Assembly (NCBI GenBank): GCA_022457155.1 | Contig: JAJGOT010000154.1 | Span: 258,501 to 322,500, forward strand | Direction: 5' to 3' | DNA: 64,000 nt | Source: Cladopsammia gracilis | Lineage: Eukaryota > Cnidaria > Anthozoa > Scleractinia > Dendrophylliidae | Part shown: positions 1-64,000 of the stretch, one piece after another | Layout of the letters: every line of letters starts with the position of its first letter | How positions within the stretch are numbered: the first letter of the stretch is position 1 | Position numbers and translations under genes: made by a program | The notes under the pieces: generated by a model | What the model saw: the letters and a program-made list of their open reading frames with translations, nothing else | What the model was told of the DNA's origin: nothing | The model's database searches: none

Positions 1-283
1 TCCTTAATCTACGTTACGGATCCTTCGTTAACCAAGAGGGACCGAGAGGAGACTAATGCGAATGGTGTGCCAAAATGGTGGCAAATTTGAGCGTTTTAAA
101 AAGATCTAAAAAAATCGCGTTTTAATTTAATCGCAAAATTTTTTCACGGAAGTTCTTGAGTAATGTCTAGTTTCAGATAAAACAAAATAGGTTTTGAGCA
201 CTTTAAGCCATCCGTACTGTATTTACAGTGTTCAATGAAGAATTGTTCTTGAATTATTGGTACCAATTGATATCCTGTTTGAA

Positions 284-447
284 TAGACCAATTCCGATAT
301 ATTAAAATTCATACTTGGCTCCGGGGCTTAGGGGAATAAAACAAAACAAATTAATTATTCATCCCTGAACCTCGATGTGATTTCTTTTGTTTTATTCCCC
401 TAAGCCTCTGAGCCAAGTATGAATTTTAATATATCGGAATTGGTCTA
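284..447. repeat. palindromic MITE-like hairpin
   Basis: The two ends are long near-perfect inverted repeats of about 60 bases (starting tagaccaattccgatatat, ending in its complement) around a short A+T-rich loop. This is the shape of a miniature foldback element. No coding content and no convincing target duplication were seen. Confidence 0.7.
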
Positions 448-536
448 TTGTTAACAGTTTTTAGCCGGGCAATGGGATATACTTCATTGTGGGTTTTAAT
501 TTATGCACATCAAAGAATCCGGCACTTATTTAGGGC

Positions 537-677
537 TAAAAACTCATTTTAAAATGGTTAGCTTTTATTTACTGTTATAGATATTTGTTATGGATACTGT
601 TATGGTTATTTACTGTTATGGATATGACTACCCATATAACAGTAAATAAAAGCTAACCATTTTAAAATGAGTTTTTA
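537..677. repeat. palindromic hairpin element
   Basis: Inverted arms of about 45 bases (taaaaactcattttaaaatg and its complement) flank an A+T-rich centre with internal 'gttatggata' repetition. It is probably a second miniature foldback element, unrelated in sequence to the one at 284-447. Confidence 0.65.
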
Positions 678-3600
678 GGATCCCTATATGATAGGATCCC
701 TATATGTGTGTTAGCATGAAGTATATACCCGGGCAATGGTAAAAATTGGCGCAAGCATGCGCAGAGCGTGGAAGCTTACATGAAAGACGTTGACCTTTTG
801 CCTTTAGGTGTCTGAGTACTTCGCCAGCCCCATAAAACAAGATTTTGTACCTTAAGCTTTTAAGGTTTTCTGTAAAAAAATTCCTACAGGCGACCCAACT
901 CCCCGACTCCCGTGATTAATATGCTCGGGTTATCGACCCATACTAGAGATGCCTGCACCTAGACTTGTCCTATGTGACGTCCTAATGTGATCAGTTCATC
1001 GGAAAAGAGACATCGATATCTGCGGTTAAGCGTTGCTATTCGTGTTCCACGAGTAGAAAAAGAAAATGCAGTGTGTAATTCAAGTCTCAAGATCGTTTAT
1101 GACCTTAATCACCGATAGCTGGTTAAGTAATCAGTATCCGTAATCGTGATGCACTGAGCCGTAAATTAATTTCCTCCAAATAGTTAGACCTGCATTTTTC
1201 GGCATGGCCGTGGAGCGATCATCATGTAAAGCAAATCTTCTGAGTCGCCCCCACCTCCCTTTTCAATGTTGGGATCTCAGCTCGAACAATTACGCATTAA
1301 AAATGTCCCGTTACACACGACATTGTAAAAAAGGGAAGGGGAGAGAAAGAAAATAATGGTGAAAACTACAAACCTATGATTGTAGTTCAAAAAAGAGTCC
1401 ATTCATTCCTGAAGAATAAAACAGGATGAGATTTCATTTTTACGTGATTAACAACATTGAAGCACAAGCGACGCCCCTTTTCGGTCACATGAAGGAAAAA
1501 CAAAATGTCTACTAAGTACCTTTACCATACACTAAATGCTTATAAAACAATAAAATGAAGATATATATTAATTGAATTTTTCGACCAGAGAAGGAACCAT
1601 GATCTGAGTTTTAGCGAGTTTTCCAAGGCACAAGGCTATACTGAAACTTGAAAAAATTGGCCCATTTTTTTCAAGTTGCAATCCATTTCCATCCTGGCCA
1701 TCTGCAGCCCAAGACACCTATTTCTACCCTAAGAGCACTAGTAGAATAATTTTAAGCACAACTGGACCATTATTTTTGGGTTTCGCTGAAATATAAATAA
1801 ATATGTCTTTTGGGCTTTCAAAATAACACTAAAAATAGTGACATAGCCCCATAAGGGACCGGTCATTATGTATCGCCGGGAGGGGGCAGGTCGGAGGATT
1901 TAAGGGGGGGGGGGGGGGATCACATAGTTTTCAGAAGAATGGAAGTGGGATTAGCCATAATTGACAGGCTTTTAATGGGGACAAGAAGAAAATTATTCAG
2001 AATTTCAAGTGGGGGTGGGATCATCATAAATAACATAAACCACGCCAATTAAATGAGAATATTTATGAGTTGTATTCGTCTCCTTTTGACAAAGACATGC
2101 CATTTTTATGTTTTGGCTTCCCTTCTTGTTCAGACTCGAATTAACAAGATCAATGGTTGTGCATATGGTATTATTAAGGCAACGGCTTCTAAATGTTAAA
2201 ATTCCATATTTAATATTATTTTAAGACTCTTTGAAGAGTCAATAGAAACGCCCGTTAAAAGCGGGTGAACGGTTTGGTATTATTTAAACAACGTTTAATA
2301 AAACAAATTATTTTGAATTAAATGAGACCATTTATAGTCATGATACAAATTATGGGAAACTAAAGGGGATGGGGGAGGGCACAAATTTGTTTTACTTTCC
2401 AAAGAAATTGAAAGTATTAAAATCATATAACTCTTTAAAAAAAGGTACAATGGCTTATGTACACAAATCTTAGTCTGCTAGGCCTGTAGATCGCTCTGCC
2501 AGTGGCATGCTGTGATGTCCACTGCAGTTTGCTCCCGATTTCTCAACTCTACAACAATAACGGCGAAGACAAAATAGTACTATTTTCTGATAAACAACTT
2601 CCAACTTTCCGTACGGATCCGCTCATTTATTTGGTTGTGAAGGAAAGGAGTGAGGGCTTAAAAGAAAGGAGTGGGGGGGGGGGGGGGAGCTTAATAGAGG
2701 AGTAACAGTGGTCAACTCTTTGGGCGTTAAGAATGAGACGAGTCAAGGGCTAGGCATAAGTTTAGTAAATAGGGAATGGGACGGAGGAGAGAAAAAAGTG
2801 TTCCACTCGACTCCCTACCTCTTTTTTCCCGTTTTGCCCCAGACACGAGAGTTGCCTGCAGAAAGAGAAACAGATATTTATTCTCTACCCATGACGTCAA
2901 TTCAAATCTTTTACTAGGGGACAATTCTCGGATTTCTCAGTTTCATTTTGCAATTGGCAGGAAGGTGTCTTGGTAAGCGCTGCGTTTTGTGTAGCTTTTA
3001 TCTTTACCAGTTTAGAATAGACCAAGAATTTTCGTTCCTAGGACAGGAAATATCAATACAATCGATAAGTTGCTTTTGTATAAAGAGCTTTTTGGTTCTG
3101 TGATCTTGTGTTAACTAGAACTGTTAAACAAAGGAGATCGAATGCGGAAGATATCAAAATAGTGTTCTTGATCACGTCGTGTATGACTAAATTACGGTCT
3201 TTTCTGTCATGAATTTGACACTAAAGAAGTGTAAACTGGTAAAGAAATACCGTTCATCTTTAGGTAAACAAGTGGAAGCAAATTTGAAAGCTATGAAATC
3301 AACAGTAAGACGCGCGCTAGTTTGTATGAAAATAGATATTGCTAACCATTTGTAACAATTTGCATATGTCTTGGTTTTGTAGGCTCTCTGCTGATTACTG
3401 CTTTTGGTTATACTTTCGTCGCACAAAGAACGGATCACAAAACACAGTAAGTCCTTTGTAACATTATTAATTCAGTGCATGGCCTTCTATTAACTCAGCG
3501 GCTTGCTTATGCGGGAAGGTCTTGGAAATTTAATAACTTAGGCTTACATCTGCTTTCGGCAACCTAAGTTGAAAGGGACACTGTCACCTATTTAAGTATC

Positions 3601-4059
3601 ACTTTGAAAAGCCAAAAAAACATATTTGTTAAAATAATTTGCTAAAATAATGGTCCAGTTTTGTTAACAAATACTCTACCAGTACACAGAAACCAGTATT
3701 CGTTATCTTTGGCTGCGGATGGCCAGGATAGAAATGGATTGCAACTTGAAAAAATTGGCCAATTTTTTCAACTTCCTCCAAAGAGTCGGGAAAATCGCAG
3801 AAAAACTTTTTATGGTTTGTTCTTCCTTGAGGAAATCACTTAATATTATCTTCTTGGTGTTAGAAAAGCAATTTTATGTTTGAGCAAAGGTACTCTGTCG
3901 TATATTTTGTGTTTTTTGACCAAAACACAGCAAAATCTGCATGACAATGCTCCTTTAAAATATGTTTGAGTAACTGAACTGGAAGGTTCTTAATGTCAAC
4001 ATTTTCCATAATCAACATATGTTTAAAGATTTTCTTTGCGGATATAATACGATTAAAAT

Positions 4060-4920
4060 AAATTCGGACTTCCATCACTTTTCATCCATTTGTTTATTTT
4101 ACGCGGTTAGCTTGGTCACATGAAACAAATAAATCACGCGAGGCAGTTCAGTCATGCGAAACTTTTAAAGTTATCACGCGAGACCAATAAGTCACGCAAC
4201 TTAAAGAGTAGGTAAAATTCTGTGACGTACAAAATGGCAACAAATTATCTAAATCTTCAAAGAAATATGCTTTGCATACATACTTACGACGTAAGCTGGA
4301 AGTCACATGAAAGCGAGGCCTAAGGGCCACCAAATGTATCGCGAACTTCAAACAGTTAAATATGGCGGCGGCAACAAAAGCGATTTGCGATTTACAGATT
4401 GAAAAAATGACGCCAAAAGATATTCCTAGAGCAATTATGGAAAATGAAAGTGACGTTGGAAAGTGGACGATGGAGAAACTAAATACGACGGTTTAATTTA
4501 TCACACGATACCAAGAAGTCATGCAACTTAAAGAGCAGGTAAAATTCTATAACATACAAAATAGCCCGGCACAAATTATCTGAATCTTCTAAGATATGGT
4601 TTGTATTATATAGTTACGACTTTAGCCGGAAGTCACGTTCCCGCGAACTTCAAAAAGGTAAATATGGCGGCGGAAACAAGAGCCATTTGCGATTTAGAAA
4701 TTGGAAAAATTACCCCAGAAGGTATTCCTGAAGCAGTTATAGAAAATGAAAGTGACGTTGGACAGTGGAAATTGGAGAAACTAAATACGACTAATTTATA
4801 TTCCGACTTTCCATCATTTTCCATCCATTTGTTTATTTTACGCGGTTAGCTTAGTCACACGAAACAAATAAATCACGCGAGGCAGATCAGTCGTGCGAAA
4901 CTTTTAAATTTATCACCCAG
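4060..4920. repeat. tandem duplicated repeat block
   Basis: Two diverged copies of the same segment follow one another: the stretch around 4361-4490 (starting atggcggcggcaacaaaagc) is repeated around 4663-4800, and the segment at 4080-4170 recurs at 4827-4905. One copy is open over 82 codons, but both copies are otherwise broken. It may be a fragment of a duplicated host exon or of a transposon. I do not recognise a protein family. Confidence 0.5.
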
Positions 4921-5112
4921 AACAGAGCTACACAAAACCGAAACTTCAAAGCCATTTAGAAAACGATAAATAAAACATGACGCAAAATTCATCGGTTTCA
5001 TCATCAACGGGAAAGCCAGAAGTTGATTGTTAATTGTTATTTGTACTTATGTCTGTATAATACAATAAAAAAGCGTATATATATAAAGGAGCAAGGAACA
5101 AGTTAACTTTGC

Positions 5113-6340
5113 TTATGAATAAAATAAAAATATTAAAAAATGTTCACGTGACACTGAAAGAATAGTGTTTTGAAAATTGACAATTAATGGTGCAACAGTC
5201 CATAACTGATTAATGCAGCCGTGCATTGACAATAGAATGACTTGATCAAATATGTGCCACGCCTTCACTCGTTTGGTTGATCTTTCCACGTAGATCCTAG
5301 CATGAGCAATGATCATAGTCTCAAAGCATTCGTCCTTTGTAAACTGATCGTGTACCGATTGTCTTTTGGGCGGAATATACAAACTTGTACCTTTGAAGGC
5401 CATGAGATCATCTATATCAAACCCTCTGTCAGCAAGGTATTTATCTGCAGGTTCCATGAGACTAAAGAAGTCACTTTTTTCTCACACTTTCTCTTTCACT
5501 AAAGCGACCATAGTACAGGCGGCTGACAAAAGTCACCCAGCAATCGGGAGTGATTGAAATAAGGCCTTTGTATGTATCGTGGGACTTGTAGTCAGAGTAC
5601 ATTTCAGAGTGTGTTTGATAGTCCTTGGGGACATCGCACTTAATTTCTATGCAGTCAAGAATCCCTCTGATGTATCTTCATACTGGCCTTTAAATCCCTC
5701 TGGTAGATGTTGTTTGATCTTATGCTTAGGCGCTCATATTGGCAGGCTTCCTAGCAAATGTACAGATAATTTCCCCATGTTGTTAAAACATCATAAACTG
5801 TACTTAAAGAAACACCATACCTGTGTACCAGTTCCCTTTCAAATAATCCAAATCTAATTCTGGTCAAAAACATCCACAGTTGATCTATTGGTTCAATGGT
5901 GCGGTTCCTTTCTCTTTCTTTGTCTACCTCGTGGAAATATGGAAAAACAGTGCATGGTTAAGTTCTGTTCGCTTTTGCTACGAGCGAATCTCCAACTAAT
6001 TAAATACTCCGTGCAAGGTTTAACATACTCCCAGAATGCGATCAGAGTATTGTTAATTGGAATACCCGTATAGAAGAATATGCATGTCATCATCACTACT
6101 CTTAAATCCTTCGATACCAAACTTTGACAGTTCCAACTGGCGTTTTAAATCTGCAACGACCTCTAACAAATCTTCATTTTGATAATCTTTTTCTCCTTTT
6201 AGTTCGTTTGTTTCCAGTATATCACCCTCATTCTTTGAACATTCTTTAAATACCTCTCTTCTTTTGCATCGCTTTGCCCTCTCGATCTCATGACTTGAGT
6301 GCTCTCGTGTCCACTGAAATCGCGTGACGGATTTGAACCT
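5113..6340 (-). pseudogene. Harbinger/PIF-type DDE transposase relic
   Basis: Reading the minus strand, an N-terminal coiled stretch (near 6120-6280) ends in a SKFGIE-like motif. Then come an FYTGIP motif (near 6075), a catalytic-Asp segment LDCIEIKCD (near 5650), a second-Asp segment ADRGFDIDD and a Glu-bearing segment IYVERSTKRVK (both within 5113-5457). This order matches the DDE_Tnp_4 transposases of the Harbinger/THAP9-like cnidarian families, which cut and paste DNA in the nucleus. The reading frame is broken by at least two shifts (near 6060 and near 5480), so it cannot make a full protein. No terminal repeats were identified. The family assignment rests on motifs recalled, not on a search. 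Confidence 0.7.
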
Positions 6341-6872
6341 CCTGTGGTAAAAGACCGTTTCTTATACCAGTTATACTGTGTTTGTAACCAGCACTGTCAA
6401 AATGTTCTAAGCAGCAAAATAAAAACTCCAGCTTATTTATTTTGAACTGGTCGTCCGAGGGTTTCATTTTGACTTCCCCGATTCCTTACTTCGGCAAGGA
6501 TCCTTCGGAAATGTATGAAACGTCAAGTCTTTCCGATTTAGTTGACCTTTAGGGGACTGTCTCGTGCAAGAATGTTGCTTGTTATATACAAACTGAGACA
6601 TACTCACTATAAAGCCAGGTCGTAAGTTTTCGTACGCAAATAAGTTCTGGCCAATCAGAGGAGCGAACGACGTTTTTCACGTGTGAGAAAAATCGTTCGT
6701 CCAATCAGAAACCGCGAACGATGTTTCTTCACTGCAGCGGATATGACTCCCCGTCCCGCGCCGCCTTGTGTTTGTAGCTTCCCGCTTCGGTTCAGCGAGA
6801 TAAGTCTTTTTGAGTGAAGTTGTTTTGTATAAAAGAAAGTTTTTCGCGTAACAAAGACTAAAAATCCATAAA

Positions 6873-7464
6873 AATGGAAGATAATAGATTCGTAAGTCTC
6901 GATGTCACAGTAGATGATTATCTAGAGAGCCAACAAACTTACTAAAGATGTATCTGGCAGCTCAAAAGGTACAACGAGAAGTCCCGGAAATAAACCCACA
7001 AGAGCTGGATAGATATTTAGCTGATTTTATTCGTTCGGTGAGACGAAAACCTGGAGAGGACTACAAACTAACGAGCCTAAGAAGCTTAATAGCAAGCTTG
7101 GAGTACACTGAAAAACAAACTAAAACAAGGACTGAAGCAGACCCGTCTAATGTCCGTAAAGTGACGCGAGTAGAGCGCGATCCAGTGTATGTTTACAAAC
7201 TTTACTGTGAAAAGCGATCGCAAAAATATGTTAGGTGCTGATTGCCCTTTCTATCTGGGGATTAATCACACAAGGAGGAGTCAGGAAGACAGGTTAAACA
7301 AAAACTGGTTCAAGTCTGCTCCGAAGGGTGTAAACAAACTAAATTCCCTTATCAAAACGTATCACAGTGCTCGTTGTATGGTGCAGAAGCTCAATGACAA
7401 TGACGTTCCTCCAGTCCACATCATGCAGTTAAGTGATCATAAAAACGCACAAAATGTTGTATAA
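6873..7464 (+). pseudogene. tyrosine-recombinase (Crypton/DUF3504-like) relic
   Basis: An opening ATG at 6873 starts a frame that stops after about 24 codons. A second frame from 6948 encodes the N-terminal SAM-like part (ELDRYLADFIRSVR, DYKLTSLRSLIASLE). After a frameshift near 7225, a third frame gives ADCPFYLGINH, KSAPKGVNKLN and a C-terminal YHSAR...MVQKLND...QLSDHKN block. That block resembles the HxxR and H/K region of the tyrosine recombinase domain found in Crypton elements and in ZMYM2/QRICH1-like proteins. The middle of the catalytic domain is missing, the tail stops before any active-site Tyr, and there are no introns, so this is a dead copy. CCAAT-like sequences lie upstream at 6650-6715. 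Confidence 0.6.
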
Positions 7465-8800
7465 ACTATAGTTTCATTAACACAGAACAGCAACGTAACA
7501 TGTCAGACATTTTGAGTTGCACCGAATCAAAGACACTTCAAAAACGAACCACAACTAGTCATGGTGCGAGTTCACCGACTTCAATTATTTGAGGGAACAA
7601 ATATAAGTGGCGGCTGTTTTAACATTTCAGTTAACACTCTAAATTCTTCCCCTACTACCACTCCGAGTCAAAGTGAAAGTTCCTTCATTGAAACGAAAAG
7701 AAAATGGAAAATAGTTAGAGCCATAGATTCAGATTAAGCTAATTTTCATTGACAAACAACAACAACAAAAACAAAACAACAACAACAACAACAACAACAA
7801 TTTATTCTTTGTACAACAATAGTTGGGTGATTTGGTTTGCCCTGCAAATAGCTGGAAAGCTAATCGTGGCGGGGCAAAACATGTACATAAATGAAACAAA
7901 TTATCTAATAAGATCAAGAACCTTATTATTTATATTATTACAAAGCCTTGCAGATTGCACTAAAAATAAATAAACACAGAAGTTAAGTGGTCTAATTAAC
8001 ACAGCGCTTACTGACGTACAATGCGTTAAGACAAGGAGTCTCTGACTATAGCAAGTGCATCTATGTACCTACTTTATCAATAATCATGGGAATTTGAATA
8101 TAGCCATCCTCCCTTTGTAAAATATCAAATAGCAATTTGCGGAGAACTCTTTTGAAAGCATTCTTAGGAAGATCGACAGAAGCGAAGTGATTTTCATTGA
8201 CATTTCTACTGATTTTTTTCATTCATATTTTTATTGTGGATTCAACAAAAAATTCCTATATTAGCTTGAATAATGTTTGTAAGAGTATTTCGCTGTTTTT
8301 TGTAAGATTATTACGCCGTTTTCATTGTCATTTCACCATGTATAGTGTCAAATTGTAGTATTTAAGCTTAACAATTTTGGAAAAAAAGATAAAATGTTAT
8401 GCCAGAATAATGTGTCTCAGTATGTATATAATAAAGAGAAAACGTGATAGGAAATGCTTTGTCCAGTTTTTATTCTTCTGTATGCGCGCACTTTCCATGA
8501 CGTATTCTCTATTTTTTCAAACTCGTGTTTTCAAATGCGTATGGTTCATTCAAATCCTTTCAATAGGAAAATTTTCAAAAAACAAGCAGTGACGACTGCT
8601 ATTAAAAACACAGGCATTGAGTAGAATCGGCGATTAAATTTGAGCTAAGTCGATGAGCAGAACTTTCTAGAACTTTCTGGAAACATATCTTAACTTCCTA
8701 GAATCATATTTCTTATCATCAAAATCGGTCCATTAAAAAAGTCCATTTTATACAACCGCGCTTGGATTAAAGCCAAGCCCCGTTGCAGAGACTGTCACAA
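7465..8800. other. non-coding region
   Basis: I see no gene here. A (caa)n microsatellite lies at 7757-7800 and is open on both strands only because of its repetitiveness. Confidence 0.5.
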
Positions 8801-8802
8801 CT

Positions 8803-9321
8803 GAGGCCCCGTCCACACGCATCCGGATAGTTTTGAATCCGCAACTTTTTTTGTTACGGATTAGAAAATATTCGCGTCCACACGTAGCGTATTCGAATCG
8901 TATTTGCCCGTCCACACGTATCCGGATTCGCTCTAATATGCAGGGCTCCTCTTTAAATGTTGCCAACAGAGCATGCGCAAAGGCCAAGTTCAAAGCCAAG
9001 TTCAACTGTAAACACGTTATTAGACTTGAAATAAGTTCATGCAGATGTGAAGCGATAGCATTTCGGTCGGCCATGTTGAATATTCGCGCGGTTAAAGACT
9101 GGATCCGATACTGTTACGTCAGCGTATTAAAAAAATTTCCGGATTCGACCGTCCACAGGATGCCGTACTCGTAGCGTATTCAAAAATGTCCCCTCTGGAG
9201 AGTGGATTCAAAAAGTGCGGATTCGTTAGCCGAATTCGCCGGATATGTGTGGACGGAAGGCCAATCCACAACAAAAAAGTTGCGGATTCAAAAATATCCG
9301 GATAGGTGTGGACGGGCCCTG
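8803..9321. mobile_element. non-autonomous DNA element (MITE) with ggccccgtccacac ends
   Basis: The left end reads ggccccgtccacac followed by a tccggat-type segment. The right end is its inverted, slightly diverged counterpart (gtgtggacgggcc). Internal sub-repeats of 'tccacacgtatccggattcg' type occur near both ends. Ends of this type are common in invertebrate MITEs. The open frames on both strands across it are artefacts of the inverted repeats. Confidence 0.75.
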
Positions 9322-9824
9322 AAGCTCCCTCAATCGTATAGATAATGATCAATTTGTATTGATTATCATCAACTGGTTTGATTCCGTGCGTGCATCGAAA
9401 ATGTTCAGTCGCGTGCACATGGGGTACTATTGTTTACATTCAGTAGCATTAATCAAACAATAAGCTACTAACAAATGGACTGGATTAACTAAAAGAGCAT
9501 GTCACATTTGGTAATCGGAGTAAATATTAGTTTGATACTTTGAATATTCTCCGGGAAATACTGCTCTTTAAAAAAAAAGAAAATGTAAGGAATGTGTAGC
9601 TGGTTAGCAAGAGTTGCCTGTCAGCAAAGCATTCATTTATTTGTAGCAAAAACGTAAACAAAGATCCTCCTATTGTATTTTGTATCAGTCAAGGATCCTC
9701 CTATTGTATTGTTTATCAGTCAAAGTAGAGTTTACAGGCTTAATCGCTTTCCCAGCTAGTCAAAAAAAGTACTCTTGAAACAGTCGTAAAGGAATGAAAG
9801 GGGATCATCTAGTAAAAATCCCCC

Positions 9825-10760
9825 AAAAGGGAGACTTGTAACAACTATAGAGGAATCACCATTTCATCGGTACCAGGAAAAATCCTCAGCCGAATTATCT
9901 TGCAAAGGTTAATTGATGCACACGAGGAGGTCTTGAGGAACCAACAAATGGGTTTCAGAAAGAACAGATCATGCACTGACCATATCTCAACCCTAGGAAT
10001 CATCATTAAGCAGTCACTAGAATGGAACTCGTCCCTCTATATCACATTCATAGACTTTGAAAGGGCCTTCCATAGCGTCGATCACAACACGCTCTGGAAG
10101 ATCTTCCGACACTACGGAATACCAGAAACATTTATCTCCATCATACAGAAGTCGTACTATAACTCTCAGACCAGAGTGCTACACAACAAAGAGCTTTGTG
10201 GACTGGATAATGAAGACCACAACTGAAGGCTCAAGGATAGGAATCCAGTGGTCCCTTCTCTCCCAACTACACGACCTGGATTTCGCTGATGATATTGTCC
10301 TCCTTTCCCACAGGAACGAACATGCACAGGACAAAATCCAGCTACAACTTCAGGAATGACAGGTCTCAGCATCAAGAGAAGTAAGGCCAAGACAATGCGA
10401 ATAAACAACACAAAGGAAGAACCAATCAAACTAGAAAATGAGGCCAACGAAGATGTCATTGCCTTTACCTATCTGTTAAGCTTGGTGGCTATTGATGGAG
10501 GAACCAAACAAGATGTGATGGTGTGCATTGGCAAAGCTAAAACAGCTTTTCTTATACTTAGACCTATGTGGAGATCTAAGGTAACATTCCTGAAGACCAA
10601 ACTTACGATATTTAATACAAATGTAAAGACCGCCTTGATGTATGGAGCCAAAACTTTGAGAGTGACAAAAACCATCACAGACAAAGTTCAAGCCTTTGTA
10701 AATCGATGTTTTCACTACATCCTTGGGGTTAAATGGCTAAACACCATCAGAAACTAAGAT
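9825..10760 (+). pseudogene. LINE reverse-transcriptase fragment
   Basis: The translation carries ordered reverse-transcriptase landmarks of a non-LTR retrotransposon: QMGFRKNRSCTDHISTL, LYITFIDFERAFHSVD, a GIPETFI segment and, in a shifted frame, DLDFADDIVLLSHRNEH with the FADD catalytic box. A downstream piece (10356-10757) contains SIKRSKAKTMR and a thumb-like MYGAKTLRVTK block. The frame changes at about 10210 and 10350, and material between the palm motifs is missing. The endonuclease and 5' part are absent, as expected of a 5'-truncated, decayed LINE copy. I cannot fix the clade. Confidence 0.8.
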
Positions 10761-10799
10761 CTCTGGAGGATAACACACGAAGCGAGGATGCCTACCCAA

Positions 10800-12640
10800 A
10801 TCAGAACAACGAAGTAGAAATGGACAGCGTAACCAGGCAAGCTCTGGAACCCGCAAGGGAAGAGGAAGCTTGGAAGGGCTATAAATAACTGGAGGAGGTC
10901 AACTGTGGCAGATAGGGTAACGATGGAACGATATGAAACGCAGAGGCCAGGATCGGGATGACTGGAGTGAAACGGTAGATGCCCAATGCTCTACTGAATG
11001 GGGATAAGAGTGAACAGTCGTAAAGGACCACCATGAATGAGACAGGCGTGGGCGGTAAGAGGCGGCATCAGTGTCCCTTGCAAAGTGGATATTAGACAAA
11101 TTCCTTACCAAAAAGCTGGCGATACGATGTAACATTAGCAAAACAGTGGTTTCGTCGTGGAATAACAAATAGATTAATACACATTATGTTTATATAGCAT
11201 TTATATAAACACACATATCACACGAGAAAAAATGTTGTAATTTACGTGAACTCTGCAACAAACAAGAAGCTTTTGAAATTATCTTATTTCAATGCTAAAT
11301 GGATATCATATCAAAATTAAAATACTATAAAATTGAACACTCAATCACGATTCGACAATTTAATTTTACTGCTTTATGTGTTGGTCTAATTGATTTTCAG
11401 CCTATTCATCAATACCAAGTTTCGACAAACATCCATAAAAATCGATGATAGACGAAAGTCACAAATTTATTTATTAATCATTTTTATCGATTTCTGATAT
11501 AAATCTATTAGTCAGTGTTGATTATCATCGATTAACATCGATATGTATCGATTATTGGCGAAGGAAGAACCACAATTGACATGGAGCAGCGTCTGAGTTT
11601 TGTCATAACCTCATTCCTAGGATCGTTTTTCGTCGCTTCCCCTGTAGCGAGAGAATGAGAGACGCTGTTGGTCTTTTTGTCTCTTTGAAATTGATTATCC
11701 AGATGAGGAGTAGTCCTTTGTTTTTGGCTGCTACCTGTCTCCAACAATTCGTCTTCCTTCCGACTGGGTACCAGGGGTTCTCTTGCGGGACGCGTTCATG
11801 CTCGGGTCCAGAAAGTCTTGATGTATTGGTTGTTCTGTATGGACTTTGATTCTTCTTATTCCAATCAATTTTAATTCCCTGCGATCACAGAAAAGTTGCG
11901 TAGGTGTGACAGGCATACGTACCTGCAGTCAAAATTGTACGTACAAAATACACAAATCGGGCACTCAATGAAAGCGAAAAGGTTTCATTATCTATCTCAT
12001 TTGCCTAGTATAACCGCATACTGTTTGAAAACAATATTGTTTTGGAATTGTTTTGGCCGTGACCCTTGAGGCGTACAACAGCTTTAGCTGTTTTCTGTAA
12101 GCAAGCGATGACTGCAATTATCTTACTGGAGTTAATTAATAATAATTGATGGAGAATCTGTCTTCTTTCTTTAAAATTACTCAGAGATGTCTTTTTGTGA
12201 AATTTACAAAGACAACGATTTTACATTTTTTAAGCTTTCAGAAAATGTATAGGTTGTTGGGGTTTTCTCGTAACGCGAGCGCGTAAAATAACGAAACCTA
12301 AAGATTGTCAAACCACCTATACTGAAATCTTACTAGGATGGCTACTTGTAATTGTAGCACGTTTTGATATTTCCCTATGTCTACGTTGTCGTAGGGAATC
12401 TGCTTACGTTAATTTAAATTGAAACTATAGAAAGAGCAGTATTCATAATTATCGGTTTTTTGTTGATTGAGAATGAAATACACAAAATTGTAGCACAATT
12501 CAATTTCATTTCATTGTTCATTTCACGATAAAGAGCCTATGTGTGACATATGCCGCAGTCAAATAAAAGGAATTGTACAAATTACGGTCTGTAGTCTTGG
12601 ACCTTGAACTGAAGGCGTATTCCTTTGTTGTCATGTGGTT
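10800..12640. other. non-coding region upstream of the TPR-CHAT duplication
   Basis: I see no gene here. Clusters of the short palindrome-like word atcgat occur at 11440-11550. The other ORFs are short and unrelated to each other. Confidence 0.5.
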
Positions 12641-12778
12641 TTTGGGCTATTTCACGGAGTTTTGAGCGAGTTTCCGTTGCAGTTGTAAAATTAGATATAC
12701 AAAATTAATCAATATCAATATCAAGCCGCAAATACTACAACAGAAAATAGTGAAAGTATAGAAACGTATAGAAAGTTA

Positions 12779-15700
12779 TGCAAAACCATCCTTATTGGCA
12801 TGGTTGTTGCTAATTTCCTTAGAAACACCAGTCTTGTTGTTAAAGCCATCAAGTTGTGGGAAGAATGCTTCAGACTCTTCAACAGCAGTCCTAACGAAAA
12901 AAAAGAAAACGTGATACCAGGTTGTATATCAACTTATTTTAAATTATTAAATGGGTACGCTTTTATCAATGACCACACAAGTGCGATAGAATGCGGCAGA
13001 AAGCTACTGGTCTTACTCCGCGAGCGTGGTGACAAAGAAGGAGAAGCAACATGTTACGGAAACGTAGGAACTGTGTTTCAATCTGTCGGTGAATATACCA
13101 AGGCTGGAGAATATTTCTTGAATTGCCATCAAGAAAGAAATTGTTGAAAAAAAATGGAGAAGCAGCATGTTACAGAAACCTAGGAACTGTGTTTCAATCT
13201 GTCGGTGAATATGCCAAGGCAGAAGAATGTCTCTTAAAAGCACTTGCCATCAAAAAAGAAATTGGTGACAAAAATGGAGAAGCAGCATGTTACGGAAACC
13301 TAGGAACTGTCTTTCAATCTGTCGGTGAATATGCCAAGGCTAAAGAATATCTTCAGAAAGCACTTGCGATCAGGAAAGAAATTGCTGACAAAAATGGCGA
13401 AGCAACAGAATATGGAAGCCTAGGAACTGTGTTTCAATCTGTCGGGGAATATACCAAGGCAGAAGAATGTCTCTTGAAAGCACTTGCCATCAAGAAAGAA
13501 ATTAGTGACAAAAATGGAGTAGCAGATTGTTACGGAAACCTAGGAATAGTGTTTCAATCTGTCGGCGAATATACCGAGGCTGAATAATATCTCTTGAAAG
13601 CACTTGCCATCAAGACAGAAATTGGTGACAAAAATGGAGACGCAGCATGTTCCGGAAACCTAGGAACTGTGTTTCAATCTGTCGGTGAATATGCCGAGGC
13701 TAAAGAATATCTTCAGAAAGCACTTGCGACCAGGAAAGAAATTGGTGACAAAAATGACGAAGCAACAAAATACGGAAACCTAGGAATAGTATTTCAATCT
13801 GTCGGTGAATATACCAAGGCTAAAGAATATCTCTTGAAAGCACTTGCCATCAAGAAAGAAATTTGTGACAAAAATGGAGAAGCAGATTGCTACGGAAACC
13901 TAGGAAAAGTGTTTCAATCTGTCGGTGAATATGCCAAGGCTAAAGAATATCTTCAGAAAGCACTTATGATCAGGAAAGAAATTGGTGACAAAGATAGAGA
14001 AGCAACAGATTACGGAAACCTAGGAACTGTGTTTCAATCTGTCGTTGAATATACCAAGGCTGAGGAATATCTCTTTAAAGCACTTGCCATCAAAAAAGAA
14101 ATTGGTGACAAAAATAGAGAAACAGACTGTGGAAACCTAGGAACTGTGTTTCAATCTATCGGAGAATATGCTAAGGCTGAAGAATATCTCCAGAAAGCAC
14201 TTGCGATCAAGAAAGGCATTGGTGACAAAAATGGTGAAGCATCATCTTACGGAAACCTAGGAAGTGTGTTTCAATCTGTCGGTGAATATGCCAAGGCTGA
14301 AGAATATCATCAGAAAGCTCTTGCGATCAAGAAAGAAATTGGTGACAAAGATGGGGGAAGCAACAGATTACGTTAACCTAGGAACTGTGTTTAGATCTGT
14401 TGGTGACTATGCCAAGGCTAAAGAATACAAGGAAAAAGCTTTTCAAATTAGCAATCGGATAGGTAGCATTGAATTGCAGTTTCAAAGTTATTTTAAACTT
14501 GCTTCGGATACTTTGATCTTAGAAGGAAATGCGTCTGAAGCTGTATCAAATCTCTTTGTATGCATTGAAAAGTGCGAGAAAATGTATCGTTATTGTACAA
14601 GATATTGTTTTTAGACAAGCATGTGTCTCCCCATCGGTTGCTCAGTGTATTGTTTGATGCTGCTGGGAAACCTAATGAGGCTCATTGCGCTGTAGAGCTA
14701 GGACGGGCTAGAGCCCTGGCCGACTTGATGTCAGCTCAGTATTTAGTGGAAAAACAAATAGCAGTCAGCCAACATTCAGGGTTTGGTATTGAGAAGATCA
14801 TGAAGAAAAATGGTAACTGTTCTTGTGTGTACATTTCCTAATACAATCAAACTGTATTTTTGTGGATTCTTCAGACAAACAAAGGCATTGTTTTGCGACA
14901 AAAGAAACTAAGTGAATGTTTTAGTCACGTAGACGTAATGACATCATTGGAAACGAAACCTTTAGGAAGCATCATGTTTTACCCAAAGAGCAGTGTGAAG
15001 ATCGATCATTATTTCCATCAAGCCCCGACCAGCTGACACGAAATTCTTCTCAAGAAGACAGTCTCGCAGCTTTCCGTCTTGTAGAAGAGGAGGAAAACGA
15101 ATCTCAGCATCTTGAACCTCCAACTCTTGCTCAGTGCTACAACATGGTTATTGCTCCTGTGGCTGACTTACTTGATAAACCAGAGATTATCTTTGTTCCT
15201 GATCGTTGCTTGTTCCAGATTCCTTTCACAGCATTGTAGGATCCAAGTGAGAAGTATTTATCAGATAGTTTCAGGATCCGTATTGCTCCTTCTTTGGCGA
15301 CTCTTCAGCTCATTCAGGATAGTCCAGCGGACTATCACAGTCAAATCGGTGCACTCATAGTGGGTGAGCCGGCTGTTTGTGAACTTTATTACAAGGGAAA
15401 GCGTGAGAAATTACCCCCATTGCCCTGTGCAAAAAAGCAAACAGAGATGATTTGACTACTGCTGGGAGTTCAACCTTTGTTAGGAGAGAATGCAACTAAG
15501 CATGCGATTCTTCAAGGCATAAACTCTGTGAGTCTAATCCATTTCGCTGCTCATGGTGATGCCGAAAGAGGAGAAATTGCTCTTGCCCCTTCACTATCTA
15601 ATAGTCGGATTCCACGTGAAAAAGACTATTTATTGACAATGGCTGAAATTTCACAAGTACGACTTACCACCAAACTAATAGTCCTCAGCTGCTGCCATAG

Positions 15701-15980
15701 TGCAAGTGGACAGATAAGGTCTGAGGGAGTTGTGGGAATCGCTCGAGCATTTTTAGGATCAGGTGCACGCTCAGTGTTGGTGGCACTGTGGGCCATACAA
15801 GACAAAGCAACTCAGGAATTCATGAGTCATTTCTACGAGCACCTTGTTTGTGGGGAAAGTGTCAGTGAATGTCTTCATCGACCTATGAAGTGGATGAGAA
15901 GTATCGGCTTCTCAGACAGCAGCCAATGGGCTCCTTTTTTGCTGATTGGAGATTACTTAACATTTGATTTTCAAAAATAA
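12779..15980 (+). pseudogene. TPR-CHAT protein, broken copy A
   Basis: This is a decayed paralogue of the intact gene at 23369-27469 and aligns with it end to end. It has about twelve 40-residue TPRs against nineteen. Visible lesions are: no start ATG or upstream splice acceptor and an extra A near 12781; a frameshift near 13140; a stop at 13585-13587 inside a repeat; a one-codon loss near 14125; an extra G near 14349; a deletion near 14595; a stop at 14839; a 13-base deletion near 14948; and stops at 15237 and 15453. The CHAT part from 15477 stays open for 167 codons and keeps HFAAHG and LSCCHS. Upstream and downstream flanks are also shared, so the whole locus was duplicated. Confidence 0.92.
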
Positions 15981-16667
15981 TGGTAAGCTAACGTTGTGTT
16001 TTTATAGTATGGCGATACTTTGTATGACGTATATTTTTTCCCTGGAAAAAAATACAAGATTTGGATTTTAGTATTCATCATGACATTCAATGTAGCACTT
16101 CTTATTACTGAAGGTTTTGCTTTTTTTCCTGTTGTCAACTTCTTTGCACCCTTTGCACCGATCCCACAATGAGCAAGCAAGGTTGGACCAGTGGTGAGAG
16201 GACTCGTCTTCCACATTAATGCGTCTATGATAAATGGATTTCAACTCGATATCTTCTCACAATATCTAGATCAACGCGAGATTTTCACAGGGACGATTTC
16301 TGACTTGTTGGCGAAAACAAAAACAGTGACATTATTTATTTCTTTGTTTGACTATTAGCAATATTTATATAGGGATGTCCATTCAGAGCGAAGATGGTTT
16401 AAGTGAAGTCCTGTTGATTCCTAGATGTTATTATAAAAACTCGATGACGTTTTAGTTGCTGTTATTTTACTTTTTGTTTTTGCTCGAAAGTTTTAACTTC
16501 ATTATGATGTTTGGACTGAACGGTTTGTTTTATGCATTTCCCAGTGTTCGTAAGTAAGGGCTACATTTCACTTACCTGTTAATGGATAATTGATTCCAAA
16601 ACAGAAAATACACCCGCTTCTTTTAAGAAAAAAACATTTTTGTTCCAGGTTGTGTTCACCAGACCAG

Positions 16668-16785
16668 GGGTCAATTTAATAAAACTTTTACAGTTGTAAT
16701 TTACAAGTGTGGCTTTTGTTTTAAACCCCTGAAACAATGGCTACACTCGAAATTACACTTGTAAAAGTTTTATTAAATTGATCCC
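16668..16785. mobile_element. 118-bp MITE inserted in copy A flank
   Basis: Inverted ends (gggtcaatttaataaaactt and its near complement) enclose about 118 bases. The 7-base word agaccag stands immediately on both sides. The equivalent place downstream of the intact gene copy (near 28139-28160) lacks the insert, so the insertion followed the segmental duplication. Confidence 0.8.
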
Positions 16786-16789
16786 AGAC

Positions 16790-17680
16790 CAGGGTATGGC
16801 AAATCGGCTCTTCCTTCTGAAGCCAAGGGCCTGGTAAATTGAACAGTTAATCAGTTGAAAGTCACCTGAAAGTGGGCACGCATATACTTGTTTGGTTCAC
16901 CAGTTCATGTTGGCGTGCTTTCATCTGCTGTTGGGCCTTCAGTTAGTTCCTTGGCCTCCGGGAAAGGAACTTGTCACGAGTTCCAAAGTACCTCGGGGAT
17001 CTGCAACAACTGGAAACAGGAACGCACACAGAACTTGGACATCAACTTCGTTTATTCTTTAGCTGGGCTTAAGAAAAATCCATCTAACAAGGACAAGAGT
17101 GCACTATTTATGCCAATCGATTAACGATTTCATCATCCAAAATACAGTACAGCGACAGCGACAGCTGGAAATATAACTGATAACTAAGTTTGTTCTTTAA
17201 ATGAACCAAAACCTTGATTTGTAATTAGGCTGTGTACTCAGCTTTGATAACCAAGTAAAGGCTAACGAACCTAGGAATCGATTTGTAATTAGTTGTATAT
17301 TCAGCTGGGAGGTTGCATAAATACTAGCGGACCAAGCTTTGATTATCAACAAGGTTGTATATTCCGTTACGAGGCTGAGCAGACAGCTTACTCTTAAACA
17401 GGTGTACTTATACAACTCGGTTTGCTAAAGAGAATCCAGTGTTAATTACAGAAAGCTAAGCATTGATTTAAGACAAACTAAGTGTTCAGAGTAATTACCA
17501 TTCTCTACCGTTAATTCCTAGTTTGTTCAAAAGTACATCATTGTGATTCTTATTTGTTCAGTCGTTTACCTTATTTGTTCGGGTTCTCTCGGTTAAAGAT
17601 AATCTCTTAAAGGTATTCTAGTGTGGAAGTCCTATTTTTATATTTCTTTTTGAATCGTTGGGTTTTGTCTCCTCACAGCA
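16790..17680. other. remaining duplicated flank and non-coding DNA
   Basis: Up to about 16940 the sequence still matches the flank of the intact TPR-CHAT copy (28150-28310). Beyond that I see only diverged short repeats (for example the segments at 17215-17250 and 17280-17310) and no gene. Confidence 0.5.
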
Positions 17681-18265
17681 GCGAATAGCGTTATGGGATA
17701 CATATTTTGCATTCACTTAATTGTAGGAATATTATCGGGAAAAAAGCGTAAACCCATAAACGATACGGCACAATTGAATTCTGGGCACAAGGCAAATTAG
17801 GCTTGTTGACATTCCATATATTGATATTTCAGATCCATTCCTTCGTAAAATCATTGTTTTCAGAGTATGATTGTGGCCATACCGTATAAACTACCTGCAA
17901 TGCATCTGAGAATACAAAAATGTTTTTCCGCTCCCCAGAAAACCATTGGGTCATATCATTGAGGATCCAAACTGAGATTGTTTCTGGGTAAATGCGACAG
18001 GATCACTCCGACAACATTAGCAGCGAATAGCGTTATGGGATACATATTTTTTATTCACCTAATTGCAGGAATGTTGTCGGGAAAAAAGCGTAAACCCATT
18101 AACGATACGGCACAATTGAATTCTGGGCACATGGCAAGTGAGGCTTGTTAACTTTCCATATATTGATATTTCAGATATATTCTTTCGTAAAATATTTTCA
18201 AAAGGATCATTGTGGCCATACCGTATAATTACCTGCAATTTACCTGCAATAGCTCCCCAGAAAAC
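17681..18265. repeat. direct repeat pair of about 240 bases
   Basis: A segment beginning agcagcgaatagcgttatgg at about 17680 recurs at about 18019 with roughly 90 percent identity by eye. Each copy is followed by aaaccatt near its end. It is non-coding and probably two copies of one interspersed repeat or a local duplication. Confidence 0.7.
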
Positions 18266-18884
18266 CATTCAGTCATATCGTTCATGGTTTATACCTTTTA
18301 CCGGACAACGATTTTTCAATCAAGTGTATATCAAGATGCAGTATTAAACAGTAATAATCGTGAGTAACATTTCATATTATGTAACCTCTGTTTGTATGTG
18401 ATGTATTTCCGCAATCACGCGGGCTTCCTCTCATACGTTGTCATTTATTGGTATGGAATGTGAAAAAGCAACAAACCCCGGGCCCTCCGCCCTTATAAAC
18501 ATCTTCGAAGAATGTATAGAAAAATCAGAATGCACATAATGTGATAATGATACTTCAGATTTATTACCACGTATAAACGGAACGTGTATAGAATCAAGTT
18601 CTTTTATTGAGAACAAAAAGGGGATGTTCGATGAAGTACATCGCCGGACAAAGTTAATCTAACCTTCACAAAGTGCGTCTATGCTCCCTTGTATGTTTAC
18701 CAATTTGTAATAGTTATTCGATATACTGCAATTCTACCCAAGGAATTTTCTTCAGTGTCAATATGTTATTCTTAGCAATACAGAAAGCTATTAGTTGCAG
18801 TTTTAATTGTAGTAATTAGTCGGCACATTTAATTACATGGGGCCGTATACAATGTTGTCTTGATGAAAGTAACTGAGACAAAAT

Positions 18885-19021
18885 ATATGTTGTAGTTCAA
18901 ATTTATCCTCGGTTCAAATTTTATTTTCCTTTGTTTAAAACTCATTATCATACATTACCATAGCCAAAAACAAAGGAAAATAAAATTTGAACCAAGGATA
19001 AATTTGAACCACAACATATAC
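18885..19021. repeat. palindromic hairpin element
   Basis: Arms of about 55 bases (atatgttgtagttcaaattt and its complement) surround a loop of roughly 25 bases. It is MITE-like and non-coding. Confidence 0.7.
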
Positions 19022-19983
19022 ATTTTGCGATTTCAATCGTGTTGTCAAGTTTCTTGCTCCTTTACTCAACTATAAAAATTGAAAACGAAGTGTCCAAGTG
19101 AACAAACGAAAGGTAAAAATAAATAATATACTTCTCCATCCCCGACAGGATTGAAACATCGATCGGAAAACGTGATTTTCGACCCTTCTCCGAAGATAAC
19201 CGAGGAAGATATTTTCGTCTCTAACCTTACAGCCTAAAAAGTCGCTTTCCGCGCGGGAATTTGAGACAAACATGGCGTGAAAGCCAAGGATTAGAATAAA
19301 ATTCTAAGTGGATCTCTGGTCCACTGCTTGCATTTAATTTCCAACATGTCCTCAGATATAGCTATCGTGCATCCTCTTAGAACCGTGGAGATATCCGTCA
19401 ATGTTCCCTCTCTTTCAATATCTTAAGTCCTCAGTCACTTTAGAAAGCGCGTTTTAACTTCCCCCGCCCCGATTTCCTACTCTTGAGTCTCCGTGGATTA
19501 CCATCGTGGTTCCTTTTAGAGGTATAAATAAGACTTTATGTTTATATTTGGGTCATTAAGAAAGCATATGAATTTAAATTATACTTTTCGCTGAGAAATA
19601 ACCACGAAGAAAAAAGCCGGGAACAGCAAACCTTACCTTGGTACCTTGGTACCTTGGCCCAAGGAAATAAAAAAATACCAACAGCCGCCTTGCCTTTACA
19701 TAATCAGATCCAAACACTCAAGTGACACAAAGAGCCCTCGCATCTCGTATAAATGAAACATGAATTAAAGCTGGAGACGGTCATCTTAGCTTCATGCTTT
19801 GTTTGTATCTTTAAATACACGAGTCGGGCAGACATGTTGGATAATTTAGATGGGGAAAGTGAATATTTTAGCTGGGAGGTATCTGCCTTTATACGAAGTA
19901 CGCAAGTGCGTACCAGAATTTTCCAGAATTGTTTTTACATTCTAGAAGAAAAGCAAAGGTAGTCGTGTAATTTTTCTACGCGT

Positions 19984-20161
19984 TACTACCATTTTCGAGC
20001 TACCGTGAACGGCAAACTTTTTTCCGCGTTGTTACATGCTTAAAACGTTCAAGTTTGTCCTGTCAAACTGTTGCGTTTTAGAGGGGTTTACATGTCAAAG
20101 TTTGACAGCTCCGCCTCAATTGAGGCAATATGCCGTTCACGGTAGCTCGAAAATGGTAGTA
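19984..20161. repeat. 178-bp inverted-repeat element
   Basis: The ends tactaccattttcgagctac and its complement enclose a non-coding centre with further internal symmetry. The outermost trinucleotide TAC/GTA could belong to the repeat or to a short target duplication. Confidence 0.7.
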
Positions 20162-23100
20162 TGATGTTTCTCTATCGTGCTCAGGGAAGGATTTGCTGGT
20201 CATAGAGAGAGTGTAGTACATAAATTGCCTTACGGAAAATATTTATCGGATGCGATGTCTCAAAACACGTGTTCCAATGTAACAAATAATGCAATTTATA
20301 ATTCAACACATTGATTCACTGCCCAAATATGGTCATTAAGCTCTTGATATCCGTAGGTCTACATGGCGTACATCCAGCGATGGTGGTAAATTGCGCATTT
20401 TGAAGGAAAGTGATCATGAAAAAGACTGATGCCTGCAATTTCGTATCTTTGGGAGAAACAAAGCGTCATCTATTAGATCAAGCATAGGCACGCATTGCGT
20501 GCATGAGCTATTTTGAAAATTCCTTAAATGATATGAAATGGTGAAAGCAACAAAACAGTGGAAGAAAACTAGCACAAATAACCGCCTGCAGATATACGTT
20601 TTTCAAATCCTCCGGCCCGCCCACTACCCCCAAAAACTACCGAGATCACGAACTGCGTCCCGTTTCTCGAACGTCCCGATAACGTTTCCGGCCCGGAAAG
20701 CTATCTTGTGTGCGCAATGTATTCATTAAAGATTAAAATTTTGTTGATTTTGAAAGCTAAGCAATAAAATTCTAAATTGACAAAACAAGTCCAGCTGGTT
20801 TGAGGGCTAAAAATGCATCACCATTTTTAGATTCTGATTTGAATATGAGTTGCGGGCCCGAAAAGTTGTCGGGACTTTCGAGAAACGGGCCCTCTGGGAC
20901 CAAAACTCTATTCAGGTGGAAAAATGCAATGTTTGCTTTTGTATTCTAGCCTAAAGGGTTAGGGTATGAAAATAGGTGGGAAGTTTTGGCTAGCTTTTTC
21001 ACGGGATCTTCGAAGTTATTTTATGACGAAACTATGGCCCCAGTGAAATGACCAACTTGTCTCTGTAATCAACCAGAAAAGTCCTGCACAGAAATTTGAT
21101 GCATCCAAATTGAAGGATTATTATTTTGTGAAAATTCTAGTCTTTTTTAAAAAAGTTGCTTTTATTAATCACAAAAGAAACGTGGAAATGGTTCCCTTTG
21201 GCCTGGAAGACGCAAACTAATTAAATTAAATTGTTTTTAACTCCAAACCACAAGCTAATTAAATTAGTGACAAAAATTCTTTGAACCACCTGTTTCTGTA
21301 ATGTCAACCAGAAAAGTCTTTAACAGAAACTAAACGCATGTAAAATGAATATTGGTAGTCTCCTTGTAAATTGCAACTAATAGTATTCAAACAACTGTTT
21401 TTATTCTCCACAAAAAAGTCGTGCAAATAGAAACAGAAACTAATTAGATTAAATTGTTTTCAACTCAAAACCACAACCTTGAGGTTAACATTTGGAACCA
21501 AACATCTTTTCCTGTAATGTCGACCAGAAAAGTCTTAAATCAGAAACTTAGCGCATCCAAAATGAATTTTGCAACTAATAGTTTTTTGAACAGGCGTTTT
21601 TTGACGCACCATAAGAATTAACGTTTCCTCAAAAACATCACGAACCAGTTTCTATAAGGACAAAGTTCAACATTTGCACGTGCACACAACGTGACTGCTC
21701 ATACAAAATACAGTCGCTACTCACTTGTAGTAATCGCTTGGGGCATACAATTAATAACCTACACATCTGCTCACATTAATTCACAGAAAGATAAACGTTT
21801 TAAATACTGTAAATTGTATATTAATTGCATTAAGTTTTCTCTGTTGAACTCCATGCATCCCGGACAAGTTTCTATAAGGACAAAGTTCAACATTTTCACG
21901 GGCAGACAACGTGGCTGACAAAAAAAGATACAATTTCAAATAGTAACCGCTTGAAACCCAGGTTTGAAACATACAATTCATATTCCGCATCACATTATTT
22001 GAAATCCGCTTGCCGTTTTTGCAATAAAGCTATACTTTCTTATTTCAGTACAAGCTCACCTATAAACGTAACCGCAGTCCACATTTTTTGGACGTCTCAT
22101 CCCTCGCAGACCATTAACTGTAATTGTACAATTCATGCATGGAGCACATTTTAGGCAGTATTTCCGAATAAATGCCCTTGCCTATTGCCATGTTAGCAAG
22201 CCAGTCGGGATTACTGCACAATTCCCAACCAACAAATCTTCAAAACTTTACACTTTTCGTGTTTGAGGCAACAATCGCGAACATCCAAGATGGCTGATTT
22301 TCAATTCATGCCAAGTGCCCTTCTTTGACCTTCAGTAATACCATTTTAGAAGCGAGAATTTGATTGGCTGACAAAGTACACGGTGTACATACTAGAGACA
22401 ATCTGATTGGTGTGACATAACCCAAGACATACATACATACATACAAACATGCTAACAAACAAACATCACAGACCAACCTTTGCGCCTGCTAATGAGCTAC
22501 TTTTAGCACAAGAGAAAAAAGATAAGAGAAAAATTATTGATCACATGATTGGACAAAACAGGCGCGAAATGTTTGAATTGTATTGTAGCGTTTCTTGGTA
22601 AAGCTGAATGATAGCTAGTTCAAAGTTCCATCCGCTCAACACGGAGTGAATGAAGGAGCACAATTTTTGGAAAATGCCTTATAGTAATGACCAATGTAAT
22701 ATAATATAGACTTGATACTTCCTCAGAAAACGTTCTGCTCTTTGTTTTAAGCAATTACGGCTGTAGGAGCTAAAACGAGAAGGTTTATAAACAACAGCGA
22801 GCGATTCAGCTCGTACTTCGATGTTTGAAATTTTGGTGCTAATGGAAGGGACTAAAAAGCCACATCAACTACAGGTACAATGTTTTAAATGTTTATTGAG
22901 TCTTTACACTGTGAATTTTTGTAAAGATTTACTGTCCTCGCTGCAGTTCTTTCAGACTTTTCGCAGCTTTGCTCAGGTAGCCGTGTATTTGTTCAATTTA
23001 TTTTGGTTCTGAATTGGACTTTCTAAGACACGAACAACACTTGTCACTAAGATATTCTCTGCCATCAGTTGCTGTGTTTTAATTCGTGCAGTTACTACTC

Positions 23101-23190
23101 TGTCACGTTCTTTATGTAGACAGAAGCTCTCGGTATAAAACTAAATAAATTTTAGCGTGCCGAAATTTTCATTACCTGCTTGTTGTGTAA
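20162..23190. other. non-coding region with diverged tandem units
   Basis: I see no gene here. Three diverged units of about 230 bases recur at about 21043, 21293 and 21507, recognisable by the word accagaaaagtc. A 50-base segment beginning tttctataaggacaaagttc occurs at 21648 and again at 21869. A short (cata)n run lies at 22428-22445. Confidence 0.5.
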
Positions 23191-23199
23191 GAAATGGTG

Positions 23200-23360
23200 G
23201 GCTATTTCACGGAGTTTTGAGCAAGTTTCCGTTGCAGTTGTAAAATTAGGTATACAAACTTCCTAATTTATATACAATACCATGCCACCAATACTTAGTT
23301 ATCAAATACGACAACAGAAAATAGAGTTAAAATACTATGATTTCTTCTATGTTTTCTAGA
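23200..23360 (+). promoter_or_regulatory. putative 5' UTR exon and intron of the TPR-CHAT gene
   Basis: A block beginning gctatttcacggagttttga is conserved upstream of both TPR-CHAT copies (about 12645 and 23202). In the intact copy a donor-like 'attag/gtatac' at about 23249 and an acceptor 'tgttttctag' ending at about 23359 would remove about 110 bases just before the ATG at 23369. The broken copy has lost the acceptor. Transcript support is needed to confirm this. Confidence 0.45.
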
Positions 23361-23368
23361 GGACTGTC

Positions 23369-26300
23369 ATGGACGACGTAGAGAAAGTTATGCAAACCAT
23401 CCTTATTGGCATGGTTGTTGCCAATTTCCTTAGAAAGACCAGTCGTGTTGTTAAAGCCATCAAGTTGTGGGAAGAATGCTTAGGACTCTTCAACAGCAAA
23501 GTTCTGGAGAAAAAAAAAGAAATCGTGATACCAGGTTGTATATCCACTTTTTTAAAATTATTTAATGAGTACGCTTTTATCAATGACCACACAAGTACGA
23601 TAGAATGCGGCAGAAAGCTACTGGTCTTACTCCGCAAGCGCGGTGACAAAGAAAGAGAAGCAACATGTTACGGAAACCTAGGAACTGTGTTCTACTCTCT
23701 CGGTCAGTATGTCAAGGCTAAAGAATATCTCTTGAAAGCACTTGCCATCAGGAAAGAAATTGGTGACAAAAATGGAGAAGCAGTATGTTATGGAAACCTA
23801 GGAACTGTGTTTCAATCTGTCGGTGAATATGTCAAGGCTAAAGAATATCTTCAGAAAGCACTTGCGATCAGCAAAGAAATTGGTGACAAAGACGGAGAAG
23901 CAACAGGTTACGGAAACTTAGGAACTGTGTTTCAATCTATCGGTGAATATGCCAAGGCTGAAGAATATATCTTGAAAGCACTTGCCATCATGAAAGAAAC
24001 TGGTGATAAAAATGGAGAAGCATCATCCTACGGAAACCTAGGAACTGTGTTTCAATCTATCGGTGAATATATTAAGGCTGAAGAATATGTTTTGAAAGCA
24101 CTTGTCATCAGGAAAGAAATTGGCGACAAAAATGGAGAAGGAAAATGTTACGGAATCCTAGGAACTGTGTTTCGATCTATCGGTGAATATGCCAAGGCTG
24201 AAGATTATCTCCTGAAAGCACTTGCGATTAGGAAAGAATTTGGTGACAGACACGGAGAAGCAGCAGATTATGGAAACCTAGGAACTGTGTTCTACTCTGT
24301 CGGTCAGTATGCCAAGGCTGAAGAATATTTTCAGAAAGCACTTGCGATCAGCAAAGAAATTGGTGACAAAGACGGAGAAGCAACAGATTACGGAAACCTA
24401 GGAACTGTGTTTCAATCTATCGGTGAATATGCTAAGGCTGAAGAATATCTCTTGAAAGCACTTGCCATCAAGAAAGAAACTGGTGACAAAAGTGGTGAAG
24501 CATCATCCTACGGAAACCTAGGAACTGTATTTCAATCTGTTGGTGAATATGCCAGGGCTGAAGAATATCTTCAGAAAGCACTTGCGATTAGACAAGAAAT
24601 TGGTGACAAAGAGGGAGAAGGAACAGATTACGGAAACCTAGGACAAGTGTTTCGATCTGTTGGTGATTATGCCAAGGCTAAAGAATATCTCTTGAAAGCA
24701 CTTACCATCAAGAAAGAAACAGGTGACAAACATGGAGAAGCATCATCCTACGGAAACCTAGGAACTGTGTTTCAATCTGTCTGTGAATATGCCAGGGCTG
24801 AAGAATATCTTCAGAAAGCACTTGCTATTAGGAAAGAAATTGGTGACAAAAATGGAGAAGCAGAATGTTACGTAAACCTAGGAACTGTGTTTCAATCTGT
24901 CGGTGAATATACTAAGGCTGAAGAATATGTTTTGAAAGCACTTGTCATCAAGAAAGAAATTGGTGACAAAAATGGAGAAGGAAAATGTTACGGAATCCTA
25001 GGAAATGTGTTTCAATCTGTTGGTGAATATGCCAATGCTGAAGAATATCTCTTGAAAGCACTTGCCATCAAGAAAGAAACTGGTGACAAAAATGGAGAAG
25101 CATCATCCTTTGGAAACCTAGGAGCTGTGTTTCAATATGTCGGTGAATATGCCAAGGCTGAAGAATATTTCTTGAAAGCACTTGCCATCAAGAAAGAAAC
25201 TGGTGACAAAAATGGAGAAGCAACATTCTACGGAAACCTAGGAACTGTATTTCAGTCTGTTGGTGAATATGCCAAGGCTGAAGAATATCTCTTTAAAGCA
25301 CATGCCATCTCGAAAGAAATTGGTGACAAAAATGGAGAAGCATCATCTTACGGAAACTTAGGAACTGTGTTTCAATCTGTCTGTGAATATGCCAGGGCTG
25401 AAGAATATCTTCAGAAAGCACTTGCGATTAGGAAAGAAATTGGTGACAAAGAGGGAGAAGCAACAGATTACGGAAACCTAGGAACTGTCTTTCAAGCTAT
25501 CGGTGAATATACTAAGGCTGAAGAATATCATCGGAAAGCACTTGTCATCAGGAAAGAAATTGGTAACAAAAATGACAAAGCATCATCCTACGGAAACCTA
25601 GGAACTGTGTTTCAATCTGTCGGTGAATATGCCAAGGCTGAAGAATATCATCAGAAAGCACTTGCGATTAGGAAAAAAATTGGTGACAAGAAGGGTGAGG
25701 CAACATCCTACGGAAACCTAGGCTGTGTATTTCAATCTGTCGTTGAATATGCCAAGGCTGAAGAATATCATCAGAAAGCACTTGCGATCAGGAAAGAAAT
25801 TGGTGACAAAAATGGCGAAGCATCATCCTATGGAAACCTAGGAACTGTGTTTCAATTTGTCGGTGAATATGCCAAGGCTGAGGAATATCATCAGAAAGCA
25901 CTTCAAATTAGCAACCAGATACGTAGCATTGAATTGCAGTTTCAAAGTAACCTTGAACTTGCTTTGGATACTTTGCTCTTAGAAGGAAATCCGTCTGAAG
26001 CTGTATCAAATCTCTTTGTATGCATTGAAAAGTGCGAGGAAATGCACCGTCATTTAAGAGACAATGACCAGTACAAGATATCGTTTTTAGACAAGCATGT
26101 GTCTCCCCATCGGTTGCTCAGTACATTGTTTTGTGCTGCTAGGAAACCTGACGAAGCTCTTTGCGCTGTAGAGCTAGGACGGGCTAGAGCCCTGGCCGAC
26201 TTGATGTCAGCTCAGTATTTAGTGGAAAAACAAATATTAGTAAGCCAACATTCATGGGTTGGTATTGAGAAGATCATGAAGAAAAATGGTAACTGTACTT

Positions 26301-27469
26301 GTGTGTACATTTCCTATTATAATCAAACTGTATTTTTGTGGATTCTTCAGACAAACAAAGGCATTGTTTTGCGACAAAAGAAACTAAGTGACTGTTTTAG
26401 TCACGTAGACGTAATGACATCAGTTGATGACGTTTTTGGAAACGAAACCTTCAGGAAGCATCATGTTTTACCCAAAGAGCAGTGTGAAGATCGATCATTA
26501 TTTCCATCAAGCCCCGACCAGCTGACACAGGAATCTTTTCAAGAAGACAGCCTCGCAGCTTTCCGTCTTGTAGAAAAGGAGGAAAACGAATCACAGCATC
26601 TTGAACCTCCAACTCTTGCTCAGTGCTACAACATGGTTATTGCTCCTGTGGCTGACTTACTTGATGAACCAGAGATTATCTTTGTACCTGATCGTTGCTT
26701 GTTCCAGATTCCTTTTGCAGCATTGAAGGATCCAAATCAGAAGTATTTATCAGATCGTTTCAGGATCCGTATTGTTCCTTCTTTGACGACTCTTCAGCTC
26801 ATTCAGGACAGTCCAGCGGACTATCACAGTCAAATCGGTGCACTCATAGTGGGTGAGCCGGCTATTTGTGAAGTTTATTACAAGGGAAAGCGTGAGAAAT
26901 TACCCCCTTTGCCCTGTGCAAGAAAGGAAGCGGAGATGATTGGACGACTACTGGGAGCTCAACCATTGTTAGGAGAGAATGCAACTAAGCAGGCGATTCT
27001 TCAAGGCATACACTCAGTCAGTTTGATCCATTTCGCTGCTCATGGTGATGCCGAAAGAGGAGAAATTGCTCTTGCCCCTCGACTATCCAATAGTGGGATT
27101 CCACGTGAAAAAGACTATTTATTGACAATGGCTGAAATTTCACAAGTGCGACTTACAGCCAAACTAGTAGTCCTCAGCTGCTGCCATAGTGCATGTGGGC
27201 AGATAAGGTCTGAGGGAGTTGTGGGAATCGCTCGAGCATTTTTAGGTTCAGGTGCACGCTCAGTGTTGGTGGCACTGTGGGCCATACAAGACGAAGCAAC
27301 TCAGGAATTCATGAGTCATTTCTACGAGCACCTTGTCTGTGGGGCAAGTGCCAGTGAATCTCTTCATCAAGCTATGAAGTGGATGAGAAGTAACGGCTTC
27401 TCTGACAGCAGCCAATGGGCTCCTTTTTTGCTGATTGGAGATAACGTGACATTTGATTTTCGAAAATAA
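23369..27469 (+). CDS. TPR-CHAT protein, intact copy B (1366 aa)
   Basis: This is a single open exon. Residues about 1-91 form a helical leader. Residues 92-851 are nineteen TPRs of exactly 40 residues (consensus core YGNLGTVFQSVGEYAKAEEY), giving a 120-base period in the DNA. A linker follows, then a C-terminal CHAT domain (about 1050-1366) with H1225 in HFAAHG and C1272 in LSCCHS, the His-Cys dyad of this caspase-like protease clan. CHAT domains with TPRs act as proteases in other systems, for instance bacterial TPR-CHAT bound to type III-E effectors. In corals the family is large but its role is not settled. An innate-immune or cell-death role is inference. The start chosen is the ATG just after a plausible splice acceptor. 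A broken tandem paralogue lies 10.6 kb upstream. No signal peptide or membrane segment was seen. Confidence 0.93.
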   Translation: MDDVEKVMQTILIGMVVANFLRKTSRVVKAIKLWEECLGLFNSKVLEKKKEIVIPGCISTFLKLFNEYAFINDHTSTIECGRKLLVLLRKRGDKEREATCYGNLGTVFYSLGQYVKAKEYLLKALAIRKEIGDKNGEAVCYGNLGTVFQSVGEYVKAKEYLQKALAISKEIGDKDGEATGYGNLGTVFQSIGEYAKAEEYILKALAIMKETGDKNGEASSYGNLGTVFQSIGEYIKAEEYVLKALVIRKEIGDKNGEGKCYGILGTVFRSIGEYAKAEDYLLKALAIRKEFGDRHGEAADYGNLGTVFYSVGQYAKAEEYFQKALAISKEIGDKDGEATDYGNLGTVFQSIGEYAKAEEYLLKALAIKKETGDKSGEASSYGNLGTVFQSVGEYARAEEYLQKALAIRQEIGDKEGEGTDYGNLGQVFRSVGDYAKAKEYLLKALTIKKETGDKHGEASSYGNLGTVFQSVCEYARAEEYLQKALAIRKEIGDKNGEAECYVNLGTVFQSVGEYTKAEEYVLKALVIKKEIGDKNGEGKCYGILGNVFQSVGEYANAEEYLLKALAIKKETGDKNGEASSFGNLGAVFQYVGEYAKAEEYFLKALAIKKETGDKNGEATFYGNLGTVFQSVGEYAKAEEYLFKAHAISKEIGDKNGEASSYGNLGTVFQSVCEYARAEEYLQKALAIRKEIGDKEGEATDYGNLGTVFQAIGEYTKAEEYHRKALVIRKEIGNKNDKASSYGNLGTVFQSVGEYAKAEEYHQKALAIRKKIGDKKGEATSYGNLGCVFQSVVEYAKAEEYHQKALAIRKEIGDKNGEASSYGNLGTVFQFVGEYAKAEEYHQKALQISNQIRSIELQFQSNLELALDTLLLEGNPSEAVSNLFVCIEKCEEMHRHLRDNDQYKISFLDKHVSPHRLLSTLFCAARKPDEALCAVELGRARALADLMSAQYLVEKQILVSQHSWVGIEKIMKKNGNCTCVYISYYNQTVFLWILQTNKGIVLRQKKLSDCFSHVDVMTSVDDVFGNETFRKHHVLPKEQCEDRSLFPSSPDQLTQESFQEDSLAAFRLVEKEENESQHLEPPTLAQCYNMVIAPVADLLDEPEIIFVPDRCLFQIPFAALKDPNQKYLSDRFRIRIVPSLTTLQLIQDSPADYHSQIGALIVGEPAICEVYYKGKREKLPPLPCARKEAEMIGRLLGAQPLLGENATKQAILQGIHSVSLIHFAAHGDAERGEIALAPRLSNSGIPREKDYLLTMAEISQVRLTAKLVVLSCCHSACGQIRSEGVVGIARAFLGSGARSVLVALWAIQDEATQEFMSHFYEHLVCGASASESLHQAMKWMRSNGFSDSSQWAPFLLIGDNVTFDFRK

Positions 27470-30400
27470 AGGTACCCTAAAGTTGTGTTTTATAGTATAG
27501 CGATACTTTTTATGACGTATATTTTTCCCTGAAAAAAAAGACAAGATTAAGGTTGTAGTATTCATCGTGACATTCAATTTAGCACTTCCTGTTACTGAAG
27601 GTTTTGTTTTTTGCCCTGTTGTCAACTCCTTTACATCGATCCCACAATGAGGATGCAAGGTTGGACTAGTGGTGAAAGGGCTCGTCTTCCACGATTTAAA
27701 CTCGATATCTTCTCGCAATATCTTCTCGCAATATCTAGATGAACGCGATATTTCCACAATTTTTCTAAACATTTTAGAAGACCTCTTAAGGCCGCCGGAA
27801 GATTTTTTATTGTTAGCGAAAAAACGTTATTTGTTTAGTTATTAGCAGTATTTTATATATAGGGATGTCCATTCAGAGCGAAGCTGGTTTAAGTGAAGAC
27901 CTGTTGATTCCTAGATGTTATTATAAAAACCCGAATACGTTTTATTTGTTTTTTTTACTTGTTATTTTCGTTCAAAAGTTTAAACTTCATTATGATGTTT
28001 GGACTGAAAGGTTTGTTTGTGTATTACCCAGTGTTTGTAAGAAAGAGCTACTTACCTGTTAATGGATGATTTATTCCAGATCAGAAAATACACCCGCTTC
28101 TTTTAAGAAAAAAAGTATATTTTGTTGTTCCAGGTTGTGTTCACCAGACCTGACCAGGGTATGGCAAATCCGATCTTCCTTCTGAAGCCAAGGACCTGGT
28201 AAATTGAAGAATCAGCCAGTTGAAAGTCACCTGAAACTGAAAGTGGGCACGCATATACTTGTTTGATCCACCAGTTCACGTTCGCTTGCTTTCATTTGTT
28301 GTTGGGCCTTAGTTCCTGTTCATGACATGGTATCTGTCGTGCTCTGACTTTGTTCCCTTTGCAAGCGTTGTGAAAGTGCGTATTGATACCATGAAGACAG
28401 CCGTCTTGTCGTGTCTTGTTTTGATAGTCAGATAGAAACACACCAGTGAGTGTTTCAGTTCCAGTTGCCTTTCGTGCTTTGACAGGAAACTTTGGTTCCT
28501 TTACAAGCCTTGCACTAGCAGTAGTTAATGGCCCTGTTCAGAACCGTAAAAAGGGCGAGTTTACAGTTGACTTCAAATCCAGATAATTTCATTATGTAAA
28601 AGAGCTTGTTTATGCCATGCACTTTATTACTTGGGCGTAGCGGCCAAGTATAAAAATGGAGTTTGGTAGTACACAAATGTGCAGTATTGTGCAACTCTGG
28701 GGACGGGAATGTGCTTGTTCAAACCTTCACCGCGGTCAAACGTCCGAGGCGTTTTTCGTTTTATTTTGTGGGATTTCATTTAATATTGAAAGGAAACGTG
28801 GGCAAGGATGTACAAAATAATTAGCTTATGTAACTATCTTTTCATATTTCTCAAAAAAAATAAGCTTCGTTGAAAACTGATCAAAACGCTTCGTGCCTGA
28901 GCAAAATTGTGTTGGCAAATGGCGCCGCCAAGTTCTGCGGTTCATAGTTTTCAAACGCTTAGAAGTTTTTTAGTAAACTTTCAAAACGTTCAGTGAATGG
29001 ACAGTGTATTGTTAATATATTAAACTTTAAACAATGAAAATGACAACCTTAACTTTGAAGTACTTTGGTTAACGTTTGCAAATTTCTCTCGTTTTACCTT
29101 GGTGAGTTCATACCTGTTGTTTGTCGATGCGAGGCGAACGTGAAAAAGTGCGAGTTGTGTTTTCTCTGTTGCATCTAACAGTTTCATATTCAATATGCGT
29201 AAGGAAAATACTCAAGAAGACACTGCGAAAGTGTTTGACACTCTCGCGATTAATTCTACGATAGAATGGTTTTACTTCATCTGTGAAATAGATAGTAGGA
29301 TTTTACGCCGTAGTACTTCGTATCAGTTTTTATTATCCTCGAATATTAGAGCGATTACAGTTAACCCGTGAAATAGTTAGTAGAATAGTACGCACTATTG
29401 GACAATAATTCCATTGTTTTCTTTTGTTTAATTTGGACTATCACACACTAATTGTTAGATTGTGAATCACGCTATCAAGGTCTAGCGCTAGTGTAATAGA
29501 TAGTGATAGATAGTGTTACACACTAACTAATAGTTTCTGTTTCACAGTTGAAGTAAAATCACTCTACCTTCAGGACAGAAGCCCGCTAAAACATGTTTAA
29601 ACCAACAACAACAACTTTATTATTAGAATTGTTATTACAATTACAATTACAAATACAATAAATAAATTATTATAATAATAAATAAATTGAGTAAACTAAA
29701 AAAAGAAAAAAGGAAATTTTTCACGCAACCCGCGGTTAGCTTAGGCTAATCGAGGCGGGAGGTGAAGAGGACAAGAAAGAAAATATAAGAAAACCTAGAT
29801 GTAAGAATAAATTTACAAAGCAAACAGAAAATTTGACATGAAGAACACAACATGAAGAAGATTTAGACGAATACATAGTGCTTGTTTAATAAGAAGTGAA
29901 CAGTGGACAGCGAAGAAAGAAATATAATCGTGGTAGGAATTCCATTTAATTTTACTTCTTTCGGTTGTTTGCCTTTCATGAATTTTTATTTCGTGAAGTT
30001 GAACGAACAGAACATCCAACTGAAACTTTGGGTACAAAAATTCACCACCGAGAGAAGATGTAACAATGCGCGTGTCTTGCGATACGTTTCTTGCGAGTTT
30101 CGCTAGCGCTAATGAATGTTTCTCAGGCGAAAATAATCTTAAAGCGATCACTTTTTCATTTAATTTTCTTTTCTGTGTTTCGTATACAGAGGAATAAAAA
30201 CTGGATATACATGTATTTTCGTGTGTCTGATTGCGAGATGTTTTATGAAATAGCTGCGTTATGCGTTACTGGAAAGGTTTCAAATTAATTTACATTATGC
30301 AAATTGCAACATTTTTACCTCAACTGAAAAAATCTATTTCAAGAGGCTAAATATGTTTCTCTCCTCCTAAATTATCATTTCTGCCGTTAACTTAAATTAA

Positions 30401-31195
30401 ATTTATAAGTTTCATTCAAAATTTATTATAATAATGGCGGGAATACTTCCAGCAAAACTTTCAATTCGAAACGTTGTTTTGATCCCGGGTCCGGACCAGG
30501 CAAAATAAACTGAAAGATTCATGGCCTTCTGCATGAGCGGTCTACATTCTATACCGTCTGGGATACTTATTTACAGCCATGCTCCGTCACGCGTGACCAG
30601 TAATCCAGAGAATGAAATGAACATTTGAATATTTCTTTGTAACGTCCGAGATTTGAATGAAACCTTGAAGATCTCTGTGGAAAACACTTTGAAAGTCACG
30701 AATTAACGGAAAATAACTTCGCTGCACGCATAAAAAAAACTAGTATTGTTCGGATGTGTAACATTTCAAACAAAATGATATTTTGTTGCTCTTTGTTTCC
30801 GAAAATGCGGTAAAATTCTCAAGGGAATTCCGAATCTTGGAATGAATTTTCAAAACCGACGCGTTATCTTGAAAACTCCATTCAATTTTCAAAAATACTG
30901 GTCACGCGTGACGGAGCATGGCTGTAAATGTTCACGTAATGTTCGGCGGTGTACACATTTTTAGCTGCCTTTTATCATCGCAAGGTACCTCTGTCAGTTG
31001 TAGGTTTGGTATGTGTAGTTAACATGGATGGAATACTTCATAATGTTGCAAATACAATGGATGAATGTGTCAACAAGCAGCTCGGCGACTCTGCGTGGCT
31101 ATTTGTTTTTGGAGTTAGGAGTAGAGTGGAACAGGTGAGTTCACCGCAGCTATGTGTTTTACACCACTAAAGCAGAGTGTAGTCAAAACAAATCA
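27470..31195. other. non-coding region
   Basis: The first about 840 bases match the flank of the broken paralogue. The rest holds an inverted-repeat element at 29260-29567 (arms contain ttttacttca), a further one at 30570-30928 and no recognisable gene. The ORF at 27260-27772 on the minus strand overlaps the end of the CHAT exon and is a shadow. Confidence 0.5.
30570..30928. mobile_element. 359-bp MITE
   Basis: Terminal inverted repeats of about 30 bases (tttacagccatgctccgtca and its complement at the right end). The interior is non-coding. No unambiguous target duplication was seen. Confidence 0.75.
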
Positions 31196-32495
31196 AATAA
31201 AATGGGGTGAGAGTTCACCCGAAAAAAAAAATGGGGTGAGAGTTCACCAAAGAAAAGAGAAAAAATAATGGGTGAGAGTTCACCAAGGAAAAGAAAAAAA
31301 AATGGGGTGAGAGTTTACCAAAGAAAAGAGAAAATAAAAATGGGATGAGAGGTCACCAAGGAAAAGAGAAAAAAATGGGGTGAGAGGTCACCAAGGAAAA
31401 GAGAAAAAAAATGGGGTGAGAGGTCACCAAGGAAAAGAGAAAAAAATGGGGTGAGAGGTCACCAAAGAAAGGAGAAAAAATGGGGTGAGAGTTCACCAAA
31501 GAAAAGAGAAAAAAATGGGGTGAGAGTTCACCAAGGAAAAGGAAAAAAAATGGGGTGAGAGGTCACCAAGGAAAAGAAAAAAATGGGTGAGAGTTCACTA
31601 AAGAAAAGAAAAATGGGTGAGAGTTCACCAAAGAAAGAAAAAAATGGGTGAGAGTTCACCAAAGAAAAGAAAAAAAATGGGTGAGAGTTCACCAAAGAAA
31701 AGAAAAAAATGGGGTGAGAGTTCACCAAAGAAAAGAAAAAAATGGGGTGAGAGTTCACCAAAGAAAAGAAAAAAAATGGGGTGAGAGTTCACCAAAGAAA
31801 AGAAAAAAATGGGTGAGAGTTCACCAAAGAAAAGAGGAAAAAAAATGGGGTGAGAGTTCACCAAGGAAAAGAAAAAAAATGGGGTGAGAGGTCACCAAGG
31901 AAAAGAAAAAAAAATGGGTGAGAGTTCACCAAAGAAAAGAAAAAAAATGGGTGAGAGTACACCAAAGAAAAGAAAAAAAATGGGTGAGAGTTCACCAAAG
32001 AAAAGAAAAAAATGGGGTGAGAGTTCACCAAAGAAAAGAAAAAAATGGGGTGAGAGTTCAGCAAAGAAAAGAAAAAAATGGGGTGAGAGTTCACCAAAGA
32101 AAAGAAAAAAAATGGGGTGAGAGTTCACCAAAGAAAAGGACAAAAATGGGGTGAGAGTTCACCAAAGAAAAGAAAAAAATGGGGTGAGAGTTCACCAAAG
32201 AAAAGAAAAAAATGGGGTGAGAGTTCACCAAAGAAAAGAAAAAAAAATGGGTGAGAGTTCACCAAAGAAAAGAAAAAAAAATGGGTGAGAGTTCACCAAA
32301 GAGAAGAAAAAAAATGGGGTGAGAGTTCACCAAAGAAAAGAAAAAAAATGGGTGAGAGTTCACCAAAGAAAAGAAAAAAAGAAATGGGGTGAGACGTAAC
32401 CAAGGAAACAAAAAAAATGGGGTGAGAGGCCACCAAGGAAAAGAGAAAAAAATGGGGTGAGAGGTCACCATGGAAAAGAAAAAAAAATGTTTGAG
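31196..32495. repeat. minisatellite, about 33-base unit, near 40 copies
   Basis: The unit is of the form gggtgagagttcaccaaaga plus an A-rich remainder. Units vary in the length of their A runs (30-35 bases) and in gagagg/gagagt. Because the unit lacks stops it yields ORFs on both strands and in several frames (such as repeated SSPKKRKK). These are repeat artefacts. The inner 'gtgagagttcac' is itself a near-palindrome. Confidence 0.95.
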
Positions 32496-32754
32496 GTCTC
32501 ACCGATGTGTCTCACCTACAATCTCAAGTTCCAGGATGTTGCAAGCGGAATGGCACGACCCATTCTCGTCCCCAGAGCCGCTTGACCCTCTTTTAAGAGG
32601 GTCAAGTACAATTTGTCCTCGAGACGAGATTATCTCATATCAATAATTGCTATTTGACACCGAATTGACGATTATAGTTAATTCCGAACACTGACAGTCT
32701 GAAAGGAATTCTGGGAAATCAGCATTTTTGTTGAAAAAGAACAATCCTTAGTGT

Positions 32755-32832
32755 TCGGACAGGACTCGAACCTACGACCCTACGACCCTTCGCCGACTTA
32801 TCCTCTCGTCTAACCACTGGACCACCACGCTG
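32755..32832 (-). other. tRNA-like (SINE head-like) sequence
   Basis: On the minus strand an A-box-like tggtccagtggtta and a B-box ggttcgagtcc are spaced as in a tRNA gene. The stems are imperfect, so I read it as tRNA-derived rather than a working tRNA. Confidence 0.45.
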
Positions 32833-33078
32833 CTGGTTGAGCAAACCTCAATTTTTTAACATAATAAAATTCATGCGCTTATTCTACACCCTGTAGTAAG
32901 CCTAGAAAATCACTCGCTTGAAAATAATTTTAGAAAGTAAATGGAAAAACTTGATCACCAAACCTCAACAAAAAGCTAACCATTTGAAATCAGCGCTCAG
33001 GCCTAATCACTGTAGATCAAAGATATTCTATGCAAGACTCAAATAAATATCTTGCAAATATAATTTCCCACCGCCTTG

Positions 33079-33151
33079 TAGTTCGGTGGTCTAGTGGTAA
33101 GAAGACGTTCCTAGTAGCGGTAGTTCCGGGTTCGAATCCCGCAGTCCAAAT
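33079..33151 (+). other. tRNA-like (SINE head-like) sequence
   Basis: A-box-like tggtctagtggt and B-box ggttcgaatcc are present with tRNA-like spacing and a partial T-stem, but the acceptor stem pairs poorly. It mirrors the minus-strand tRNA-like sequence at 32755-32832. Confidence 0.45.
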
Positions 33152-33806
33152 AACATTTTTTTTTATTATTTCTTCTTTTCTGAAATGTCCTGGGAAACAG
33201 TGTTCGGAATTAACTATAATCGTTAATTCGGTGTCAAATAGCAATTATTGATATGAGATAATCTCGTCTCGAGGACATGTTGTCAAGTACGAGGGTCAAG
33301 GGGCTCTGGGGACACACGATCCGGAAGTCCTAGAATCTAGGACTTCCGGTTGTTCTACGCAGGCTCAGAGTTTTTTCAAAATGGCGGACGTGCAACTGCA
33401 ATGCGAAGAACACGGTGCAAGAAAAGGCAGGATTCTGGCTGTCTCATTTCAGAAGTTGGACGTTTTTCTTTTGGCGAGGAGTAGTTAGATGCTATCGTTG
33501 AACTTTCAGCGGTTTTTGAGTCTTGGATGTGGTAATAATCGTCGTAATTCGTGATCAAATAGTTCGAGGATTTTGGCTTATGAATAAGCTTACATCAGCT
33601 GACATTTAAACTTATCATCAACTAATGGCTAGTCTGGCCGATGCCGTGATTTTTGCATCCAGAATTCAAGGTATTAGATGTTATTTACAGCCAAATATCA
33701 ATCTGAATGGTATTTTAATTCACAAATCTTTGACTTCACTAATGAAATCTTTTGGACATTTCAAACTTACAAGTACATTTCCCTTTGGCTTTTATACAAG
33801 CTTTAC

Positions 33807-34886
33807 CACAGGCGGACCACCCGATGTTTGTGTGTGTTGCGTGACATCGTTCAATGGCGGTTACAAAAGAAATATGGGTTAACATAAATAACTTGGCCGC
33901 GATTTGCTCTGAATACTAAGTTTATCCTATATGTTCAATAAAAGTTTAGATGAAATGTTAAATGAGTCTTGTGTGTTATTTTTTGCCCGTTCTGGGCCGT
34001 TTAAGGTGTCATTTTGCGAGATAATTTATTGAACCCTAAGAGTAAGAAGAGAAAGAGAGACAAGGCAGGCAACAAACCAGCCGGCGACCGCGACCTTGTT
34101 CACTTCAAGCGCGATCTGACGCTAAACCAGCACATTTCTCACCTCGAAAACGCCGGCATCCGATTGAGCACAAATTTCTTCGTACTTGTGCCGAGCTTGA
34201 GCTTCAACCTTCCAGAATTTTTCGAGAAAAGCGATCCTGAAGTCCAAAAAACGTGAAAAAACTGCTTTCTCAATATGATCGGTGCCAGATTCATGACCAA
34301 AGGAATTTGAAGAATGCGAGTCCATTCGAACCTACCAATTAACGCAACGCAACGCATCGCTGCCGTTCGCGGTTCAAAAGCCCATTGGTAGATTCGAATG
34401 GACTCGCATTCTTCAGATTCCTTTGGTCATGAATCTGGCACCGATCATATTGAGAAAGCAGTTTTTTGGACTTCAGGATCGCTTTTCTCGAAAAATTCTG
34501 GAAGGATGAAGCTCAAGCTCGGTACAAGTACGAAGACATTTGTGCTCAATCGGATGCCGGCGTTTTCGAGGTGAGAAATGTGCTGGTTTAGCGTCAGATC
34601 GCGCTTGAAGTGGACAAGGTCGCGGTCGCGGCTGGCTTGCTGCCTGCCTTGTCTCTCTTTCTCTTCTTACTCTTGGGGTTCGATAAATTATCTCGCGAAA
34701 TGACACCTTAAACGGCTCAGAACGGGCAAAAAATAACACACAAGACTCATTTAACGTTTCATCTAAACTTTTATTTAACATATAGGATAAACTTAGTATT
34801 CAGAGCAAATCGCGACCAAGTTATTTATGTTAACCCATATTTCTTTTGTAACCGCCATCACACAAACATCGGGTGGTCCGCCTGTG
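33807..34886. mobile_element. 1.08-kb foldback DNA element with 7-bp target duplication
   Basis: Arms of about 540 bases are inverted copies of each other around a centre near 34355. The termini are cacaggcggaccacccgatg and its complement. GCTTTAC occurs directly outside both ends (33800-33806 and 34887-34893), the expected scar of insertion. No transposase is present. ORFs inside (for example 34014-34256 and its mirror image on the minus strand) are arm shadows. Confidence 0.85.
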
Positions 34887-34899
34887 GCTTTACTAGACT

Positions 34900-37800
34900 T
34901 TTTGAATTAATCTAAGACTGAACAGGGAAGAAAAATAAAGATAAATGATGTCTAATGAAATGTTGAAATATGTGTTGTGGCTTTCTGTGCACTGAACTCT
35001 TTAATAAAATCACTTTTTGCATCTACATGACTTTTTTTTTAACTCAGGGCAGAGCATTCGCACTGTAATTTGGAGAAATAAAAAAAACTACCACTAAAAA
35101 AATACTACTGTTATTGCAAAGGTCGCTGAATGGAGATCTACAAGTAGCCCAAAAGTCAAAGAAGCATTGCAGGTGAATCAACCAGTGATAGATTTCACTG
35201 TCATTGAATGTCATCTCCTATCACTCTATTAAGTTTGGCTGCTGAAGGCCAATGTTCTCCAGTTCTGTAAACATAAAAATCTTTTTTTTTTGGCTTAAGT
35301 TCATCTCCACATCAGCTCAAAGAGGGATTAGGGTGATTTAGATAAACAAGATGAGTGCAGATGCAAAAGACATGAAGACTGATTGAGCTTCAGCATCTGT
35401 CTTGGTTCTTTTGTACATGCACTCACTTCACTCAACAGATTCTCCATTTCCAGAAAACTCCATTTGAGCCTTTGCAGAGTTGATGGGCTTTTACAACAGA
35501 TAACAAGATCCATTGTCATCTTCAGAAATGAAAATCAATTTTTGAAAGACTATGTTAATAATTCATCCTCGTAAATCCTGCCTGTAAAAGTTTGTATGTG
35601 AACTAAAGCCAACTTTTTAGCATGAGTTCTAAGATCAGCCAACAGGAAATGGAATCTATCTGTTTGGGTACCACATGTAGATATATGCCACTGTCATAAT
35701 CATTTTAAAACAAAATTAAACATTCAAATGTTTCAGAGTGAACTTGCATATTATAAATGAGATAACAGCCTTGTAAAGCATGTTTTTTATTGGTGCCTGT
35801 GTAAGATTAGTAAGCATGATCACCTGATTTTGGGCCAGGCATGGAGAGTATTCATTACAACTGTGTTAGCTTCTTGCAGTTTCACAGATTGTCAATGTGG
35901 TAACTGTTACAGTTCATAAATACTTAGTGTGCTGGATGCATAAAGCACCATTTGAAAAAGGCTCAGCTTTATATTGTCAGTCCTAGAAAAAGCAAGAGTA
36001 GTTGGTAAACCAACAGCTATCTTGTCCTCTTAGATACATGGCTCACACAGTCTGTATAGCAGAAGCAAGTTGGAGGATAAGCACATCACATGTACTGATC
36101 AGCATTCTGTTAGCCTGTTACAGGCAGTCAGTTACTGGGATTGATATGGAGGGAAAGCCAAGAAAACTGAGGAAAGAGTACCTGCAATGGACTTCCTTTG
36201 GTCACAATGTAGGGTTTAAGTATGTGCATTATACTCTTTATTCACATTTAAACTTGGTCAAGGGCACTTAGCTTACTTGGAAGACCTTGTGTGAAACCAC
36301 TTAATATGATAACTGCCCAAATTATATTTTCCATAAAAAATAAACAATGAAAAATTGCAATAAATGTATAGATACACTTTGTTATAAAAACAACAAATTA
36401 ATTAGAAAAATGATGTGAACCACCATAACGTTTATTTTACCCTTGGTAATAATACAGTGTCTACAGTGGAATTAAAGGGTCTCAAGACAGTCCATCACTC
36501 ATGGTTATTAGGGAATGTTATCTCAAAATTATATTTTCAAATCTGATAAAATGCAGTGCAGTACTCAATCGTTTATACAGGAATAACGAAATCGTGAAAC
36601 CAAATATAACACCCAAAAATGAACAGCTACACGTAATATACTGGAATTCAAGAAGGGTGGCAAACTTTACTACGAAATGTGGATTTTTGACAGAAATAAT
36701 TGAGTACCTTTGAAATTTATAAATGCATTTGCCACAGTTAGTAACCAAACTAGCGATCCAGCTGCTTTTTGATCGTCGTAAACAGCTGTTTTATCAAATA
36801 AGGGGATTTGTTAATATGTTCTGATACACAAAATAGTTTCTCCGGACACTGCCTGAAATTGATAATCCTCGGTGGGTCGGTGAAGTTTTGTTGACCATGT
36901 TGTTTACGTCCAGCCAAAGGAATCCTCGATCGAACTTCTTCCTCTAGTTAACAAAGTATAGCACTTAAAAACGCGCAGTCTTTGTCGTTAAAAAATAAAC
37001 ATAGTGTTTCTTAAGTATAAGCGTCCCAATCCAACACCTTCCGACAGTTTAAATGCAAGCTACAAAGCGATTTTTCGACTGAATTCTGCATAAAATGATC
37101 ACTAACTCGATTTCCCGGTAGTGTGACCTAATCTATATTTTTTACTTCCGTTTTAGATTTTATTGTTTTCAGACTAGCCAATCAAATCCTGCGTCCCCAG
37201 AGCCCCTTGACCCTCGTACTCAGGCCCCAGCGGTTAAGAGGGTCAAGCGGCTCTCGGGACGAGAATGGGCACGACTCCATTAGTCGCTGGTTTTTATCTC
37301 GGGACGATCAGGATGAGAAACGCGAATTTTACCGCCCGGTCAAATAGCGAGTGGGAAACTGAACCTCCCGAGGTCGGAATGGGGACAATAAGTGGATAAG
37401 ACTCCAGAATTAAGTAGATGTAAGGACCGGTGTTGTCACATGAGAAATATTTTTCTTTCACGATTGTATAAGTGCAATAAACGCGGAGCGTTAGAATAGG
37501 TTGTTTGTTGACATACTGGGTTGTTAAAGGGGCGGATCTAGAATTAGCGAAGCAAAATGGGGGAACCAGTACAGTAAATATATGGCGAAAGGGTGACGTA
37601 AATATTTAAAATGTTTATATATTTTCTCAGATCCACCCCCATGCTCTCCCTTTGATCCGCGAGTGCTGTAAGTTTTCTTTTTCCCTATTGTACCTTCTGC
37701 CTGTAGTCACAGGGAGTCGAGAGTCTTTGAAACCAGGGTACCTCAAAACCCTCCCGGTCATACTGGGTCAAGACTGTCCTCTCTCTGCGGACTTCTACGG

Positions 37801-38175
37801 TTTTTTTCACACGCGTATTTCGCCATTTTTTTTGTCTTTGTTTTTCGCTTCAGGCGATACACTGGTCATGGGAAAAGCATGACGATTTAATACCTCCATC
37901 AATAATACCGGTGATTGCACAAATGCAACTCAGTGGGTCAATACCGGGGGAAACCCCGTATGGGTCAGCGGTGAGAGGGCAGGAAATGACCGGCTTGAAA
38001 ATGGTTCGACTAGTAGAAAAAGGGAGAGGCTATTGCACAGCTTGATGAATTAATGTTCCGGGATCCGGACCATTTTTCTCGCAGAGAAACTCCCCATAGA
38101 AATGCAGTTAATTGGACAGAAATAGCGAAGTTGGCACCCTTATTGAACCAGGAGCATGTGCTATCTTCGATAGCG
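34900..38175. other. non-coding A+T-rich region left of the viral island
   Basis: I see no recognisable gene. A short inverted repeat element related to the one at 32565 lies at 37187-37267 (cccagagccccttgaccctc and its inverted counterpart). Base composition shifts to clearly higher G+C from about 38300. Confidence 0.5.
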
Positions 38176-38337
38176 TCATAATGTGTTAATATTCCCGTAC
38201 TTTAGACACTTTAGGGGGACGTTCAAGGGGGAACGTTGCGATTCCAACCGGCCAAACCCCTGAATACTCACTGAGGAGTAACGTATCGTGTAAATAATTT
38301 GGAGAATTTGTCCGGAAAACGCTTTTAAACGCTGACC

Positions 38338-38658
38338 GTGAATTGGCACTTTGTGAATCTCAACGATGCCTTTGGCGAGTACGTGGGGAGTACGGGACGA
38401 CGCTTCTTTGTGTACACGGATCTGGTGGAAAGCAATCGGATGGGCGGTCAACTCCACCCCTTGATTCGAGAAGCGCATTTTCCCAAAAGCGGAGAAGGGG
38501 TGCAGTTCTTTGAACCCTTGCACATCCAATGGGTCCCCTTACGACGCCCCTGGATCGACATCGTCGAAGTGCAACTGGCCGACCCGACAGGAACCTTGGC
38601 GAAGATGAAAAAAGGCCAAACGGTCGCCACCTTCTCGTTCCGCAAGGTGACGGTATAA
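38338..38658 (+). pseudogene. C-terminal part of a Polinton-type virion protein (minor-capsid-like)
   Basis: The frame is open from just after a stop near 38326 to the TAA at 38656, about 106 codons. It has no in-frame ATG before the conserved core FFVYTDLVESNRMGGQLHPL, so the N-terminal part is missing or lies on an unseen exon. I recall this VYTDL...PLLR type of block as the C-terminal region of a protein recurring in cnidarian Polinton/adintovirus-like elements. A minor capsid role is inference from its place beside the major capsid gene. Its stop codon lies inside the sequence ggtataaaaaagg, which may serve as the TATA box of the next gene. Confidence 0.55.
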
Positions 38659-38704
38659 AAAAGGCAGCTCTCCCTCCCTCCCTCGTCGATCCTCGAGCGT
38701 CGTC

Positions 38705-38993
38705 ATGTTGGGAGGTAGTTTAACGCGTTATCATCCCCCCTCGACGAGAACGGGGACGGGGCAAGGCGGAGGTGCCTTCATGCAAGATTTGATCAAATTG
38801 GCCACCCCGTTGCTCGCGTCGTCGTTGCGCGAAGGAAAAGCGTCGCTGGACCGAGGTCAATCGTGGAAATTAAACAGGCGGGAAAAGCGGTGTTCGGTGC
38901 CTTGGGACGAGGGGTGAAACGAAAAGCCCTGACGAGCAAGCAAGGGATCTATAAAAAAGCGGCGAAACGAGCCCGAGACATTTTCGGCGAGTG
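38705..38993 (+). pseudogene. small basic core/pX-like protein, frameshifted
   Basis: The first frame from ATG 38705 gives MLGGSLTRYHPPS, a GQGGGAF stretch and an amphipathic LATPLLASSLREGK segment. At about 38858-38865 the coding sense moves to another frame that ends at 38993 and is rich in Lys/Arg (GALGRGVKRKAL, KKAAKRARDIFGE). The layout (Gly-rich start, hydrophobic helix, very basic tail) is that of the small core or membrane-interacting proteins of adenovirus-like and Polinton-like viruses. The shift suggests the copy is inactive unless it is a sequencing error. Confidence 0.55.
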
Positions 38994-39097
38994 AAGACAG
39001 AAACATTAAGGAAAAAAAAACTAGCGGCAGTTGCACCACCATGGTCCACCCCCTGGTCGTGCAATCGCGACCCCGGCATCTGACGGGAAGGGGACGG

Positions 39098-39104
39098 TAT
39101 AAAA
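39098..39104 (+). promoter_or_regulatory. TATA box
   Basis: TATAAAA stands in otherwise G+C-rich sequence (ggacggtataaaagtcccg). A second TATA-like cataaaaag at 39243 is 62 bases from the capsid ATG at 39305 and may be the closer promoter. Confidence 0.5.
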
Positions 39105-39304
39105 GTCCCGTCCAACGCGGGGGGTTGGATCTCGTCGGACGTGGCACCTCCCCCGGGGTATTGGTTCACTCGACGACTACGTCAACGCGGAGGTTGGATC
39201 TCGTCGGACGTCGCGCCTCCACCGGGGTATCGGCTCGCCAGATACATAAAAAGGGTCCACGTGCGTCCACGGCAACTCAAACGTTCACGTCCCTGAACGC
39301 AACC

Positions 39305-40680
39305 ATGTCGTTGGAATTGTTTACGATTCCCACGGCCGACATTGCTCGGCAGGGGTATCGGATGGTCAAGTACAGTCCGTCCACCACGGGCATCCGACCC
39401 ATCACCTTCACGGTGCAAGCGTTGGACGATTTTTGCGATTTGGATCGAAGTTATTTGGAACTGGAACTGCGTTTGCATTCGGCCTCCACCAACGGCCTGG
39501 TGGCGGACGCGAATGCCGCCTCGACGCCGACGATACCCGATTCATATACGCGGTCAACAACATTGCGCATTCCATCTTCAAACAAATGAACCTGCGCTTC
39601 AACGGAGCCCTCATGAGCGAACAGACGGACACGTACGCGTACAAGGCATTCCTAGAAACCATCTTGAATTTTAATAGAGAGGAAGGAGAGACCTTGCTGG
39701 CCGCGCAAGGGTGGGTGAATCAATTGGATGTCGTCCCTCGGATCCAAGCCGGCGGCGCCAACGACGACCTGCCCACCACGGACGGATGGTTGCACAATTC
39801 GGTGCAAGCCCTGAAAACGGCCTCCGTGCGATTTCGCGGCAACCAGACCATGACGTTCCTGATCAAGCCGCACCTGGAAGCCTTTCACACGGGACGTCTT
39901 CTCACCCCGGGCGTAGAAATGGTCTTGGAACTGTTTTGCCACGCCCCCGATTTTTTCACCTTTGGCACCAAGACGAGTGGCACGGGGGTGAAACGGATGG
40001 TGACGTTGAACCACGAGGATCTGAAAGTGACCCTGCATCTGTGCCGCGTGAGTTTGAATCCCACGGTGTACAGCGCGTTGCAAGCCGATCGAAAAAGCAA
40101 GAGAGAGACGGCCAAGTACCCGGTGGTGAGAAGCGAGATCCGGTCCTTTTCGTTCGACGGACGGACCACCAAATTCACGGAAGATAACGTGTTTGTGGGA
40201 AAAGTGCCCGATCGGATGATCGTGGCGTTGGTGGACAGTCGAGCGTTTAACGGCGATGTGGAATGGTATCCGTTTGCTTTTCAAAAATTTGGGGTGACCC
40301 GCATCAAGCAAGTGGTGGATGGGGAAGAATACCCGTACCCCACCCTGGAATTGAATGGAAACAATAATTTGAAAGATTTGAAAGGCTACCGTCGGTTCCT
40401 GGAAGCGTGTGGACGGTTGCAGCACCATGGTTCCTCCATGGTGAGACTGGAGGATTGGGGGCAAGATGGACAATGCACGTTGTTCGCGTTCAACAATGTA
40501 CCCTCGGGCGTGGCGGACGACCCCGAGTACCGAAACCCGAAACAAGCTGGCAATCTACGCGTGGAAATTGATTTCCAGGTTGCTCTGAATACCAATATCA
40601 CCGTGTTGGTCTGGGGCGAGTTTGAAAATCTATTTGAAGTGGATGGCAACGGCGCTGTCTTGTATAACCTGCACCGTTAG
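39305..40680 (+). pseudogene. major capsid (hexon-like, F54H12.2-type) protein, frameshifted
   Basis: An N-terminal part from ATG 39305 (MSLELFTIPTADIAR) is open for about 75 codons. Somewhere between about 39500 and 39545 the coding sense passes to the next frame, which then runs to 40680 (about 380 codons). Recognisable blocks include SIFKQMNLRFNG, DTYAYKAFLETIL, FVGKVPDRMIVALVD and a C-terminal ALNTNITVLVWGEFEN. These match my recollection of the 'uncharacterized protein F54H12.2-like' family of cnidarian virus-like elements, held to be double-jelly-roll capsid proteins. Placement next to the maturation protease supports the role. The single shift makes this copy defective, or reflects an assembly error or recoding. 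Confidence 0.72.
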
Positions 40681-40715
40681 CTGAAGAAAACACGAAAAAA
40701 AAAAGAAGAAGAAGC

Positions 40716-41279
40716 ATGGAATTTGTAGCGCTGAGCGATACCGTGTTACGCTACTTGGCCAGGGACGACGACGCCTTGAAACGCGTGTTTTGGGACGTGG
40801 TCCCGTCGGACGGATTGCCGCAATCTCCCACCGTGACGACCCGGGCAGGCTACATCGTGAACACGGACCCGACGGGGGAACCGGGTAAACATTGGCTGCC
40901 CGTGTGGACCGAACCGGGACGAGGTTGCGAAGTCTTTGACAGTTACGGGCTGCCCTTGAACACGTACCCGGCCCCGGGCATGCACGAATGGTTGGCGCAA
41001 TGGCCCACGGTGTTTCGAAGCGGCGTCACCCTTCAAGCCCTCCGGAGTCAAACCTGCGGACATTACGCCTTGTTGTTTCTCAAAGCGCGAGTACGAGGGG
41101 TCTCGTTTGAAGAGTTTTTGGCCGACTTTTCGCCGCACGACCTGGTATCCAACGACGCCAAAGTGGCGCAACGAGTCAAAGCTTTGATCCAGGAAGAATT
41201 GAGCGAAGTGGACAATGCCGTCCCCAATCGTCAATGCAGCGTGAGCTTTCAAGAGAACAAGGAACATTTCCACGTGTAA
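40716..41279 (+). CDS. adenain-like maturation cysteine protease
   Basis: 187 aa from an ATG 35 bases after the capsid stop. The fold landmarks of adenovirus/Polinton processing proteases are in order: H59 in GKHW, D75 in VFDSYG, Q112 and C114 in QTCGHYALLFL. This is the His-Asp-Gln-Cys set of the C5-like family that cleaves capsid and core precursors during virion maturation. The protein is about the usual length for this family and has no break. It is the second gene of the capsid block. An AATAAA signal occurs about 85 bases after the stop. Confidence is high for the family, while the substrate set is inferred. Confidence 0.88.
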   Translation: MEFVALSDTVLRYLARDDDALKRVFWDVVPSDGLPQSPTVTTRAGYIVNTDPTGEPGKHWLPVWTEPGRGCEVFDSYGLPLNTYPAPGMHEWLAQWPTVFRSGVTLQALRSQTCGHYALLFLKARVRGVSFEEFLADFSPHDLVSNDAKVAQRVKALIQEELSEVDNAVPNRQCSVSFQENKEHFHV

Positions 41280-41363
41280 AACAGAAATAGACAAAAGAAA
41301 AATGAAAACAGTTGTTGTTGTTATTATTGTTATGGTTGTTGTTGTTGTTGTTAAAAAAAAAGA

Positions 41364-41371
41364 AAATAAAA
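41364..41371 (+). terminator. polyadenylation signal after the protease gene
   Basis: aaaataaaac lies 85 bases after the protease stop and is followed by acaagtggttg and an A-rich stretch. The inverted word caaccacttgt follows another AATAAA at 46394, so both may be shared 3'-end elements. Confidence 0.4.
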
Positions 41372-41449
41372 CAAGTGGTTGAAAAAAAAGTGTTTCCGGT
41401 GCAATTTTTTAATTTAAATAATAAAAAACAGACCCATTTGACAGCGAAT

Positions 41450-41520
41450 GCTCTGATGGTCTAGTGGTAAAGACGCTGCGTTGTGGCCGCAGAGACCCAG
41501 GTTCGAATCCTGGTCATTGC
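41450..41520 (+). tRNA. tRNA-His-like (anticodon GTG)
   Basis: 71 bases fold as a cloverleaf: D stem gtc/gac, anticodon stem ctgcg/cgcag with loop ttGTGgc, perfect T stem ccagg/cctgg with loop ttcgaat, A box tggtctagtggt and B box ggttcgaatcc. The anticodon arm is identical to that of animal tRNA-His. The acceptor stem (gctctga/tcattgc) has two mismatches, so function is uncertain. It sits between the protease and the next small gene. Confidence 0.7.
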
Positions 41521-41604
41521 ATCTCTCTCTTTTTTTTCTTTTTTTCATCATAAAAAGGGCCACCCCTTGCTGGGAAGGGGACTCATTCGGGACACCTCTT
41601 CAAC

Positions 41605-41865
41605 ATGCCGCAAGGGAATCCAACCAAACGACAAAGACGACGACGACGACGACGCACCACCCGAGGGTTCACGGGTAAATCGGGACCCAATCCCTCCTTT
41701 TTGACGGTGTTGGGAAAACGAGAGCAGACGGGCGGGATCTTAACCGTGTTAGCCTCGGCGGCCAAACTGGGATACCAACTGGCAAAAATGAAATCTTACA
41801 AAAGGATGGGCGTGACGGGTGCCGCGGGTCATTATCGCGGTCGACGCAAACCGTGGGAAGTGTGA
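41605..41865 (+). CDS. small Arg-rich core-like protein (86 aa)
   Basis: It begins MPQGNPTKRQRRRRRRR, continues with a short hydrophobic helix (ILTVLASAAKLGYQLAKMK) and ends HYRGRRKPWEV. An Arg-rich head plus a small hydrophobic centre is typical of DNA-condensing core peptides of adenovirus-like particles, but I cannot name a family. A TATA-like catcataaaaaggg lies 55 bases upstream of the ATG. It is one of four such short basic proteins in the island. Confidence 0.65.
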   Translation: MPQGNPTKRQRRRRRRRTTRGFTGKSGPNPSFLTVLGKREQTGGILTVLASAAKLGYQLAKMKSYKRMGVTGAAGHYRGRRKPWEV

Positions 41866-41878
41866 AAAAAAACCAACC

Positions 41879-42145
41879 ATGATCACCAGACAAGATGCGC
41901 AACACGTGATTCAATGCCTGAGAGAATTGGAATGGGGAGAAATTCTACGCCATCCCGAGGATGTCTTGTGGAATCGATGGGATTATCGCCAGTATCGTCG
42001 ATTGCGCGCCTTGGCCGAACGAGGTGACTGGGATGCCCTGGTGACCGCGCTTCAAACTTGCGGGGAAACCCGCGTCAGGGAAAGCGTGGCAACCTCGATA
42101 AAACAACGCACCCCTCGATGGTACGATTACTACCTAGCACCATGA
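41879..42145 (+). CDS. small protein preceding the packaging ATPase (88 aa)
   Basis: The ATG at 41879 was chosen because it is the first in frame, 13 bases after the previous stop. The product (MITRQDAQHVIQCLREL, WDYRQYRRLRALAERGDW, tail RWYDYYLAP) is charged and helical with no recognised domain. Its TGA overlaps the ATG of the ATPase (ATGA, 42142-42145), which suggests coupled translation from one message. Confidence 0.65.
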   Translation: MITRQDAQHVIQCLRELEWGEILRHPEDVLWNRWDYRQYRRLRALAERGDWDALVTALQTCGETRVRESVATSIKQRTPRWYDYYLAP

Positions 42146-42774
42146 TTCGTATGCCGAGTAGCGTCATGGTCGGCGGCCCCTCGGGATGCGGCAAAACCCA
42201 ATTGCTGGACGACCTGTTGACGGAACAACGCGCGTTTGAACGGACCCCGGCTCGGATCGTGTACTGTTACGGGGTGTGGCAACCCCGCTTTGCTGGCATG
42301 AAGAAGAAAGGCGTTCGATTTCATCAAGGTATCCCGACCCCCTCTCACTTGGGACAATGGTTCGAGGGTCGAGGGGGCGATATTCTGGTGTTGGACGATC
42401 TCATGGAAGAAGGGGGCAACGACAAGCGCGTGTTGGATTTATTCACCAAAGATTCCCATCATCGCAACATCACGGTGTTTTATTTGACGCAAGATTTGTT
42501 TCCGCCCGGTAAATTTGCCAAGACCATCAACCGAAATGCGCATTATGTCATCGCCTTCAAGAATCCGCGCGATCGCACGGGCATGCGGAATTTGGCGTTG
42601 CAAGCGTTCCCGGACAAATGGCATGGGGTGATGGACGTGTTCAACCTCTGCACGCAGAATCCCTTAGGCTATTTAATGTTGGATCTTCACCCGGCGTCCG
42701 ACGATCGGTTTCGGTTGTGGACGAATCTGCGCGAACGAGAAGCGCCTCCGGTGGTCTTTGAAGAAACGGGATGA
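42142..42774 (+). CDS. A32/FtsK-type genome packaging ATPase
   Basis: 210 aa. Walker A is MVGGPSGCGKT (residues 9-19) and Walker B is DILVLDDLMEE (80-90). A sensor-like ITVFYLTQDLF segment and an arginine-containing NPRDRTGMRN segment follow. Order and size fit the packaging ATPases of Polintons, virophages and adintoviruses, which pump DNA into the capsid. The ORF is uninterrupted. It overlaps both neighbours by four bases (ATGA at 42142 and at 42771), so the three genes look like one translation-coupled unit. The family call is confident; the placement inside the group needs a tree. Confidence 0.9.
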   Translation: MIRMPSSVMVGGPSGCGKTQLLDDLLTEQRAFERTPARIVYCYGVWQPRFAGMKKKGVRFHQGIPTPSHLGQWFEGRGGDILVLDDLMEEGGNDKRVLDLFTKDSHHRNITVFYLTQDLFPPGKFAKTINRNAHYVIAFKNPRDRTGMRNLALQAFPDKWHGVMDVFNLCTQNPLGYLMLDLHPASDDRFRLWTNLREREAPPVVFEETG

Positions 42775-43630
42775 GTCGTGAAAGTTCACCCTCCCCGCAA
42801 CTCATTCGCGATGCGCGGGAGAGCGACGACGCCCTGCTGGATCCGGCATACCTGGAACAGATGGAACGGTTTTGGGTCACGCTGTCGCCGGCCGGAGTAG
42901 GCACGAGCCCCCAACCCGCCGCCACGGCGCGTCCGGCGGGAGTGGGGGTGTCGACCTCCTTTTCGTCCCCTCGAGACCTGAACCCGAGCGACTTGTTGCA
43001 AGAATTGGGATTGGCGGTGTCCCCACCACGTCGTGCCGCCGCCTCCTCCTCCTCTTCCTCGTTTCGGTCTCCGTCGCCGTCCCCGCCGCCCACCCCGTCC
43101 GGGACCGTCTCTAGCACGAGAAGGAATTTGGTCATGCATCGGATCCTCAACGCTCCCATGACGAAAGAGGAAGAAACGCGATTGCGGCAACAATACCGTA
43201 TCACGGATGAGGATTTGGACAGGTACATGGCCACCCTCCCCCCGTACGAGGACGCAGGCTCCCCCGCGTCACCTACCGCCGTCGCCGCCCCACCCACGAC
43301 CGTCTCGGCCGCCAGGACGGCAGCAGGCGCCCCGGCGGACCGGGAGAGTCCCCTTCCTCCTCCTCCTCGTCGTCATCGCCCTCTCCGCCTCGTTCCCCTC
43401 GCGGACGTGGCAGACGACCCAGAGGACGTCGGGGTCCCGACCCGACCAATCGACGCAATCAAGAGGACATGGGTCGACAAATGGATCTGTTGGCGGAAGA
43501 TGCCAGACAGCAAGCCCGCAACCGGCGCATACGCAACATCACGCATACCAATACCGTGACCACGGTGTACGAGGACAACGGCGAGGCGCCCACCGTACGA
43601 CGGACCTCCTCCCACATCACCAATCCATAA
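42771..43630 (+). pseudogene. Pro/Ser-rich virion protein, frameshifted near its end
   Basis: Starting at ATG 42771, overlapping the ATPase stop, the frame encodes a low-complexity protein (SPSPSPPPTPSG, PPPPRRHRPLRL) with one more ordered block (APMTKEEETRLRQQYRIT). The frame goes on to a stop at 43559, but from about 43400 the better coding sense is another frame. That frame contains QEDMGRQMDLLAED and a YEDNGEAP...RRTSSH end and stops at TAA 43628, just where the next TATA-like box begins. A one-base shift in the C-rich stretch 43350-43460 is likely. A virion-scaffold or fibre-like role is only a guess. I do not recognise the family. Confidence 0.5.
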
Positions 43631-43637
43631 AAAAGAG
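43624..43637 (+). promoter_or_regulatory. stop-embedded TATA-like box
   Basis: The sequence ccataaaaaaga contains the TAA stop of the preceding gene and lies 68 bases before the next ATG (43698). The same arrangement recurs at 38654, 43990 and 44324. Confidence 0.45.
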
Positions 43638-43697
43638 GGAGAGAGAGGAAAAAAAACATAGACACACATCCACACTTTGGTGCAGACAGTGATCGCC

Positions 43698-43994
43698 ATG
43701 GTTCGAGGCAACGGGGTGCGTCGACGCACGACTCCCCGCATCCGACGACGACGGCGTGGAAGGTCCCAACACCACCAACGGGGAGGAAATCTCCTTCCCG
43801 TGTTATTTCGCGACTTGCAACGGACCTTTGGGAAAAAAACCGTGGGCACTTTGGCCAAAGGCGCCTCCAAAGAAGCGCAAGCCTTGGCGTTGGCCAAAGG
43901 CAGTGTCGCCGTGGGCAAACAGATGAAACGAGCCTTTCAACAGGCGAAACAACGCATTCCGCCGGAACTACGTCGACACCTGATCTTCCTATAA
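43698..43994 (+). CDS. basic core-like protein (98 aa)
   Basis: From the first in-frame ATG, it opens with MVRGNGVRRRTTPRIRRRRR, followed by a QRGG motif, an FGKKTVGTLAKGASKEA stretch and a basic C-terminal helix. The motif (F/S)GxxxVGxLAKxAxKE is shared with the next gene (SVGALAKKAAKELAK), so the two are tandem paralogues. Such Arg-rich proteins with a GG site resemble adenovirus pVII/pX-type core precursors cleaved by the maturation protease. The cleavage site is inferred. Confidence 0.7.
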   Translation: MVRGNGVRRRTTPRIRRRRRGRSQHHQRGGNLLPVLFRDLQRTFGKKTVGTLAKGASKEAQALALAKGSVAVGKQMKRAFQQAKQRIPPELRRHLIFL

Positions 43995-44037
43995 AAAACG
44001 GAAGGGGAACTTGCCCACGTCATTGTGGGACGACAGG

Positions 44038-44328
44038 ATGCCAAAACGACGGGCCGTGAAAAGACGTCGACGGCGGCAGACCAGGGGGCTTCAACGCGGG
44101 GGTGGTTTGGAACAACTGATTCCCCCCATCCTGCGTGCGGTGAAATCGCTCATGGGAGGTCAATCCGTGGGAGCCTTGGCGAAAAAAGCCGCGAAAGAAT
44201 TGGCCAAAGAAACCGTCAAGAGTGGGGCGCGAGGGGTGGCCCGTAAAATGTCCAGTACCGTGCGAGGCATCAAACGGAAAGCCACGCGAGCCGCGCAACG
44301 CGTCAAACGACGTCTGCCGGGACTATAA
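44038..44328 (+). CDS. basic core-like protein (96 aa), paralogue of its upstream neighbour
   Basis: It starts MPKRRAVKRRRRRQTRG followed by QRGGGLEQLIPPILRAV, then GGQSVGALAKKAAKELAK, then a highly basic tail ending VKRRLPGL. The Gly-Gly after the basic head is a plausible adenain site. Shared motifs with the 43698 gene indicate duplication. The stop lies inside ctataaaaaa, the presumed promoter of the next gene. Confidence 0.7.
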   Translation: MPKRRAVKRRRRRQTRGLQRGGGLEQLIPPILRAVKSLMGGQSVGALAKKAAKELAKETVKSGARGVARKMSSTVRGIKRKATRAAQRVKRRLPGL

Positions 44329-44398
44329 AAAAAAACGGCCGAGAGGCCTTCCGAGGAAAAATCATCATCCTTTGCCGTCGACACTTGGGACCTGGATC

Positions 44399-44620
44399 AT
44401 GCCGAAAGGAAAACCACGACGACGTGCCCTGCGTCAATACGGAGTGAAAACGCGACGACAACCCCGCAATCGTCAACACGGAGGCGTGTTTCCTTTACTG
44501 GCCTTGGCCGTGCCCGCCTTGATCGCCGCGGGCAAAGCGGCCGCCTTGGGTGCGGCGGGAGGCGCGGCGGGGTTCGGTGCCAAGAAAGCCTTGGAAGCCG
44601 CGACGCGTAAACGGAGGTGA
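44399..44620 (+). CDS. basic core-like protein with Ala/Gly-rich hydrophobic tail (73 aa)
   Basis: It begins MPKGKPRRRALRQYGVKTRR, has an HGG site and then a hydrophobic run (VFPLLALAVPALIAAGKAAA) with Gly-Ala repeats and a basic end. The layout resembles the pX/mu-like or membrane-lytic small virion proteins of adenovirus relatives. One membrane-spanning helix is possible. No lesion was seen. Confidence 0.65.
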   Translation: MPKGKPRRRALRQYGVKTRRQPRNRQHGGVFPLLALAVPALIAAGKAAALGAAGGAAGFGAKKALEAATRKRR

Positions 44621-44723
44621 AAAAAACAGAAAACAAAAACAAGAGAAAAGAGAAAGAAAAAAAACCCGTGGAGTATAAAGCGAGCACGATGCCTACGGAC
44701 GGCGGTCGATCCGAGTGTGCGTC

Positions 44724-45047
44724 ATGCGTCGCATCCACCGTCAATTGCCCTTCTTGAAAAGTGTCTTGAAGGAAGCCGATCAGCATCGACGACAAGAACG
44801 ATTGCAATTAGCCAATGCGGATCAAATCAATGCCATCAGCGAATTGGCGATGAACACGTTACGGGGCACGGTCCCCCTCTCCCGCGCCAATTATCGAGTG
44901 CTACTTCCCCACCGCCAGGCCTTGCGCGAGATGGCGAAAAAAAAGAATTCGATAAAAAGACGTCGAGAGACCATGCAATCGCAAACGGGGGCGGGTCTCT
45001 GGCGCGGGTTGAATTGCGTCTGCGAAAGAGCCCTCAAGTCGCGATGA
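44724..45047 (+). CDS. conserved-looking helical protein (107 aa), Polinton-type
   Basis: The ATG at 44724 follows a TATA-like gagtataaag by about 50 bases. The product has a helical RIHRQLPFLKSVLKEAD head and the block VPLSRANYRVLLPHRQALREM with a basic IKRRRETMQ end. I recall a similar LS...LxxHRxxLRxLA block in many cnidarian Polinton-like elements, of unknown function. The last residues (GLWRGLNCVCERALKSR) look out of frame, so a late shift near 44985 is possible. Its TGA overlaps the next ATG (ATGA, 45044). Confidence 0.6.
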   Translation: MRRIHRQLPFLKSVLKEADQHRRQERLQLANADQINAISELAMNTLRGTVPLSRANYRVLLPHRQALREMAKKKNSIKRRRETMQSQTGAGLWRGLNCVCERALKSR

Positions 45048-45322
45048 ATCGCGTGTCGCACCTTATAAGAAGAACGGAACGACGGGAACAAGAACGTCAG
45101 GCCACCTTACAGCGCGTGGTGGAGACCTTGCAAAGTCGAAATCGAGACGTGGAGAGGCTCGAAAAAGAACTCGACACGCTTCGCGAGCGATTGAGGCAAA
45201 AAGAGGACCACGTGGAGGTATTGTGTCAACATTTGCTGAATCTACGCGATCATCAACTCTGCCGCTACTGTCGAGTCTACGCCGACGTGTTGGGAGACGG
45301 AAGCGGCAAAGAACGACCATGA
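45044..45322 (+). CDS. coiled-coil protein with C-terminal Cys motif (92 aa)
   Basis: The ATG overlaps the previous stop. Residues about 20-65 form a heptad-rich coiled coil (QSRNRDVERLEKELDTLRER), and a short CQHLLNLRDHQLCRYC segment near the end has Cys and His spaced like a small metal site. No family was recognised. Its TGA overlaps the next ATG at 45319. Confidence 0.55.
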   Translation: MNRVSHLIRRTERREQERQATLQRVVETLQSRNRDVERLEKELDTLRERLRQKEDHVEVLCQHLLNLRDHQLCRYCRVYADVLGDGSGKERP

Positions 45323-45977
45323 GCGCGTTCCAGGCCCAAGCCGTCACCGACCCTCGACGGTTTCTTCAATTGCAAGAACAGTACAAGCAACGGTTGATGG
45401 AAGACAGTCGATTGAATAAGGCGGCGACCTTGGCGGCCGAAGAAGACGTGTTGCTCAACTCCGACCTGGACCCGGGGCTCAAAGTCGCGTTGGCAAACCC
45501 TTGGCGCGTCAAGTGCGCGTGTGGACCAAACGCGTCCGACAACCGGGCATGACGGCCCCGGGCACGGGAGTGGGGGCACCGGCGGCGGAGGAGGAGGATC
45601 CGGCCGAGGCGCCCATCTCCACCTTCCTCAAACACATGATAAAAGGACGCACCCCGTCCACACCCGCGCCAGGTCCAAAACCGGCCAAACCGACGGGAAC
45701 CCCGAAAAAGGTCAGCGTCAAGAAACTCACGACCCCGTCGGGCATTCCGAGACCCATCCGTCCGAGGCAACTTCCCTTTGACACGCCGGCGTCGGCACCC
45801 GGTCCATCGACGTCCTCGTCCCTCAGCGGGACGTTGAAGAAACGAGCCAAACAGACGATAGGAAGTGTCGCGAAAAAAACCCAACAAGCGATCCGAGACA
45901 AAGCCAAGGCGGCTCTCGAAAAAAGAGCGAAAGGGGAGTTGGAGAAACTCAAGACGAGTTGGTTGGATTGGAAGTGA
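45319..45977 (+). pseudogene. virion-associated protein, probably one gene split by a frameshift
   Basis: Frame one (45319-45552) has QLQEQYKQRLMEDSRL and DVLLNSDLDPGLKVALANP. Frame two (from about 45498 to 45977) continues with ARQVRVWTKRVRQ, a Pro-rich middle and a basic helical tail (KTQQAIRDKAKAALEKRAKG). The two halves join naturally near 45497-45500, so I read one gene with a one-base shift. The alternative is two coupled genes, since an ATGA also occurs at 45549-45552. The DPGLK...L pattern is recalled from Polinton proteins of unknown role. Confidence 0.5.
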
Positions 45978-46351
45978 TGGGACGCGGTCAAACACCCAAA
46001 CGAAAAAGGCAACGGGCTCCCCGCCGGCAAAGAGCCATTCGCGGAGGAAGTTTCGACCTTCAAAAGTTACTGGCCAAAACGGGGATCGAATTTCATTGGC
46101 CGGGGTATCAATACATGGGCCCCGGAACGCATCTCGCCAAACGCCTGAAACGAGGGGATCCCGGAAAAAATCGATTGGATCGATTGGCCAAGCAACACGA
46201 CATCGATTACGGTCGTGCCAAGACGTTGCAGGACAAGTGGAAAGCGGACGAAAAAATGATCCGAGGGATTGCCAACCTGCCGGGAAAACACACCCTGACG
46301 GAGAAGATTGTGAAAAAAATCATGCAAGTCAAGAAACGATTAAAATTGTGA
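45977..46351 (+). CDS. parvovirus-type phospholipase A2 protein
   Basis: 124 aa. The ATG overlaps the previous stop (TGATG at 45975-45979). After an Arg-rich head it carries the calcium-loop motif YMGPGT (46-51; family consensus YxGPGN) and the catalytic KQHDIDYGR with H74, D75 and Y78. A helix containing further Asp residues (89-93) follows. Such PLA2 domains occur in parvovirus capsid proteins and in adintovirus-like elements, where they act on endosomal membranes. The last loop residue is Thr rather than Asn. The ORF is intact. An AATAAA lies 43 bases past the stop. Confidence 0.85.
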   Translation: MGRGQTPKRKRQRAPRRQRAIRGGSFDLQKLLAKTGIEFHWPGYQYMGPGTHLAKRLKRGDPGKNRLDRLAKQHDIDYGRAKTLQDKWKADEKMIRGIANLPGKHTLTEKIVKKIMQVKKRLKL

Positions 46352-46354
46352 AAG

Positions 46355-46400
46355 AACACTTTATTGTAAAATCCAACGTTGCGTTTAAAGTTTAATAAAA
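46355..46400. terminator. overlapping polyadenylation signals of converging genes
   Basis: AATAAA at 46394-46399 serves the plus-strand genes. TTTATT at 46360-46365 reads AATAAA on the minus strand, about 75 bases past the stop of the minus-strand gene. The two transcript ends would therefore overlap. Confidence 0.5.
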
Positions 46401-46440
46401 TCAACCACTTGTAAAAAACAAAAAAGTGTTTTGTGTCAGT

Positions 46441-47058
46441 TCACGCCTTATTGTCTTTCAAGGTCAAGACTTGGACGCCTTCGTTCACCAATTGTTTTTC
46501 GAGGGCTTGTAAGCGGGGATCCTTCTCGAAATACTCGGGGATAACAAATTCGCCCGCGTGCTTGTCCATCCCAGCCTGCAAATTGTATTTGGCCAATTTA
46601 CAGAATCCCTCGCAACAGTTGGGTTCCCAGTCGTAACCGTGTCCCGTGTGGTAGGCGGCATCTTTCTCCTCTTCGCACTCCCTGCACAAAATTTGGTCCA
46701 ACAAGAGATCGCAGCGCACTTGCCATTGCAGGCCCCGACGACGTTCCTCTTTCGTGTCTTTCAAGCACTGCGTTTACTCCCGTTGCAACGTCTCGACTCG
46801 AGCGCGGGCCTCTTTCATGTCTGTCGACCACTGCATTTTGTCCCGTTGGTAGGTCTCGATTCGAGCGCGGAGGGACGAGTTGTCGGTCTTCAAGTCCTCG
46901 ACGCAACTCGGGATCTGGCTCCAGGGTACCCCACTGAGTTGACACGTGACATCCGCCATGGCCTTTCGCAGGGACAGATTTTCTTTTTTCACGTCGTTCA
47001 ATTCCTTGGTCAATAACACGTTCTTCACGGATAACGGATCCATCGCGTACCCCAACAT
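46441..47058 (-). pseudogene. coiled-coil/Cys-rich protein with an in-frame stop
   Basis: The ATG at 47058 (MLGYAMDPLSVKN) begins a heptad-rich region (KELNDVKKENLSLRKAM, RARIETYQRDKMQ). A TAA at 46774-46776 interrupts the frame. The same frame continues to 46441 with a Cys/His-rich part (ILCRECEEEKDAAYH, NCCEGFCKLA) and a helical end. It is the only minus-strand gene of the island and shares a divergent promoter region with the 47287 gene. Function is unknown. Dimerisation through the coil and metal binding are inferences. Confidence 0.6.
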
Positions 47059-47207
47059 CGTGCCCGTCCTTTTCTCTCTATCTCTCGAGGCGATTAAATA
47101 GAACGGGGTGGGGTGGCGAGAGACCCTGGGGCGAGTGAAGGGAAAAATGACCCATACCCCCCCATGGGTACCCCGTTCCTTCCCGGCATGCATCGTCCTC
47201 CTTCCCG

Positions 47208-47220
47208 AGGGTATTATAAG
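47208..47220 (+). promoter_or_regulatory. TATA box of the variable-exon gene
   Basis: ggtattataag lies about 70 bases before the ATG at 47287, inside the 228-base divergent gap between the minus-strand coil gene and this gene. Confidence 0.5.
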
Positions 47221-47286
47221 AGCAAGGGGTTCCCACCGTTTTTCACCCTTTCACTCAGTTGTTACGAGCTATAGTGAAAAACAAAC

Positions 47287-47766
47287 ATGGCGTCAAACAA
47301 AGTGGTCACACCCTCGGTGGTGGAAGTCATGCGTGCCAAGCGGAAACGTGTCATGGATGAGAAGGAGACCCGGGTCGCCAAACGCGTGAAAATGGAACCG
47401 GTGGGAGAGGATCCATCCCAGACTGCATCGCTTCCCCATGGAGAGTCTTATTGGGATTATCTACCCATCATCCTCCAAGAACGCATCCTGGATTTGGCGG
47501 CCAGGCAATTGCACCGCGAACGCATGGCACGGGTATGTTTCGACCTTGTATTTCATCGTGTTTGCCAACTTCATAAATGGGTCAAATATTCAGTTAGATG
47601 TGTCGGTTGCAACCATTGCTCGCGACGACGGCGTTACGGGGCCATCGATCAATTATTAACCAAAGTGCGTTCCATCGGTAACCCCCATTCAGCCCATTGG
47701 ACCAATGGCTATTGCAATCAATGCCACGACGATTTGATGCAATCCCGGAAACTTTGTAACCTTTAA
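47287..47766 (+). CDS. variable-exon gene: common head plus module 1 (unspliced form)
   Basis: 159 aa. The first 82 codons (47287-47532) are the common head: a basic VMRAKRKRVMDEKE part and an amphipathic YWDYLPIILQERILDLAARQ helix pair that resembles an F-box-like element (low confidence). At 47533 the sequence cgg/gtatgt is a near-consensus splice donor in phase 0. If the intron is retained the frame runs on into module 1, VCFDLVFHRVCQLHKWV then CVGCNHCSRRRRYGAID and an extra CNQCHDDL. If the donor is used, any of the seven downstream modules can replace it. The homology of module 1 to the others begins exactly at the donor. Not recognised as a known family. Confidence 0.75.
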   Translation: MASNKVVTPSVVEVMRAKRKRVMDEKETRVAKRVKMEPVGEDPSQTASLPHGESYWDYLPIILQERILDLAARQLHRERMARVCFDLVFHRVCQLHKWVKYSVRCVGCNHCSRRRRYGAIDQLLTKVRSIGNPHSAHWTNGYCNQCHDDLMQSRKLCNL

Positions 47767-47790
47767 TTTTTTTTTCTCTTTAACTACAAG

Positions 47791-47922
47791 GTGATGGTCG
47801 AAATCCGCACCTTGCTTCGCTGTCCTGTCACGCAATGGGTGCGACCCTCTCCCAGTCGACGATCGTTTATTATGCGGGACCTCTCTTGCCTCTACTGCCG
47901 GCGACGTGTTGTTAATCTGTAA
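47791..47922 (+). CDS. variable module 2 (alternative 3' exon)
   Basis: Preceded by a T-rich tract and aactacaag acceptor. Opens in phase 0 as VMVEIRTLLRCPVTQW and ends CLYCRRRVVNL before TAA. 43 codons. It shows the array pattern: V/I/L-x-x-E/Q-I/L start, C, W and then C-x-x-C. It is the shortest and lacks the His and the G-x-I-D tail. Confidence 0.65.
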   Translation: MMVEIRTLLRCPVTQWVRPSPSRRSFIMRDLSCLYCRRRVVNL

Positions 47923-47948
47923 TTTTTTTTTTCACCCCACAAACACAG

Positions 47949-48110
47949 ATCACGGGACAGTTACGGGACTCGTACCTCTGCCCACGCTCGCTATGGTTGA
48001 ACACCGAAAAACATACGAACAATCCTACGGTGTGCCAACATTGCAATCGTAAAATCTTCAAGGGCAAAATCGATCGTTTGATTAAAAGAAGGAAACGCAG
48101 AGATCACTAA
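47949..48110 (+). CDS. variable module 3 (alternative 3' exon)
   Basis: Acceptor ccacaaacacag follows a T9-type tract. Opens ITGQLRDSYLCPRSLW, then VCQHCNRKIFKGKIDRL and a basic end. 53 codons, phase 0 with the common donor. Confidence 0.7.
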   Translation: MTGQLRDSYLCPRSLWLNTEKHTNNPTVCQHCNRKIFKGKIDRLIKRRKRRDH

Positions 48111-48138
48111 TTTTCATTTTTTATTTCACATTGTACAG

Positions 48139-48279
48139 TTGATTTTAGAAATACAAGACTTGCCCGTTTGCGCCGTTTCTATTTGGGGCGATCCCACTCC
48201 GTCATCGTATTGTCAACATTGTTTGCGACGATGGACAGACGGGGATATCGACGATCGTTTTCTTCTCCGTTTCTTTTAG
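48139..48279 (+). CDS. variable module 4 (alternative 3' exon)
   Basis: Acceptor cacattgtacag. Opens LILEIQDLPVCAVSIW, then YCQHCLRRWTDGDIDD. 46 codons. Its TAG stop (48277-48279) is at the same time the AG of the acceptor of module 5. Confidence 0.7.
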   Translation: MILEIQDLPVCAVSIWGDPTPSSYCQHCLRRWTDGDIDDRFLLRFF

Positions 48280-48525
48280 TTGATGCAAGAACTCGGGCAA
48301 TCCGTCGTGTGTCCGTGCACCAAATGGGTCACCAATCCCGCGTTGCTTTATTGTCAACATTGTCGACGCATAGAACTGTTTGGGCGACTCGATTTTCTCG
48401 TCGCCCATTCCCTCGATTGGGCTCACGACGATTTTATGGACAGACACGACGCCGTTTACAACGATGATCACCTGATTGCTTTTGCGGACAAACGTTTAAA
48501 TTTACGTTTTTATCAACACGTGTAA
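48280..48525 (+). CDS. variable module 5 (alternative 3' exon)
   Basis: Acceptor ccgtttcttttag. Opens LMQELGQSVVCPCTKW, then LYCQHCRRIELFGRLDFL and the longest tail of the set (rich in Asp and His, ending LRFYQHV). 81 codons. Confidence 0.7.
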   Translation: MMQELGQSVVCPCTKWVTNPALLYCQHCRRIELFGRLDFLVAHSLDWAHDDFMDRHDAVYNDDHLIAFADKRLNLRFYQHV

Positions 48526-48574
48526 TTATTTTTTAAAAAACAATCGTGAATTAATGTTGTTGTTGTTTTTTCAG

Positions 48575-48736
48575 ATTCTGGATCAATTGCTGTCTTTTCG
48601 CGTTTGCCCCTTGTACCTATGGTCCACGCGATCCTTCTTTCTTTCCTATCCATGCTGCCATTGCGTGCGGGGACTGGGCCTGGGAACCATTGACGATTGG
48701 TTGAAATACAAAAAGCGACAAAACCACTCAACGTGA
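48575..48736 (+). CDS. variable module 6 (alternative 3' exon)
   Basis: Acceptor gttgttttttcag. Opens ILDQLLSFRVCPLYLW, then PCCHCVRGLGLGTIDDWL. 53 codons. Confidence 0.72.
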   Translation: MLDQLLSFRVCPLYLWSTRSFFLSYPCCHCVRGLGLGTIDDWLKYKKRQNHST

Positions 48737-48751
48737 CTTCCCTTTTTTCAG

Positions 48752-48919
48752 GTCATGACGCAATTGACATCCCTGTTTGTTTGCGGTCACACCCTATGGT
48801 CCACCCGTTTGGTGCCTAAATGGATCACTCCCAATCTTCGAGTGTTTTTATGCCAACATTGTTTACGAAAAAAAACACGTGGTTCCATTGACAGTGGTTT
48901 CCTCCGTTTCAGGTCATGA
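48752..48919 (+). CDS. variable module 7 (alternative 3' exon)
   Basis: Acceptor cccttttttcag. Opens VMTQLTSLFVCGHTLW, then FLCQHCLRKKTRGSID. 55 codons. It reads across the acceptor of module 8 and stops at the TGA inside that module's gtcATGAcg start. Confidence 0.7.
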   Translation, partial: VMTQLTSLFVCGHTLWSTRLVPKWITPNLRVFLCQHCLRKKTRGSIDSGFLRFRS

Positions 48920-49119
48920 CGCAATTGAAATCCCTGATCGTGTGCGGCTTCCGACAATGGACCACCTGCAGCGCCGATCCCTGGATTCTATGCAACCATT
49001 GCATTCGGTATTTTGCTCTCGGGTCCATTGACGACTGGCTCGAAAAGAACAAACCGCCGCCACCCAGAAGCTATTGGGGTGAAATCTACAACACACGAAC
49101 AAATCCATTCATGGAGTGA
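48913..49119 (+). CDS. variable module 8 (alternative 3' exon)
   Basis: Acceptor cctccgtttcag. Opens VMTQLKSLIVCGFRQW, then LCNHCIRYFALGSIDDWL and a Pro/Tyr-rich tail (PPPPRSYWGEIYN). 68 codons. Its first codons are nearly identical to module 7, the most recent duplication of the array. An attaaa lies at 49162. Confidence 0.72.
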   Translation, partial: VMTQLKSLIVCGFRQWTTCSADPWILCNHCIRYFALGSIDDWLEKNKPPPPRSYWGEIYNTRTNPFME

Positions 49120-49204
49120 ACTCATGTTCCCACATGTATTTTGTTGTTTCGTTGTGTGACTATTAAAAGGCATTTTTTGCGTTATTTTCTGTTATTTTTC
49201 CTGT

Positions 49205-49500
49205 CTCTCTGACCGAGCGGGATCTGGGACCCACCCCGCGTGCGGAACCAGTGCGTCCAGTCACTCATCCCCGAGTGACCCCCGAGCGATTCCCGAACCA
49301 CCCCGAGCGACCCCCGAACCCATCCCCCGAGTGGGATCTGGGACCCACCCCGATACCTGAGCCCGCGATCCAAAAAAGGTTGTTTCCGGTCAGCGGTCTT
49401 TTCCTGAGCCCGCGATCCAAAAACATTTATTTCCGGTCAGCGGTATCTGAGCCCGCGATCCAAACGAGGTCACTTCCGGTCAGCGGTCACCCACCCTCAG
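49205..49500. repeat. tandem repeats at the right edge of the viral island
   Basis: Two related sets occur: gggatctgggacccacccc (49219, 49329) with alternating cccgagcga units between them, and three units of about 45 bases containing tgagcccgcgatccaaa (near 49359, 49404 and 49449), each followed by ttccggtcagcggt. The block is G+C-rich like the island and could be a terminal repeat region. Confidence 0.6.
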
Positions 49501-49884
49501 GCAAGCGCTACCCAAGGTTACTTCCGTTTTCATAAAAAACCCATGATGTCATTGCACGTGTACAGATTTTCGGTGGTCGTCTCTGATTGGCTAACCGAAG
49601 TCACGTGTGCTAAATCCTGGCTCCTGATTGGTCCGCCTAAGGGTTGATCGCCCTTAACTACTGTCTGACGATTGTTGTCATTTTGATGATTGGAAACCAA
49701 ATTAATAAACTCTGCCTAAAGAAATTCTTGAATTATATGGGGTTTGGCGCAAAACTGAAAAATCAGGAGAGGTTATCACTGGAACTGACATTTTTTTCCA
49801 ACTAGAAGAGGTTGTGTTGAAATGGCATCCTATTATTGTCAAGTTACAAGATAAGGTAAAACAGTTGCAAGAAGAAAAGGATGT

Positions 49885-50090
49885 TTTGGATGCTCTGAGT
49901 TGCTCTGAGTTACTCTGAGTTGCTCTGAGTTACTCTGTGTTACTCTGAGTTACTCTGAGTTGCCCTAAGTTGGCCGGGCACTCAACTGTTCCGAGTTGCT
50001 CACTCAAATGCTCTTAGTTGCTCGCTCAAGTGCTACGAGTTTCTCACTCACTCCAAATGCTCTGAGTGGCTCTGAGTTACAATGAGCTAC
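49885..50090. repeat. ctgagttgctctgagttact tandem repeat
   Basis: Diverging copies of a 10-12-base word (gttgctctga / gttactctga) run from about 49896 to 50085. It is non-coding. Confidence 0.8.
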
Positions 50091-50281
50091 TCAAAGGGGT
50101 CGGTCTAAATTGCTCCTGAATCCCGGAATGTATAGGAGGCACCGAGTTAACCCCTTTTTGAAGGGGAATGTCATTAATCTGAAGGGCAATACATTAACGC
50201 CAGTGATGTCATAGCCTATTGTCTTGAACTCATGAATAAAATGCTGTGGAATCTCATTAACATGAAGTGGAATCTCATTAA

Positions 50282-52042
50282 GGTGTTTCCCTCCAGTTTC
50301 CGTGTAGCCGCACCGACCGTTTTTGAGCGGCCGTTTAACTAACTTTCCTTTATTGAATTAGAATGAAACTTACACAAAATATTGTACAAAGTTTGAAGTT
50401 TATAAGAGTGTAACAATTTTAAAAATTGGATTTAAAATTGCGGAGATAAACGAGAAACATTGAAATCGCTTGAGTCTAAATTCCGAGCGATTGCGATGGC
50501 ATCTAGAAAAATCAAAACTATTACGATAAACTATGACATATGGCAAACAAAATATCTTAAAATTAGAAACTTTTGTCAAGCCGATTTTGAGTAAATCAGA
50601 AAAACATTTCGAACTTGTGATTTTGCATGTGTATGAGCACATCTACAAATTCCTCAATTAAGCTTATAAAAGTTTAATTTCTCAATCTCAAATTTACGCC
50701 AAAATGTGTGTTTAGTGTATGAGATGAAACTGTGAAAGTTTGAAAGCGTTTCTCGTTTTAGTTTTGGAGATTCGATTTTCTGTAGGAAACCGTAGTTTTT
50801 TGACTGAGTCCTTGATATTGTAGTTTTAGCACTTTTCTACATATTTCAAAAACCGCGAGATAGATTTTTTTAAAACTTTTATGGTCATTTCTTTATAATA
50901 TGAACAACATTGTCTCAAAGTTTCATCTTGATTGAAACATTGCAACATGGTCAAATAAAATAATAAAGCTCACCTAAAATGTGATTGAGACTTTGTACTT
51001 TGATTGCACGGTTGAAGGCGCAAGTCGTAAAGACGCTTTAATTAATTCAGGTGAAGTGTAACGCATTTCGGCGTGTTGAGAATTATGCAAATCGCAATGA
51101 CTTCTTTCTTTTCCCTACAATTCAAAATGTCGAGAGAGTCCAGAGCACGTCAAATGCGAATAAAAAACCTGCTTACAAATAAACCTCCCACTGAAATTCG
51201 TGGGAATGATAAAAATAACGTGGAACACAGCCCCTAACGTTACTCCGCAAAACATGATGCCTTGCGCTTCACCTGAATTAATTAAAGTGTCTTTACGACT
51301 TGCGCCTTCAACCGTGCAATCAAAGCACAAAGTCTCAATCGCGTTTTGGGTGAACTTTATTATTTTATTTGACCATGTTGCAATGTTTCAATCAAGATGA
51401 AACTTCGAGACAATGTTGTTCATATTATAAAGAAACGACTAAAAAAGTTTTAAAAAAATCTATCTCGCGGTTTTTGAAATATATAGAAAAGCGCTAAAAC
51501 TACAATATCAAGGACTCAGTCAAAAAAACTATGGTTTCCTATAGAAAATCGAATCTCCAAAACTAAAACGAGAAACGCTTTCAAACTTTCATAGTTTCAT
51601 CTCATACTCTAAACTCGCATTTTGGCGTAAATTTGAAATTGAGAAATTAAACTTTTATAAGCTTAATTGAGGAACTTATTGATGTGCTCATACACGTGCA
51701 AAATCACAAGTTCGAAATGTTCTCCTGATTTACTAAAAATCGGCTTGACAAAATTTTCTAATTTTTAGATATTTTGTTTGCCATATGTCATAGTTTATTG
51801 TAATAGTTTTGATTTTTCTAGATGCCATCGCAATCGCTCGGAATTTTGACTCAAGCGATTTCAATGTTTCTCGTTTATCTCCGCAATTTTAAATCCGATT
51901 TTCAAAATTGTTACAATCTTATAAACTTCAAACTAAGTACAATATTTTGTGTAAGTTTCATACTAATTCAATAAAGGAAAGTTAGCTAAACGGCCGCTTT
52001 AAAATGGTCGGTGCGGCTGCATGGAAACTGGAGGGAAACACC
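50282..52042. mobile_element. 1.76-kb palindromic DNA element with TTAA target sites
   Basis: Two arms of about 870 bases are inverted copies with only scattered mismatches. The centre is near 51160. The ends are ggtgtttccctccagtttcc and its complement. TTAA stands immediately outside both ends (50278-50281 and 52043-52046), as expected for a TTAA-targeting element. There is no transposase. The short ORFs on both strands are arm shadows. Confidence 0.85.
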
Positions 52043-52439
52043 TTAACGTGAAGTGGAATTTTTATTTACGTGCGGTGAAATACGTTAAGTAGGTTTTTTT
52101 CTCGTGAATAAAATGCGGTGGCATCTCATTGGCGTATATCCGGTCTGTTAACTTGTTTGACATAGGTATGTTTACGTTATGAGTGGTGATGGTACCTTAT
52201 GTGGAGATGATGTAATCTCGATGATGAACACTTGTATCACCTTGTTTGGTAATGACAGACACATTTTCAATGACTTCATGTTTACGTTATGAGTGGTGAT
52301 GGCTGGTGTAACCAGTTTGACGGGGTTCCTTCCGGTTTCACAATTTATTGTTTGGTAAGCATAAAAGCTCTCGCGCTGTCCACGGTATCATTCACTATTC
52401 GAGACTTGAGAAGCGTTAGATCTCAACCAGTTCACCACT

Positions 52440-54189
52440 TTGGAAGAGTTTGAAAATTTCAACCGGCACAGCGATTTTTCTAGTGATCAGCTTTTGGATC
52501 GAATGATGGCCTTATCAATCCCTGAAGAAGTAGTAGAAGTAGTATTTAGAAGTAGTATTTATTTTATTTTTTATTTTTTTTACTTATGGTGTCGTTTTTC
52601 CCTAACGAAATGTTACTTTATTTTTGTTGTAGATTCTTGATTCATCCGATATCCCTTTTGAAATGTTGGAGCCATGGGATGACTGGGAGAAAGAGTTTGA
52701 AACCCCACAACAGGTATGTGCTCTGTAATTTTTGGTAATTTGAATGAAATCGTACTCCCTGTAGTCAAGTAGTGTTTTCAATTTAACGGCTTTTCTTTTT
52801 TTCAGAGTACTTTAGAACTACAGAATGGAGCTGGCAGAAAACGAACAGCAGAGGTAAGTTCTTAGTATTACTTTACTTTTATTGATTTTTCGAGGTGTTT
52901 ATACGATATATTTTATCTTTAGGATGAAGCAGACATGCACCCCGCTAAAAAGCCTCGCCATGCACTCGACCAGATAAATTAAAGCGCCACGAAGAGACGC
53001 ATATCAACGAGAAACAACATCAGTGTTCCAAGTGCGGCACGTCGTTTAATCAAAAATCAAATTTACAACGCCACGAGAAACAAGTCCACGAGAAGCGTGC
53101 GGCGGAGAGGGAATATAAGTGCAGTACCTGTGGAGAGACATTTCTGAACCTGGCTCCTTTCCGAGCGCACCAGAAAACAGTTCACGGCAAACCCACTTCT
53201 GCAGCCACCAAACGACCCAGCGAAAAGACATATGGTAAGAATCACTAAAATGACCTTTTCCATTTTCTTACAGTAAAATTACATTCAGGAATCATATGTT
53301 AATTTGTAGTTGCTTGTTTCAATAGAACCTAGGGCATGTTTGAGCATGTCTTTTGTTTAGGGGATTACTTCGAACCAAACCTTTTGTCTTATCGTATGCA
53401 AATTCACGATAAGCGCAGTGAAGTGTAACTGTATTTTTAATGGGGACGATATTAGCCTAATTAATCAAGTTGTCTGCATGTTTTTTTCTTTCAGGATCAA
53501 ACCCCAAACGAATGAAGCCGAACCCAACAGAGCAAAAAGCAAGTACCAGTTGGCAGCAAGAACCAAGATCTATCACCGATCTTCCAGAAGCTCAACAAAG
53601 TCCCGTCCCCGAGTACCGTTGCCATTGGCATCAAATAAGGACTCGATTTAACCGCCAAAACCGGCTCCTGGATTGGTATAACTATCGTTTGTCGTCCCTT
53701 CAACCTCAAGAGATTCCAAACCACCTGGACGAGATCTTCACCGACCAGTCTACCGTCTTCAAGTTAAACGTTTCATTTGGGTTTATTCTGAGAAAAAACG
53801 AGACTGGCGAACTCCAGTATTGCTATGCTTCCCGAAACAGCGCACAAGTATTCGAAGAACCTTTCCAGATTGCCACGGCAGCCGATCTCCAGCAAGTCCG
53901 CGAAGCATTGAACAACCTCGATGTATTGGAATGGGTATGCCAACGTCGCCCCAACTCTAAATGGGTGGTGGATACTGTCACCAACATCACCTTCTTTATC
54001 ACCAAGATCCGAAGTCACCCCATTGGAAGAGGTCAAAATCTGCCCCATTACATTGTAAAAAATCGTGGAATCATCCCCTTGGACCGCAATGCACGGACTG
54101 GTAAAGTATGCAACGACAATCTCTGCTTCTTTCGGGCCCTGGCTGTCCATAATGACTGTCATCCCACAGAACTTCTTTTGGTTGAATAG
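52440..54189 (+). pseudogene. head of a Polinton protein-primed DNA polymerase-type gene (spliced)
   Basis: Five exon candidates with GT-AG ends: about 52440-52529, 52633-52713, 52806-52853, 52923-53234 and 53495-54189. The early exons are acidic (SDQLLDRMMALSIPEE; PWDDWEKEFE). Exon 4 carries C2H2 fingers (CSKCGTSF...HEKQVH, CSTCGETF...HQKTVH). Exon 5 has CHWHQIRTRFNRQNRLLDWY and an OTU-like NLCFFRALAVH motif. Zinc fingers plus an OTU-like part precede the family B polymerase in cnidarian Polinton-like elements. Here the polymerase domain is absent. There is a frameshift in exon 4 near 52968, where half of the first finger is lost. The exon 1 start codon is not clear (no early ATG), and the reading breaks at 54189. 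Confidence 0.65.
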
Positions 54190-54253
54190 CGTTTCACGAT
54201 ATCTCTGGTAGTAATGCTTTGCGTCTCGCTCCAGATTTTTAGGGTGATAGCAA

Positions 54254-55306
54254 GCAAGCTCATTAATTTGCAAAGCAATCTCATTAATGTGAAGTGGAAT
54301 AAATTAACGTGAGGTGGAATCTCATTAACGCCTTATGTGGAGGTGATGGAGATGATGTACACTTGTATCACCTTATTTGGTAATAATGCACACTTGTATC
54401 ACCTTATTTGGTAAAGACACTCACATTTTCAATGACGTCATGTTTACGTTATGAGTGGTGATGGCTGGTGTAACCAGTTTGACAGGGTTCCTTCCGGTTT
54501 CACAATCTATTGTTTGGTAAGCATAAAAGCTCTCGCGCTGCCCACCGTATCATTCACAAATTGCGAGTAGTTGAAAAGCGTTAGATCTCAACCAATTCAC
54601 CACTTTGGAAGATTTTGAAAATTGTATCAGGAACAGTGATTTTACTAGTGATCAGCTTTTGGATCGAATGATGGCTTTATCGATCCCTGAAGAAGTAGGT
54701 GGTTTGTGCATTTATTTTATTTCTTATTTTGTTTTTACTTATGGTGTCATTTTTCCCTAACGAAATGTTATTTTATTTTAATTTTGTTGTAGATTCTTGA
54801 TTCATCCGATATCCCTTCTGAAATGTTGGAGCCATGGGATGATTGGGAGAAAGAATTTGAAACGGTAAGTGTTCGGTAAAGTTTGTCCTTGTTGACACGT
54901 AAAAAGGTAGTTTAATTATTTTGAGTCTCACCAAGTCTATTTTCTCAGGTTACTGAACAGCCTTCTCCAAATCAAGTTCAGTTGGTTTGGAGAAGTTGGT
55001 TGGGATCTAACGCTTTTCAACTACTCGCAATTTGTGAATGATACGGTGGGCAGCGCAAGAGCTTTTATGCTTACCAAACAATAGATTGTGAAACCGGAAG
55101 GAACCCTGTCAAACTGGTTACACCAGTCATCACCACTCATAACGTAAACATGGCGTCATTGGAAATGCGAGTGTCATTACCAAATAAGGTGATACAAGTG
55201 TACATCATCTCCATCACCTTCACATAAGGCGTTAATGAGATTCCACCTCACGTTAATTTATTCCACTTCACATTAATGAGATTGCTCCGCAAATTAGTGA
55301 GCTTGC
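54254..55306. mobile_element. internally deleted foldback derivative of the Polinton-like element
   Basis: Long inverted terminal repeats (54254 to about 54600, and about 54985-55306) share ends of type gcaagctcattaatttgc. Between them lie copies of head exon 1 (to 54694, donor gtaggt) and exon 2 (54793-54864, donor gtaagt) of the polymerase-type gene. Everything else of the parent is gone. It follows directly on the truncated parent-like copy. Confidence 0.75.
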
Positions 55307-55930
55307 TCCGCAAAAATACGGCTAATTTCATCCCTCCTATACTACTAACGTCAAGTTTTCTTTTAAAAAAATGCGTTGGTTTACCATGTTTATCGCCGCT
55401 GTTTGTGTTTTATTTTTTTGCAGTTAAACGTTTTCTTGTTTTTGGTAGCGTTTTATACATTTCACCGAAAAAGGTGAAAAACACGCATTTTTATTCAAAA
55501 ATTCATGCTACTTATGACGTCTATCTCGTGCTACTTATGACGTTTATCTCGTCTACCATAGCAACCGATGGTCACCAAACTTTTCCAAAATGTGTCTCAA
55601 GGATAAACGAACAGCAACTGAAGACAACATTTGCTAGTAATAAATGCTCTTGAAAAAATCAGAGAAAAAATCTTAAAGGGAGGGGGGGGGGGGGGGGGCT
55701 TGTACGTCCGAGGGTTAAGTCCTCAGTCACTTTAAAAGCACGTTTTTACTACCTTTGCCCCGATTTTCTTTTCTTGAGTCGTTGGAGAGCATTTTCGAAA
55801 ATATCCGTTTAGGGTGACCGTTTTCATCTTTTACGTGTGGACGGGAGGACTAAACGCATAAAAAATATGCGTTTACGAACGTAAATGTATATAAATACCC
55901 CATAAATGAATACGTAAACGTAAATGAATA
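55307..55930. other. non-coding region
   Basis: An open frame runs across the right terminal repeat to 55653 but has no recognisable motif. A G homopolymer lies at 55680-55698. Confidence 0.45.
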
Positions 55931-56060
55931 CCCCGTGATGTGGAAAACTGCGCGCATTAGTCCGATTCCTAAGGTGGATGAGCCACGGACAAATGACGAT
56001 TATCGACCTATCTCTATTCTACCTGTATTATCTAAGGTTTATCAGAAATTTATTGTTACT
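55930..56060 (+). pseudogene. LINE reverse-transcriptase scrap
   Basis: The translation MWKTARISPIPKVDEP followed by DDYRPISILPVLSKVYQK is the characteristic first reverse-transcriptase motif of non-LTR retrotransposons. The match ends after about 40 residues, so only a fragment remains. Confidence 0.75.
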
Positions 56061-56214
56061 ATTATTATTATTTTTAATATTGATGTAAATATTACAGATG
56101 AAGAGCCACCTCTCAGTGAAAATACAGTTATAGAGTCATTATTATTATTACTAGAAATACGTGTCTCGCAGAACCTCGCGAAGCTCGGGAGAGGATGCAC
56201 TGCAAAATTTTAGC

Positions 56215-58356
56215 GATGTGGGCCTTTTTGAAGTTTGTGAGTGCTATCTCCCAAAATTAACCTGTTCCCTTTACATACTTCTGTAGCTGTTGTTCTATGT
56301 ACTGTGTATCAAATAATTGCTAATTCAATTCACTATTCGCTTGAATGGTTGAGATTGCAGGAGTTAATAGGATACAGGTCATGAGAATTACGAAATTGAT
56401 TAAAAAGTTAAACATGAACATTCAAGATGAAGCAACATATTCTTTGCAAATATCATAAGCAATGTATGCGAGAAAATCAATAATGATCAATTTACAGCAT
56501 GTACTAAGACAATAGTTTCCAGTGTTTGAGTACTAATTTTTTATATTGAAAAATATCCTCTTATGATCTGCCTATCAGTTGTTCAGCTACTTGAAATCTT
56601 TTATTTTTGCAAAAGGTAGATTAAAGAATAATTTATGGAGGGTTGTATATGAGCTTAAGATTACTTGCCCTTAAATGTAGGTTGTTTCAATTGAAGAGCA
56701 TTAAAGAGCGGATTAAAGTGCGGTGATTTGATCTAGATTTCTTAATCGTTCTTCTTCTTTGAGCCTTTCCTGTAATCAGTGTTTGCTCTCGTTGCGTCTA
56801 TAAACAGAATCATTTTGTCTAACACTTCCAGTCGGTGTCGTCTCTTCTGATCGGTTTCGTTCAGAATTCTAATGGAGGCATTTGGTTAGGCTGTTCGAAG
56901 TCTTTGTAATCGATGCTGTCGTTGTTTCTTCGTTGCTCGATCGCGTAGAATTTCAAGTCGCCGTTCTCGCTCCAGCGGAGTTTCGGTGGTTAATCTTATC
57001 GAGAAAGGATTTCAAGCCACTTGTTGAATCCAGCGTTGTTGTATTTGCTGTTCTTTCTCATTTGCATCAGAAATTGGTCGTGTTTCACCGAGAGCAGGGG
57101 GGGGGGGGGGGTGGGGTGGGGTTTGGAACCCTATCCCATGATGCAACGCAACGAGTTACCGGCGACATTTGAAGCCAATAAACAAACTTTTTGTAAAATC
57201 TCATATTTTGGTGATTTTTTTTTTTGATGCATCACTAGCATTTTAACATTAATAACGTATTCCTTAATATCATAACGACTTAAAACATCAGATCCCTCCA
57301 GATCCCTCCAGGTTTTTCAAGCTGAATAAAACCATTAAAGTGTGGGTACTTTCAGTCAATGCTTTGAATTGACGGCGAGCTGATTTAGGAAATTCTCGCA
57401 CGTTTGCAGAGTTGAATATGAAAATTCTTTGAGGAATAAAACGAATTTAGACCGAAGCAAGTTCAAGTAAATGAGTATAAAAAGGGTTACATTGTATTTC
57501 CAAAAGCCGTCTTGAACAAAGGATAGCGAAAAAAATCTTGGTAAATGCATCAGTGCTGAAAGATCAAATCAGTACAAAACACGCAGCAAAATTAAATATA
57601 TGCGCGCGCTACATCGCGCGCTATATCGCGCGTACAAGCTAGCTGTACGCGTCAGTTACAGTTTTTCCTGTCGTTGACATCAGAACTACTGTGTCTAGCT
57701 AAAACCGTGGATAAATCAAATAGCTATTAAGAGAAGAACTTTTTTCCCAAAGGTTTTCAGTTTTTTAGAGCACTTATTTGGTTAACACAGTGCAAGAGTG
57801 TCGTCATATGCGTGGACAAGCAGTTGGATGCTTACGCGTTCAAGCGCGCGCAAATTTCGTTTGTCGTGTCATCCTTCAAACAAATTTTCGAAAGCATGTA
57901 TCTGTTCGTTGCAGGAGAAGTTTTCTTGACATTGCAAATCGTGACAAAAGAAGACCGACAGACAAGAGGCCTTGAAAAGGGTGTCTTGACAGCCACTGCT
58001 TGCCTCGGCGATCAGTGGCAAATGCGAGGTCACGTGATGAGACATTATGGGATAGGCTTCCAACCCCCCCTCCCCCCCCCACCCCCCTGCATCGAGAGTA
58101 AACACTTTTTCACGACGATGAGTAAACCGTCAGCCCGGCCGCCTCCATGAATAAACATGAGAGCTCGCCATTGTCAGCGGTCGCGATTTGTTGCTAGGCA
58201 ACTGCACGACATCTTCAGTATATATATATATATATATAAACTTTTCGCTCGATTGCGCGCGGCTCAGCTCCCGAGACCCGAGCACCCGAGCGGCCTTCGG
58301 CCGCCAAATTTATTAACCTCGCTACGCTCGGGCCTTCGGCCCTCGCTTCGCGAGGA

Positions 58357-58395
<39 letters not shown>

Positions 58396-60700
58396 TAACG
58401 TATACGTGTGGACGGGGCCTCACAGTGAATTTGATGTCTGGAAACACGTGTTGCAATGTAACAAATAACGCAATATAAATTGAACATTTTAGTTTTCTGG
58501 TTGAGAATGGAGGTAAACTAAGACTACACAAACATTTTTCAGTCCCAAGAATACTGGAAATGGCGTTTTAGAGGGTAAAATCTAAAACAAGTTCTTACTT
58601 TCTTTCTCTGACCTTGTGCGTACTGCTTAAAATTGTCTAGATACGCCCCTGGAGTTTTCTGTTATTGCGACGACAGTAATAAAATGACAAGGGATGAAAC
58701 TACTGACTGGTTTTTGTAGAATTTCTGCTGCCTACACCAACAGGGTTTACGGAAATAGATTGAAAAAACACAGGCAACAATTCACGTTCTGATTTAAGCG
58801 TTATGAGTATACCGATGCGAATATAAAAGGGTAAAAAACTATTGCAACGGTTGATTTGTTCTCCAGTGTGGTAGAACAAAATTTTAGTGTAAGAGTATGT
58901 TCCTCACGGAAAAAAAATCCAAATTAGAACGTTTCCCGGTTTTCAAACGGGTAACGTTCTTGTAACAAATAACGTAGGCGAGAAGAAAAACGTTGCAAAT
59001 TTAAAAAGGGCCAATCAGAACAAAGGAAGCATCGACTCCCGCTTCAAATTTGGCAATCGAATACGTGTACCTAAATGGTAGCAGGAACTCGGGAACTGTC
59101 ATGTGTTATTGTCCGGCTTTTTCGCAAACGACGGACAAGTGTTGTGTACAACACTGACAAAACGATGAACGCGACAACTGAGCATGAGGCAAACGTATAG
59201 CTAAACGTCTGTCTGTTTTTTAACCGTTACAGTAAAATCGATCAGATTTCTACTTCATTTACAAAGAAAGACGAAAGTAAACTAGCAATAAAAAAAACTA
59301 AAACGAGGCGGCGACGATTCTTTTGCAAGAAAACAGAGAAGCGTGGTTTCGTGACAAACCGTTTGTTGGGTTTCTTGCGGTTTCGAGTCGCTTCTGATTG
59401 GTTGCTGCACAATGGGAAATGTCAAAATCAAATCAAAGTGTTCACGGTTTTTGGATTCGCACAGTAATAAACGTATGGAGATTTGATTAACATTTTTCGA
59501 AAGAAGATTACATAGGTTGAAAAGCGATTTTATGTGAACAAAACAAGACTTTAGCTTGGATTTTATAGTTCTAACTTCACTCGCGTGGCCTTATGCAAAT
59601 ATGTTTGTGTATTGCAATTTTGATTTCCAAATCAGTTTCTCGGGCAATTTTTGATAAGTAAGAGGTGTATTTTATTTGGAAATTAGTCGTACTAGTTATT
59701 TTAGACGGAGAAAAAGTTGTTTTTGTGAAGTTCTGTACGGTCTAAATGTACTGTGCAGACGGTCGCGTAATTCTGTTTTTAAGAATTGCTAAAATTGAAA
59801 AATAGCCCGGCCGTCAATCTTAATTCTTGTGCTTCCGACCTTTCACCTCAGTTAAGTTTATCATCGGCTTTCTGTTCAGAGAGCTACGCTGTTAGACTCA
59901 GCCTATCTATATATATTAATATTAAAACTGAGTTTACAGTGAAAGATTTGAAGTGTAATTAAAACGACCAAAACATCTTAGCGTGACATTAATATGTATT
60001 GTGTGAAAAGAGACTGTAATGACGTAATGTAATGAACTGGATGACGTAATACACTGGGAATTAAAAAAAGTTTACAGATGATGGAACGAGTGAAAATTTG
60101 CATATCTGTCCCCGTATACTATATCTCGTTCAACGATTCGCGTATTCACGAGATAAAAATGGTAGCATACCCAGCTTGTGAACAGGCTCCTTTTAGGAGG
60201 TTTTGGGTGTAAAGAAATTACTCCCTGAAAGAAGCTGTTCACAGAAGAGATTTTCTTAAGTTTTCACGGGAAGAAATCGCCACGCCAAATATCCAAATAT
60301 AAGACGTTTGTAAAATGTGAACAAATTCCAGAATAAACAAGACGCTTCAGTATAAATTTGGTTCAAAACCTTAATTCGTCGGCAAACGTTGACCGACGTA
60401 TAGCAAAATGTCAAGTAAGTTTGTCTTAGATGTGCAGGTGCCTAATTCGGCTTCCTTGGGTGAGTTATTAATTTTGTTAGCAGTGTGTTTGGGGACTTCA
60501 TGTCACGATCAATTAGAAGCTAGCTGTAGAAGCAACGCGCTCGACACACTCAGTTTGGGTTTCGTGGTATTCCAAATAAGAAATAGACATATAAAGACAC
60601 AATACAACATACTATGTGAAAATATGGTTCACCGGTGAGGAATCGAACGAAGGAATCTTACGGGAAAAAATACCAGATTCCCATTTTGGGATTATTTACT
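56215..60700. other. non-coding region
   Basis: I see no gene. Present are G- and C-runs in opposite orientation (57096-57116 and 58065-58085) inside a diverged inverted pair with ccctatcccatgatg, a (ta)n run at 58221, an (att)n run at 58350-58395 and a lone MITE end (cgtgtggacggggcc) at 58405. Confidence 0.5.
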
Positions 60701-60713
60701 CAGGTATTTATAG

Positions 60714-60834
60714 AACACCCCCAAAATTCCCAAATTTGGCAAAGTAAGGCAATTACCAACCAGGGAATTCCCACTGAATCAAGTTCCCTGGTTTGGACTT
60801 GTCTTACTTTGCCAAAGTTGGGTTTTTGTGGGTA
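60714..60834. repeat. inverted-repeat hairpin element
   Basis: Arms containing cccaaatttggcaaagtaag and its diverged complement surround a short centre with a second small palindrome (ccagggaattcccactgaat... ttccctgg). Confidence 0.6.
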
Positions 60835-61119
60835 TTCTTTATTATCCTAAAATTTCCAAAATTGGGAATGTGGACTTAAAAATAAAAGAGACTGTGAGAA
60901 TGAAATCAATAAATGTAATTAAAGGTTAAAAAAGCTTTCAAAATGTATAATAATAATTACACAATCGTGATTATTTTTACGGGAAATGGAAGGCTACTAA
61001 TTTAAAGACATTTTGGAAATAAATTTACCAGTTTTCATATACTGATGCCACCGATAATTAAAATATAAGCCAGTTTATCCCCGGGGGGGTACTCCCTTGT
61101 AAGGGCTTAATGGGGACGT

Positions 61120-61400
61120 GCGGCCAGCCAGGGTATGTTTTTCGGGATTTTTGTCTTAAACAGGGTATCGATTTTATTGTTTTTTGTCTTAATCAGGGTA
61201 TCGATTTTATCAATTGTTGTCTTAAACAGGGTATCTTTTCTTGTACGATAAACAGCCTGCGCGTATGTTCTACGAACTAAACTACAGCAAAATTTTTTTC
61301 CGGTTAAATGTCTTAAACAGGGTATCAAAAATCGGAATTCTGTTTAAACAGGGTAGGAAAATCAGCGATTTTTGTCTTATACAGGGTCAGGGTATGAGGG
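61120..61400. repeat. degenerate tandem gtcttaaacagggtatc repeat
   Basis: At least six copies of a 20-45-base unit marked by cttaaacagggtatcgattt follow a gggggtactccctt-type end. This pattern is widespread in coral genomes as part of a repetitive element. It is non-coding. Confidence 0.7.
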
Positions 61401-61658
61401 GTCGTGTTGCACCTCCCCACCCAAGAATATATCGATTTCCCCCCCACCCCCCGGGGTTTATCGCTTTGCTTGCAACAAAAAGTAGCAGATATTTTCATTA
61501 TCGCAACTGTTTGCAAACTTTTAATGTCTGCTTGTATTGAAAACAGGCACTTATGTAGGGTACAAAATCATACTTGTATAAACTGTGCAGCGCCAATAAA
61601 TTAATGAATGTGTTCAATTAAAAATGTTATTTAGGCGCTTTTTGAAACCGAAGATTCA

Positions 61659-61688
61659 GACGTTTCGGGACTCCTGTCCCCTCATCAG
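61659..61688 (-). ncRNA. putative hammerhead ribozyme core (minus strand)
   Basis: Read on the minus strand: CTGATGA (61688-61682), stem II ggggac...gtccc, GAAA (61666-61663) and cgtc. It is the mirror of the plus-strand core in the same inverted repeat. Confidence 0.4.
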
Positions 61689-61713
61689 TGATTATAGTTA
61701 GGGCTATATTCGA

Positions 61714-61743
61714 CTGATGAAGGGACAGGAGTCCCGAAACGTC
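61714..61743 (+). ncRNA. putative hammerhead ribozyme core (plus strand)
   Basis: CTGATGA (61714-61720), one unpaired A, stem II gggac/gtccc with loop agga, then GAAA (61736-61739) and cgtc. The core agrees with the hammerhead consensus except for one extra base before stem II. Stems I and III and the cleavage site are not resolved. Hammerheads are known in Penelope-like elements and retrozymes of animals. Confidence 0.45.
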
Positions 61744-62540
61744 TGAATCTTCGGTTTCAAAAAGCGCCTAAATAACATTTTTTATTGAACACATTCATTA
61801 ACTTATCTAGGTTAGTAACTTTGGATATCAACAAGACCGACAGCTGCATAAGTATACAACTGTCAAATGCGGGGTTGTGATGTGTAAGTAGCAGTAGAAA
61901 CCTAGCATGCATCGCACGCGCCGTATTATTATGGGGAGAATTTTTTTATAGGGCGTAATTTCAACGACGCGCGCGCGAGGGAAACACGCGAAGGTGACGC
62001 CTGCAGAGGAGACCTTACATGTAGTTATCCGCGCGCGCGTCCTCGAAACTTTGCCCTGTAAATAAACCGGCGCCTGCTATGCAAGCTGGGAGAAGCCATG
62101 GACGATAAAACATTTGGTGCAATGGGTGAAAATGATTTTCCACTGATTTAGGTAAGTGTTTCATTTGCATTTAAGCCAGCAGGGAGAAACCACACATTAA
62201 AAGTAGCAATTTTGGTGGTATGGCAACAGACCTTACCACTGTCATTGGATAGGACTAGCTATTGAGGCAATTGATTTGGGTACACCAAGAGACCCTATAA
62301 ACATTCTTTTGAGAAAATAATACTTTTATTTGTTTTCCTACACTGCAAACTGTCTCCTTATTTCCCCTTCCTCAGATCAGAAGAAACCAGCTGAATCAAA
62401 ATGCAACTCAACCAAGGTCAAAGTTTTTCTTTATTGACTCGAATAAATAACTTGTAAAAAGGTCTGGCAAAGCCAAGCTCGCTTCTAGATATAGACTGTT
62501 TTCCGTCAGGTACTGCGCACTCTTATAACACAGCACGACA

Positions 62541-63833
62541 GTCCCGGGTGGGGTGAGGGGTACTCTGCATATTTTTTGGTCGGGGTGTACCGCTGGGACT
62601 CTGAAACCCCTACCCTATATACCAGACCAGGCGGTGTGCGTCACGAGATTTGACCAATAGAAAGCCGTTGTTTAAACAGTAGTCCTCGCGGCAAACAAGA
62701 AGCTATTTCAGCGCGTGGAGTTGAAAAAATTGTTCCTTTTCAAGGAATTCAGCGATGTCAATTAAAAATATTTTCAGACATTTAAAGAGAAATATCCCTT
62801 CCTTGTTATGGCTACAATTAAATGTTACATTCGAGGAAAATGACTGCCTTAGCTGATCTCAAAGTAAACCTACTCGGTTCAGTTGCCACATTATCGTAAA
62901 CTGAACTTTCACACCTTTTCTTAGACTTCTCATTCCTTTACACGTTTGTTTTTCGTCAATAATTTGGGACATACGGTTAATTTAGCCTTCTTTCTTTGAG
63001 AATTTCGGGGTCTACCCGGGTCTACCCGTTTTAGTTTTTTTTTTTTTTTTTTTTTAGTTTTTTTGGTTGAAGCCGTTCAAAATTGATAAGTTCACCAACT
63101 CGCCTAGGTCTCCTGGTGAGTAACAATAATAGAGAGCTTAAAAAACAATAGGTTTAATAAGCGAAAACAATGCCTCTCCACGTGTTGCACGTGCGTTTTA
63201 CATTTTGGTACATTTCTTTGCCGTTCCCTGCAAAACAACAACGTCAATGAATAGAAAAATCGGCCTTTACGAAGTATTTTTGCGTTTGTAGATTTGTATA
63301 TTTGATTACTTTACCAAAGAAAAGGCGCTAGATTTAAATTCAGGCTAAAAAACGCAAACGTAGGAGATGTTCACTCCGTCGAGACGAAGGGAAAATGAGC
63401 CGCTCCACAAATTAACCCATGGGGCATTGCAAGTCGTGACGCACACCGCCTGATACCAGACCATGTTCAGCTGATTTTGCAACCCTATCTGGCTAGACTA
63501 AACACCGAAAATCCCTACCCTTTACCAGACTTGCTATCTTCAGAACCGTATCAGTATTGGTGTTTTTAATTAGAAACCATCTGTCAACAATGTTGCCGCG
63601 ACGATCTTCTTTCTCTTCCGCCGTTTCAAATTCTATTCTAGACTTAATTCTTCATATCAGTGATAAGTTTTTTCTCGGGAAATGATATCCCATTCTAGAC
63701 AAAAACTCTCTCATTTTCGTACCCTATTCCAGAGTAAAACCATACCCTTCACAGCGACACATATCCATATAGTTTATACATGAGAATAACTCCACCCCCC
63801 CCCCCCCCCCTCCCACCCTCCGGGACTACAGAC
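62541..63833. mobile_element. repeat element with cccggg(t/a)gggtg ends, split by a nested MITE
   Basis: The left part (62541-62627, gtcccgggtggggtgagggg) and right part (63462-63833, ending in a C-run and ccaccctccgggactac) are inverted at their tips. They include the ccctaccct-type words usual for a repetitive coral element. A second element sits inside it. Confidence 0.55.
62628..63452. mobile_element. nested 825-bp MITE with 9-bp target duplication
   Basis: Ends caggcggtgtgcgtcacga and its complement. ATACCAGAC is directly repeated outside both ends (62619-62627 and 63453-63461). A 9-base duplication suggests a Mutator-type origin. No transposase is present. Confidence 0.75.
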
Positions 63834-64000
63834 TCTACTTACAGTCACGCTTAAAACTAGAAGGTAGGCGCGGACAGCTGTTTCGCCGTCATTGGGGCTC
63901 TTCAGTGCGCCGTAGCTAAAACACTATAGGCCCGTTATTTAAAACGGAAGTCTACCTTAGACCGTGACTGCAAGCCGTAAATGGCCTCCACATCTGTTTA

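What the first reader, a model, noticed from the sequence alone, without database searches (positions are those of the whole stretch)
47287..49119. Array of eight interchangeable 3' modules behind one common exon: an alternative-splicing diversity cassette in a viral island
Seen directly: an 82-codon head ends at a cgg/gtatgt donor in phase 0. Downstream, seven units each start right after a T-rich tract plus AG, all in phase 0, and each ends in its own stop. All share a pattern: (V/I/L)-(M/L/I)-x-(Q/E)-(L/I), then about five residues, C, a W five or so later, then C-x-(H/Y/R)-C, and mostly G-x-I-D. Module 1 begins exactly at the donor. Inference: the head can be joined to any of the seven, or to module 1 by intron retention, giving up to eight proteins with variable putative metal-binding tails. 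I know of no described Polinton or adintovirus gene built this way. The repeated acceptors argue for selection, since chance would not keep seven phase-0 acceptors.
Basis: partly seen in the sequence, partly recalled or inferred. Interest (0 to 1): 0.95.

Follow-up and report, generated by a model that had tools for sequence, protein, structure and literature searches.

The report
Coral virus gene with swappable tails
An integrated virus, probably in a stony coral genome, carries one shared gene start followed by eight related gene endings, and conserved splice signals suggest that it likely makes up to eight versions of one protein.

Summary
An 82-codon head (47287-47532) ends at a phase-0 donor (CGG|GTATGT), runs on in frame into module 1, and is followed by seven phase-0 modules, each starting right after a pyrimidine tract plus AG and ending in its own stop. 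The eight modules are homologous: each ranks 1 of 1131 in a leave-one-out HMM. The same genome holds 73 head loci. In 61 other copies the acceptor AG is intact at 368 of 373 covered sites and the donor GT at 55 of 56. AG bases change about four times less often than spacers (5 against 20.4 expected, Poisson P 5e-5). Modules 2-8 together are under purifying selection (pN/pS 0.59, 0.48-0.75). Array length differs between copies. Best reading: one donor chooses among seven acceptors, or the intron is kept, giving up to eight tails on one N-terminus. No RNA evidence was available. Head and modules match no known family, so metal binding and function are inferred. The plan resembles Drosophila lola, here inside a Polinton/adintovirus-like element.

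The parts
47206..47225 (+). TATA-like promoter stretch of the cassette (TATTATAAG in this copy)
   Evidence: Sequence; of 40 aligned rows 25 read TATAATAAG and 6 TATATTAAG in an otherwise identical stretch. Promoter function inferred.
47287..47532 (+). Common exon (head), 82 codons, no Cys, basic Lys/Arg clusters
   Evidence: pN/pS 0.54 (0.34-0.94) between near and far copies; relatives P0001, P0002.
47533..47538 (+). Splice donor GTATGT, phase 0
   Evidence: GT intact in 55 of 56 covered other copies; the only strict donor consensus in the cassette.
47533..47766 (+). Module 1, in frame with the head (unspliced form), 77 aa
47789..47922 (+). Acceptor AG (47789-47790) and module 2, 43 aa
   Evidence: AG intact 56 of 57.
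47947..48110 (+). Acceptor AG and module 3, 53 aa, no in-frame ATG in this copy
   Evidence: AG intact 59 of 59; codon 2 is ATG in 5 of 60 rows.
48137..48279 (+). Acceptor AG and module 4, 46 aa, no in-frame ATG; its stop TAG ends in the acceptor AG of module 5
   Evidence: AG intact 58 of 58.
48278..48525 (+). Acceptor AG and module 5, 81 aa
   Evidence: AG intact 57 of 57; 76 matches in the genome, many with a frame of exactly 81 aa.
48573..48736 (+). Acceptor AG and module 6, 53 aa; no ATG in the module, one in frame upstream inside the pyrimidine tract
   Evidence: AG intact 53 of 55.
48750..48919 (+). Acceptor AG and module 7, 55 aa; its end overlaps the start of module 8; absent from 15 of 39 close copies
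   Evidence: AG intact 32 of 33; absence.
48911..49119 (+). Acceptor AG and module 8, 68 aa
   Evidence: AG intact 53 of 54 and pN/pS 0.39 (0.23-0.69).
49162..49167 (+). Likely shared poly(A) signal ATTAAA after the last module
   Evidence: Scan; a second ATTAAA lies inside module 3 at 48081; no AATAAA within 47287-49119. Function inferred.
49120..49672 (+). Right end of the element as shared by copies
   Evidence: blastn of copies against the window ends at about 49662-49672 in several copies.

Best explanation
The cassette is one viral gene whose 82-codon first exon is predicted to be spliced from a single donor to any one of seven downstream acceptors, or left unspliced, so that up to eight proteins with the same N-terminus and different Cys/Trp-rich tails would be made. 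Shown: the donor, the seven phase-0 acceptors, the homology of the eight tails, the conservation of the signals and the purifying selection on the pooled tails across tens of copies, and differences in array length. Inferred: one promoter and one shared poly(A) site, so that choosing acceptor k removes the tails before it and leaves those after it in the 3' untranslated part; the stop is then always in the last exon, so exon-junction-dependent decay should not act. Inferred and weaker: the head is a basic, nuclear-type adaptor and each tail a small metal-stabilised binding domain with its own partner, giving the virus a panel of related regulators from about 1.8 kb at its right end.
For: Acceptor AG intact at 368 of 373 and donor GT at 55 of 56 covered sites of 61 other copies. 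Parsimony changes at the 14 AG bases: 5, against 20.4 expected at the spacer rate (192 changes in 132 sites), Poisson P 5e-5; at the five acceptors outside coding sequence 4 against 14.5, P 0.001; other AGs in the cassette changed 94 times in 76 sites. In two close copies the base before AG changed between C and T, and in one of them (L033) module 4 loses its stop while the acceptor of module 5 stays. Pyrimidine tracts mark 7 of 7 module starts and 1 of the other 25 AGs. Modules 3 and 4 have no in-frame ATG after the upstream stop, and module 6 has one only inside its pyrimidine tract. pN/pS between near and far copies: modules 2-8 0.59 (0.48-0.75), head 0.54 (0.34-0.94). Position-2 changes of modules 2-5 fall on internal branches in 39 of 210 cases against 67 of 192 for spacers (P 2.7e-4) and 96 of 332 for position 3 (P 0.008). 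AG is scarce after the donor, 0.41 of expectation against 0.51-0.87 in most other stretches of the element; synonymous shuffles with the codons of five other ORFs give 26 against 43.6, P 0.0005.
Against: No RNA or protein data. Five of 373 acceptor sites have lost AG, two of them in close copies (L027 module 7, L041 module 6); L040 has a gap over the acceptor of module 2; two degenerate copies without modules 2-8 (L092, L095) have no GT at the donor by head coordinates and are not among the 56 covered. Modules 1, 6 and 7 show no significant constraint on their own; with module 6 included the position-2 against position-3 test is not significant (P 0.08); module 7 shows an excess of internal position-2 changes, probably because copies without it align badly there. 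Module 2 has dN/dS 0.98 among near copies. Cys and Trp (mostly 0.90-1.00 kept) are barely better kept than other residues (means 0.89-0.97). The AG scarcity is not significant when the cassette's own codons are shuffled (26 against 32, P 0.12), the element is poor in AG and CT throughout, and one short ORF (39041-39589) is poorer, 0.31. No intronless retrocopy among 70 other heads. L098 and L099 continue into a different single tail with no array. 48 of 97 capsid-gene places have no head downstream.
Confidence: 0.82

Rival explanations
1. Only one or two acceptors are used and the rest of the array is a store of spare tails that recombination moves into use, as in gene-conversion cassettes.
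For: Array length differs: module 7 is absent in 15 of 39 close copies, L080 holds a second module 4 and part of a second module 5, modules 7 and 8 are 73% alike over 82 nt.
Against: All seven acceptors keep their AG in 32 to 59 other copies each; a silent store needs no acceptors. Module order is kept in copies with about 78% head identity.
Confidence: 0.08
2. The modules are separate small genes, each with its own start.
For: Modules 2, 5, 7 and 8 have ATG as second codon, kept in 198 of 204 rows; module 3 has one there in 5 of 60 rows; module 6 has an in-frame ATG in its pyrimidine tract.
Against: Modules 3 and 4 have no in-frame ATG in this copy; in-frame stops lie 0-25 codons upstream; an AG after a pyrimidine tract sits exactly at each start; spacers of 0-49 nt, or an overlap, leave little room for promoters.
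Confidence: 0.04
3. The seven acceptors receive another leader exon, viral or trans-spliced, rather than this head.
For: Adenovirus leaders are joined to many acceptors (recalled). Not tested by any search.
Against: Phase-0 modules without ATG need a coding leader; the head is the adjacent coding exon with the one strict donor, in phase, and module 1 shows head and module together in one frame.
Confidence: 0.04
4. A decayed tandem duplication without function.
For: Many copies have broken frames in some part; among 40 close rows the head is open in 31 of 37 covered, module 1 in 27 of 37, module 6 in 32 of 40, module 7 in 18 of 25.
Against: Selection and AG conservation; modules 3 and 4 are open in 40 of 40 close rows, module 2 in 37 of 38, module 5 in 36 of 40.
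Confidence: 0.02

Closest known systems
Drosophila lola (and mod(mdg4), the latter recalled)
   Same: A common N-terminal region joined by splicing to about 20 unique C-terminal exons, most with zinc fingers (passages of PMC1947980).
   Different: A host gene, far larger (recalled), with a BTB domain and C2H2 or C2HC fingers; here 1.8 kb, viral, packed acceptors, no family recognised.
Polyomavirus T antigens (recalled, no call)
   Same: A common N-terminal exon of about 80 residues joined to alternative tails; the small form carries a Cys motif.
   Different: A few products with unlike tails and a J domain; here eight homologous tails in tandem.
Adenovirus E4 / right-end early region (recalled, no call)
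   Same: Small Cys-rich regulators from one right-end unit by differential splicing.
   Different: Mostly distinct ORFs rather than tails on one head; no Pfam relation found.
Adintoviruses / Polintons, incl. Stylophora coral adintovirus (passages of PMC11071308)
   Same: Capsid protein related to coral Major capsid / F54H12.2-like proteins, PLA2-like domain, weak protease and ATPase matches.
   Different: No polymerase or integrase among the nine island ORFs scanned; no such tail array in the papers searched.

Membership tests
Alternative-3'-exon gene (lola-like architecture) | One constant coding exon with a donor, several acceptor-led alternative C-terminal exons in the same phase | tested here: met
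   Sequence signals and their conservation.
Alternative-3'-exon gene (lola-like architecture) | Mature transcripts joining the constant exon to different tails | not testable with these tools
   No RNA collection on hand; the two database relatives are head plus module 1 on contigs of 597 and 685 bases of unknown kind.
Polinton / adintovirus | Major capsid protein homologous to known ones | tested here: met
   332 hits, 120 listed; the named ones include coral Major capsid, Capsid and F54H12.2-like proteins. By sequence and label only.
Polinton / adintovirus | Adenovirus-type protease and packaging ATPase | tested here: inconclusive
   Peptidase_C5 E 0.07 and Adeno_IVa2 E 0.23, both below cut-off.
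Polinton / adintovirus | Type B DNA polymerase and rve integrase in the element | tested here: inconclusive
   PF03175 is abundant in the genome, but only 76 of 3789 candidates were scored and the list is cut; by eye none of those listed lies within 25 kb of a head. Integrase not tested.
F-box protein (head) | Match to an F-box profile | tested here: not met
   No Pfam family for the head at E up to 10; a loose LP...IL...VC resemblance is recalled only.
Zinc finger (modules) | Match to a known zinc-binding family, or a confident fold with a complete site | tested here: not met
   No Pfam match above cut-off for seven modules scanned alone, PDB matches weak (best E 0.023), AF2 pLDDT 59.7, pTM 0.27. 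Three invariant Cys plus H in 7 of 8.

The most novel reading that the evidence does not exclude
A virus that carries a tail library: one promoter, one donor and seven competing acceptors give eight adaptor proteins with a common head and exchangeable homologous tails, while unequal recombination adds and removes tails, so that array length itself evolves against the host.
Probability: 0.5. Interest if true: 0.92.

Novelty: new variant of a known kind. Interest (0 to 1): 0.8.

Why it matters
It would be a compact viral version of a lola-type diversity gene, packed so tightly that stops and acceptors overlap. It shows how a small DNA virus could field a panel of related regulators from 1.8 kb. 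With over 70 copies of differing divergence in one genome it allows direct study of how tails are gained, lost and kept, and junction reads in public coral RNA data could test it at once.

Tried and rejected
Structure: head plus module 1 with three sequences gave mean pLDDT 45.1, the eight modules as an alignment 59.7; both too poor for a fold search, so none was run. Head as F-box: no profile support. Relatives elsewhere: the head found 2 of 17 candidates; the module alignment against 5.8 billion proteins had 36 candidates, none at E 0.01; viral contigs with the head and with two capsid queries gave none. A retrocopy with the head joined directly to a later module: none among 70 other heads; L103 looked like one but is a deletion from inside the head into the middle of module 2. 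Overlap of stop codons with branch points: by eye only about half fit the usual motif, so it is not claimed. The first multiple alignment of divergent copies was stretched and was replaced by pairwise alignments to the window. Terminal inverted repeats of the element: none convincing. Whether elements without a head carry another right arm could not be asked (server busy).

Dropped rows: L092 and L095 left the masked alignment because too little aligned, and windows under 68% identity were masked there; the unmasked counts are. L098, L099, L101 and L103-L110 were not put into those alignments. The near/far comparison used 40 near and 9 far rows of 60; 11 rows in between were left out. Head loci not read: C603 and C1057:228874 of 73. 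In one search module 8 was read in the wrong frame and was redone.

Full report
Where it lies. The window is G000:C282:258501-322500 of an 877.8 Mb assembly. An island at about 38-49.7 kb has GC 0.44-0.61 against 0.32-0.45 elsewhere. It encodes a major-capsid-like protein whose nearest named relatives are from the stony corals Porites and Montipora, so the host is probably a stony coral (inferred). It also holds weak, below-cut-off matches to adenovirus protease and IVa2 ATPase, and a phospholipase A2-like domain (PF08398, E 4.5e-11). Flanking host ORFs are TPR/CHAT genes and a reverse-transcriptase fragment.

The observation. The head, the donor, module 1 and seven acceptor-led modules are as described. 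Distances from one stop to the next acceptor are 24, 26, 28, 0, 49 and 15 nt, and -7 nt for modules 7 to 8. The stop of module 4 (TAG) is also the end of the acceptor of module 5, and the last codons of module 7 form the pyrimidine tract and AG of module 8 (sequence). Introns would be 258, 416, 606, 747, 1042, 1219 and 1380 nt. The modules are one family: each, scored by an HMM of the other seven, ranks first of 1131 targets (itself, 200 shuffles of it, 930 other ORF segments of the window), E 4e-6 to 2e-13. Modules 3 and 4 have no in-frame ATG after the stop that precedes them; module 6 has one only in its pyrimidine tract. Across rows, codon 2 of module 3 is ATG in 5 of 60, and the ATG at codon 2 of modules 2, 5, 7 and 8 is kept in 198 of 204.

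Copies. A head search gave 80 matches, 73 loci once neighbouring fragments were merged by hand (list). I read 70 of them besides the window; in 65 module 1 follows within 80 nt of the head's end. The five others are L098 and L099 (distant heads with another tail), L103 and L104 (deletions) and L108 (fragment with a gap). The capsid search scored 101 of 553 candidates. I listed 97 places (C1087 twice): 49 have a head 0-20 kb downstream on the same strand, median 7685 nt, and 48 have none; at two of those 48 (C302, C1400) module 5 is nevertheless found 2.5-6.5 kb downstream. All these counts are lower bounds by the tool's own statement. The cassette travels with the element, but was not found in every one.

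Conservation of splice signals. In 61 other copies (39 close; 20 divergent; L100 and L102) the unmasked counts of intact AG are 56/57, 59/59, 58/58, 57/57, 53/55, 32/33 and 53/54; the donor GT is 55/56. The degenerate copies L092 and L095 have no GT at the donor by head coordinates and are not among those covered. In the masked alignment (60 rows, window included) the 14 AG bases changed 5 times, while 132 spacer bases changed 192 times: 20.4 expected, Poisson P 5e-5. Changes on a tree are not fully independent, so P is a guide.

Selection on the proteins. Between 40 near rows (window plus 39) and nine far ones pN/pS is 0.54 (0.34-0.94) for the head, 0.74 for module 1 (not significant), 0.59 (0.44-0.77) for modules 2-5, 0.70 for module 6 and 0.91 for module 7 (both not significant), 0.39 (0.23-0.69) for module 8 and 0.59 (0.48-0.75) for modules 2-8 together. 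Among near rows dN/dS is 0.27-0.74 except module 2, 0.98. Inserted copies also drift freely, so these values should understate constraint (inference). Cys and Trp of the modules are kept in 0.90-1.00 of rows, except Cys19 of module 8 at 0.04; other residues average 0.89-0.97, so the margin is small.

Array dynamics. Module 7 is absent in 15 of 39 close copies; L040 has a gap over the acceptor of module 2. Divergent copies such as L087, L091 and L093 have module 7, so its absence looks derived (inferred). L080 has a second module 4 and part of a second module 5.

How it likely works. One promoter (TATA-like, 47206-47225) and a shared poly(A) signal (ATTAAA 49162; another ATTAAA at 48081 is inside module 3) would frame one transcription unit (inferred). 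A donor joins one acceptor per transcript and each tail ends in its own stop, so the tails exclude each other by geometry. Retention gives module 1. AG is scarce after the donor (0.41 of expectation), beyond the general shortage in the element (0.51-0.87 in most stretches, 0.31 in one short ORF), as would be expected where stray acceptors are costly; the test with the cassette's own codons is not significant. A second donor-like site inside module 1 (47665, phase 0) could join head plus the core of module 1 to a later tail; this is open.

What it is not shown to be. No Pfam family matches head or modules above cut-off, no solved structure matches head plus module 1 at E up to 10, the modules get only weak PDB matches, best E 0.023, and both AF2 models are weak. 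The metal site (three Cys, His in 7 of 8) is a prediction. The head is basic and could be nuclear (inferred).

Known kinds. The plan is that of lola, where a common N-terminal region is spliced to about 20 C-terminal exons (passages seen, PMC1947980), and in smaller form that of polyomavirus T antigens (recalled). I found no report of it in Polintons or adintoviruses: listings, passages of PMC11071296, PMC11071308 and PMC6431247. The founding adintovirus paper was not held. Searches were broader listings.

Noticed in passing
window 41449-41523 (+): A tRNA-His gene (anticodon GTG) lies inside the viral island just after the protease-like ORF (ARAGORN; Rfam 60.9 bits).
   Followed up: no
window 39041-40680: In this copy the capsid reading frame is split over two overlapping ORFs; longer uninterrupted frames exist in other copies.
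   Followed up: partly
G000, 48 capsid-gene places: 48 of 97 listed capsid-gene places, several 94-97% identical to the window's, have no cassette head found downstream; they may carry another right arm.
   Followed up: partly
L098, L099: Distant head relatives run into a different single tail with CDKC and no array, a possible pre-array form.
   Followed up: partly
window 46774-47193 (-): A coiled-coil-like ORF lies head to head with the cassette and may share its promoter.
   Followed up: no
window 47665: A second phase-0 donor-like site inside module 1 (GT in 58 of 58 covered rows).
   Followed up: partly
window 49351-49488: Three copies of a 48-nt repeat near the right end of the element.
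   Followed up: no
window 50273-52051 and 34000-34712: Large inverted repeats, arms 94-98% complementary, in the flanking DNA.
   Followed up: no
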